Shown: in pieces, positions 1 through 38,958 of the stretch
Layout: every line of letters begins with the position of its first letter
How positions within the stretch are numbered: position 1 is the stretch's first letter
Source of the DNA: a virus
Virus record (IMG/VR): IMGVR_UViG_3300042888_002025
Span: 1 to 38,958 of that record
Length of the DNA: 38,958 bases
Strand: one strand, 5' to 3'
Made by a program: the position numbers and the translations under genes
The notes under the pieces: model-generated
What the model was told of the DNA's origin: nothing
What the model saw: the letters and a program-made list of their open reading frames with translations, nothing else
Database searches by the model: none

Positions 1-74
1 AATTCTAAATGGGAATTACCGTCCCACTCTGTGCTGGCTTTGGCGGCAGCATACGCATACATATCTAAACCCAC
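1..74 (-). CDS. Conserved phage protein, N-terminus only (MGLDMY type)
   Basis: Only the first 24 codons lie in the window; the gene runs off the left edge. Translation begins at a GTG with a perfect GGAGG five bases upstream (80-84). The protein starts M-G-L-D-M-Y-A-Y-A-A. The GLDMY opening is one I recognise from conserved phage proteins of unknown function. A near-consensus sigma-70 promoter sits immediately upstream, so the gene begins a transcript. Function unknown. Confidence 0.7.
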   Translation of the reverse strand, partial: MGLDMYAYAAAKASTEWDGNSHLE

Positions 75-105
75 TACAACCTCCGTTTTGTTATTCAGTT
101 TTTAA

Positions 106-134
106 ATTATAGCAAAATGGCTATTTTTGGTCAA
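106..134 (-). promoter_or_regulatory. Sigma-70-type promoter for the GLDMY gene
   Basis: On the minus strand the -35 is TTGACC (134-129), the spacer is exactly 17 bp, and the -10 is TATAAT (111-106), preceded by TGC. Its 29 bp differ at only two positions from the promoter at 26691-26719. The -35 overlaps the stop codon of the upstream gene. Confidence 0.85.
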
Positions 135-412
135 GTCTTTTTCTTTGACAGTTTGACCACAGTGAGTTTTGCATTTTTGTTAACAATTTTTTGCGGTGGC
201 GGACGTGTGGCAAATTCTTTGGTCACATAATATTCGCAAAGACGATGACGACACAAGGTAGGAACGTCTTCAAATCCAGGTTCTAATATGAATTGATAAG
301 GGCTTTTGCCCCAAGAAGAGTCTTTGATAAAGGTATAGTAGGCTTTGCGATGTTCTTTGTCGCCAGCATCAAACACTGATCCAGGCCGACAATTCATTAA
401 CAGTTTGTTCAT
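131..412 (-). CDS. Hypothetical phage protein
   Basis: A 93-residue protein if started at the ATG at 412; an in-frame TTG lies at 424. No family recognised with certainty. It is basic at the C-terminus (ends LSKKKT), has an aromatic-rich centre (KAYYTFIKDSSWGKSPYQF) and an E-Y-Y-V-T-K-E-F segment near residue 65. It has its own promoter (449-477) and is a single-gene unit followed by the next promoter. Ribosome-binding signal is weak (TTGGGTG), so the start is uncertain. Confidence 0.65.
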   Translation of the reverse strand: MNKLLMNCRPGSVFDAGDKEHRKAYYTFIKDSSWGKSPYQFILEPGFEDVPTLCRHRLCEYYVTKEFATRPPPQKIVNKNAKLTVVKLSKKKT

Positions 413-448
413 GTTTACACCCAAGTTATTAGTATTAGTACAAATACG

Positions 449-477
449 AGTATAACATAAACAAAAAGCCCTGTCAA
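449..477 (-). promoter_or_regulatory. Sigma-70 promoter nested in a terminator
   Basis: TTGACA (477-472), 17-bp spacer, TATACT (454-449) preceded by TGT. The -35 hexamer covers most of the loop and one stem end of the terminator hairpin of the preceding gene (465-487), so termination of one unit and start of the next share the same bases. Confidence 0.8.
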
Positions 478-510
478 GCAGGGCTTTGGGCTGTTGCGTT
501 TCTGCAACAG
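465..510 (-). terminator. Double-hairpin rho-independent terminator after the phasin-like gene
   Basis: Two hairpins follow the phasin-like stop codon on the minus strand. The first has a 7-bp stem CTGTTGC/GCAACAG (491-497 with 504-510). The second is AAAGCCCTG/CAGGGCTTT (465-473 with 479-487) with a 5-base loop, ending in a T-rich run (CTTTTTG). Confidence 0.85.
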
Positions 511-511
511 T

Positions 512-730
512 TTACTTTTTAGCAACAGGTCTGGTCGGGGCAAATACTGCCAACTGATCGGTTGCCATTTTGAACAGGTCAGTTGCTGTTGAAAACACAG
601 TCTTGGTATAAGCGGCCTGGGCATCAATCAAGACTTCAAAGTTACCACGAACTTCTTCGTTTGGTAAATGTGCAATTGCTTGCTTGGCTGTTTTGGCATT
701 GTGATCAACTAGGGTATCAATTGTAAACAT
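512..730 (-). CDS. Phasin-like protein
   Basis: A 72-residue, mostly helical protein that resembles the core of proteobacterial phasins, the small amphipathic proteins that coat polyhydroxyalkanoate granules. Visible phasin-like traits are the alternating hydrophobic/polar pattern, many Ala/Thr, and the segment around residues 34-60 (LIDAQAAYTKTVFSTATDLF). It is shorter than bacterial phasins (usually 110-190 aa). Start: ATG with GGAGA seven bases upstream. It has its own promoter and terminator, so it is a monocistronic unit. In a phage it may act on host carbon granules or be a repurposed helical protein; the family call is from sequence style only. Confidence 0.6.
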   Translation of the reverse strand: MFTIDTLVDHNAKTAKQAIAHLPNEEVRGNFEVLIDAQAAYTKTVFSTATDLFKMATDQLAVFAPTRPVAKK

Positions 731-755
731 GTAAGTCTCCTTGGGTTATGTTTGT

Positions 756-784
756 ATTATACATTTATTTATGCTGCGTTGCAA
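756..784 (-). promoter_or_regulatory. Promoter of the phasin-like gene, with a possible divergent partner
   Basis: Minus strand: TTGCAA (784-779), 17-bp spacer, TATAAT (761-756). TTGCAA is its own reverse complement. On the plus strand it lies 15 bp from another TATAAT (800-805) pointing toward the EF-hand gene. A CATAAATA (73-66 of the 700s: 773-766) resembling T4-type late promoters lies inside the minus-strand spacer. Confidence 0.7.
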
Positions 785-830
785 CATGTTTTATATGATT
801 ATAATGATTTTGGACAAACAAGTTTGATAC

Positions 831-836
831 TAAATA
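831..836 (+). promoter_or_regulatory. Possible T4-type late promoter (TAAATA core)
   Basis: CTAAATA lies 30 bases before the ATG of the EF-hand gene; a strong AAGGAG ribosome site follows in between. The TAAATA core recurs before other genes here. The motif is short and the DNA AT-rich, so the call is tentative. Confidence 0.4.
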
Positions 837-866
837 TTCTTACATAATCTTTCAAGGAGAAATAAA

Positions 867-1181
867 ATGGAAATTCTAATCGCGTTAGTTATTGTTGCTG
901 GACTTGGTTACCTGCTGTGGTCCAACAATCAAATTAAACCTTTAGACCTAAACAAAGACGGCAAAGTTGATGCTCAAGACCTTACTGCTATTGTGCCAGT
1001 ACTAACCCAGTCTATCACAAAAGTGGCTGATGTCAACAACGACGGCAAAGTTGATGTTGAAGACGCCAAAGTGGTGGTTGAAAAGACCAAGGCAGTGGCC
1101 AAGAAAACCGCAACCAAGGTCAAGGCAGTGGCAGTCAAAGCCAAAACTGCAGTTACCAAGAAACCGCCTGTTAAAAAATAA
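867..1181 (+). CDS. Membrane-anchored EF-hand/dockerin-like Ca2+-binding protein with Lys/Ala tail
   Basis: A 104-residue protein in three parts. Residues 2-19 form a single hydrophobic segment (signal-anchor). Two calcium-loop repeats follow: D-L-N-K-D-G-K-V-D-A-Q-D (27-38) and D-V-N-N-D-G-K-V-D-V-E-D (55-66). The DxNxDGxVDxxD pattern is that of dockerin/EF-hand loops. Residues 70-104 are a Lys/Ala/Val-rich tail resembling histone H1 C-termini (KKTATKVKAVAVKAKTAV), likely disordered and nucleic-acid or polyanion binding. ATG follows AAGGAG. The gene is on the minority strand and followed after three bases by a glycosyltransferase-like gene. Role unknown; a cell-envelope protein is the simplest reading. 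Confidence 0.65.
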   Translation: MEILIALVIVAGLGYLLWSNNQIKPLDLNKDGKVDAQDLTAIVPVLTQSITKVADVNNDGKVDVEDAKVVVEKTKAVAKKTATKVKAVAVKAKTAVTKKPPVKK

Positions 1182-1184
1182 ACA

Positions 1185-2261
1185 ATGTTGGTTGCACATG
1201 TTGGAGTTTTCTACAACTCTGACACGGTTCTTTATCATATAAAACAATTTAAACAAGGCATCAACTCAGAATTATATCACAACGTTGATGCCTTTGTTGA
1301 TTGCACAGCACCAGTAAGAATTGCAATATTGCACATACCCTATCCAGTTGATCCTGAATTTGTGTCATTGGTGCGACGATTACAATCCTGGTGTAGTGCA
1401 GTATTTGTAATATGCACTGAATTGCATCCTGGCACTGTTGCCCAAATACAGCAATGCGATTATAGCAACACGTTGTATTATGTTGCTGGCACATTGAATT
1501 TCAACATGGCTTTCAGCCCAGTGCATGAATGCCAGGATTGGTTCCATACCACTTCGTATTTTTATCAACAGTATCTACCCGAACTGCTGACCAGACTGCA
1601 ACCGTACAGCGTCAAACCCAGATCATTTGATGCCTTGTTGGGGCGCAAGAAACCGCATAGGGATCATGTGTATAACCTGATTACTGCATCTGGTTTACCG
1701 TCAGTGACTACTTACATTAACAAAACACAAACAGAATTCAATTCAGATCCAGCCCAATGGAGATGGGAGTTGCCGGGGGTAAAAATGCATGGGATACCTG
1801 CATGGACAGTGGACCGAGTAGACTACTACGGACACAACATGAGTATAAGCCAGATTATTCCAATTGAAGTGTATAACGAAACTGCGTTTAGTTTAGTAAC
1901 CGAAACCTGTTACAGCAATGATTTTTCTTTTTACACAGAAAAAACTTGTAAGCCAATACTGTCGCGTAGATTGTTTGTGGTGTTTGCAGGACAGTACCAT
2001 TTACGCAACTTGCGCCGTATGGGATTTTTAACGTTCGGGGATATAATAGATGAAAGTTATGATCAGGAGCCTGATCCTGAATACAGATGGAATCAGGCTT
2101 TTGATCAGGTAAGACTACTATGCGGAATGGATCAATTAACCATGTTGAGCAAGACGCAACATATCACCAATCATAATTATCAGGTCATGACACAAAACAA
2201 TTGGTACAACAGGTTTAGTCAGCAGCTTGAGCAAGATATTGCTCGTACAATTGCTGACTAG
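1185..2261 (+). CDS. Glycosyltransferase-like protein, paralogue 1 (TEK/IDESYD family)
   Basis: A 358-residue protein with no signal peptide. It shares a C-terminal block with the proteins at 11231-12454 and 33853-35181: V-T-E-T (238-241), T-E-K (251-253), K-P-I, an R-[LPV]-F strand, then G-F-x-T-F and I-D-E-S-Y-D (288-293), and D-P-x-x-R. An upstream motif F-D-A-L-L-G-x-x-K-x-H-R (148-159) is shared with the third copy. The TEK followed by a hydrophobic strand recalls the donor-binding region of GT10 fucosyltransferases; this is a resemblance, not a proven family. It follows the EF-hand gene by three bases and converges with uvdE, overlapping it by 47 bp. No clear Shine-Dalgarno, so coupling is likely. 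Confidence 0.6.
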   Translation: MLVAHVGVFYNSDTVLYHIKQFKQGINSELYHNVDAFVDCTAPVRIAILHIPYPVDPEFVSLVRRLQSWCSAVFVICTELHPGTVAQIQQCDYSNTLYYVAGTLNFNMAFSPVHECQDWFHTTSYFYQQYLPELLTRLQPYSVKPRSFDALLGRKKPHRDHVYNLITASGLPSVTTYINKTQTEFNSDPAQWRWELPGVKMHGIPAWTVDRVDYYGHNMSISQIIPIEVYNETAFSLVTETCYSNDFSFYTEKTCKPILSRRLFVVFAGQYHLRNLRRMGFLTFGDIIDESYDQEPDPEYRWNQAFDQVRLLCGMDQLTMLSKTQHITNHNYQVMTQNNWYNRFSQQLEQDIARTIAD

Positions 2262-3240
2262 CAAGATTCTTGCCCTTGGCTTCAACCATGATATCTGCCC
2301 ATGCCCAATGACTCAATGCCCACGCATTAGATTCTGTATTCCAGGCAAAGTCACTGTGTGCCCGAAGTTTTTGTTTCTTGTAACCTTCACTTAACAAGCA
2401 ATCTAGATCAGGTCGAACATCATAGGCATGACCCACCACAACATCTTCACGACTAGTGCTGTAATGAATAACAGGACGAACACCGCGCCAGCTATCACAG
2501 ATCCTCTTGATACGATCGTCTCTATGGTCAATATATTCTCCGGTTCTAATCCAATTGTGATGTAGGTCTAGTACCAGGGCAAGATCATCAGCCAATTCAA
2601 GACTGGCATCAATGCCCCATGACATTTCGTCGTTTTCAATTGTGATACAATTTCTTGCTTCGGGGCTAAGACGCTGCAATGCTGCGCGGATACCAGCCGG
2701 GCCACGCTTGCCTGAAATATGTACATTGATCTTGAAGTCTTGAAACTTTTTGCCGTAGCCCATCCATCGAGCCATGGTGGCATGGTATTCAAATTCTTCA
2801 ATGGATCTTGCTACAATATTGTTGTTTTCGCTGGCCAGCACACAGAACTGTCCAGGATGGAAGCTGAGTCGCACATCCAGGCGGCGTGCAGTTTCACCAA
2901 TGGGTGCAAAGATACGTTCGCAATGTGCTTGTACATCCGCCTGCTGCCACCACGCCTGCCAGTCTTTTTCAGTGTAGCCTTGCAGCATTTCTGATCCAAG
3001 ACGAACCATTCTGCGTTCAGCAGGTAATGTGGCCACACGCTCAATCAGCTTGACCGCTGCGGCAGTATTATGATTCATGATGTCCCACTGACGCTGTTCG
3101 GCTTCGGCAGGATGTTCACGCAACCAACGCATGGTGGTGCTACGCCCGTTGAGATCACGGTCCACAGCATTCACTTTCATGCCGCCACATTCTGCTGGAT
3201 CATTCAGCCACTTGCAGGCAAAGCCTATACGTTTAATCAT
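2215..3240 (-). CDS. uvdE: UV-damage endonuclease UvdE
   Basis: UvdE nicks DNA 5' to UV photoproducts and some other lesions, starting excision repair without UvrABC. The 341-residue length is normal. The TIM-barrel metal-site motifs are in order: S-F-H-P-G-Q (126-131), N-V-H (172-174), I-E-N-D-E (201-205), D-L-H-H (225-228), H-Y-S (259-261), H-S-D (295-297) and D-I-M-V-E-A-K (316-322). All expected His/Asp/Glu ligands are present, so it should be active. ATG follows AAGGA and overlaps the upstream stop as ATGA. A phage copy would protect viral DNA in sunlit water. Confidence 0.92.
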   Translation of the reverse strand: MIKRIGFACKWLNDPAECGGMKVNAVDRDLNGRSTTMRWLREHPAEAEQRQWDIMNHNTAAAVKLIERVATLPAERRMVRLGSEMLQGYTEKDWQAWWQQADVQAHCERIFAPIGETARRLDVRLSFHPGQFCVLASENNNIVARSIEEFEYHATMARWMGYGKKFQDFKINVHISGKRGPAGIRAALQRLSPEARNCITIENDEMSWGIDASLELADDLALVLDLHHNWIRTGEYIDHRDDRIKRICDSWRGVRPVIHYSTSREDVVVGHAYDVRPDLDCLLSEGYKKQKLRAHSDFAWNTESNAWALSHWAWADIMVEAKGKNLASQQLYEQYLAQAAD

Positions 3241-3491
3241 GAATTCCTTATAACATACATTGTGAGTCCTGCATCCTGATCAATTTTAACACTATCTGTA
3301 GGATACTTACGATAGGTTACTATTACTTCGCCAGTACGTTGACTGATTTTTTTCTTGACCACTGCATCAATAATCAGCATCTTGTTGCTCAATCGAGCCA
3401 CTCTTCCTATCATCAGTCCATTGCCTTGCGAAAAAGCTACAAAGTCATCTACTGCAATTTGTTGTCCTAGTTTGTCATAATGAGTTATCAT
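3237..3491 (-). CDS. Hypothetical small protein, SH3/Sm-like fold possible
   Basis: 84 residues. The first half (G-x-x-I-A-V-D-D-F-V-A-F, then G-L-M-I-G-R-V) has the alternating-strand look of small beta-barrels, like the protein at 33245-33559. No known family assigned. Start ATG overlaps the preceding stop (ATGA), as does its own stop with uvdE, placing all in one translationally coupled operon. Confidence 0.6.
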   Translation of the reverse strand: MITHYDKLGQQIAVDDFVAFSQGNGLMIGRVARLSNKMLIIDAVVKKKISQRTGEVIVTYRKYPTDSVKIDQDAGLTMYVIRNS

Positions 3492-3718
3492 ATATAGAGA
3501 TCAATGTAGTTGGATCTATGGTTATACGCATCAAGGCGTCCTGCAGCATCATATAACATTATACTATAACTTTGAATTGTTGTCACTGAATTTCCTTCAG
3601 CATATGAATAAACCGTGACTGTGGTTCCTTTGATCATGGATCCGCCCACTTGCGGCATGCCAACCACCTGTTGATAACTGCGATTCAGCTGTATGGGAAA
3701 CGAAAAAGGATTGTCCAT
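3488..3718 (-). CDS. Hypothetical protein
   Basis: 76 residues, not recognised. Composition is polar and strand-like (G-T-T-V-T-V-Y-S-Y), ending I-D-L-Y-I. It overlaps the next gene by four bases (ATGA). Twenty-one bases separate it from the gene upstream (3740-3943). Confidence 0.5.
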   Translation of the reverse strand: MDNPFSFPIQLNRSYQQVVGMPQVGGSMIKGTTVTVYSYAEGNSVTTIQSYSIMLYDAAGRLDAYNHRSNYIDLYI

Positions 3719-3739
3719 ATAGTTAATTTTGGTTAATTG

Positions 3740-3943
3740 TTAACTAGACCATGTTAATACAAATAGCACTGCATCTTGCTCGTTGTAAAATTCAAATTCA
3801 TAGCAACACGCAATCTCATCGTCGTCTAGTAGAAGTTTGCTGTGATCGTAGATCAACCAACTGCAAAAACTGGGGCAGTTTTCTTTGGCCCAGGACACTA
3901 CCACATCCTCGTCTATGTTGGATATTTTCACCCAGGTAGTCAT
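3740..3943 (-). CDS. Small hypothetical protein with C-terminal DAxxFxLxW motif
   Basis: 67 residues from the ATG at 3943, which has GAGGT just upstream and overlaps the previous stop as ATGA; an in-frame GTG at 3949 is less likely. It ends E-Q-D-A-V-L-F-V-L-T-W-S-S. The same C-terminal pattern closes the neighbours at 3940-4176 and 4352-4579. Cys-rich middle (three Cys). Function unknown. Confidence 0.6.
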   Translation of the reverse strand: MTTWVKISNIDEDVVVSWAKENCPSFCSWLIYDHSKLLLDDDEIACCYEFEFYNEQDAVLFVLTWSS

Positions 3944-4176
3944 GACCACCTCAATAAAAAATTACTGGCGTCGTGATCATGTTCAACAACCACAACCATG
4001 CCCTGATGGTGTGCTGTGCCTCTTGGTAAACATGCCCGCATCCAGGCATATATTTGATCTTCATGAGCCACCCACCATACATAATCTGTTATGATTATGT
4101 AATGATGTGGCATCTCTTCGTCAAATGGACCAGTGGCCAAGAATCTACCTTTGTCCTTGGCAAATACCACAGTCAC
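3940..4176 (-). CDS. Small hypothetical protein with C-terminal DAxxFxLxW motif
   Basis: 78 residues, starting at a GTG that overlaps the upstream stop (GTGA). It has a hydrophobic, aromatic central segment (Y-I-I-I-T-D-Y-V-W-W-V) and ends H-D-A-S-N-F-L-L-R-W-S, matching its two neighbours. Unknown function, part of the small-gene operon. Confidence 0.6.
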   Translation of the reverse strand: MTVVFAKDKGRFLATGPFDEEMPHHYIIITDYVWWVAHEDQIYAWMRACLPRGTAHHQGMVVVVEHDHDASNFLLRWS

Positions 4177-4352
4177 TGAACAGCTGCCTTTGGGCTACAC
4201 AACGCAACCAGTTTCTTTTCTTCCCATTCTTTCCTTACTTGCATACAAGTGTTGTAGTCGGGTAATTCTTTGCGATACACCAATTGAATTTTAGGTGGTG
4301 GGTCAGACCAAATTTGCACAACTAATATCCACGGTAGTAAATCTATATTCAT
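4173..4352 (-). CDS. Hypothetical protein with possible N-terminal signal/anchor
   Basis: 59 residues from the ATG at 4352, which shares a base with the upstream stop and has GGGGA eight bases before it. A start at 4364 would add four residues. Residues 4-13 (DLLPWILVVQ) are hydrophobic, followed by a charged C-terminal half with two Cys. Not recognised. Confidence 0.5.
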   Translation of the reverse strand: MNIDLLPWILVVQIWSDPPPKIQLVYRKELPDYNTCMQVRKEWEEKKLVALCSPKAAVQ

Positions 4353-4579
4353 CAATGTCCCCATTTTAAAATAAATGCTGTCACGGCATCCGGGCTATCC
4401 AACTTCCACATACAAAACGATTGTCTACGTCCCAGATCATGCTGTAATACCCACTGGTCAATTTCTATCATGTCAGCTGTACCTGAATCATATCCTGAAT
4501 CAAACACGGTATTTTGGTCTACTTCTACCCAGTTTCCCACTTTGCGGGTTGGTATATGAATTGTGTATTTTTTACTCAT
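4352..4579 (-). CDS. Small hypothetical protein with C-terminal DAxxFxLxW motif
   Basis: 75 residues, ATG overlapping the upstream stop (ATGA). It has G-Y-D-S-G-T-A-D-M-I-E near the centre and ends S-P-D-A-V-T-A-F-I-L-K-W-G-H. Third member of a local group with the same ending; the ending is one I associate with short uncharacterised phage proteins. Confidence 0.6.
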   Translation of the reverse strand: MSKKYTIHIPTRKVGNWVEVDQNTVFDSGYDSGTADMIEIDQWVLQHDLGRRQSFCMWKLDSPDAVTAFILKWGH

Positions 4580-4926
4580 GTGATTACAATACGATCAGTA
4601 TTGATCCGGTCACTCCATAGCTTAACACCAATGCGTCTGACTGTGTCAGCTGATGATTGTGGATTGGTCCGGAACATTGATTCAATATCGCGACCAGATA
4701 TGCCAGGATCGGCTTCAATGGCATACAATTCGTAATGGCGTTGTGTGTTACATCTTGCACGTAACAACATACCTTGTATAATTGTATTAACTGGATTACG
4801 CACAGGATCCTCGTCGGCAAGAATCCTAAATGTATTTGCAACATCTATTTCTTCATACTGACTGACAGGAACCACTGATTCTAGTCCTTCGTTGCACCAA
4901 TATATTAAGTAAGCATTTTTAGTCAT
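4576..4926 (-). CDS. Hypothetical protein
   Basis: 116 residues, not recognised. Mixed alpha/beta composition, beginning T-K-N-A-Y-L-I-Y-W-C-N-E-G. Its ATG lies only five bases after the -10 element of a strong promoter, so the transcript would begin at or next to the start codon (leaderless); no Shine-Dalgarno is possible. It heads the operon that runs down to uvdE. Confidence 0.6.
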   Translation of the reverse strand: MTKNAYLIYWCNEGLESVVPVSQYEEIDVANTFRILADEDPVRNPVNTIIQGMLLRARCNTQRHYELYAIEADPGISGRDIESMFRTNPQSSADTVRRIGVKLWSDRINTDRIVIT

Positions 4927-4931
4927 ACTAC

Positions 4932-4960
4932 ATTATAGCAGTATATCTAATTTAGGTCAA
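4932..4960 (-). promoter_or_regulatory. Sigma-70 promoter of the small-gene/uvdE operon
   Basis: TTGACC (4960-4955), 17-bp spacer, TATAAT (4937-4932) preceded by TGC. The -35 overlaps the last codons and stop of the upstream gene. The expected start site falls on the ATG at 4926. Confidence 0.85.
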
Positions 4961-5325
4961 GCGATCCATCCCTGTCCGGTTATCTTGTGATACCATGGAT
5001 AAAACGGACCCGGGACGCATAATTCCCAATTGTTAGTAATCCAATTAGTGTTAGGTTGTGCTAGATGCAAATAAACGGGCATTATTTCATGTCCGTTTAT
5101 TGCTATTCTTGTAACTTCTACTGCCCCTGTAGTTACTGAGCAGTTAAAATGGAAAGAATCAAATAAATCAAAATAAAGGATTAAGTTTTGATTGTCTACT
5201 GTTTGGTTATTAACAGTGAACAGGTATTTGGCTAAATCGTGTGGTTGCAAAACGATTTCAACCGTTAGTTTATTGGCTGTATCAATAGCCAAAAGATTGT
5301 AAAAATTCTTTATATCTTGGTACAT
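4957..5325 (-). CDS. Hypothetical protein downstream of radical SAM gene
   Basis: 122 residues, rich in beta-type and aromatic residues, ending with W-E-L-C-V-P-G-P-F-Y-P-W-Y-H. It overlaps the 3' end of the radical SAM gene by 44 bp, so the two are coupled. Not a recognised family; it might be a substrate or partner of the radical SAM enzyme, but nothing in the sequence proves this. Confidence 0.5.
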   Translation of the reverse strand: MYQDIKNFYNLLAIDTANKLTVEIVLQPHDLAKYLFTVNNQTVDNQNLILYFDLFDSFHFNCSVTTGAVEVTRIAINGHEIMPVYLHLAQPNTNWITNNWELCVPGPFYPWYHKITGQGWIA

Positions 5326-6583
5326 GGTCTAGTATGCTGTTTTGTCGAATACTTTCAAATGCTTTTAGGAACTTAACTAAGTCAAATCTTGATTGGTCTG
5401 AGTTGGCTGGTTGTGTATAGTCACACATAAATTTATAATAATCTAATATTACGTTTGCTGTTACCTGTTCTACTAGATCATCTCTTCGGACGTTGACCAC
5501 ATGTTGTTTTGTTAACCCGTAATAATCAATGACATTTTTGATTTTAATTTTTATTTCTTGTCTAATATCCTCTGGTAGTAATTCAATACGAAGGCAGGCG
5601 GGGTCATGCAATATATTACAACTTTCTGCTATTACTTTATTTTCTATCATATAGACAAATAATTTATCAATCTCATAAGCAGACAATACATTTGGGGTGA
5701 TACGCAACGAAACATAAAACCCAGGATTAGAATCGCGCAGCTTCAAGAAACGATTGATATTTGGTAAAATACTGCCAATCTCTCCTGGCCATCTGATGTA
5801 GTTGTTTAGTTTAGTAACCGATTCAATGCTGATACCCAAATGAAATTGTTTAAAGCATTGAATGTACTCTTCAATCTGATTATTATATACTGTACCATTA
5901 GTGGTTGTACCTATAATGATACGATCAGCTAAACCATGTTTGATCAACTTATTGCATATGGTATAAAATGCCGGATCATACAAGGTTTCGCCACCCAAGA
6001 AATGTATGTATCGCAAGTTTGGTATTGATGCTAGTTCTGTGACAAACTGTTCTACTCGCTCTGGATCTTTAGTCCACGGTATATATGGTTCCAGTTTTTT
6101 AAACAGATCCGGATTGATCTGATTGAGCTTTTGATAATCTGCTTCAAGACGACTGCTGGCAACTGGATGGCACATGATACAAGCACTGTTACAGGTGTTA
6201 CCTAGATCAATTTGCAAGTCAACTGGTGCCAAGTCTGCTAATCCATGATTTGCTAAACTATATTCAAAATGTTTGTAATGTGGGCTGCTGCGGGTTGTGA
6301 GTTCAAATTCTTCAAGATTGATTGCACTTTTGTTTAGTTGTCGTTGCCTTGCACTTAATTTACCAAACGATTCTTCGTAATAACAAGAGTCGCAATGTGC
6401 GGGTTTTTCGCCACGTAGTAGTTGCTCTCTAAGAGATTGCATTTGTGTGCTGTTGTAGAACTCTAGTATAGACCCTGCTGCTACCCTAACAGGATTTTTT
6501 GCCCAACGACATGATTCATATAGACCGCTGTAAGTCAGTCTGGTATGGAACCAGGGACTAGAGCAAAAGTTGTCTCGCAACAT
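5282..6583 (-). CDS. Radical SAM protein, twitch-type
   Basis: 433 residues. The radical SAM [4Fe-4S] motif is C131-N-S-A-C135-I-M-C138, followed by a glycine-rich strand (F-L-G-G-E-T-L-Y) and T-T-T-N-G-T, both typical of the TIM-barrel core. Ahead of it is a Cys region (C7, C25, C64-x-x-C67) with E-S-F-G-K-L-S-A-R after it, seen in phage 'twitch domain' radical SAM proteins and shared with the protein at 29026-30324; it may hold an auxiliary cluster. Substrate unknown. The gene overlaps the tail-fibre stop by one base (TAATG), suggesting a link to fibre or surface modification. Confidence 0.85.
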   Translation of the reverse strand: MLRDNFCSSPWFHTRLTYSGLYESCRWAKNPVRVAAGSILEFYNSTQMQSLREQLLRGEKPAHCDSCYYEESFGKLSARQRQLNKSAINLEEFELTTRSSPHYKHFEYSLANHGLADLAPVDLQIDLGNTCNSACIMCHPVASSRLEADYQKLNQINPDLFKKLEPYIPWTKDPERVEQFVTELASIPNLRYIHFLGGETLYDPAFYTICNKLIKHGLADRIIIGTTTNGTVYNNQIEEYIQCFKQFHLGISIESVTKLNNYIRWPGEIGSILPNINRFLKLRDSNPGFYVSLRITPNVLSAYEIDKLFVYMIENKVIAESCNILHDPACLRIELLPEDIRQEIKIKIKNVIDYYGLTKQHVVNVRRDDLVEQVTANVILDYYKFMCDYTQPANSDQSRFDLVKFLKAFESIRQNSILDHVPRYKEFLQSFGY

Positions 6584-7842
6584 TAATCAATAATGCCAAA
6601 GTTGGCCCAATTTGTGGCGCCAAGACAGATCCAACCAATTGGTCCACCAGGGTTGGGATTGGAATTCCAGACAATATGTCCTCGATCACTGACATAGTTA
6701 GGAGGCTGATCGCCACTGGTAAATCTGGTACTGCCCACACGTAGATCTTTGATGCTGGCAGATCCATCAACATTTAGTACTATGTTGTCTTTGTTGTTGG
6801 CAAACAACACCATTGCCTGTTGTCTTGGAGTACCAAAACTTCCGGTATCCTTTTGACGTTTTTGTGCAATTATTTCAATCTCGTCATCCCATATAGACAA
6901 CGCACCTGATGGTTCGATGGTGTTGATACCCACGCGGTGCTGCGACACATACAATGTCTCAGACAATAATGTTTCGCCGGACACTTGTAATTCTCTAAGC
7001 TGGCCTAATTTTTGTAAATTGCTTTCTGTGATACTGGACCCAAGTTTGTTATCATTGATGATTTCGTTGTTGTTGATGGTGATTTTGCTTAAATCTAGGC
7101 CTTGGTTTCTAATTTTATCAAAAATAATAGAACTATACCCATCAAACAACACAGTATCTAGATTACCCAAAGTAGAAGCTGCCACACTTGAAACCAGTTG
7201 TTTGTAAAACTCACTGCCTGGCGGTACACTGCCGTTAACCACCAACTCTCCATTGACCGTCATTTGTCCTTGTACTGTTAGGTCTTTGGTCAACAGATTA
7301 TTTTCAACCACAGTGGCATCATCTAAAATTGTGAGTGCGATTGCAGTTGCTCTGTCGTCAATTCCAGTACTGCCAAAATTTTGTATTATCCCCCCATTGA
7401 CACAGTCGCCGCTCAACTTAAAGTCACTGTAACTGATAGCGTTTCCGTTTATGCTGTTGACAGGAAAGATATATTCTTGTAGTCTGTCAGATATGACAGT
7501 ACCAACTGCGTCAGTCATTGCACGTTGGAAGTTGGTAGATGCAATTTGTTTATCTACTGCTGCAGCAATGACTCCGGCTGTGTTGGCCTGTACCTGTTCA
7601 ATTGTGGTATTGATTTTTTCTACAATACGACTTTCAAGTTTTCGTGGGTCAATCTGGTATTCAGCAACACGCTTATCAAATGCAGCGGCAGCCGCGTCTT
7701 TGATATGTGAGCTGTAATCGTAAGCATTGAGTCTGGTATTGACCAGACCAGAAATAGTAGAATCAATTTGAACAGCTACATTCGAAACGATATCTGCTAT
7801 AATGCCTTCTACAATTTTTTCTAAGTGTTGATTAAAATCCAT
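6583..7842 (-). CDS. Tail fibre protein
   Basis: 419 residues. The N-terminal third is helical with repeated D/N-rich heptads (probable trimeric coiled coil). The middle has strand-rich segments (L-T-V-Q-G-Q-M-T-V-N-G-E-L-V-V-N-G), like the beta repeats of fibre shafts. The end has W-N-S-N-P-N-P-G-G-P-I-G-W-I-C-L-G-A, a tip motif common in T4-like phage fibres. No signal peptide. It lies between a methyltransferase-like and a radical SAM gene and overlaps both, so the modification genes are co-expressed with it. Confidence 0.8.
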   Translation of the reverse strand: MDFNQHLEKIVEGIIADIVSNVAVQIDSTISGLVNTRLNAYDYSSHIKDAAAAAFDKRVAEYQIDPRKLESRIVEKINTTIEQVQANTAGVIAAAVDKQIASTNFQRAMTDAVGTVISDRLQEYIFPVNSINGNAISYSDFKLSGDCVNGGIIQNFGSTGIDDRATAIALTILDDATVVENNLLTKDLTVQGQMTVNGELVVNGSVPPGSEFYKQLVSSVAASTLGNLDTVLFDGYSSIIFDKIRNQGLDLSKITINNNEIINDNKLGSSITESNLQKLGQLRELQVSGETLLSETLYVSQHRVGINTIEPSGALSIWDDEIEIIAQKRQKDTGSFGTPRQQAMVLFANNKDNIVLNVDGSASIKDLRVGSTRFTSGDQPPNYVSDRGHIVWNSNPNPGGPIGWICLGATNWANFGIID

Positions 7843-8563
7843 TTTCGAATTGAATGCTAATTACGTGTTCGTAATTCTTTTTGATTAAACTTTTGTACAT
7901 TAAATTTTTGTGTACGCTAAACCCTACTGCACCTGCATCACTGCTAAATTTTGCCAGTTGTTTGAAAAACATAGCACGTCTGGCAAATGGTCCCACTGTG
8001 TTTAACTGATTGTTTACTATTTCATACACCTGAGTCTGCCAGGAGTTTCTGTCCTGCAAGTCATGATCATGAAATTCTAAATAAACTGAATTTCCGGTAT
8101 TGCCCCGGACCAGAGCCGGTATTGAAAATTCTCTATCTTTAAAATCTTGATTCTTGTAGTCCTTACAAGTAGTTATCAAATATTCAGAGGTCAGGTTACA
8201 AATCTCTGCAACTTTATTTTTTTGCTCAATGTCTGACGCTGCAAAGGTAAAATACTCATCTAATGCTATTACTGTTTCAAATTTTGTAGTAACTTTGCTC
8301 AAGTCTTGAATATAAGAAAACTTGATTCCGTTGCTGTGTAAGAAATCACAAACATCTTGGCTCACAGCAGTAACAGAAATATCAGATGCAGTTTCGGCCA
8401 GAATAGCTGGGTTAAACCCAACATATAACACTGAGTCGGGAGTAAAATTATGATACCCGGCAACCCCAGTTAGAATTTCTTGTTTGCGTTTAACTATATC
8501 TGCTGGTCTAGGGTGCGCCTGGAATGCACGTAATATACAATTGGTGTAACTTTCAAAACTCAT
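7832..8563 (-). CDS. Methyltransferase-like protein (class I Rossmann), putative
   Basis: 243 residues. A motif I-like strand-loop (V-L-Y-V-G-F-N-P-A) is followed by a second strand with an acidic turn and V-I-A-L-D-E-Y-F-T-F, as in S-adenosylmethionine-dependent methyltransferases; the glycine loop is degenerate (one Gly), so activity is uncertain. It overlaps the tail-fibre gene by 11 bp. Similar proteins next to fibre genes are familiar from T4-like phages of aquatic bacteria; role unknown. Confidence 0.5.
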   Translation of the reverse strand: MSFESYTNCILRAFQAHPRPADIVKRKQEILTGVAGYHNFTPDSVLYVGFNPAILAETASDISVTAVSQDVCDFLHSNGIKFSYIQDLSKVTTKFETVIALDEYFTFAASDIEQKNKVAEICNLTSEYLITTCKDYKNQDFKDREFSIPALVRGNTGNSVYLEFHDHDLQDRNSWQTQVYEIVNNQLNTVGPFARRAMFFKQLAKFSSDAGAVGFSVHKNLMYKSLIKKNYEHVISIQFENGF

Positions 8564-8587
8564 ATAAACCTTTTTATTATTAGTAAG

Positions 8588-9511
8588 TTATTTATTGAGT
8601 TCACGTACTATATCAAGTGTCACACAATGGAATCCCCCGCCCAAAGTACGACTATGTCTTAGTTCTAAAGGAACAACTGTAAAATTGTACTGCTGTTCTA
8701 GTCTCTGTATCAGCACGTCTTGTTTTCTATCTACTATAACTGTAGTGGGATTGACTACCAGCATGTTTAGCCCTATCCATTTACTGGCATAAGGATACTC
8801 ATAAAAACTTTGTGCAACCACTTCATTGACCCAAATTATATCCCATTGATCAAATACCTTGGGTAAATTATTTTCACTGACTCTATCAGCATTGACCAAC
8901 ACCAAGCCCTCACGTAACGGAACTATGGTGCTATCAATATGCACACCTGCGTAAAAATTGCATAGTTCTATTGTAACATCAGGAAACTGTTTACACAACC
9001 AGGAATATGCTCGACTGTTGCCACTGGCACTTTCTAAGTACAGCATGGTGTCACCCAGGCGTAACACATTGGCAGCATCTAGTACCATGCCTTGATCTCT
9101 TGGCATTCTTAATACTGTATCAGCACGATATATAACCTGTTCTAATGCTTCTGACTCCATGTCTCTGCAAGGATACATCATGGCCGGATCCACCACGGTG
9201 TTGCCATAAACCAACAGCCTGTCACGTGGGCAATAGTTGTACATGCCATCACGAGCTTGAAAATCAATTGGCATTGGTCTATGCACAATCACCCCAAGTT
9301 TTTCCAATGTATCTGCCAGTATATCAAGGTCTTGGTTGGCTTCGTCAATGATCCAGTCCGGCACTGGACCACTGGGTACTGGAGTTTCTGTCCAGGTGGT
9401 TTTTTCACTTTCTTGAGCAAACACAGGATCATCTGTGGGCCAATTGGCAAAGTCTGCTGTGCCTACTACAATTTCTTTTAACTGATCCCACTCATTGAAC
9501 GATGATATCAT
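8588..9511 (-). CDS. Amidinotransferase family protein (inosamine-phosphate/glycine amidinotransferase type)
   Basis: Members move an amidino group from arginine to an amine acceptor (glycine, or inosamine phosphate in streptomycin-type pathways). 307 residues versus about 347 for StrB. The catalytic triad is readable: D145 in L-D-A-A-N-V, H191 in H-I-D-S-T, and C296 in G-G-G-F-H-C-V-T-L-D. The N-terminal E-I-V-V-G-T and C-P-R-D (94-97) are also family features. The ATG overlaps the stop of the oxygenase gene (ATGA). Acceptor unknown; the UGDH and glycosyltransferase-like neighbours suggest an amino sugar or cyclitol, an inference. Confidence 0.88.
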   Translation of the reverse strand: MISSFNEWDQLKEIVVGTADFANWPTDDPVFAQESEKTTWTETPVPSGPVPDWIIDEANQDLDILADTLEKLGVIVHRPMPIDFQARDGMYNYCPRDRLLVYGNTVVDPAMMYPCRDMESEALEQVIYRADTVLRMPRDQGMVLDAANVLRLGDTMLYLESASGNSRAYSWLCKQFPDVTIELCNFYAGVHIDSTIVPLREGLVLVNADRVSENNLPKVFDQWDIIWVNEVVAQSFYEYPYASKWIGLNMLVVNPTTVIVDRKQDVLIQRLEQQYNFTVVPLELRHSRTLGGGFHCVTLDIVRELNK

Positions 9512-10023
9512 ACATGCCCGGTGATTTGCAAGGTATACCTAGGAACTGTTCCTAGATTGGCAGCAATATGTGGGCTATCCCAATCCCATGTCAGACAAAA
9601 TCCTTTGACCCAATTGGTATAACCTTGTTTGTTACATTCAACATAGTGTCCTGAATGCCAGTGATCCAGGAACACCACTGCTCTACGTATGGTATTCTCT
9701 TTGCCTGCAAGATCAAACAGATCAATATATCTACGATATGTGTCCACATGCTCTGGAAGCATACTGCCAGCATCCATGCGATAGTAACTGGTTCCTATGT
9801 TTTTCCACTTTTCATATGTGGCAAAGAAGTCCACAAACTGCGAATTCCAAGCCGGTTGCGGATCGCGCATGTCGCACATGTGGCCTCCAAATGGGCCACG
9901 GAACCCTTGATCCTCCCACTCAATCATGGTGCCAGGATCATTGAATTGTTCTTTTTTGTATGCCAAGTTCTTGTATTCATCGTCCCAGAATGGGGCAATA
10001 TTAAACGAGTCGTGTGTTGCCAT
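9508..10023 (-). CDS. Fe(II)/2-oxoglutarate oxygenase, aspartyl/asparaginyl hydroxylase-like
   Basis: 171 residues. The metal triad is visible: H92-x-D94 (P-E-H-V-D-T-Y) and H152, with R162 (P-R-Y-T-L-Q-I-T-G) placed to hold 2-oxoglutarate. Spacing fits the small aspartyl/asparaginyl beta-hydroxylase-like fold. It would hydroxylate a protein or small molecule. Start ATG with AGGTG at ten bases; overlaps UGDH by 23 bp and the amidinotransferase by four, so the three are one coupled unit. Confidence 0.75.
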   Translation of the reverse strand: MATHDSFNIAPFWDDEYKNLAYKKEQFNDPGTMIEWEDQGFRGPFGGHMCDMRDPQPAWNSQFVDFFATYEKWKNIGTSYYRMDAGSMLPEHVDTYRRYIDLFDLAGKENTIRRAVVFLDHWHSGHYVECNKQGYTNWVKGFCLTWDWDSPHIAANLGTVPRYTLQITGHV

Positions 10024-11227
10024 AATGTATCACCTTATAATCTTTTTGTGTGGTGTATTGTCTCCAAGGATCAACAATTACACTGCCGGAATCAAGCTCA
10101 ACATATAGTTCTTGTTCCTGTTGCTCTCCGGTGTATCCGTAAGTTATGTTTCTGTTGTGTGCTAAAAAAGCAATTACCGGCACGTTGTCAAACGGTGGCG
10201 CATCACCAGTTAATGGATCTATGTAATAAAACTTGGCCTGCATGGTTTCTAAATAGTGCCCAATTAGTAAACTGTAGCTTCCGTCCAGTATATCCACATC
10301 AGGTTTGTATGACTTGCCCAGTATATAGATGGGCAAGTTGTACTGTTTTTGTTTTTGAAATAAAAAACGTGCTAGATTTTTTGCTTGTACTTCCCTGGCA
10401 TTCATAATGGTATCAAATATATCATACCCTAAACTCAAGTTTTCAGCCAACCAACGCAGTGCAATGTTGTCTCTAGGATGACAGGGTCCGGCATCACCCA
10501 TGCCTGCTGTCATGTACTTGCTGCTCATGATACGAGTGGTGCTGTGTGACAATGCGTCAGTGACCACATCTACATTGATGTTGCCGTTCTTCATTGCTAC
10601 ATCTTGAATCATGTTGACTAGTGCAATTTTTGTGCTAATAAATGTGTTATAAAATATCTTGATTGACTCTGCTTCGTCCCAGGTACCAACAACATAACGT
10701 GGATCATTTTCCATCAATGGCTGGTAAAAATCAATGAGCAACTTTGCATCACCAGTTTGGTCACCGTCCTTGGTACCAATTATGACCATTTCAGGGTTGA
10801 CCATGTCCCATTCAACACTGCCCATGGCAATAAGGTACGGATTATAAATGAAACGTGCATGTGTCAAGCACTCACGCAGTTCCCTACGAACCGTGCCTGG
10901 CAGCACAGTACTAATAAGAACTACTAGTTGCTCAGGACCGGCCCAAATATCAATTTGTTTTAGCACGTCTTTAACTATAGAATAATCAAAGTCTTTGTTG
11001 GGTAAATGAGTAATTGGTTGACTGCCGTCATATGCAGGATCGTGTGGAGTTTGTACTGCTACAAAAATAATATCTTTGTTAACAACTGCACCGCGCAGAC
11101 TATCAGATATTTTAATTTGTGTACTTGATCTTGGGTAAATATCATAACCAGTTACATCATATGCTTTTTGCATTACTTCTGCGCATGATAATCCTAATTT
11201 ACCTAAGCCTATAAAACCAACTTTCAT
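10001..11227 (-). CDS. UDP-glucose/GDP-mannose dehydrogenase family protein
   Basis: Oxidises a nucleotide sugar's C6 alcohol to the acid in two NAD+ steps, for example UDP-glucose to UDP-glucuronate. 408 residues, normal length. N-terminal Rossmann G-F-I-G-L-G-K-L-G-L (4-13). Central catalytic elements: K200/N205 region (S-T-K-I-A-L-V-N-M-I) and the catalytic Cys249 in A-G-P-C-H-P-R-D. C-terminal nucleotide-sugar domain has G-K-S-Y-K-P-D. The ATG sits three bases from the divergent start at 11231; GAGGA lies upstream within that gene. Exact substrate cannot be read from the sequence. Confidence 0.9.
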   Translation of the reverse strand: MKVGFIGLGKLGLSCAEVMQKAYDVTGYDIYPRSSTQIKISDSLRGAVVNKDIIFVAVQTPHDPAYDGSQPITHLPNKDFDYSIVKDVLKQIDIWAGPEQLVVLISTVLPGTVRRELRECLTHARFIYNPYLIAMGSVEWDMVNPEMVIIGTKDGDQTGDAKLLIDFYQPLMENDPRYVVGTWDEAESIKIFYNTFISTKIALVNMIQDVAMKNGNINVDVVTDALSHSTTRIMSSKYMTAGMGDAGPCHPRDNIALRWLAENLSLGYDIFDTIMNAREVQAKNLARFLFQKQKQYNLPIYILGKSYKPDVDILDGSYSLLIGHYLETMQAKFYYIDPLTGDAPPFDNVPVIAFLAHNRNITYGYTGEQQEQELYVELDSGSVIVDPWRQYTTQKDYKVIHYGNTRLV

Positions 11228-11230
11228 ACT

Positions 11231-12454
11231 ATGATATCCTCGGGTTATTTTCTAAAATTAATTAACGAACTTCTTATCTATCCTAATAGAATTGTATCTA
11301 TAGAATTTGATCCTCACTACTCTACAAAGATCCGTGATCTTTGTAGAAATTCTGATTCTCCATGGCCAAAGAATAATGAGATTAATGGGCACTGTTTTTG
11401 GTGGCACGAAGAACCTATAAACAATGATGATTCTAACGAATTTATTAATTGGTATTACCAAAGATTTCCCAACGCTGCTCAAAATTTGAATAAGGTACAC
11501 ATTATTGCTAATTCCGAAAAAAGTCAGCTGAAAAACAGTATGTTAGACACACTAGGATGTAACAATTGGTACTTTTTTTATCACGGATTTGTTTCTCTAG
11601 ATTGGTTTAGAGACTTCGAATATTTTAATTGCACTACAACAGAATTTGATAAAGTATTTATTACATTTAATCATATATTAACAAAAAAAAGAAACTACAG
11701 ATTGCATTTGTTAGCTGAATTAAACAGCAGAAAATTAACCCAATATGGACATGTCAAAGCCGACTTATTATCTAGAAATCTTGTTAAACAAGAGATTTTT
11801 AACAACAATTCATTGTTGAGCAAATCTGCCAGAACCATCATTTACAAACACCTGTACCTGTCAATTGAAGATAAACACACAAAAAATAACAATTTATTTC
11901 ATGCAAGTGTATCACCGTTGGATAACAGCAGTAATCCTATACTTAATTGCGCACCGGGCAACAAAAAAACAGACCAAAGTTTAAAAAGTATGTGGCATAT
12001 AGTAACGGAAACAGTATACTATGAACAAAAGCTTCATCTGACTGAAAAAATATTTAAACCAATAGTGCTTGAAAGACCTTTTATATTACTATCAACTCAA
12101 GGAAATCTGTCATATCTTAAAAGTTACGGGTTTAAAACTTTTGATCGTTGGATCGACGAAAGCTACGATAACGAAATGGATCCTGACGTCAGACTCCAAA
12201 AAGTAGTAGACGAAATAGAGAAACTGTGTCGCAAGTCAATGTCAGAACTATTGATCATGTACCAAGAAATGCATGAAATACTTAAATTTAATAAAGAACA
12301 TTTTTATGGCAATTTTAAAAATATCATAGTTGACGAAATGATTGATAATTTTAGAATGTGTACAGAACAGTCTAAGTTAACCACAGACAAAAAATTTCAA
12401 ATTCTATCAGACAATATTAATCTTAGCCAAGTTAAAAAAATTCTACTGAAGTGA
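11231..12454 (+). CDS. Glycosyltransferase-like protein, paralogue 2 (TEK/IDESYD family)
   Basis: 407 residues, Lys/Asn-rich and markedly more AT-rich than its neighbours, which suggests separate acquisition. The C-terminal family block is present: V-T-E-T (258-261), T-E-K (271-273), K-P-I, R-P-F-I, G-F-K-T-F, I-D-E-S-Y-D (308-313). The N-terminal half is unlike the other two copies. It sits alone on the plus strand, three bases from the divergent UGDH start and three bases from the convergent DD-peptidase stop. No recognisable ribosome site before the ATG. Confidence 0.6.
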   Translation: MISSGYFLKLINELLIYPNRIVSIEFDPHYSTKIRDLCRNSDSPWPKNNEINGHCFWWHEEPINNDDSNEFINWYYQRFPNAAQNLNKVHIIANSEKSQLKNSMLDTLGCNNWYFFYHGFVSLDWFRDFEYFNCTTTEFDKVFITFNHILTKKRNYRLHLLAELNSRKLTQYGHVKADLLSRNLVKQEIFNNNSLLSKSARTIIYKHLYLSIEDKHTKNNNLFHASVSPLDNSSNPILNCAPGNKKTDQSLKSMWHIVTETVYYEQKLHLTEKIFKPIVLERPFILLSTQGNLSYLKSYGFKTFDRWIDESYDNEMDPDVRLQKVVDEIEKLCRKSMSELLIMYQEMHEILKFNKEHFYGNFKNIIVDEMIDNFRMCTEQSKLTTDKKFQILSDNINLSQVKKILLK

Positions 12455-12457
12455 ATG

Positions 12458-13207
12458 TCAATTCTGGCCAATTGCAGATAAAATCAAAGTCTCCATGTCA
12501 TGTATTCGTGTGCGAGTAGTTTTACTGTTAAGTACCACAAATAATTTTTTCTTCCCTTGCACATAGGCACTCATGACCAAACACCCGCCACTGGCTCGCA
12601 CATATCCTGTTTTACTCACAATGACATTGTATTTTGCCACCAGCGGATTGGTATTATTAAATCGCCATCTGCCTTTTTTCTTCTTGACCAGTTCAACTAC
12701 AGTTTGGTTGCTGGCATTTACTATCTCTGGATAACGTTCTGCTGCTTGCAAGAGCTTGATCAATTCCGCAGCACTGCTAACATTTCTATTATCCAGTCCT
12801 GTACTGTCACGAAACTCTGTTTGAATCATTCCTAGTATTTTGGCCTTGTGATTCATATCTTCAATGCATGCAGCATAGCCTCTACGGTACGCTTTGCACA
12901 ACATGTCAGCAGCAGCGTTGTCTGAATGAATGATTGCTAGATTGATCAGCTGATGCCTTGTTAGATTGGCTCCTTTGAACTTTTTTAATTTTACAATTTC
13001 GTTCAAATTGTCGTTGCTGTCTAGCACCACCATCACTGTCATTAATTTGGTAATTGACGCAATTGGCTGTACCACGTTGATATTCTCTTGTTCTAGTAGG
13101 TTGCCGTCGCCATCGGCTATCAACCAGGACTTGGCTTTTATTTCTGCGTGGGCAGAGGAACCACACGCGATTACTAAAATCGCCAATGTTAAAAATTTTT
13201 GTATCAT
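12458..13207 (-). CDS. Secreted D-Ala-D-Ala peptidase, S11 family (PBP7-like)
   Basis: Low-molecular-weight penicillin-binding protein that cuts D-Ala or D-Ala-mDAP bonds in peptidoglycan. 249 residues. Signal peptide at 1-21 (ends S-A-H-A); the V-I-A-C at 12-15 could also act as a lipobox. All three active-site motifs are intact: S51-x-x-K54 (S-I-T-K), S95-D-N97, K199-T-G201, plus F-R-D-S-T-G-L-D before R-N-V-S-S-A, as in PBP7. ATG shares a base with the previous stop (TAATG). It may help lysis or remodel the wall; S11 enzymes are unusual in phages. Confidence 0.9.
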   Translation of the reverse strand: MIQKFLTLAILVIACGSSAHAEIKAKSWLIADGDGNLLEQENINVVQPIASITKLMTVMVVLDSNDNLNEIVKLKKFKGANLTRHQLINLAIIHSDNAAADMLCKAYRRGYAACIEDMNHKAKILGMIQTEFRDSTGLDNRNVSSAAELIKLLQAAERYPEIVNASNQTVVELVKKKKGRWRFNNTNPLVAKYNVIVSKTGYVRASGGCLVMSAYVQGKKKLFVVLNSKTTRTRIHDMETLILSAIGQN

Positions 13208-13866
13208 TAAGATGGCAAACTAGTCCAAGCAATTATTGCACGTTTACTTTTAACACCATTGGCTAAAAAATTGTCGCTAGTATGAAACTTAAATCTGCTG
13301 GCGGCAAATAAAGCACCTCTCTCCCACTTAAAGATATCTTCTATAGATAGCCATCTGTACCAGTCATGTGGAGTATGTGACAAGTATTTTTTATAAGTCG
13401 GGTCATCAATTAACATGGACTCGCCGGGTGGTGTTGCTTCAATGTAGTGTTGTGGTTGTTTTGTTTCACTGCCCTCATTGAACACGATAGTGTGACTGTC
13501 AACATCAAATAAAGGAATTATAAAAGTCCATGCATGTACATGTCCTGGCAAAAATTCTCCGCCGCTGTCTACATCACTGTGAATATTGTATGGATCAACG
13601 GAATCAAATATATGAATTTGTTGTATGTGTAAATCTTTTCCAAACTGTGTTTCAAACTTTGATTGTAATATTTCTTTAACTATCTTGTTCTTTTCTTCGT
13701 AGTAATCAAACAAATAGTATGTTCCGGAAAAAACTTCTTGACTGTCATTTTCTCTGTCAGGATTATAGTTTAAATGCACATTATCTGTTGCCAAAACATG
13801 TTGTTCAATAATATCTAATTCTTCATCAGATAAAAAATTCTTGACAGTGCGTGTATCAATTTTCAT
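13207..13866 (-). CDS. Fe(II)/2-oxoglutarate-dependent oxygenase
   Basis: 219 residues of the 2OG-Fe(II) oxygenase type often carried by aquatic T4-like phages. Iron ligands H96-x-D98 (N-I-H-S-D-V-D-S-G) and H195 (R-F-K-F-H-T-S-D-N-F) are visible, with K208-R209 (S-K-R-A-I-I-A-W) as 2-oxoglutarate anchor. No signal peptide, so cytoplasmic. Substrate unknown. Coupled upstream and downstream by TAATG overlaps with a secreted protein and the DD-peptidase. Confidence 0.8.
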   Translation of the reverse strand: MKIDTRTVKNFLSDEELDIIEQHVLATDNVHLNYNPDRENDSQEVFSGTYYLFDYYEEKNKIVKEILQSKFETQFGKDLHIQQIHIFDSVDPYNIHSDVDSGGEFLPGHVHAWTFIIPLFDVDSHTIVFNEGSETKQPQHYIEATPPGESMLIDDPTYKKYLSHTPHDWYRWLSIEDIFKWERGALFAASRFKFHTSDNFLANGVKSKRAIIAWTSLPS

Positions 13867-14318
13867 TAGGTACCTTTTTTGCAGATTGCATTGTACGCAT
13901 CGTTCCGTGGTGTGTGATTAGTTAGTACCTCAGTAAGATACTCTCCCGGTGCATGACTCTGAGTATACACTACTTGATTGGTTATGTCAACAAACCAGTC
14001 GTTCAATAGTGTCAGTACCCCTTGCCGGCAATCAAGGTTACCAAATGTAAAAATACGCTTGACTGGACCAATTATGTTGTTGAATGTGGTGCCAGGTGTG
14101 TCATGAAACAGCACCATGGAGTGTATATAGGGCGACTGTTCGTTGGTACCAATGGCATCCTGAGATATATAAAGATCGTATATGTCGTTGTGTGATACCT
14201 TGACCCAGTCGCTGTCATTGACTACAACTTGGGTGGGATCGGAAAACTGCAATCTAAATTCTTTGGCTGTGGCTGTGACGGAAAAACACAGCAACGCTGT
14301 TAATAAAAAGGATTTCAT
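13866..14318 (-). CDS. Secreted hypothetical protein (surface-adhesin E-like)
   Basis: 150 residues from the ATG at 14318, chosen because it has AGGAA upstream and starts a clear signal peptide (MKSFLLTALLCFSVTATA, cleavage about residue 18). The mature part has two Cys and an F-T-F-G-N-L-D-C segment that recalls proteobacterial surface-adhesin-E-like proteins. A longer in-frame start at 14366 would bury the signal. Likely periplasmic; role unknown. Confidence 0.65.
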   Translation of the reverse strand: MKSFLLTALLCFSVTATAKEFRLQFSDPTQVVVNDSDWVKVSHNDIYDLYISQDAIGTNEQSPYIHSMVLFHDTPGTTFNNIIGPVKRIFTFGNLDCRQGVLTLLNDWFVDITNQVVYTQSHAPGEYLTEVLTNHTPRNDAYNAICKKGT

Positions 14319-14337
14319 TTTAATGTTCCTAAAATAA

Positions 14338-14345
14338 TATTTATT
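14338..14345 (-). promoter_or_regulatory. Possible T4-type late promoter (AATAAATA)
   Basis: Minus-strand AATAAATA, followed after 12 bases by AGGAA and the ATG at 14318. Fits the NATAAATA late-promoter pattern of T4-like phages. Placement with a short leader is good, but the motif is short. Confidence 0.45.
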
Positions 14346-14349
14346 ACAG

Positions 14350-15003
14350 TTATGTTGTGCAGTCAACCCATCTTAGAGTACTGTACCATTCGTAGCCTGG
14401 TGCTCCTTTGGGTATAAAACAAGTGCCCAGTTCAGGATTTTGCACTTTTCTATCTTGTACTATCATGTACATGGCACCCACGTATACTAGCACTATGGCC
14501 ACAACCGTTACCATCCAATGCGCATCGTGCCAGATTTGCTCCAGTTGTCGTCTACGTCTTGCTGCTTTTTGCAGTGCCTGTGCTCGTGCTTGTTTGGACT
14601 GGCGGTCCAGTTCTTCTTGGTGTTGTTGCTGTAACTCCCACAGTCTTTCTCTTTCTTGGCTGAATCTTGACCAAATATCGCCCAGTCCAGGAGTTTCGTA
14701 CACCAACATTTCACGCAGTTCTTTTTCGGCGTTGGCCAACTGCATTTCCATCATGACATTGTTCAGGGCCTGGCTGTTGACCTTGTTGGGATCAAAGTTT
14801 TCTTCGCTTTCTTTCTTGGCTTTGGCAGCAGCTTCTTGTACTACACCCTTGGCATCCAGGAACTTGCCGATGTTCCCGGACACTTCCATGGTGATGTCGG
14901 ACACATCAGCCGCAGCGGATTGGCATTCCTTGTAAAATTCCACACCGGATCTAATGGCCTTTAAAGCCCCTTGTGCCATTGCAAAAGCGGTGATTGGATC
15001 CAT
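14350..15003 (-). CDS. Membrane protein with long coiled coil
   Basis: 217 residues. Helical, Ala-rich N-terminus, then a charged Gln/Glu/Arg coiled coil (about 85-160, including H-Q-E-E-L-D-R-Q-S-K-Q), a basic R-R-R-R patch, one transmembrane helix (about 168-184, M-V-T-V-V-A-I-V-L-V-Y-V), and a short outside tail with two Cys. ATG has AAGGA at six bases. Known only as phage hypothetical proteins; an envelope-spanning or superinfection role is possible, not shown. Confidence 0.65.
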   Translation of the reverse strand: MDPITAFAMAQGALKAIRSGVEFYKECQSAAADVSDITMEVSGNIGKFLDAKGVVQEAAAKAKKESEENFDPNKVNSQALNNVMMEMQLANAEKELREMLVYETPGLGDIWSRFSQERERLWELQQQHQEELDRQSKQARAQALQKAARRRRQLEQIWHDAHWMVTVVAIVLVYVGAMYMIVQDRKVQNPELGTCFIPKGAPGYEWYSTLRWVDCTT

Positions 15004-15059
15004 CTATCCTTGATTCCTTTATAATTTTAATTGATGGAACCAGCGATTATTGAATATAG

Positions 15060-15067
15060 TATTTATT
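15060..15067 (-). promoter_or_regulatory. Possible T4-type late promoter (AATAAATA)
   Basis: Minus-strand AATAAATA within a 14-base stretch that recurs exactly at 22711-22724 (agtatttatttaga on the plus strand). About 50 bases before the coiled-coil membrane protein's ATG. Confidence 0.45.
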
Positions 15068-15144
15068 TAGATTCTGGCGGGAGGGTGGGTTGGCCCTGGC
15101 GCCGGTGGCGGATATTTAGGGGGTTTGTGTGCAAACCAACTCAT
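15067..15144 (-). CDS. 25-residue proline-rich micro-protein
   Basis: A short ORF with a textbook AAGGAG seven bases before the ATG. Product begins M-S-W-F-A-H-K and is nine-residue-in-25 proline (P-P-K-Y-P-P-P-A-P-G-P). It occupies most of the only stretch without a longer gene in this region and directly follows a terminator. The stop overlaps a possible late promoter. Real expression is likely from the ribosome site; role unknown. Confidence 0.55.
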   Translation of the reverse strand: MSWFAHKPPKYPPPAPGPTHPPARI

Positions 15145-15163
15145 TGTGTGCTCCTTTAATTCA

Positions 15164-15190
15164 TAAAAAAACCTGGATCCAGTCCAGGTT
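15164..15190 (-). terminator. Rho-independent terminator
   Basis: Stem AACCTGG/CCAGGTT (15170-15176 with 15184-15190), seven-base loop, followed on the minus strand by a run of seven T. It begins at the stop codon of the upstream secreted protein and closes the long clpS operon. Confidence 0.88.
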
Positions 15191-15525
15191 TAGTTTAGTT
15201 TAATTCTTTTTCCAACAGGTACGTTTTGAAATGGACTGGACTCTGGTATTATAATTTTTGAGCCTACTCCGATCATGCACCATTCGTCTGTGTCACTTAG
15301 GTGCATTATCCAGCTTGTGGTTCCTGTTTGCATATTACCCCACAGGCTTGTGATAGTACGTTGGTCTTGATTAACGCCTGCAATATACGGAATTTCTTCG
15401 TATTTTTTGGCAGTCATAAGAAACTCTTCCTGCGAACCACACACTACTTTTACGGTACGTTCGTGCAATTCTGCATGGGCTACTAAAGATGTTGCTAGTA
15501 GGATAGCAGCCAGTAATTTGTTCAT
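15190..15525 (-). CDS. Small secreted hypothetical protein
   Basis: 111 residues from the ATG at 15525, preferred over the in-frame TTG at 15555 because it begins the signal peptide (MNKLLAAILLATSLVAHA, cleavage near 18). Mature part has two Cys (V-V-C-G and E-W-C-M) that could form a disulfide in the periplasm. No family recognised. Last gene of the clpS-nucleotidyltransferase-purM operon, with a terminator at its stop codon. Confidence 0.6.
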   Translation of the reverse strand: MNKLLAAILLATSLVAHAELHERTVKVVCGSQEEFLMTAKKYEEIPYIAGVNQDQRTITSLWGNMQTGTTSWIMHLSDTDEWCMIGVGSKIIIPESSPFQNVPVGKRIKLN

Positions 15526-15560
15526 ATATAGTATATATGAACGAATCGTTGACAAAATAA

Positions 15561-15863
15561 TTAGTTATATCGAGCGCAAACTATTTGGTAGTATTCGTCA
15601 AGTTCGCTGCCCCATTTGCCTGTTAGATGCTCTAGTAGATCCTTGCACAATTTACCATTTTTGTCTTTGTTTGCTTGAACAAACTCGCCGTGCAGCTTTT
15701 TCCAATGGTCTAGCATGACCACTTCGGCAATGGGAATCTTGTCGCTGGGTACCACACAAAAAGTTTCTAAAATATCTTCACCTGCACTGTGTGGTTCAAG
15801 TTCTAGTACTGTGTATTTTTCTGCTAATTCTTCTGCTACCTGTCTTGAAAATATAATATCCAT
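15561..15863 (-). CDS. Hypothetical protein
   Basis: 100 residues, acidic N-terminal half, Lys-rich centre (A-N-K-D-K-N-G-K-L), ending Y-Q-I-V-C-A-R-Y-N. Not recognised. ATG shares a base with the exonuclease stop (TAATG). Confidence 0.55.
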   Translation of the reverse strand: MDIIFSRQVAEELAEKYTVLELEPHSAGEDILETFCVVPSDKIPIAEVVMLDHWKKLHGEFVQANKDKNGKLCKDLLEHLTGKWGSELDEYYQIVCARYN

Positions 15864-16399
15864 TATGCCCTTTTCTTTATGCCCACTTGTTTATACACCT
15901 GCTGCACCGCTTGTGCCTGATAATAGCAATCAATCAGAGCATTGTGTGCACCAGTTCTACCTTTCTCCCTAGGATCACCGTGTACACCAAACAGGGTACG
16001 ACTATCTCTAATTTGCCAAAACTGCCACGGGGTTGGACGTTGCATTTGTCTATACAAGTTTTCTAGTATCACAATGTCAAACGCCGGACCTTGGCACCAA
16101 ATGTTGCCAGAACCAACCAAGAACCGATTCAGCTGATCTAGCATTTCATTCATGCTGGTACGATCATGTTCTCCCAATGCTTCTTCTCTAACATCCTCGG
16201 GCTGTGTACCCCACCAGTCAACAGTTTCTTGTTGAATGTGCCGGTCCAGCGCAATTTGTTCATCCACGTCGCATCTGATGTAAAGTCCAGTGTCAGTGTC
16301 TACTTTGTCACCAAACGGATCAAACTTGACTGCTCCCAAGGTAAGAATCACACTCTCCGGTCTGGTACTAAGTGTTTCTATATCTAGCATTATGTCCAT
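15863..16399 (-). CDS. DnaQ-fold 3'-5' exonuclease (Rv2179c/DUF5051-like)
   Basis: 178 residues of the DEDD nuclease fold. Metal-binding residues are in place: D6 and E8 (M-L-D-I-E-T-L), D108 (G-P-A-F-D-I-V), H152 and D157 (A-H-N-A-L-I-D-C). The opening and the W-C-Q-G-P-A-F-D match the phage/Rv2179c-like 3'-5' exoribonuclease group. It may degrade RNA or single-stranded DNA ends. Start ATG with GGATA at eight bases. Lies 12 bases after purM. Confidence 0.85.
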   Translation of the reverse strand: MDIMLDIETLSTRPESVILTLGAVKFDPFGDKVDTDTGLYIRCDVDEQIALDRHIQQETVDWWGTQPEDVREEALGEHDRTSMNEMLDQLNRFLVGSGNIWCQGPAFDIVILENLYRQMQRPTPWQFWQIRDSRTLFGVHGDPREKGRTGAHNALIDCYYQAQAVQQVYKQVGIKKRA

Positions 16400-16411
16400 G
16401 ACAGTATCCGT

Positions 16412-17254
16412 TTAAAGTACTTGACCAATTAATTGTGCATCTTTGATATTCAAGTTACTGATATCATCAACTACCAAAATCATGCCCCATCCGCAATTGA
16501 ATGTGCTTTCAAATTCGTGTTTTGATAGCTGGCTACGTTCAAATAGGTCTTGCCACCAACTGTCAGCAGGTAAGTCAATATTCAATTTATAGTCATGTCC
16601 ATTTAATACTCTGGGTAGATTGCCATGAATGCCGCCACCAGTGATATGACTGCAGGCCTTGATATAGGCCAGATTGTCCATGATCTCATTGGTGTAGATT
16701 CTGGTAGGGGTCAACGGAATTTCGTCAATTGGTAACAGTTTACGCAATAAACTAAATCCATTACTGTGTGGACCACTACTGGGGATTCCCACCAATAGAT
16801 CACCACTCTTGACTGACTGGGGTAAATCTTTTTCTACCACACCCATGCAAAAGCCAGCTAGATCAAATTGACTACCGTTGTATACTCCGGGCATCTCTGC
16901 AGTTTCACCACCCACTAGTTTGCAACCAGCAAGTTTACACCCTTGTATGATACCATCCAGGATAATTTTACTTTTTGCTAAATCCAACTTACCAGTTGCA
17001 TAGTAATCTAAAAAGCTATGTGGTCTGGCGCCTTGACACAATACATCATTGGTACACATGGCAACCAAGTCTATACCAATGGTATCAAACTTGTTCTGTG
17101 CTTCTGCCACCAGCAGTTTGGTGCCAACTCCATCTGTTGATAACACAACTTTCACACCACCAAGATCAATCACAGCACCGTACCCAGACATACCTAGATA
17201 CTTTACCAATTGGTCTGCTAATTCAACATCTACTCCGGCACTTTTGTAGTCCAT
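16412..17254 (-). CDS. purM: Phosphoribosylformylglycinamidine cyclo-ligase (AIR synthetase), compact
   Basis: PurM closes the imidazole ring of AIR in de novo purine synthesis, using ATP. 280 residues against about 345 in bacteria. Core motifs are intact: Y-K-S-A-G-V-D, S-T-D-G-V-G-T-K-L, F-L-D-Y-Y-A-T-G-K-L, V-G-G-E-T-A-E-M-P-G, S-S-G-P-H-S-N-G and T-G-G-G-I. The shortening comes from trimmed loops and the loss of about ten C-terminal residues, so activity is likely retained. It follows the nucleotidyltransferase by two bases. Phage purM is known from cyanophages and would raise purine supply. Confidence 0.92.
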   Translation of the reverse strand: MDYKSAGVDVELADQLVKYLGMSGYGAVIDLGGVKVVLSTDGVGTKLLVAEAQNKFDTIGIDLVAMCTNDVLCQGARPHSFLDYYATGKLDLAKSKIILDGIIQGCKLAGCKLVGGETAEMPGVYNGSQFDLAGFCMGVVEKDLPQSVKSGDLLVGIPSSGPHSNGFSLLRKLLPIDEIPLTPTRIYTNEIMDNLAYIKACSHITGGGIHGNLPRVLNGHDYKLNIDLPADSWWQDLFERSQLSKHEFESTFNCGWGMILVVDDISNLNIKDAQLIGQVL

Positions 17255-17256
17255 TA

Positions 17257-17730
17257 CTACCCTTTCAATGCTCGATGGGCTTCGGCTGCTGCAACACGTT
17301 TACGTAAACTACTAGAACTAAATGAGTGATCGCGTCCGTTAAACACCAGTTCAATATTACGCTCACAGCATTCACCGCGACCAGTAAAGTCTTTGTTTTC
17401 GTATTCTATACCCAGTATTCTAACATCAACTGGCAATATGAGCAAGAGGTCAATAAGGTCTTGTTCAGTCTGGTACACAACTATTTCGTCTACGAAACGT
17501 GTGGCACTAAGTTGTATCTGTCGTTCTACAATACTCTGCACAGGAGGATTCTTGCTATCCGGACGATCTATAGTGGGATCTGTTTGTAATCCTGCAATTA
17601 GGTAATCGCAGTGATTTTTTGCTTCACTCAGCATGGCAACATGCCCGGCGTGCAACATATCAAAGGTTGAGAAGGTAATACCAATCTTAAGACCCTGGGC
17701 CTTAAGCTCTTTGATTTTATTAAATATCAT
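17257..17730 (-). CDS. Cytidylyltransferase-family nucleotidyltransferase
   Basis: 157 residues of the HxGH class. H27-A-G-H30 in T-F-D-M-L-H-A-G-H and the S-S-S-S-L-R-K-R-V signature near 139-147 are both present, as in glycerol-3-phosphate cytidylyltransferase and HldE C-terminal domains. It would activate a phosphorylated alcohol or sugar as a CDP- or ADP-derivative. The exact substrate cannot be assigned. Lies between clpS and purM in one operon; it could feed the sugar genes upstream in the map. Confidence 0.8.
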   Translation of the reverse strand: MIFNKIKELKAQGLKIGITFSTFDMLHAGHVAMLSEAKNHCDYLIAGLQTDPTIDRPDSKNPPVQSIVERQIQLSATRFVDEIVVYQTEQDLIDLLLILPVDVRILGIEYENKDFTGRGECCERNIELVFNGRDHSFSSSSLRKRVAAAEAHRALKG

Positions 17731-17733
17731 TTA

Positions 17734-18042
17734 TTAAGCTGGTTCTAGTTTGACGTTAAGGGGAAAGCCATTGGTTCGAGCCAGCATTGTGGCCTCGACA
17801 CCTTTTTGTTCTGCAATTTCATAAGGAAGGGTGCTAACCACACTGCTTCCTTGTTCATGTATGCGTTGAGTAATTTCTGTAGCAGTTTCTTCGTCGTGAT
17901 GAAAAATATTTTTTAAACTTTCTATCACAAATTCTGTCGTGGTAACATTGTCGTTGAGATAGATCACATTAAACAAACTTGGAGGTTGGATGTCCGTTTT
18001 AGTTTGCACTCGAGGTTTTACAATAACGTCCGTTTTACTCAT
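17734..18042 (-). CDS. clpS: ClpS-like N-degron adaptor
   Basis: ClpS delivers proteins with destabilising N-terminal residues to ClpAP. 102 residues, normal length with a flexible N-tail (1-24). The binding region reads N30-D-N-V-T-T-T-E-F38, against E. coli N34-D-D-Y-T-P-M-E-F. The asparagine and first aspartate are kept; the second aspartate, the proline and the pocket methionine (E. coli M40) are N, T and T. The conserved H of I-H-E-Q-G (E. coli H66) is present. First gene of its operon, behind a promoter and a 5' hairpin. Confidence 0.85.
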   Translation of the reverse strand: MSKTDVIVKPRVQTKTDIQPPSLFNVIYLNDNVTTTEFVIESLKNIFHHDEETATEITQRIHEQGSSVVSTLPYEIAEQKGVEATMLARTNGFPLNVKLEPA

Positions 18043-18057
18043 AATTTTATATAGTTG

Positions 18058-18081
18058 CGTAAGGGGAGGAATCCCCTTACG
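18058..18081 (-). other. 5'-leader stem-loop of the clpS operon
   Basis: Perfect 9-bp stem CGTAAGGGG/CCCCTTACG (18058-18066 with 18073-18081), six-base loop. No T-run follows on either strand, so it is a poor terminator. The promoter just upstream would start RNA at about 18079, placing the hairpin at the very 5' end of the clpS mRNA. Confidence 0.7.
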
Positions 18082-18085
18082 TGTT

Positions 18086-18114
18086 ATTATACTACTTATC
18101 TAATTACTTTGCAA
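18086..18114 (-). promoter_or_regulatory. Sigma-70-type promoter of the clpS operon
   Basis: TTGCAA (18114-18109), 17-bp spacer, TATAAT (18091-18086). Same TTGCAA form as before the phasin-like and SleB genes. The -35 lies in the last codons of hsp20. Confidence 0.75.
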
Positions 18115-18541
18115 ACGTAATAGCAATTTTCTTGGGTTTTTGTTCGTCGGGCACAATGTGCTCAATGCTGACTGCCAAAATACCGTTTATCACAGTGGCA
18201 CCTTTGACTTCCATGTGTTCAGCCAATGGAAATGCACGAGTAAATGCGCGAGAACTGATACCACGATAATGATAAGTGTATTCGTCCTGTTGATGCTGTT
18301 CACCTTTTACAGTGAGCACATTGTCCTTGAATTCAATATCAAGTTCATCCTCAGCGAACCCAGCCACTGCCAATTGAATGGCATAATGTGTTTCATCAAT
18401 TTGCACAATGTTGTGCGGAGGGTAATTACCATCTACCTTACTGTTGGCAAAAGTGCGTCCCAGTTCGTTAAATAGTCTATCAAATCCCACAGCGTGGCGA
18501 TGGATAGTAGGTAAATCAAAGGTTGTAATATATGTTGTCAT
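18104..18541 (-). CDS. Small heat-shock protein, Hsp20/IbpA type
   Basis: 145 residues. ATP-independent holdase that keeps unfolding proteins soluble for DnaK. The alpha-crystallin domain spans about 38-130, with A-V-A-G-F-A-E-D-E-L-D-I near its start and the N-G-I-L-A-V-S-I strand (A-x-x-x-G-x-L type motif) near its end. The tail ends P-K-K-I-A-I, the I-x-I oligomerisation motif. The leader before the ATG carries AAGGAGAAAA and a TAAGCAAGTT sequence (plus strand) also found before dnaK. No strong promoter is seen upstream, so it is probably read through from dnaK. Confidence 0.93.
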   Translation of the reverse strand: MTTYITTFDLPTIHRHAVGFDRLFNELGRTFANSKVDGNYPPHNIVQIDETHYAIQLAVAGFAEDELDIEFKDNVLTVKGEQHQQDEYTYHYRGISSRAFTRAFPLAEHMEVKGATVINGILAVSIEHIVPDEQKPKKIAITFAK

Positions 18542-18576
18542 AGTTTTCTCCTTTCATGTAAGCAAGTTATGACGTT

Positions 18577-18616
18577 ATATGGGTGTAGACCCCACCTGGG
18601 CATCTACACCGCATAT
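18577..18616 (-). other. Intergenic stem-loop between dnaK and hsp20
   Basis: GGTGTAGA (18582-18589) pairs with TCTACACC (18603-18610), with inner CCCA/TGGG pairing and an outer ATAT/ATAT extension. No U-tract follows. It could be a weak terminator, an RNA-processing site, or a temperature-sensitive leader for hsp20. Confidence 0.6.
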
Positions 18617-18619
18617 GCT

Positions 18620-20506
18620 TTACTTTGTTTCTTTAAACTCAGCATCAACCACCGTGTCATCTGCTGCCGGCGTAGTAGACTGTGATGTGGCTGCTGCTTT
18701 TGCTTCATTGATTGCATTGGCGGCCACAAACAATTCTGATATCTTGGTAGTGATCACTTCCTTGTCTGTGCCTGCAATCGTCTCTTGTAGTTCCGTTATT
18801 TTGTCATTAATTTGTTTCGTCTGGTCCTCGGTAAGTTGGCCGTCAACCTCGGCAAGATCAGTTTTAACTTTGTGAATAATTGCATCTGCTTGATTACGTG
18901 CCTCAATCAATTCGCGCTGTTTGGCGTCTGCATCAGCATTGGCTTCAGCATCGCGAATCATTTCGTCAATCTGCTCTTGGCTTAGACCTGAATCTGATTT
19001 GATAGTGATCTTGTTTTCTTTGCCAGTACTTTTATCACGAGCACTTACTTTGAGAATACCATTGGCATCAACATCCAACGAAACTTCAATCTGCGGCGTT
19101 CCGCGTCGAGCAGGTGCAATTCCTTCCAAGTTGAATTCACCTAACAGTTTGTTATATTGCACAAGTTCACGTTCTCCTTGACAAACTTTGATTGTCACAG
19201 CAGGCTGGTTATCTTCTGCTGTGGAAAACACTTGACTATGCTTGGTAGGAATAGTGGTGTTCTTTTGGATTAGTTTGGTCATCACTCCGCCCATGGTTTC
19301 GATTCCCAGGCTTAGTGGGGTTACATCAAGGAGTAGTACGTCATTACGGCTACCACCCAACACAGCACCTTGTACTGCTGCGCCAACCGCTACTGCTTCA
19401 TCAGGATTGACATCACGTCGTGGTGCCCGTCCAAATAATTGTTCAACTGCTTCCTGTACCTTGGGCATGCGTGTCATACCGCCTACCAAGATAACTTCAT
19501 CAATGTCGCCGGGCACACAACCTGCATCACGCATGGCCACACGGCACGGTTCAATACTGCGTTGAATCAGTTCTTCAACCAGGCCTTCCAGTTTGGAACG
19601 GGTCAACTTGATGTTCATGTGCTTGGGACCTGTGGCATCTGCTGTGATGTAAGGTAAGTTTACATCTGTTTGTGTGCTGCTGCTGAGTTCAATCTTGGTA
19701 CGTTCTGCTGCATCTTTGAGTCGTTGCAGGGCCATAACGTCTAGGGCTAGATCAACTCCAGTTTCTTTTTTAAACTGGTCAATCAAGTAATCCATAATGC
19801 GTTGGTCAAAGTCTTCGCCACCTAGGAATGTATCACCATTGGTGGAAAGTACTTCAAATTGCTTATCACCATCCACGTTAGCAATATCAATGATACTAAC
19901 ATCAAAGGTACCACCACCCAAATCGTACACAGCGATCTTGCGATCAACTTTTTCATTTTTATCGATTCCATATGCCAAGGCCGCTGCGGTCGGCTCATTG
20001 ATAATCCGCAGCACTTCTAGTCCTGCAATTGCGCCAGCATCTTTGGTTGCTTGGCGTTGACTGTCATTGAAGTAAGCAGGCACAGTGATAACTGCCTGTG
20101 TTACTTCACGTCCCAAATAGTCCTCGGCAGTCTTTTTCATTTTACGAATGACTTCTGCTGAGATCTGGGGCGGGGCCAGTTCTTTGTCCCCGGTTGAGAC
20201 CCATGCATCACCATTACTACTTTCAATAATGGTATAAGGCATAAGGCCAATGTCTTTTTGAACTGCCTCTTCTTTGAATTTACGTCCAATTAGACGCTTG
20301 GCAGCATAGATAGTACTTTTTGGATTTGTAACTGCTTGACGCTTTGCACCAGCGCCGACAATAATTTCTTCTGCAGTGTAGGCAACCACGCTGGGCGTAG
20401 TACGTGCGCCTTCTGAATTTTCAATTACTTTAGGTTGGCCATTTTCGATTACTGCTACGCAGCTATTTGTAGTTCCGAGATCTATGCCAATAATACGGTT
20501 AGACAT
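18620..20506 (-). CDS. dnaK: Hsp70 chaperone DnaK, full length
   Basis: 628 residues versus 638 in E. coli; no truncation. ATPase domain: [10 protein letters not shown] (7-16), [11 protein letters not shown], and [13 protein letters not shown]. Linker [11 protein letters not shown] leads to the substrate domain and helical lid; the tail [13 protein letters not shown] retains the V-D-A-E-F ending of bacterial DnaK. It closely resembles proteobacterial DnaK, so recent gain from a host is likely. No dnaJ or grpE is in the window, so it probably uses host cofactors. ATG follows AAGGAG; promoter and a TATAAATA lie upstream. Confidence 0.96.
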
Positions 20507-20565
20507 GTTAATTTCTCCTTAAATTAAGCAAGTTGTTAGTATGAGCCCGAAGCATCCCACACATG

Positions 20566-20573
20566 TATTTATA
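20566..20573 (-). promoter_or_regulatory. Exact T4-type late promoter (TATAAATA) before dnaK
   Basis: Minus-strand TATAAATA, identical to the T4 late consensus, 60 bases before the dnaK ATG. The best single match to this motif in the window. Confidence 0.6.
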
Positions 20574-20578
20574 TCTGT

Positions 20579-20607
20579 ATTATAACAAACTTTTTGCGTT
20601 AGAACAA
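20579..20607 (-). promoter_or_regulatory. Sigma-70-type promoter before dnaK
   Basis: TTGTTC (20607-20602), 17-bp spacer, TATAAT (20584-20579). The -35 lies in the last codons of rpsU. No sigma-32-like heat-shock promoter was seen here, so phage dnaK appears to be on viral/housekeeping control. Confidence 0.6.
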
Positions 20608-20841
20608 TTTTTTTGGCAATTGTTGGTCGGACAATTTCTTTTTCCAGCGACGACGGGCTGCGGCCTTGGCTTTTTTCCTGCGTGTGGTTGGTTTTTCGTA
20701 GGTTTCCCGTTCACGCAGATCTTGCAACAACCCAGAATCTGCCACTTTCTTTTTGAATTTGCGCAGAGCTTTTTCCACATTGTCGTTGCCCACAACAACT
20801 AAGTTCCCTGTGATTTTGTTTCTTTTTTCGTAATATGCCAT
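20599..20841 (-). CDS. rpsU: Ribosomal protein bS21
   Basis: 80 residues from the ATG at 20841; an upstream in-frame start at 20877 would add 12 residues not typical of the family. bS21 sits near the anti-Shine-Dalgarno end of 16S rRNA and helps initiation. The core N-D-N-V-E-K-A-L-R-K-F-K-K-K-V and a basic R-R-K-K-A-K-A-A-A-R-R-R region are classic. Carried by several phages of aquatic bacteria, where it may favour viral mRNA. Confidence 0.93.
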   Translation of the reverse strand: MAYYEKRNKITGNLVVVGNDNVEKALRKFKKKVADSGLLQDLRERETYEKPTTRRKKAKAAARRRWKKKLSDQQLPKKLF

Positions 20842-20851
20842 AGTTGAATAT

Positions 20852-21199
20852 TTATTTGGTTTGGTTCTGCAAACCAAAATAATCTAGTACACTGTTTACT
20901 TTGGTGGCCGGGGTCAGGTATGTGGCATCACCGTAGTAGTAGGTATTCGCTAGTTTGTATAAAAAATCCAACTCAGCCACAGTGTTACCAACAATGACCG
21001 CTGCTGACCGGGCAATGGATTGATCAAGCCAGGTCAGTTCGTTCATTTCAGTTCGATACAGGTATATGTTGTACACGTTAGGACTGACTTTGCACATGTT
21101 GGCCAACAGCTCCACTTCATCAACTGTGGCATCAACCACAGTGACAGTGTGCAAATCATCATCTACAAAGTCCGGAGGAGTTATAAAGTTACTATGCAT
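20852..21199 (-). CDS. Conserved phage protein, unknown function
   Basis: 115 residues with an alternating alpha/beta look. Segments V-N-V-Y-N-I-Y-L-Y, then a D-Q-S-I-A-R-S-A-A-V-I-V-G region, then Y-Y-Y-G-D. I recognise similar proteins near membrane/coiled-coil genes in T4-like phages but not a function. It overlaps the upstream gene by eight bases. Confidence 0.6.
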   Translation of the reverse strand: MHSNFITPPDFVDDDLHTVTVVDATVDEVELLANMCKVSPNVYNIYLYRTEMNELTWLDQSIARSAAVIVGNTVAELDFLYKLANTYYYGDATYLTPATKVNSVLDYFGLQNQTK

Positions 21200-22706
21200 T
21201 TTTCTTCAAAATATCTTCAATTTGTTGTTCGACCTGTGACTGTTCAGCAGCACTCAGATCTTCAATTTCGTATTCACCAGCTTCCAGTTTGGCAATCAGG
21301 TGCTGTATGTATGCCTGGTTATAAGTGTAGGAATCAGTTGAATTCTTGTCTATCTCAATCCATTTGGATCCATTCCATTTGTACAATTGCTCAGGCAAGT
21401 AATCTGTACGAATAAACATATCGCCTTTGGCAGGTGCAGCAGGAAATGCATCCCCGAATCCACATTGACCAGCAGTGACACTTGCTTTTTGGTTATCTGC
21501 TTGTATGGACAAGTCCGGATGCAACTTGGTAAATGCATCTAGGTTATACACCTTGCCACGATATCTGACAGCATAATCTGCACCGCGTCGAACTGGGGTG
21601 TTGAATACATCAACAGGAAGAGGCTCTTCAGGTGGTAGCGCCTCGGTGGCCGATACCGTGTCCTGAGCTGGCGGTTGTGTGACTTCAACTTGCGGCAGCG
21701 TTTCATCTAAGTTAACAGTTTGGATCTGCTCTGGAATTGCCTCTGGTTCAATGACTTCGGTCACAGGCTCAGCCGGCTCTAACTGGTCTACAGCAGCATT
21801 GGCAGCAATAATTCGTATCTGCTCTAACTGTTCTTCAGTTAAAGGAGCATCGTCGGGTTCGTAATGAGGTGGCGACTCGGCCGGTGGTTCTTCAGTCGCA
21901 GCCACGGTCGGAACAGTTTGTTCTTCCTCATTGTGTGCCCGAACTTTATCTTCTCTTGCCCATTCTAGTTGTTTATTGGATGCTAGAATTAAACATAGAG
22001 CCAATGGATCAAAAACTATAACAATAAGAATAATGATCCAACTCACAGCACGTTCCAATACATTAGCATCCGGATTGTCACCGTAGACGAAGGCTGCAAT
22101 ATATTTTACTGGACCAACATCGGCTTCGATCTTTCTAAACTCTGCTGCCAATGGCGCACGTTCTTGTTGTAGTCGGGCAATCTTCTTTTGTGCTGTGACA
22201 ATTTCTGTTTGTAGACTGGAACGTTCCCGGGCCTGCTGTTTACGTACCAGCACAGCTCTTTCAGCACCACGTTCAGTATCTGTACGACCAAGTAAGCTAT
22301 CTACTTGTGCATCCATTTGTTGTAATGCTCGTTTGTTTGCGTCTATGTTGTCTTTTTCGGTTTTGATTTGTTCGTCGTAGATGGCAACTTTACTCATTGC
22401 ATCACCGCTGACTAGATTTTGGTCACTGTGTGCTTTGCTTAGGAATCCAAAGATGCCCATACTGGTCAACAGCATCAGGAACACAATGGCCGGAATAAGA
22501 TAGGTTTTGTATGCCCACGAAATTCTAGCCCAGTTGTTATGCAACCAAACTGTGGCAGTAATTTTACCAGCTTCTAGTGCACCGCCCATGATAATAACAG
22601 GCACCACGGCTGCGGCAAAGATGGCTGTTAGGCCTTCAACTGAATACCAGGCAGCAATTGCACTAATGGTGATGGCAATTACCATCATTAAGTAACCGAA
22701 TATCAT
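21192..22706 (-). CDS. Large membrane/coiled-coil protein
   Basis: 504 residues. Hydrophobic helices at about 3-22, 27-45, 71-93 and 222-246. Between the last two is a charged coiled coil (about 108-200). Then follows a long acidic, Pro/Glu/Thr-rich linker (255-370), and a C-terminal region with R-Y-R-G-K-V-Y-N-L and W-N-G-S-K-W-I-E-I. The overall plan is that of a virus protein placed in the host envelope. It has a promoter of its own; function unknown, though similar proteins recur in aquatic T4-like phages. Confidence 0.65.
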   Translation of the reverse strand: MIFGYLMMVIAITISAIAAWYSVEGLTAIFAAAVVPVIIMGGALEAGKITATVWLHNNWARISWAYKTYLIPAIVFLMLLTSMGIFGFLSKAHSDQNLVSGDAMSKVAIYDEQIKTEKDNIDANKRALQQMDAQVDSLLGRTDTERGAERAVLVRKQQARERSSLQTEIVTAQKKIARLQQERAPLAAEFRKIEADVGPVKYIAAFVYGDNPDANVLERAVSWIIILIVIVFDPLALCLILASNKQLEWAREDKVRAHNEEEQTVPTVAATEEPPAESPPHYEPDDAPLTEEQLEQIRIIAANAAVDQLEPAEPVTEVIEPEAIPEQIQTVNLDETLPQVEVTQPPAQDTVSATEALPPEEPLPVDVFNTPVRRGADYAVRYRGKVYNLDAFTKLHPDLSIQADNQKASVTAGQCGFGDAFPAAPAKGDMFIRTDYLPEQLYKWNGSKWIEIDKNSTDSYTYNQAYIQHLIAKLEAGEYEIEDLSAAEQSQVEQQIEDILKKNA

Positions 22707-22712
22707 AGTCAG

Positions 22713-22720
22713 TATTTATT
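22713..22720 (-). promoter_or_regulatory. Possible T4-type late promoter (AATAAATA)
   Basis: Minus-strand AATAAATA seven bases before the ATG at 22706, in the same 14-base stretch as at 15058-15071. If used, the RNA would begin about at the start codon. Confidence 0.35.
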
Positions 22721-22735
22721 TAGAATAGTGTGGTT

Positions 22736-22764
22736 ACTATAGCAGTTTATTGCTGGCGGGTCAA
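22736..22764 (-). promoter_or_regulatory. Sigma-70-type promoter of the membrane/coiled-coil gene
   Basis: TTGACC (22764-22759), 17-bp spacer, TATAGT (22741-22736) preceded by TGC; it belongs to the same TTGACC/TGC set as at 106, 4932 and 26691. Confidence 0.82.
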
Positions 22765-22795
22765 CTGTTTTGATTTAATCTTCTAACCAAACCAA

Positions 22796-23101
22796 TTAAT
22801 TATGCTCCTGCCAGTTTACAATGCCCACAGCATCATCGTTGTTGGTAGTGGCTAACGCTGCCAAACACCATATGTCTGACACACCCGCTATAGTTCTGCC
22901 CAACTGTTGGCTAAAGTCTATTTCATATAAGGCACCATAGCGTGGCAAGTAGGCTTCTATACGAAATGCTTGGCTGCGTAGGCTTTTGATTGATACCCAT
23001 ATGCAGGGCTCGTACTCACCGTGGCCGCTTTTAAAATCATAGAGGAATTCTCTACGCACAAAGCAATGTACGGGTGGAAGGTTGGCTACTAGGAAACTCA
23101 T
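22796..23101 (-). CDS. Conserved phage protein, unknown function
   Basis: 101 residues beginning M-S-F-L-V-A-N-L-P-P-V-H-C-F-V-R-R, with G-H-G-E-Y-E-P-C-I-W-V-S-I-K-S near residue 34 and L-P-R-Y-G-A-L-Y. I recognise this pattern from hypothetical proteins of aquatic phages. Follows the virion protein gene by one base. Confidence 0.65.
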   Translation of the reverse strand: MSFLVANLPPVHCFVRREFLYDFKSGHGEYEPCIWVSIKSLRSQAFRIEAYLPRYGALYEIDFSQQLGRTIAGVSDIWCLAALATTNNDDAVGIVNWQEHN

Positions 23102-23102
23102 A

Positions 23103-24287
23103 TTAGTTAGCTACTAACAGTATCTCGTAGTTCACAGCCGTTTTACCTGACCCTGCTTCTATAGTAGTATACACATCAGTCTTTGCCGGCAATGGCATCG
23201 GGAATGGGAAATCGTAGATGTAAGTGCTGTTGTCCACAATGGCCACGTGAACAACCATAAATGCTTTACCAAAATAACGAGCCATAAAGTTTACCACAGT
23301 AGCCGCTGTTGAGCTGGCATCACCTTTGAACAAGTATCCAGTATAACCTGCGGGTATGGTATACACACCTGCTCTAGCACTGCCTCTACCTGCTGATATT
23401 TTAGAAACCAATGTGCCGCTACCTGAGGTAACAGTTGTAAGAATGTCACCCACGTTAGTTTCTGTGTTATTACATGATATGTTATGAATACGTAAGAATT
23501 GTTTGGTTGATGCGACTGCTGTTCTTGAGTCCGAAGCATTTAGTGTCACCACTTCGGTTTGATTATTATAGCTAGAATCCAATCCGTCAATAAGAAATGG
23601 CATACTTCTGTCAGTTGCATTGTTGGTAGAACTTTTTAGATACAGAGTTTGTGCTGTGACAAAACTACTCCACGGATATGCTGTTCCACCTGACCATACA
23701 GCATCACCTGCTGATGTAGCAGGATTGTATCCTGTGACTTGTTCTACAGTATGTCCGGCAATCAATCCCTGTGCTACTTGCATGGTCCATAGTTTACCTT
23801 GAGCACTACCACCAATAGTAGTCACACTGCCTGTAACTGTTATTGGATTGCCTGCGTCGTTTTTAATCTCTACTTCAGGCATAGTGCCGATGTTGACGGT
23901 AGGAGTTCCACTAATAGTAACAGTGGTGTTTTCCAATGCTGACAATGTGTTTGCCGATAAACTAACTGTGCCGTCTGAGCCAATGCTGACTGTGCCTTGA
24001 ATAGGCACATAAGGTACAGCAAGTATGCCGCTGGTACCAACTTCTGTTATATGCGTGTGGACAGGAGCTTCAGGAGTTGATGTAACTGTGACCGTATCAA
24101 GTAGATTTACATCACCTGTAATAGTAATGTTGTCACTGCCGAGACTAACACGGACGTGAGGCTCTCCAGCATCATTGTAGGCCATGGCCTTATGGATATT
24201 AAGGAGATTGGTTTCTTGAGGATGATCGTAGTTGGTGGTATTTAATCTACGGTCGCCTCTACCCGGTGATGGTGGGGTATATCCCAT
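23103..24287 (-). CDS. Virion structural protein, beta-rich (tail/fibre-associated)
   Basis: 394 residues. N-terminal region has T-V-T-V-T, then repeated strand segments such as G-T-P-T-V-N-I-G-T-M-P-E-V-E-I-K-N-D, as in beta-helical fibre shafts. The C-terminal part (about 190-394) looks like the globular structural domain common in T4-like phages of aquatic bacteria (V-W-S-G-G-T-A-Y-P-W). Thr/Ser/Val-rich with few charges. No catalytic motifs. Stop and next start are tightly spaced with a second virion-type gene. Confidence 0.65.
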   Translation of the reverse strand: MGYTPPSPGRGDRRLNTTNYDHPQETNLLNIHKAMAYNDAGEPHVRVSLGSDNITITGDVNLLDTVTVTSTPEAPVHTHITEVGTSGILAVPYVPIQGTVSIGSDGTVSLSANTLSALENTTVTISGTPTVNIGTMPEVEIKNDAGNPITVTGSVTTIGGSAQGKLWTMQVAQGLIAGHTVEQVTGYNPATSAGDAVWSGGTAYPWSSFVTAQTLYLKSSTNNATDRSMPFLIDGLDSSYNNQTEVVTLNASDSRTAVASTKQFLRIHNISCNNTETNVGDILTTVTSGSGTLVSKISAGRGSARAGVYTIPAGYTGYLFKGDASSTAATVVNFMARYFGKAFMVVHVAIVDNSTYIYDFPFPMPLPAKTDVYTTIEAGSGKTAVNYEILLVAN

Positions 24288-24289
24288 TC

Positions 24290-24583
24290 TTAGTCTAGAT
24301 CAAGTATGCTCATCTGACTAGCAGCAGTACTGGCAGCAGCAACCTTGTTACCAGCTTTGAAATTAAAGATCATTGTGGTATTACTTGGTATAACAAATCC
24401 ATTGCTGGTAGTTACGCTGGGTGCTGTACCAAATTGCACACTCTGGGCTAGATTGCCTGTGGTAATTAAAATGCGTCTAGAAGTAAACACCGAACTGACA
24501 GTAGCACTAGTAGTGGTTTGTAGTGTTTGATATTTTGCGGTATCTGCGCCGTCAATTGTTTGTATTGTGTAATATTGGCTCAT
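24290..24583 (-). CDS. Small virion-type protein, beta-sandwich-like
   Basis: 97 residues, Ser/Thr-rich, with T-A-P-S-V-T-T-S-N-G-F-V-I-P-S-N-T-T-M and an end of M-S-I-L-D-L-D. The pattern resembles short structural proteins of aquatic phages. Two bases from the downstream gene start. Confidence 0.5.
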   Translation of the reverse strand: MSQYYTIQTIDGADTAKYQTLQTTTSATVSSVFTSRRILITTGNLAQSVQFGTAPSVTTSNGFVIPSNTTMIFNFKAGNKVAAASTAASQMSILDLD

Positions 24584-24592
24584 TGGTTTTCC

Positions 24593-24886
24593 TTATTTGG
24601 TAGCTTGCCAGCTTGGGTACATGCTGGGTGCATTGGTTCTAATATCTGCGGGATTCTTACTGTGATGTACATCATCACCTGCAGGAAATGCTGCTGCAAC
24701 TGGAGCAACAACTGTATTGGGTTCATTTGCGTATTCTGGGTCTGCCAGTATGCCAGCAAGACGTTGCATGTCCATTAGGTCGGCTTCGGGCTCGGCAGTG
24801 ATTTTGATAGCAACCACGGGCTCTGCAGGTGCTTGTGCCCCGTCAACAATGTCCAGTACGCTGCGGATAATATCTGTGATCTTCAT
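24593..24886 (-). CDS. Hypothetical acidic protein
   Basis: 97 residues from the ATG at 24886, chosen over an in-frame TTG at 24901. Predicted helix at the N-terminus (K-I-T-D-I-I-R-S-V-L-D-I-V-D), then a Pro/Ala-rich disordered middle. Not recognised. Starts just past a terminator, with a TAAATA element (24892-24897) at its 5' edge. Confidence 0.55.
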   Translation of the reverse strand: MKITDIIRSVLDIVDGAQAPAEPVVAIKITAEPEADLMDMQRLAGILADPEYANEPNTVVAPVAAAFPAGDDVHHSKNPADIRTNAPSMYPSWQATK

Positions 24887-24901
24887 ACGAGTATTTAGCA
24901 A

Positions 24902-24926
24902 AAAGAAACCCGCTGAGGCGGGTTTA
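24902..24926 (-). terminator. Rho-independent terminator
   Basis: AAACCCGC/GCGGGTTT stem (24907-24914 with 24919-24926), TGAG loop, then CTTTTT on the minus strand. It closes the small-gene operon that begins near 26658. Confidence 0.93.
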
Positions 24927-24948
24927 GAGTACTACCTTGCACACAAAT

Positions 24949-25242
24949 TTATTGTACCACGTATTCTGCCAATTCAAAATAGGTGTTACCACGCTCGACG
25001 CTGGCTTCAATTTCAAATTCAAAATCTGCGGTGTCCATGGCAATGATACGATGCTCGGCTTCATCGCCGATCAGATCCAAAATATCCAACATGGCACGAG
25101 CAGCATCGTCATGCGGGCCATCAAGCATGGCATCTGCTGCTTCGGCCAAGTATTCTACCACTTCTTCCATGGTTTCTGCATCCAGCTGATCAACACTTAT
25201 GCGTTCTTCTAGAATTGCTTCTACAGTTTGTTCAATGTTCAT
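24949..25242 (-). CDS. Hypothetical acidic helical protein
   Basis: 97 residues from the ATG at 25242, which shares its A with the previous stop; a GTG lies one codon earlier. Very acidic (about one residue in four is D/E), helical, ending Y-F-E-L-A-E-Y-V-V-Q. Could be a DNA mimic or inhibitor-type protein; no motif proves it. Last gene before a terminator. Confidence 0.55.
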   Translation of the reverse strand: MNIEQTVEAILEERISVDQLDAETMEEVVEYLAEAADAMLDGPHDDAARAMLDILDLIGDEAEHRIIAMDTADFEFEIEASVERGNTYFELAEYVVQ

Positions 25243-25421
25243 CACAAGGCCTTCACATGCATGATCACATCTTTGGCATGCTGCATGTCGCTATGCGCCA
25301 ATGCTCGTTCGATCATGTCAAAATATTGATCGTGTAAATCTTCTACAATGTTGCCAATGATTTGGCGTTTGCGGTTAAAACTCATGGGTACAGAATTACG
25401 TGGTCTGTAGTCAGGTGTCAT
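25242..25421 (-). CDS. Hypothetical small protein
   Basis: 59 residues from the ATG at 25421, which has AAGGA nine bases upstream; a longer reading frame to 25514 lacks such a site and covers the ArfA-like gene in another frame. Contains F-N-R-K-R-Q-I-I-G-N-I-V-E-D-L-H-D-Q-Y-F. Function unknown. Confidence 0.55.
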   Translation of the reverse strand: MTPDYRPRNSVPMSFNRKRQIIGNIVEDLHDQYFDMIERALAHSDMQHAKDVIMHVKAL

Positions 25422-25560
25422 GCCGTTGATCCTTGTGTTTGGGGTTACGCTGATAACGTGTTTTGTTTTGCACTGTACGACTCCGAAACGGACTTCCAGT
25501 TTCAAACAACACACGATGTGCTCGGGTGCGCTGTACCAAAATAGGTTTTACCGTTTTCAT
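25411..25560 (-). CDS. ArfA-like small basic protein (alternative ribosome rescue, putative)
   Basis: 49 residues. ArfA frees ribosomes stalled at mRNA ends by binding in the empty mRNA channel and recruiting RF2. ArfA has an L-(F)-x-x-P-x-F-R-x-R-x-V-x-x-x-K-K-G-x-x-x-Y-x-R-K-x-K-H core. Here the match is L-F-E-T-G-S-P-F-R-S-R-T-V-Q-N-K then Y-Q-R-N-P-K-H-K, in the same order and near-same spacing. It overlaps the next gene by 11 bp and follows an unknown gene by eight bases. No ribosome-binding signal is strong. Homology is by eye and short, so moderate confidence. Confidence 0.5.
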   Translation of the reverse strand: MKTVKPILVQRTRAHRVLFETGSPFRSRTVQNKTRYQRNPKHKDQRHDT

Positions 25561-25568
25561 AATAATAG

Positions 25569-25892
25569 TTATGCCGTTTCTTTGTTAACGGTAATAATGG
25601 GAAATTTTTTTATGTTTTTACACGTATGAATATAAGCGCCACAACGTTCGTGAAATGCATCAAAATTTGATAATTTTCTTGGAACAAGTGGAATATTATA
25701 AATTGTTAACCAAGTGGCCACGGCACCAACAGCATCTTGTATAGGCCAAGTATTAACTACTGCTAGAAATTTATTAGCTTTCCTATGCAACCAACGTTTA
25801 TCAGACTGAGCAATTTCAGTAGCCATTTTGTGTGTTAGTTTGGGATAGTTATTACATAAATGGTCCCACATAAATTCTTGTTTGGGAGTCAC
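25569..25892 (-). CDS. Hypothetical protein
   Basis: 107 residues, starting at GTG (25892) with AAGGAA ten bases upstream. Basic, helical, with aromatic residues (W-L-H-R-K-A-N-K-F-L); no family recognised. Followed after eight bases by the ArfA-like gene. Confidence 0.55.
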   Translation of the reverse strand: MTPKQEFMWDHLCNNYPKLTHKMATEIAQSDKRWLHRKANKFLAVVNTWPIQDAVGAVATWLTIYNIPLVPRKLSNFDAFHERCGAYIHTCKNIKKFPIITVNKETA

Positions 25893-25914
25893 TGATCTAT
25901 TTCCTTAAACGTAA

Positions 25915-26076
25915 TTAGATATTTACTGCTTCTTGGTTAACTGCAAACGGTAGTTGGTTAAGTACTGCTTCAACCTGATATGGGCTGAGTCCAACCATGT
26001 CTGCAATTTGCTCTACTGTGTATCCGTTGAAATCCATGCAACTGATTTCAGTGAACAATTCTTTAAACTGGCTCAT
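25915..26076 (-). CDS. 53-residue protein with HTH-like helix pair
   Basis: Begins at an ATG sharing a base with the previous stop. Sequence around residues 19-42 (Y-T-V-E-Q-I-A-D-M-V-G-L-S-P-Y-Q-V-E-A-V-L) has the A-x-x-x-G-x-S-x-x-x-V spacing of a helix-turn-helix, as in region 4 of sigma factors or small repressors. Too short for a full domain; a DNA-binding role is a guess from this spacing. Confidence 0.5.
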   Translation of the reverse strand: MSQFKELFTEISCMDFNGYTVEQIADMVGLSPYQVEAVLNQLPFAVNQEAVNI

Positions 26077-26258
26077 TATGCTGTCTCCGTAATTTGTACA
26101 ACATGTTTTTCAAAAAAAGCAACGGCATCGTAATACTCTGCTTCAAAATCGTAGTTTGTACCTGCTGATTCCAACTGATATTGATAGTTGCCAGTTCTCC
26201 AAAGAACCACACGCTGGTTGTCTTTGTTGTAACCATCTGCGATATATTGAATACTCAT
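26076..26258 (-). CDS. Hypothetical small protein
   Basis: 60 residues, acidic and Tyr-rich (E-A-E-Y-Y-D-A-V-A-F-F-E-K). No family recognised. Overlaps both neighbours (ATGA and TAATG). Confidence 0.55.
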   Translation of the reverse strand: MSIQYIADGYNKDNQRVVLWRTGNYQYQLESAGTNYDFEAEYYDAVAFFEKHVVQITETA

Positions 26259-26407
26259 TGCGCTGCCTCTAGCTCTACGAGCTGGTTAAAAAGTTTACGA
26301 CGCTGCTCATCAATGAAACGGTTAGTTACTTCGTCAAAGCAACCAGCCTGCTCGTCCAACATGACGAGTTCTTCGTACAGGCAATCAATTAAAGTTTGAT
26401 CTTCCAT
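26255..26407 (-). CDS. 50-residue acidic helical protein
   Basis: Starts at an ATG overlapping the upstream stop (TAATG) and ends in an ATGA overlap with the next. Predicted as one helix with alternating charges (E-E-L-V-M-L-D-E-Q-A-G-C-F-D-E). Unknown. Confidence 0.5.
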   Translation of the reverse strand: MEDQTLIDCLYEELVMLDEQAGCFDEVTNRFIDEQRRKLFNQLVELEAAQ

Positions 26408-26658
26408 TACGCTGCCTCCCGAGCTTCCATCATGTCCGACAGGATGAACTTGGCAATGTTCATCTGCTTACGCACATACTCATTGGAGTTGGGTGAAGGG
26501 ATGCTGGGGTTATTCATGGATATCATTTCCTGACAATCACTCAGAATCCCCATCACTACCATCTCCATACCAGTGAACTTTGCTGTGAAGCAGTTCATGT
26601 ACTGCTCACGAATTGCGTCTGCGGACATACCGTAGCAGTTTTTTTCGAATTCTGTCAT
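26407..26658 (-). CDS. Hypothetical protein, first of the small-gene operon
   Basis: 83 residues, Met-rich (13 Met), with three Cys; ATG with AAGGAG at ten bases, 33 bases after the promoter. Not recognised. Ends E-A-R-E-A-A. Confidence 0.6.
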   Translation of the reverse strand: MTEFEKNCYGMSADAIREQYMNCFTAKFTGMEMVVMGILSDCQEMISMNNPSIPSPNSNEYVRKQMNIAKFILSDMMEAREAA

Positions 26659-26690
26659 TTGTTACGCTCCTTGTTATTTACTGTACATAC

Positions 26691-26719
26691 ATTATAGCAA
26701 AATGGCGATTTTTGGTCTA
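26691..26719 (-). promoter_or_regulatory. Sigma-70-type promoter of the small-gene operon
   Basis: TAGACC (26719-26714), 17-bp spacer, TATAAT (26696-26691) preceded by TGC. Nearly identical to the promoter at 106-134. Confidence 0.82.
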
Positions 26720-26725
26720 CCGTTT

Positions 26726-26956
26726 TTATGTTGCTAATTTAACAATCAATCCCACAGAATAGATCAGCAGCAATATTGCATTAATTGCAATCAGACTCCA
26801 TTCACGCCAAATAATGGACACAATCAGCCAGATAAAAGACCCCAGATTCAGCAAGGCAGGCCCTTCAGGATACATGTTGATGCTGGTGCAAACAGCGCCA
26901 GCGGCGGTTACTAATGTAGCAAGCCATTTGAGATAGAATACCATGGGTTTTTTCAT
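26726..26956 (-). CDS. Small membrane protein, two or three helices
   Basis: 76 residues with helices about 7-23, 34-50 and 54-72 and a W-L-x-x-x-x-x-x-x-G motif; the W-R-E-W-S-L-I-A-I-N-A-I-L-L-L-I-Y-S-V-G segment is familiar from short phage/bacterial inner-membrane proteins. No function known. The ATG lies six bases after the -10, so translation would be leaderless. Confidence 0.6.
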   Translation of the reverse strand: MKKPMVFYLKWLATLVTAAGAVCTSINMYPEGPALLNLGSFIWLIVSIIWREWSLIAINAILLLIYSVGLIVKLAT

Positions 26957-26962
26957 GCTCTA

Positions 26963-26991
26963 AGTGTAGCAAAATAAGCATTTTGAGTCAA
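26963..26991 (-). promoter_or_regulatory. Sigma-70-type promoter of the small membrane protein
   Basis: TTGACT (26991-26986), 17-bp spacer, TACACT (26968-26963) preceded by TGC. Expected RNA start falls at the ATG (26956). Confidence 0.78.
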
Positions 26992-27006
26992 CCAGAGAAT
27001 ATTGCT

Positions 27007-27012
27007 TAAATA
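27007..27012 (+). promoter_or_regulatory. Possible T4-type late promoter (TTAAATA)
   Basis: Plus-strand TTAAATA five bases before the ATG of the B12-type radical SAM gene. Its position would again give an mRNA starting at the ATG. Confidence 0.35.
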
Positions 27013-27017
27013 ACAGC

Positions 27018-29033
27018 ATGAGCGGCAAAATAATTCCTATTCAGATTCGTACAAACAAAGACATACAAGAAACCTTGCGCAATCCGGTAGATTCCGGTAT
27101 GGCAAAATCGTTGGCAGAGTTACACCAAGAATTTAACAGTCCTGACATGCCCGAAGACAAATATCTGGCCACTGCCAAAGGCATGCTCAAATATGCCATG
27201 CCTGCTGCACAAAAGAACTTGTCCGTGGTCAAAATTGAAAATGTCACCCGGCACACACACATTGCATTGATTCTCATGCCCAAATGGGCAGTGTTCTTTG
27301 CTCCGTACAATATTGCAAGATTGGCTGCTGTCACTAGAGCAGCAGGATATCGGACTAGTGTGTTTGATTGGAACGTGGATACCTGGCACAAACTCAAAAA
27401 GGTAATAGACGAAGATCCTTATGAAGGACATGGGTCCAGGGACTATCTTTGGCTTGACGACATGTACGAACGCAGACTGAGTCGGCATGTGGAGCCTGTG
27501 CTTGAAGAATACCTTGAAAAAATAATCAAGCTCAAGCCAGACGTTGTGGGTTTCAGTTTGTACTACACCAACGTGTTTCCTACTCTTTGGCTGGCAAGAA
27601 AAATTAGAGAACGTTTACCCAATACAAAAATTATTGCCGGCGGATCACATATCCAGTGGAACCCTGAGCCGTTTCCTGAGTTTGATCATGTGGTCAAAGG
27701 TGAAGGTGAGGAATTGCTGCTGCAATTATTAGACGATATTGAAAATGGAATCCCATTGACTGAATATCAATACAACGCAGACAAAACAAAAAGGATCAAC
27801 CTAGATCAGCTGCCGTTTCCGGACTATTCAGATCTTGACGTCAATGCTTACATGATACCCAATGCCATCAGTTCAGAACTGAGTCGTGGTTGTGTGGCCA
27901 AATGCACATTCTGTCAGGAAACACACTACTGGAAGTATCGCAGTAGACAGGCGCCGTTTATACTAGAAGAAGTCGAACATCAATACCGTACCTATGGCAC
28001 CAACGTGTTTTGGTTTATTGACAGCTTGGTAAACGGAAACATCAACGAACTTCGTGCATTTGCACTGGGTGTGGTTGAACGTGGGCTAAAGATCAAGTGG
28101 GAGGGGTATGCTCGCTGCGACGAGCGCATGGACCTAGAGTACTACAAAGATCTGGCTGCCAGTGGTTGCATGGCATTGAACTACGGAATAGAGAGTGGAA
28201 GCCAGCGAGTGCTTGATGCCATGCGTAAAAACGTAACCATAGCTGAAGTGGAAAAGAACTTGCGCGACGGTGCGTCAGTACACATTGGTGCTCAGACCAA
28301 CTGGATGCTGTGCTATCTCAACGAAGAATCCGTGGACTTTGCCAAAACAATGACACTGGCCTGGCGCATACAAAACTGTAACCTAACGTCAATGGCCCGT
28401 GGTACAATGAATATTGGTCCTGGACGAGTGCAGGACGACCCTGACTTTTACAATGTACATCCAAAATATTTCTGCATGGGCTGGGCCACCAAGGACCTGG
28501 GCAATACCAAAATTCATAGGTTGATACGATTCAAAAGTTTTAATATTTTTATTGAACAGATGCCGGGCTTTCATTTTGATGGCGATAAAAATTCTCGGTT
28601 AAGCAAGACCTATGATGTAAAATTTGAAACTAATATATCAGTCATTGGCCAATATCTAGATATCCCGTATGAAGAATTTGATTATGAGATCATTAAAGAT
28701 GCTACACTAGATTGTGTATTTCTTAAGACTGTGGTCAACGAAGTTTGGCCATTAATTCGTACTTTATGGAGATCCAGAGCCAAAAAAGCCATGGAAATGA
28801 CTGTGACTTTTGATCCCGAATGGGACCTAAACGAATACGGAAATAGGTTGGCTGATCAATTTGCCGCCACATATAATTTTAAAATTAACAATGACGGGCA
28901 ATGGACAGCCAATTGTGTAGTAAAATTTACCTGCCCAGACAACCCACATGCACCGTGGTGGCCAGAGTCCGATGTCAGATCAGACTACAACATTGATCTA
29001 GTTTGGCAAGGACACGGATCCTGGTTTAACTAA
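27018..29033 (+). CDS. B12-binding-type radical SAM protein
   Basis: 671 residues. N-terminal part carries a cobalamin-binding-like Rossmann region (F-A-P-Y-N-I-A-R-L near 95, D-V-V-G-F-S-L near 175, I-I-A-G-G-S-H near 206). The usual D-x-H-x-x-G histidine motif is not visible, so cobalamin binding may be base-on or lost. The radical SAM motif is C292-V-A-K-C296-T-F-C299, followed by N-Y-G-I-E-S-G-S-Q-R, the typical SAM-binding G-x-E-x-G motif. The C-terminal 200 residues are unassigned. Members do methylations or rearrangements on unreactive carbons; substrate unknown. It is on the plus strand and overlaps the next gene's 3' end by eight bases. Confidence 0.85.
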   Translation: MSGKIIPIQIRTNKDIQETLRNPVDSGMAKSLAELHQEFNSPDMPEDKYLATAKGMLKYAMPAAQKNLSVVKIENVTRHTHIALILMPKWAVFFAPYNIARLAAVTRAAGYRTSVFDWNVDTWHKLKKVIDEDPYEGHGSRDYLWLDDMYERRLSRHVEPVLEEYLEKIIKLKPDVVGFSLYYTNVFPTLWLARKIRERLPNTKIIAGGSHIQWNPEPFPEFDHVVKGEGEELLLQLLDDIENGIPLTEYQYNADKTKRINLDQLPFPDYSDLDVNAYMIPNAISSELSRGCVAKCTFCQETHYWKYRSRQAPFILEEVEHQYRTYGTNVFWFIDSLVNGNINELRAFALGVVERGLKIKWEGYARCDERMDLEYYKDLAASGCMALNYGIESGSQRVLDAMRKNVTIAEVEKNLRDGASVHIGAQTNWMLCYLNEESVDFAKTMTLAWRIQNCNLTSMARGTMNIGPGRVQDDPDFYNVHPKYFCMGWATKDLGNTKIHRLIRFKSFNIFIEQMPGFHFDGDKNSRLSKTYDVKFETNISVIGQYLDIPYEEFDYEIIKDATLDCVFLKTVVNEVWPLIRTLWRSRAKKAMEMTVTFDPEWDLNEYGNRLADQFAATYNFKINNDGQWTANCVVKFTCPDNPHAPWWPESDVRSDYNIDLVWQGHGSWFN

Positions 29034-30324
29034 CAAATGCGTATCTTGACTTGGCATGATTTTTGAGCGATAGAAATAAATCTTTATCTTGTTGATTCAT
29101 AATATTATATAATAACACATTGTGCTCTGCTAGATTGGTATTGGTACGCACATCCCATTTGGCACTATAGGTCAGATATTCCTTCCAATGTACCAGTGAT
29201 TGATTGGTAGTTGGTTGCATACATAAGTTTACTAGATTTGTGATATTGGCGTGAAAGGTTTTGTTCTGCATTAGCCATTGATTAGATAATACTAGAGAAA
29301 TTTTTTCTAGTAGAATGTGTTTAATGTACACTGGCAAATTTTGAACATCTAGCCACTCAGGTTGCCACAGTGGCGTATCGTATGCGGTGATGTCTATTTT
29401 GTGCTCGGCAGCAAAAGATTCAAAAAACTTTACCCAGGCTGGCAAATAAAAAATATTATTAATTGACCAAACTGGTGTTAGAAAAAAATTAAAATTTTCA
29501 AAAGTCTTTTGATATCTCACAAAAGAATTTAAATTTTTATGAATTTTGTTCCAGTTTGCAGGCCACCTTACATAATGATAATTTTCATATATGCTGTCAA
29601 CGCTGATAGCCAACGACACTCTTTTAAAATTGCTGCAGAGATCCGTAAACAACCGATCATCGTCAATTGATCCATTGGTATTAATTGTCAAGGTAATCTG
29701 CTTGCTAATGCCAGTCCCAATCAACCAAGATACAATTTTATGAAAATCAGATTGTACCATTCCTTCGCCACCTGATATAACTAGATTTACAGAGTCGTGA
29801 ATTTGGGTTTCTCGAGAAATGCTGTCAAGAAGGGATTGCCAATACGCTGTATTATCAGACATGGTATCTACTAATATTTCGTAACCAATGTCAATTTTGG
29901 AAAATAAACTACTGGTGGTAGAATTACAACTACGGCAGGCCATATTACAAAGATTTGACAATGTACAATGAATATGGAATTCCTGATCAATTTTCTGTTT
30001 ATGAATTAAGTTATCCAGCTGCTGGTCGTTTAATTCAATCAAATACCTAGTTCTTTCGCTGATCTTGCCTGCATCTTCACATTGATAACAAGCTTTACAA
30101 TTGTCGTAAGTGTTGCCAGATTCTATTGCTTGTTTAAGTTTGTGTATGGGTGTTAAAAAATCCCCCAACTTGGGTTTTTCTAGGTTGCAACACGGACTCA
30201 CTGTTTTTGATGAATGAAAATATTGCAGGCTGGTATACGGCAATAAACAAATATGTTGGTTATCATTTGCCCATTTGTGCCTGTCCGTAGTTTTATCAAA
30301 CGTATTAGAGTATGGAATAATCAT
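29026..30324 (-). CDS. Radical SAM protein, twitch-type (second copy)
   Basis: 432 residues. Radical SAM motif C126-N-M-A-C130-R-S-C133. As in the protein at 5282-6583, a Cys-rich N-terminus precedes it (C26, C45-C46, C76-x-x-C79-x-x-C82), with D-A-G-K-I-S-E-R-T-R after it, and V-I-S-G-G-E-G-M plus N-T-N-G-S later. The extra Cys may hold an auxiliary cluster. AT-rich relative to neighbours. Between a B12-type radical SAM gene (overlapping 3' ends) and an SGNH hydrolase (divergent). Confidence 0.85.
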   Translation of the reverse strand: MIIPYSNTFDKTTDRHKWANDNQHICLLPYTSLQYFHSSKTVSPCCNLEKPKLGDFLTPIHKLKQAIESGNTYDNCKACYQCEDAGKISERTRYLIELNDQQLDNLIHKQKIDQEFHIHCTLSNLCNMACRSCNSTTSSLFSKIDIGYEILVDTMSDNTAYWQSLLDSISRETQIHDSVNLVISGGEGMVQSDFHKIVSWLIGTGISKQITLTINTNGSIDDDRLFTDLCSNFKRVSLAISVDSIYENYHYVRWPANWNKIHKNLNSFVRYQKTFENFNFFLTPVWSINNIFYLPAWVKFFESFAAEHKIDITAYDTPLWQPEWLDVQNLPVYIKHILLEKISLVLSNQWLMQNKTFHANITNLVNLCMQPTTNQSLVHWKEYLTYSAKWDVRTNTNLAEHNVLLYNIMNQQDKDLFLSLKNHAKSRYAFVS

Positions 30325-30349
30325 AATATGAAATATTAAGTTGATTTTT

Positions 30350-30363
30350 TATTTAAGTAAATA
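30350..30363. promoter_or_regulatory. Divergent T4-type late promoter-like palindrome
   Basis: TATTTA-AG-TAAATA: a TAAATA core on each strand, back to back, in the 62-bp gap between divergent genes. The plus-strand copy precedes the SGNH gene by about 24 bases, the minus-strand copy precedes the radical SAM gene by about 26. Confidence 0.45.
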
Positions 30364-30386
30364 ACACTACTTGATATAGGATATTT

Positions 30387-31166
30387 ATGAGAATTGGTTT
30401 CTACGGCGACAGCTATTGTGATTTGCAATGGTTTGATGATGATTATTATCTTGCTACCCCTTTGGCCTTTCCTAGAGAATTAAAAACTTGGGCTGCGAGA
30501 ATAATTGACGATTTTGATTCTGAGATATTAAGTTCTGGGCTAGGTGGATCTTCTTTGTTTTATGCCATTGCAACCTGGAAGAAAGATCTAGAAAAATTTA
30601 AACAAAATCCATACGATGTTGTTATTTTTACATTTTCGTGGTATGAAAGATTGTACACACCACATCAGAATTTTCAACCTGTTTTTCTAGCCAAAGCCGA
30701 GCGTCGGCCTATGCCTGATTCTGCGGATCCCGACGTTGACTTTGATGAGATCAGCTTTGGTATAGATTTATATTACAAGTACTTTTGTCAAGAAGATGAG
30801 CAACAATTCTACTATGAACTGAGTCTCAAATACATCCTGGCCTTAGCTGATCAGTACCCTGATACTAAATTTATCTTTTTACCATGTACTGAGTTTGCTC
30901 GGAATCTATCCTTGAAACATTTTACCAATGGTGTACTGCTTAATTTTAGTTTTGAGATGTTAAGTAATCTAGAAACAGGAAGCCCGGGTGCTATGCCTAT
31001 TTTATGTAACCGGTCGGGTCACCTAAACGATCATAACAACGAATCTTTTGCCAAATTAATAGGCCATATTATAAACAATTACGAAAGTTATAGAAATCAA
31101 ATCGTTGATCCAGATTTTACACAATTTGATTTAACCACTGTTCCTGTTTTTAACAGGTTAATGTAA
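30387..31166 (+). CDS. SGNH/GDSL-type hydrolase
   Basis: 259 residues. Block I is G-D-S at 7-9 (F-Y-G-D-S-Y), giving a nucleophile Ser9. A glycine block follows (S-G-L-G-G-S-S-L at 50-57). Near the end, H-L-N-D-H (about 212-216) could supply the catalytic His. Such enzymes remove acetyl or acyl groups from glycans, or are acyltransferase partners. No signal peptide, so cytoplasmic or virion-borne. Ribosome site ATAGGAT. Overlaps a small minus-strand gene by nine bases. Confidence 0.7.
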   Translation: MRIGFYGDSYCDLQWFDDDYYLATPLAFPRELKTWAARIIDDFDSEILSSGLGGSSLFYAIATWKKDLEKFKQNPYDVVIFTFSWYERLYTPHQNFQPVFLAKAERRPMPDSADPDVDFDEISFGIDLYYKYFCQEDEQQFYYELSLKYILALADQYPDTKFIFLPCTEFARNLSLKHFTNGVLLNFSFEMLSNLETGSPGAMPILCNRSGHLNDHNNESFAKLIGHIINNYESYRNQIVDPDFTQFDLTTVPVFNRLM

Positions 31167-31379
31167 TGTGATATCATCATCGAACTGTTGTAAATCAACT
31201 ACCCCTAGTACTTTCATTATTTTTTGAATAGTCTTTGGTGGTTTGTTTGGCAGTATTGTTGGGATAAAAGCATATTTTAAGTTTCCGTCGGGATCAAATA
31301 CAAAGCCATAATCATCGTCACCGATGTCTTGGTAATCTGCTTCGGTATCTTCTATTTCAATTTCAACACGTTTACTCAT
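31158..31379 (-). CDS. Hypothetical acidic protein
   Basis: 73 residues, acidic (E-D-T-E-A-D-Y-Q-D-I-G-D-D-D), with F-V-F-D-P-D-G-N-L and P-P-K-T-I-Q-K-I. No family recognised. ATG has GGGAG at seven bases. Confidence 0.55.
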   Translation of the reverse strand: MSKRVEIEIEDTEADYQDIGDDDYGFVFDPDGNLKYAFIPTILPNKPPKTIQKIMKVLGVVDLQQFDDDITLH

Positions 31380-31399
31380 TGCTACTCCCGTTAATACAG

Positions 31400-31405
31400 T
31401 ATTTA
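31400..31405 (-). promoter_or_regulatory. Possible T4-type late promoter (GTAAATA)
   Basis: Minus-strand TAAATA 21 bases before the ATG at 31379, with GGGAG in between. Short motif in AT-rich DNA. Confidence 0.35.
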
Positions 31406-31783
31406 CTTAAACAGGATCAGTGCCATCAGCACAGCCTGAATAACAAAGCCAAGACCAATGGTAACAACGTTCAGCAGGTCTTTGAGGATTACGGCGCGAC
31501 CAAATAAAAATACCAGACCCAACCACATGAACAACACAACGTCCACACTGGGGGTGCTGTCGGTCATGCCTGTTAGCAAGGCCAACAAGGTGGGAATGGT
31601 TGCAGCATGTAAAGCAATTGCTGCAAGCCAACCCATTGTGTCAGCTGAAATTTTGCCGAAGTGCGTGGTAAAAAAATCTACCACTCCGGTTCTAATTTTA
31701 TCGAAATCAATTTTGTTTGAAGTTTGCATTTTTAGCGTTTTAAGTTTAGGTGTTGAAGTTAAAATTGGCATTAATTTTTCCAC
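31403..31783 (-). CDS. Small membrane protein
   Basis: 126 residues from a GTG sharing a base with the SleB stop; ATG codons at 31771 and 31729 are alternatives. Hydrophobic helices at about 50-70, 80-97 and 103-124; basic, soluble N-terminus. It directly follows the cell-wall hydrolase in the same operon, where a holin would be expected, but three short helices alone cannot prove that. Confidence 0.6.
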   Translation of the reverse strand: MEKLMPILTSTPKLKTLKMQTSNKIDFDKIRTGVVDFFTTHFGKISADTMGWLAAIALHAATIPTLLALLTGMTDSTPSVDVVLFMWLGLVFLFGRAVILKDLLNVVTIGLGFVIQAVLMALILFK

Positions 31784-32337
31784 TAACTACCATAAAATAT
31801 ATGGTGGCCAATTTTGGCAATTGGCGTCTTGCCCCATCCGGGCTTGACATAGTCAGCATGATAATACATGGCATTTTTGAGGCTGGGTAAACGAAAATTC
31901 TCCAATAGAACTTTCTTGGCAACTTCTTCGCTTTCGCGATACAAGGGTTGGTAAACAGGTTTCACTCTATGGGTACCATCACAGTACCACGAGAACTGAC
32001 AGACCACACGTGAGTAGATAACATTCTTTTGATAAACTACTGCACAAACGTCGCCTGGGAATTGCCCGCTGGCAGCACGGTTCATGGTCACCTGTGCCAC
32101 AGCCACTTTGCCTTCAAACGGTTCACTGGCAGCTTCCCAATAGATGTTTTGAGTCAGGCAACGTAACTGACGCTCGCGGTCCGTGGCTGTTACCATTTTT
32201 ACTTTGGCCATTTCGGCCTTCTCTGCTTTCAAACCTTCAAACTTGTTTTTGGTAACTGCTACTAGGGCACTTGTGGCCAACCACATACCAAATACAATTG
32301 TTACAAATTTAACCATTCCTGGGAAATATTGTTTCAT
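31783..32337 (-). CDS. Cell-wall hydrolase, SleB family (endolysin candidate)
   Basis: 184 residues. N-terminal helix (11-29) is a signal-anchor, so the protein may be exported by the host. The SleB/Hydrolase_2 domain covers about 57-184: I-Y-W-E-A-A-S-E-P with catalytic E68, A-Q-V-T-M-N-R (81-87), and C-Q-F-S-W-Y-C-D-G (113-121). SleB-type enzymes are lytic transglycosylases. ATG with GGAGGA at nine bases. Together with the nearby small membrane protein it is the best lysis set in the window. Confidence 0.9.
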   Translation of the reverse strand: MKQYFPGMVKFVTIVFGMWLATSALVAVTKNKFEGLKAEKAEMAKVKMVTATDRERQLRCLTQNIYWEAASEPFEGKVAVAQVTMNRAASGQFPGDVCAVVYQKNVIYSRVVCQFSWYCDGTHRVKPVYQPLYRESEEVAKKVLLENFRLPSLKNAMYYHADYVKPGWGKTPIAKIGHHIFYGS

Positions 32338-32360
32338 TTTTATTCCTCCTTAAATCAGGG

Positions 32361-32380
32361 TGTAGTTTTATATAACTACA
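32361..32380 (-). other. Leader stem-loop of the SleB gene
   Basis: Stem TGTAGTT/AACTACA (32361-32367 with 32374-32380) in the mRNA leader, between the promoter and GGAGGA. Not a terminator for the downstream gene; possibly mRNA stability or control. Confidence 0.5.
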
Positions 32381-32423
32381 AGTTTTTTGAGAAAACAACT
32401 GCTATAACCCAATAACTGATGTT

Positions 32424-32452
32424 ATTATAACATAAATTCTGGTTTTTTGCAA
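32424..32452 (-). promoter_or_regulatory. Sigma-70-type promoter of the SleB gene
   Basis: TTGCAA (32452-32447), 17-bp spacer, TATAAT (32429-32424) preceded by TGT. Leader of about 80 bases. Intergenic 150 bp otherwise holds only the stem-loop; no small ORF seen. Confidence 0.8.
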
Positions 32453-32487
32453 GTTATATTAGCTGTTTATGGCTAATAGTTTTGGTG

Positions 32488-32784
32488 CTAGCCCGAAATC
32501 ACATTTGGACTGCCGGCGGCTACTGCGTCGCCGCAACTGATAGAATCGCCAATTCTGGCCAAGGCCAAACCGTTGACAAACACGGTTGCAGATCCTGAAC
32601 TTTGAACGCCACCGTGAGTGTCTGGTGGTCCAGGATCGGTATGATCAGGCCAAGCGTCTGTGACTCGTACTGCTCCTTGTCCGTTGACAAAAACATCTGT
32701 ACTGCCATTTGGAGTGTTGGGTCGTGGCACGTATCCTGCGTGTCCGGTGCTGGCATCTAGATTGGTTCTTGTGACTGGTGGCAT
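32488..32784 (-). CDS. PAAR-domain protein, tail spike tip
   Basis: 98 residues. PAAR proteins cap the membrane-piercing spike of contractile tails and bind a metal. Two short repeats, V-F-V-N-G-x-G-A-V-R-V-x-D and V-F-V-N-G-L-A-L-A-R-I-G-D, are the PAAR strand units; H residues in the loop (D-H-T, T-H-G-G) and Cys in S-C-G-D are the likely zinc ligands. It shows that the phage has a contractile, T4-like tail. Confidence 0.9.
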   Translation of the reverse strand: MPPVTRTNLDASTGHAGYVPRPNTPNGSTDVFVNGQGAVRVTDAWPDHTDPGPPDTHGGVQSSGSATVFVNGLALARIGDSISCGDAVAAGSPNVISG

Positions 32785-33245
32785 TATACTTGGGCTCCGG
32801 CTACTGCTGCAACCAGGGCTGTTTGGCCTGGGGTGTAGTTGTTATTTATTTCTTGTGTGACCACCCCAAGATTGGCTCCGTTTACTGTTACTGCATATGT
32901 TGCGGTTGCACTGGTTGACGTGGAGGCCAGGTACTCGTTTACCAACAAGTAGCCTACGGGTAATTCTGCAAATGCTGTTTTTGAAGTGATTGTCTGCGGT
33001 TGTTTTTCAGCGTCCAGGTAATTGACTATTTTAACAAAGTTATCGTTATACCTGCCAGAAATTACCACAGTGTTGGCCACAGTGTCAGTCGTTACTAGAA
33101 TGTTGCCGGCTGTGTTATCGCCCAAGGTCACTACTATGTCGCTGATAAGCGGATCTGCAGGATCAGTCGCAATAGTTACTGTTCTTGCAAAATCTGTATC
33201 CTCGGCAATCAGGGCCAGTGTGGTAGGCGATAATGTATATGCCAT
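32784..33245 (-). CDS. Probable virion protein, beta-rich
   Basis: 153 residues, Thr/Val/Ala-rich, with no charges clustered and long strand patterns (V-V-I-S-G-R-Y-N-D; A-T-Y-A-V-T-V-N-G). Ig-like beta sandwich likely. Between PAAR and Lsm-like genes, start overlaps TAATG. Likely structural; specific role unknown. Confidence 0.5.
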   Translation of the reverse strand: MAYTLSPTTLALIAEDTDFARTVTIATDPADPLISDIVVTLGDNTAGNILVTTDTVANTVVISGRYNDNFVKIVNYLDAEKQPQTITSKTAFAELPVGYLLVNEYLASTSTSATATYAVTVNGANLGVVTQEINNNYTPGQTALVAAVAGAQV

Positions 33246-33559
33246 TAGGTAATTATGCTGCCTCTGGTGATGGGCTCAATGCCAGTTGTGGTCTTGATGT
33301 AATGTTTTTGCATGGCATCAATGCTCATTCCGTGCATGACCACATGATGCTTGCTGAGAGTGAATTTATGGTCTTGATCAGCTGTCATCACAGTTTGAAT
33401 CAGGCCCATGCCCTGGGCACTTGGTAGCACTGTGCAAGGTCGTTCTAACACATATTCGTCATTGGCTTCTTCGGCCACGCGAGCAATAATTTCATCGCCG
33501 GTGGACAAGCGAAAGCTGACCACATCGCCTTGATCGTACTTTTTTCTTGATACTAACAT
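33245..33559 (-). CDS. Small beta-barrel protein (Lsm/SH3-like), phage-conserved
   Basis: 104 residues. First half V-V-S-F-R-L-S-T-G-D-E-I-I-A-R-V has the Sm1-type pattern of Lsm/Hfq proteins (strand, G-x-E, strand). The second half ends with Y-I-K-T-T-T-G-I. Widespread in T4-like phages of aquatic bacteria as an uncharacterised protein. RNA binding is possible but unproven. Confidence 0.55.
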   Translation of the reverse strand: MLVSRKKYDQGDVVSFRLSTGDEIIARVAEEANDEYVLERPCTVLPSAQGMGLIQTVMTADQDHKFTLSKHHVVMHGMSIDAMQKHYIKTTTGIEPITRGSIIT

Positions 33560-33804
33560 TATTGTCCTTTGATTTTATTAAAAAATTCTGTTGATTGTTT
33601 ACTGAGACCATCAAATCCACCAGGAATTAGTTCATATCCATGAAAAATTTGCGGTACGCTTCTTAGACCTTGATCTACTAGCATTTGTCTAGCATCTTGG
33701 TCGTATTCTATGTTAACTTCAGTATACGAAACGCCTTTGTTTTCTAGTAGAGTTTTTGCCCGAACACAGTAAGGGCAGTTGTTTTTTGAATATATTGTAA
33801 GCAT
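33559..33804 (-). CDS. Glutaredoxin
   Basis: 81 residues. C-P-Y-C active site (10-13), S-V-P-Q-I-F with the cis-proline (about 59), and G-G-F-D-G-L for glutathione binding. Provides electrons for the phage RNR encoded just upstream. Equivalent to T4 NrdC in role. Confidence 0.93.
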   Translation of the reverse strand: MLTIYSKNNCPYCVRAKTLLENKGVSYTEVNIEYDQDARQMLVDQGLRSVPQIFHGYELIPGGFDGLSKQSTEFFNKIKGQ

Positions 33805-33826
33805 GATATTTTATTAGTTGTTTTTG

Positions 33827-33832
33827 TATTTA
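33827..33832 (-). promoter_or_regulatory. Possible T4-type late promoter (TTAAATA)
   Basis: Minus-strand CTTAAATA 23 bases before the glutaredoxin ATG, in a 48-bp gap. Part of the recurring TAAATA set; modest support. Confidence 0.35.
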
Positions 33833-33852
33833 AGTAATTGTTGAATTAAGAT

Positions 33853-35181
33853 TTACTTTTTATGCAAAGCCTGCATCATTCTGACAGCATTGCGTCCATA
33901 TGCCATATGACACCATATTAAATCTTGAACTTTGTTTTGCGTTTCCGTGTAATACTCACGCAGTCGATTAAAGTTATGTTCTCTGATCTCTTCAGTCAGG
34001 TCATAAATTTTTCTAGGATCAAGTTCGGCTAATTTTTCCACTTGGTCAAATGCCATTTTCCATCGAATCACAGGATCTTGCACCGTGTCGTACGTTTCAT
34101 CAATCACGCAATCAAATGTTCTGAATCCCAGTTGTTTAAGCAATGTCAGTGAACCTACAGCGCCGAACAATATAAACACCCGCTTGGCGAAAAATACTCT
34201 TCCTATCTTTTCAGTCACTGAAACAAAATTTTCACACTCAGTTTCTGTGATAATGCTGTACCAGGTGTTGGCGTAGATTTTCCACGGTACCAGGTGTGCT
34301 ACACAAGCTTGCACTACACTGTGTAGTGCAAGCTGGCTAGACATTACTGCAATTATGATAGAATCTGTCAGCTGTGTTAACTCGTGTTTTGATATATCGT
34401 AATTGTAACTATCAGCCCATTTAAAAATATCGCCAATTGAGGCCTTTAATGATGCCGTGACAGTTTGTTTGCTTAATTCAGCTGCTGGGTTATAATTGAC
34501 TGTGTCGTATTTTCCAACCAATTGATAACCTGCGGATGTATAGGGAAACCAAATCTCGTCGATCCTTATCTCTGTCAGCGACAAGTGCCGGCAAGACTGT
34601 ACATAGCCTGTTGAATTTTCTTCAGCAGATCTAAAACTGTCTCTATACGTAACAACTGATTGAGCCAGCAATTTTTCGTTGTCTTGGAATCTTTTCATCA
34701 CATATGATCTATGTGTTTTAGGTGATCCCAACAAGGCATCAAATAAAAAAGATTTCTCTAAATAATGATTTGATTCGCTGAATTCATTATAGTCAATCAC
34801 ATATAGTAAATAATAAGGATAAAATACTGCTTCATCAATGTCTGACACACTGTCTTCGGTCAGTAACAAATAATTTTTTATTCCTCTTGTTTCTACAAAA
34901 GATTGTATTAATTCAGTATTGTTCCTGCAAAAAGAATCAACAACAATTACCAGATCAAATATACCAAAATCTAAATTTTGATATTGTTCCGACCAGTCTC
35001 TTATGATCTTGATGGGATCCGAAGTCCAGTATTCCACTAAACAAATTCTGTAAGGTTCGTCCAGAACTAGATTTAAATCATAAACAATATCAAATTTTAC
35101 TCTGGATTTACTTGTTGATCTAAAAATTGCATCGAATATCTTCGTGGACAATTGATATTTGTTTGGAGTAAATATGTTCAT
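33853..35181 (-). CDS. Glycosyltransferase-like protein, paralogue 3 (TEK/IDESYD family)
   Basis: 442 residues from the ATG at 35181, five bases after the nrdB stop; a frame-open start 60 bases earlier would overlap nrdB and is less likely. It has F-D-A-L-L-G-S-P-K-T-H-R (147-158), then I-T-E-T (311-314), T-E-K (323-325), R-V-F-I-L-F-G, G-F-R-T-F and I-D-E-T-Y-D (360-365), matching the plus-strand proteins at 1185 and 11231. The K-P-I position is R-V-F. It sits inside the nrd operon, between nrdB and glutaredoxin. Confidence 0.6.
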   Translation of the reverse strand: MNIFTPNKYQLSTKIFDAIFRSTSKSRVKFDIVYDLNLVLDEPYRICLVEYWTSDPIKIIRDWSEQYQNLDFGIFDLVIVVDSFCRNNTELIQSFVETRGIKNYLLLTEDSVSDIDEAVFYPYYLLYVIDYNEFSESNHYLEKSFLFDALLGSPKTHRSYVMKRFQDNEKLLAQSVVTYRDSFRSAEENSTGYVQSCRHLSLTEIRIDEIWFPYTSAGYQLVGKYDTVNYNPAAELSKQTVTASLKASIGDIFKWADSYNYDISKHELTQLTDSIIIAVMSSQLALHSVVQACVAHLVPWKIYANTWYSIITETECENFVSVTEKIGRVFFAKRVFILFGAVGSLTLLKQLGFRTFDCVIDETYDTVQDPVIRWKMAFDQVEKLAELDPRKIYDLTEEIREHNFNRLREYYTETQNKVQDLIWCHMAYGRNAVRMMQALHKK

Positions 35182-35185
35182 ACCG

Positions 35186-36313
35186 TTACAAACTAAATCC
35201 CTTGAATGTATTGCCATCCACGTCTTGTTTGGTGCCACCAATCACGTAACTTGAAATTTCTGTCTCTTGCGGTGCCACCTGAACTTCGGCGCCAGCAATC
35301 CATTTTTGTGTCCATGGTAAAGGATTTGATCCTGTTTTGATATGACAATTTAATCCCACTGCTGCCATACGTTTGCAGGTCAACCAATCTACATATTGGC
35401 CCAATAACACTTCATTCAGGCCAATCATGCTGCCATCTTTGAACAAGTAGTGTGCCCAGGCTTTTTCCTGTGCTGCTGCTGCCAAGAACATTGCTTCACA
35501 TTCTGCACGAGTTTCTTCTCTAATCAAGATATAATCAGGATCATCCTGGGGTAGTAATTTTAGCAAGGTTTGCGTGGATCCCAGGTGTACATTTTCGTCA
35601 CGAGCAATCAACTTGATGATTTTAGCATTGCCTTCCATCTTTTTCAACTCAGCAAATGCCCAACTACAAGCAAAGCTGACATAGAATCTAATACCTTCTA
35701 GTGCGTTGACACTGTTTAAACATATCCACAATTTCTTTTTTAACTCGTATCTGTCAATGGTGACTGTTTTACCATTGACTTCATGAACACCATAACCCAA
35801 CAGTTTGTAGTAACCAGCATAGTCAATTAGATCGTCATAATACTTGCTGATATCTGTAGCACAATCAACAATCTCCGGGATCTCTGTCAGCTCGTCAAAC
35901 ACGATACTAGGATTAGCATAGACGTTGCGTATGATATGAGTATAGCTACGGCTATGTATGGTTTCATTGAAACTCCAAGTCTGGATCCATGTCTCGAGTT
36001 CAGGTATGGTAGCAAGAGGAAGAAAAGCAAGATTGGGACTACGACCTTGAACGCTATCCAAAAGTATTTGACGTTTAAGATTGCTTGTAAAGATATGCTG
36101 TTCATGTTCCGTCAACTCCTTGAAATCTTTGGCATCACGAAGTACATCTACTTCCTCGGGTCTCCAAAAGAATCCCAACTGCTTGTCTGTCAGTTTGTCA
36201 AACTGTCTATATTTTAATACATCATAACGCTGTACTGGTGCCGCACCAGATTCATCCAAGAACGCCAAGGCTTTGGTATGATCTGTTTTATTATTAATAT
36301 TGAATACACTCAT
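35186..36313 (-). CDS. nrdB: Ribonucleotide reductase class Ia, beta subunit
   Basis: Holds the diiron-tyrosyl radical that starts catalysis in NrdA. 375 residues, as in E. coli (376). E-T-I-H-S-R-S-Y-T-H-I-I gives the iron ligands E115/H118 and radical Tyr122 (E. coli numbering), and D-E-N-V-H gives E238/H241. The C-terminal tail (F-K-G-F-S-L) is the NrdA docking peptide. ATG with GCGGA at about ten bases. Same operon as nrdA, with a methyltransferase in between. Confidence 0.96.
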   Translation of the reverse strand: MSVFNINNKTDHTKALAFLDESGAAPVQRYDVLKYRQFDKLTDKQLGFFWRPEEVDVLRDAKDFKELTEHEQHIFTSNLKRQILLDSVQGRSPNLAFLPLATIPELETWIQTWSFNETIHSRSYTHIIRNVYANPSIVFDELTEIPEIVDCATDISKYYDDLIDYAGYYKLLGYGVHEVNGKTVTIDRYELKKKLWICLNSVNALEGIRFYVSFACSWAFAELKKMEGNAKIIKLIARDENVHLGSTQTLLKLLPQDDPDYILIREETRAECEAMFLAAAAQEKAWAHYLFKDGSMIGLNEVLLGQYVDWLTCKRMAAVGLNCHIKTGSNPLPWTQKWIAGAEVQVAPQETEISSYVIGGTKQDVDGNTFKGFSL

Positions 36314-36341
36314 TTGTTAAATTCCGCTTTTATGTAAAGTT

Positions 36342-36366
36342 ACAACAACAAGGTCCTTGTTGTTGT
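36342..36366 (-). terminator. Long perfect hairpin at the methyltransferase/nrdB junction
   Basis: ACAACAACAAGG (36342-36353) and CCTTGTTGTTGT (36355-36366) are perfect complements around one base, at the stop codon of the methyltransferase gene. No proper T-run follows (TAACTTTA), so partial termination or an RNA-processing/attenuation site fits better than a full stop. Confidence 0.6.
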
Positions 36367-37067
36367 TATTTCCTATTATTTTTAAACACGAGCCTGATGT
36401 TGCCATTCATGTACTCGTCCATGACCGTAAAATCAACATCAAAGATCAAATATTGAAATGGCATGTTATCTAATTCTTGTCGGACAAATCTATCTATATC
36501 AATTGTTCCGTTTTTAAACCTATCGTCAGCTGATTGTTCTATCATACGAGCGGAGTTTAATGCTATAAACCCTTTTCCGTTTGTTTTAACCATGGATGAA
36601 AAATCTAAAACTCTTTGCCTTATGTTTTCTATTGGAGAAAAATGTAAGGCGTTGATTGAAAACACACTCTCGAAGTAATTATAATGATTTTTAATATAAT
36701 TGTCATCTACAAAATCAGATTCGTCACCATAAAAATAACAAGATTTAGAATCTTCTGCTCCTACTCCAATTATGGTAGGAATGTATTTTTTAAAAATATT
36801 CCACCCGCACCCAAGATCATAAATTTGGGCAGGATTATTTTCTAGTAGCGGCAATAGATAATAAAAAGGAACCATGGAAAATTTAGTTTTTCTCATTGAT
36901 GATCTATTTCCTTGGTATTCCCTAGGGGTTATATTGTGATCCTCTTCCTGAGCAAAATGTTTATCCCATAATAAACAATCAAAATCTTCAGTCACCTTTA
37001 GTGTAATATCAGAATCCTTAAAAGACTCATAAAATTGTTCAGATTTATAATCATTTAAATTCTTCAT
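36366..37067 (-). CDS. SAM-dependent methyltransferase-like protein
   Basis: 233 residues from the ATG at 37067, overlapping the nrdA stop by four bases (ATGA). Motif I is I-Y-D-L-G-C-G-W-N (82-90), and later V-F-S-I-N-A-L-H-F-S is a plausible motif IV strand. AT-rich, unlike nrdA/nrdB on either side. Target not readable. Its position inside nrd genes suggests insertion. Confidence 0.65.
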   Translation of the reverse strand: MKNLNDYKSEQFYESFKDSDITLKVTEDFDCLLWDKHFAQEEDHNITPREYQGNRSSMRKTKFSMVPFYYLLPLLENNPAQIYDLGCGWNIFKKYIPTIIGVGAEDSKSCYFYGDESDFVDDNYIKNHYNYFESVFSINALHFSPIENIRQRVLDFSSMVKTNGKGFIALNSARMIEQSADDRFKNGTIDIDRFVRQELDNMPFQYLIFDVDFTVMDEYMNGNIRLVFKNNRK

Positions 37068-38958
37068 AAGACGCAACTGTCACAATCCGCTTGATCCTGC
37101 GCGGCTTGGTCTTCTAATTTGATATCAGCAGTCATTTTGTCTACATTGATTTCACCTTGGCCATCAAAGGTATTGAAATAATATAGTTGTTTCAAACCAT
37201 ATTTGTAACACATTATGAGATGTTGTAACATCTCACTCATGGGGATCTTTTCATCTGTGTAGTGCTGTGGGTTGTAGGAAGTATTTACACTAATGCCTTG
37301 ATCAATATACTTTTGTAGCACCGCACACAGCTTCAAATAACCTTCGGGGTTTTTCTGGTCCCAAAGTAGTTCATATCGGTTCTTTAAACGCCGATATTCG
37401 GGCACAACTTGCTTCAATTGACCATGTTTTGAACCTTTAATGCTAACATAGCTTCGCGGTGGCTCAATACCATTAGTGGCATTACTGATTTGTGCGCTTG
37501 TTTCTGCGGGCATCAGTGCCATCAATGTCGCATTGCGTTGACCAGTTCGTTGTACTTGTTCACGCAAGGACTTCCATGGCATACGTTCTTGATATAGCAC
37601 TAACTCGTCTACATCTAGTTTACGTGTGTCTATTGGTAATATACCCTTTGCGGATTTCAAGTCTTTCCATCTGGTGCAAGCGCCTTGTTCTTCCGCGAGG
37701 TCCGCAGAGGCTTTGATCAAGTAATATGACCAGGCCTCTGCATACTCATCTACTAAAGGTAATGCACGTGGATCACTATAACTAACATCATTTTTAGCTA
37801 GGAAATAGGCGAAATTGATAATACCAATTCCCAGTGGTCTAAACTCCTCGGTAGCCAGCCGAGCAGCCAGGATTGGATAGTTCTGATAACTTAGTAACGC
37901 ATCCAGTCCTCGTACTGCCAAACGACACATTTTTTCAAAGTCATGTGGGCTTTTTACATTGCCCCAATTGATCGCTGATAGAGTACACAGAGCGATCCTA
38001 CCATCCTCGTCATTGACATCTTTCAATGGTACAGTTGGCAAATCTATTTCTGCGCAAAGATTACTCATTTTAACCGGTGCCACCATCTCGTCAAACGGAC
38101 TGTGGGTGTTGGCATGATCTACGTTCTGCAAATATATTCTTCCGGTATCCTTGCGTTCCTGCATGAACCTACTAAACAAATCTGCTGCTTTAAAAGTTTT
38201 CTTTCTTAACTTGGTGTTACGTTCTGCTCGCTCATATAACTCTTTAAAACGCTCTTGGTTGTTGAAGAAAGCCTCAAACATTTCAGGCACATCGTGGGGG
38301 CTAAAACAGGTAATATCGCCACCTGAGATCAGTCTTTCGTACATTAATTTGTTGAATTGCACCCCATAGTCCATGTGACGTACTCTATTATCCTCTGTGC
38401 CTTTGTTGTTCTTTAATACAATCAGATCCTCAATTTCCAAATGCCAGATGGGATAGTACAGTGTAGCAGCACCATTTCTGACTCCTCCTTGACTGCAACT
38501 TCTTGTTGCACTCTGGAACAACTTGTAAAACGGTACAACTCCGGTGTGGTAAGCATCACCGTTTCTGATTGGGCTGCCCAGCGCACGGATACGCCCTGCA
38601 CCAATTCCAATTCCGGCCTTTTGACTAACGTATTTGACAATGCTGCTAGCAGTAGCATTGATGCTATCAAGGCTGTCATCAGTCTCAATAAGAACACACG
38701 AGGAGAATTGCTTTTGCGGAGTGCGTACACCAGCCATAACAGGAGTAGGCAGACTAATATCATGAAGGCTAACAGCGTCATAGTAATCTTTTACCCACTG
38801 TAAGCGGGTCTCTTGTGGGTAAGTTTGAAATAGTGTAGCTGCAATCAACAGGTACGCTATCTGTGGTGTTTCAAAAATCTCATTGGTAACACGATTTTGT
38901 ACCAGATACTTGCCGCGCCATTGTTCCATGGCCACATAAGTAAAGTGCTCATCACGCT
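37064..38958 (-). CDS. nrdA: Ribonucleotide reductase class Ia, alpha subunit (5' end outside window)
   Basis: Reduces ribonucleoside diphosphates to deoxy forms. The frame is open to the right edge (R-D-E-H-F-T-Y before V-A-M-E-Q-W), corresponding to about residue 135 of E. coli NrdA, so the N-terminal ATP-cone region lies beyond the window. Catalytic features are intact: F-S-S-C-V-L (C225), S-N-L-C-A-E (N437, C439, E441), A-L-C-T-L-S-A (C462), and the redox tail C-D-S-C-V-L. Very close to gammaproteobacterial enzymes. The GTG 23 bases inside the edge is an artefact of the window end, not the true start. Confidence 0.96.
   Translation of the reverse strand, partial: RDEHFTYVAMEQWRGKYLVQNRVTNEIFETPQIAYLLIAATLFQTYPQETRLQWVKDYYDAVSLHDISLPTPVMAGVRTPQKQFSSCVLIETDDSLDSINATASSIVKYVSQKAGIGIGAGRIRALGSPIRNGDAYHTGVVPFYKLFQSATRSCSQGGVRNGAATLYYPIWHLEIEDLIVLKNNKGTEDNRVRHMDYGVQFNKLMYERLISGGDITCFSPHDVPEMFEAFFNNQERFKELYERAERNTKLRKKTFKAADLFSRFMQERKDTGRIYLQNVDHANTHSPFDEMVAPVKMSNLCAEIDLPTVPLKDVNDEDGRIALCTLSAINWGNVKSPHDFEKMCRLAVRGLDALLSYQNYPILAARLATEEFRPLGIGIINFAYFLAKNDVSYSDPRALPLVDEYAEAWSYYLIKASADLAEEQGACTRWKDLKSAKGILPIDTRKLDVDELVLYQERMPWKSLREQVQRTGQRNATLMALMPAETSAQISNATNGIEPPRSYVSIKGSKHGQLKQVVPEYRRLKNRYELLWDQKNPEGYLKLCAVLQKYIDQGISVNTSYNPQHYTDEKIPMSEMLQHLIMCYKYGLKQLYYFNTFDGQGEINVDKMTADIKLEDQAAQDQADCDSCVL

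Follow-up and report, generated by a model that had tools for sequence, protein, structure and literature searches.

A small gene in the DNA stretch analysed here (the window, a 38,958-base virus record classed as linear) belongs to a widespread phage family, present in many other uncultured phages, whose proteins join dockerin-type loops to a cationic helix and to an N-terminus that can be exchanged. Judged from sequence, these EF-loop and tail proteins are a real phage family, with evident conservation and purifying selection. Their loops are of a known type but occur in an unfamiliar combination with an anchor and a cationic tail, and their predicted location is the cytoplasmic face of the membrane, where, to our knowledge, dockerin-type loops are not expected. 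The function proposed here is that of a late protein at this face, whose metal-folded cationic helix would be held against a polyanion as a tether or organiser; the probability of this reading is put at roughly 0.4. If the tether role is true, the family would offer a handle on the late use of the inner membrane by large T4-like phages. The virus itself, whose record carries genes for ribonucleotide reductase, UvdE and radical SAM proteins and an ORF which we take, from its sequence, to be DnaK-like, is an uncultured, probably T4-like virus of bacteria.

The ORF list places the gene exactly where a preliminary description of the window had located it (Table 1), with 7 nt between the end of the AAGGAG motif and the ATG. 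Its product, which at 104 residues is short enough to be tested readily, opens with MEILIALVIVAGLGYLLWSNNQ, and its two loops are followed by a tail of 38 residues with a net charge of +12. The hydrophobic anchor helix, the two dockerin-type loops and the histone H1-like Lys/Ala tail of that description were all recovered by Pfam, hydropathy and charge, so that an anatomy of transmembrane (TM) helix, loops and cationic tail is established at the level of sequence. Three Pfam models match the protein, each in two stretches: Dockerin_1 with 42.8 bits (cut-off 22.9, E 6e-11), EF-hand_5 with 30.6 bits (cut-off 25.9) and EF-hand_1 with 29.6 bits (cut-off 25.4). EF positions 1, 3, 5 and 12 are occupied by D, N, D and D in both loops (D27–D38 and D55–D66). 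AF2 models were obtained for the window protein (mean pLDDT 61) and for the family member L014 (mean pLDDT 76); both have, at modest confidence, one helix running from residue 64 to residues 94–96, and the former also has an N-terminal helix.

Table 1. Features in and around the EF-loop gene of the window
Feature	Position	Strand	Basis
T4-like late promoter motif ACTAAATA, fitting the Aeh1 a/gC variant	829..836	+	sequence and family motif count
Ribosome-binding site AAGGAG	854..859	+	sequence
EF-loop protein of 104 aa, predicted membrane-tethered	867..1181	+	ORF list, Pfam and family members
N-terminal TM helix, about residues 2–19, predicted N-out/C-in	870..923	+	hydropathy and K/R pattern; AF2 helix 3–22
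EF/dockerin loop 1, DLNKDGKVDAQD	945..980	+	Pfam and sequence
EF/dockerin loop 2, DVNNDGKVDVED	1029..1064	+	Pfam; columns invariant in family alignment
Lys/Ala/Val cationic tail, predicted helix up to about residue 96	1065..1178	+	tail charge, composition, periodicity and AF2
ORF of 358 aa, beginning 4 nt past the EF-gene stop; a neighbour, not a conserved partner	1185..2261	+	ORF list, Pfam and neighbourhoods

Relatives were collected from IMG/VR, which was scanned with individual members, with an alignment and with a DNA pattern; this gave at least 140 loci, among which several contigs recur. The loop pattern identifies a member at 136 of these 140 loci, counted with the same repetition. L095, one of the four loci without such a member, appears frame-broken. 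L036 and L037, likewise outside the 136, match the L019 query at 62%; the former is a member with an altered loop, in which Gly at position 6 has become Glu. The fourth, L133, was rejected as a family member, its tandem dockerin pair lying within a large ORF (3847–6312, plus strand; 821 aa) that by eye resembles a phage virion protein and falls outside this family of small proteins. A search for the architecture, as the preliminary description had suggested, thus yields at least 74 distinct proteins, that of the window included, which combine loop and cationic tail. At 60% identity they form 21 clusters, and 39 of the proteins fall into a single cluster.

A TM segment is present in 68 of the 74 members. 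Strict-pattern loops number two in 57 proteins, one in 16 and three in a single protein. In this three-loop member (L074, 5959–6351, plus strand), the extra loop, together with its linker, resembles an almost exact tandem duplicate, so the loop number seems changeable. Among cluster representatives, D1, N3 and D5 are kept in 34 of 34 loops and D12 in 33 of 34, figures that are partly given by construction, since the members were gathered using the loop pattern. When 19 records were searched with a profile, 17 gave a single match; in G018 one ORF is matched in two pieces, and G006 shows two extra weak matches. The carriers are virus contigs of up to 357 kb, and a T4-type gp23 capsid gene scores above the cut-off in 8 of 15 records tested, the window's own record being without one. 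For within-cluster pairs with a dS of 0.15–1.5, which are not independent of one another, the whole gene has a median dN/dS of 0.15 (200 pairs), with 0.11 upstream of the tail (191 pairs) and about 0.22 in the tail (193 pairs).

Four members (the window protein, L014, L012 and L019) gave zero matches in a tblastn search of INPHARED with the low-complexity filter on. At E ≤ 0.001, nothing was found by phmmer in PDB with the window protein or by Foldseek in PDB and BFVD with the L014 model. The A3 profile matches 32 PDB sequences at E ≤ 0.01, by name dockerins and other EF-hand proteins, and mainly through the loops. Scanning GTDB with the window protein gave 223 pattern matches, of which six were confirmed, all inside query residues 24–83; these are taken as generic dockerins. 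The PHROG family phrog_18963, for which no function is given, is matched by 9 of 47 members (best E 2e-5). Two BFVD entries from uncultured Caudovirales phages, A0A6J5LB06 and A0A6J7WK90, both named 'EF-hand domain-containing protein' and 119 and 149 aa long, are weak Foldseek matches of L014 (E 0.14–0.15; 31 and 36% identity); they may be members of the family that already have database entries with an automatically assigned name. The titles and abstract openings of the literature searched contain no phage family of the loop and cationic-tail kind, and the earlier impression that the combination is unfamiliar is upheld. An EF-hand protein is mentioned for Acinetobacter phage phiAC-1 in the available text of PMC5795418.

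The cationic tail is found in 74 of 74 members, with a length of 23–88 residues and a net charge of +7 to +19. It consists largely of K (29%), A (19%), V (16%) and T (11%), with 0.1% L, 0.2% F, 0.2% W and 1.4% I. Over the first 27 residues past the last loop, hydrophobicity follows a period of 97–99 degrees (z 9.2) that 0 of 500 shuffles reach; past the exit helix it loses strength (z about 5), and 1 of 500 shuffles reaches it. A helical period that shuffling rarely or never reproduces means that residue order matters. Together with the conserved charge and the dN/dS of the tail, this shows that the tail is no low-complexity artefact absent in relatives, the outcome that the preliminary description had named as counting against its idea. 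The tail is most naturally read as a cationic amphipathic helix. Bacterial histone H1-like proteins carry a Lys/Ala-rich C-terminal tail, and AT-hook tails an RGRP-type motif. The family is like these in its own Lys/Ala-rich C-terminal tail and in the RGRKP-like ends of some members, but differs in having a membrane anchor and metal loops. The RGRKP-like, AT-hook-type ends occur in 32 of 74 tails (3 of 21 clusters) and suggest a nucleic acid ligand in part of the family. DNA binding, as put forward in the preliminary description, is therefore possible, but the window protein itself is without the motif.

By the positive-inside rule, a K/R-rich flank stays on the cytoplasmic side of the membrane. 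In every one of the 18 TM-cluster representatives, with family start codons chosen by ribosome-binding site, no K or R precedes the TM segment and the first charged residue past it is K or R; the ten residues from this one onward contain one to four K/R (mean 2.4). The rule thus predicts an N-out/C-in orientation. In 10 of the 18, the ten post-TM residues have a net charge of zero or below, so the topology argument is one of K/R counts.

The six TM-less members bear on the same question. Their N-termini read MFGFLKKLFG, MFGFIKKLFG, MLEFFKKLFG (twice), MFNFLKKLFG and MFSWLRNIF, and they share gene order with TM members in three contexts. L104 lies in a context, seen also in L090, L105 and relatives, in which genes that we take to be ClpS-like and Hsp20-like adjoin each other downstream of the EF gene. 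L139, L140, L143 and L146 lie in a UvdE context with presumed IscU-like and IscA-like genes instead, and L111 belongs to a primase/thymidylate synthase context. In 15 pairs of TM-less and TM versions, the last loop and tail are 49–66% identical, against 17–41% for the preceding part, and the UvdE gene next to L139 shares 88% identity with its counterpart at a TM-type locus. Having neither a TM segment nor a signal sequence, TM-less members should be cytoplasmic. The amphipathicity of their N-termini, taken sequence by sequence, is non-significant (permutation 0.08–0.25), so they may be soluble. There is fair support for placing loops and tail on the cytoplasmic side of the inner membrane.

The T4 late promoter has the letters TATAAATA. 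The motif TAAATA, of the kind seen in T4-like late promoters, is found at −50 to −10 in 57 of 74 family genes, compared with 92 of 644 other ORF starts, which unlike the family starts were not chosen by ribosome-binding site, and with 250 of 14800 random 40-mers. Within 60 nt, 42 of 58 occurrences begin 24–27 nt ahead of the start codon. The motif is missing in 17 of the 74 genes, among which related loci are counted separately, and present in 11 of 21 clusters. For neighbouring genes, with starts picked as for the family, it precedes 19 of 26 tail-fibre-like genes, 0 of 37 UvdE, 1 of 28 IscU-like and 1 of 33 IscA-like genes; among the 30 largest neighbour clusters listed, it also lies ahead of one non-fibre cluster (11 of 28). 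In the available text of PMC2988020, late consensus sequences are described as closely similar across T4 relatives, with a/gC replacing the first TA in phage Aeh1. The divergent neighbour of the window gene (512–730, minus strand; 72 aa) has its own ATAAATA and ribosome-binding site; it looks phasin-like by eye, Pfam giving nothing over the cut-off and PHROG nothing better than E 0.18.

According to the proposal, the protein would be expressed late in large T4-like phages and anchored to the host inner membrane, on its cytoplasmic side, by the N-terminal TM helix, a short basic-hydrophobic helix perhaps replacing the TM anchor in some relatives. By binding a divalent metal (Ca2+, or perhaps Mg2+ in the cytosol), its one to three EF/dockerin-type loops would fold the membrane-adjacent segment. 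The folded loops would then present the long cationic helical tail, in some members with its AT-hook-like RGRKP end, which would grip a polyanion. Phage DNA, an acidic prohead core or scaffold, and acidic lipid are candidates between which the tail sequence cannot choose. The most likely role would be that of a late-phase membrane tether or organiser of phage DNA or of an acidic prohead intermediate; metal binding in vivo, the tail ligand and the tether role are all suggested tentatively.

The gene neighbourhoods bear on this proposal in part. At least six arrangements, judged by eye, surround the family gene; with such variation, no fixed partner is implied. The EF gene of L004 and L009 comes after a common four-gene series ending in a gp21-type protease gene; in L009 it stands directly past the protease gene, and a gp23-type capsid gene lies downstream. 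The available text of PMC9026906 has T4 heads starting at the cytoplasmic face of the inner membrane and SPN3US heads being assembled on the inner membrane. Head assembly at this site and the nearby gp21/gp23-type genes make a late tether there a reasonable proposal. With T4 gp40, which assists gp20 portal assembly (PMC4493910, available text), and other membrane-side head-assembly factors, there would be at most a functional analogy in the use of the cytoplasmic membrane face; no sequence relation is claimed. It is unlikely, though conceivable, that the tether is metal-gated: late in infection by T4-like and jumbo phages, it would pin replicated DNA or the nascent prohead to the cytoplasmic membrane, and a leak-driven rise in Ca2+ would alter the loop fold and release or tighten the helix, so that assembly would respond to the membrane's condition.

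Other readings of the same features were weighed. The tail could be an amphipathic helix of the membrane surface, with the protein lying flat on the inner leaflet and changing curvature or charge there, nucleic acid being uninvolved. Its marked periodicity (z 9.2) and its K-, A-, V- and T-rich composition make this possible, if doubtful, but large hydrophobic residues are scarce, a protein-packed helix would give equal periodicity, the period weakens past the exit helix, and the RGRKP-like ends of 32 of the 74 members resemble a nucleic-acid motif. A small protein with a late-type promoter motif, one TM segment and a cationic tail might also serve in lysis, whether as a spanin, as a holin or antiholin, or as a cationic peptide of the disruptin type. 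For each of three Rz-like spanin profiles in PHROG, 1 of 47 members is a match (E 2.6e-4 to 8.4e-4), and the window protein scores 18.1 bits (E 0.0037) against an Rz-like profile. However, class III holins have a single TM segment in N-in/C-out orientation and a large periplasmic domain (PMC9636201, available text), and the topology predicted here is the opposite, as it is to the N-in/C-out TM of an i-spanin (Rz). An embedded lipobox ORF is found in 0 of 74 genes by a pattern search within the EF genes. Neither the spanin nor the holin reading thus fits; TM-less members exist, and the window's cell-wall hydrolase gene (31783–32337) is about 30 kb away, which leaves a role in lysis improbable.

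Dockerins are classic extracellular modules, and Ca2+ concentrations are high outside the cytosol. Both points would suit a periplasmic or LPS-binding protein drawing its Ca2+/Mg2+ from the outer membrane, which is close to the LPS binding at the membrane that the preliminary description had envisaged. This idea was not borne out: the K/R pattern in 18 of 18 TM-cluster representatives and the TM-less, signal-less versions at matching loci predict a cytoplasmic protein, so that an LPS role is unlikely and the reading as a whole has a very small chance of being right. The slightest chance falls to a true dockerin, which would pair with a cohesin carried by a different protein of phage or host. 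Dockerin_1 does exceed its cut-off with the window protein and reaches E ≤ 0.001 with 43 of the 47 members in the alignment, and the family shares with type I dockerins (PF00404) the loop pattern DxNxDGxVDxxD and, in 57 of 74 members, two strict loops. The family differs in its predicted cytoplasmic location, its one to three loops (16 of 74 members having one strict loop alone) and its cationic tail. In 14 virus records other than the window's, which may be fragments, no cohesin (PF00963) scores above the cut-off, the one sub-threshold match being in G006; a cohesin partner is not established. The late cytoplasmic tether or organiser is thus the reading preferred here.

The ORF that follows the EF gene had been described as glycosyltransferase-like. 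It does adjoin the EF gene directly, but this identity is unsupported: no Pfam cut-off is reached (best CadC_C1, 19.6 of 25 bits), and no PHROG match is better than E 0.24. Nor is a link between the two genes supported, the pairing not being seen in the neighbourhoods of relatives. Its C-terminal region, with the pattern TEK..GF.TF..IDE.YD, recurs in the window at 11231–12454 (plus strand; 37% identity over 97 residues) and 33853–35241 (minus strand; 35% over 117 residues). These two ORFs have no Pfam match at E ≤ 0.01, and the second also has no INPHARED match. Elsewhere in the window, the cell-wall hydrolase gene (PF07486) adjoins a small hydrophobic ORF, with which it forms a candidate lysis pair (31403–32337, minus strand), and a D-Ala-D-Ala carboxypeptidase gene lies at 12458–13207 on the minus strand.
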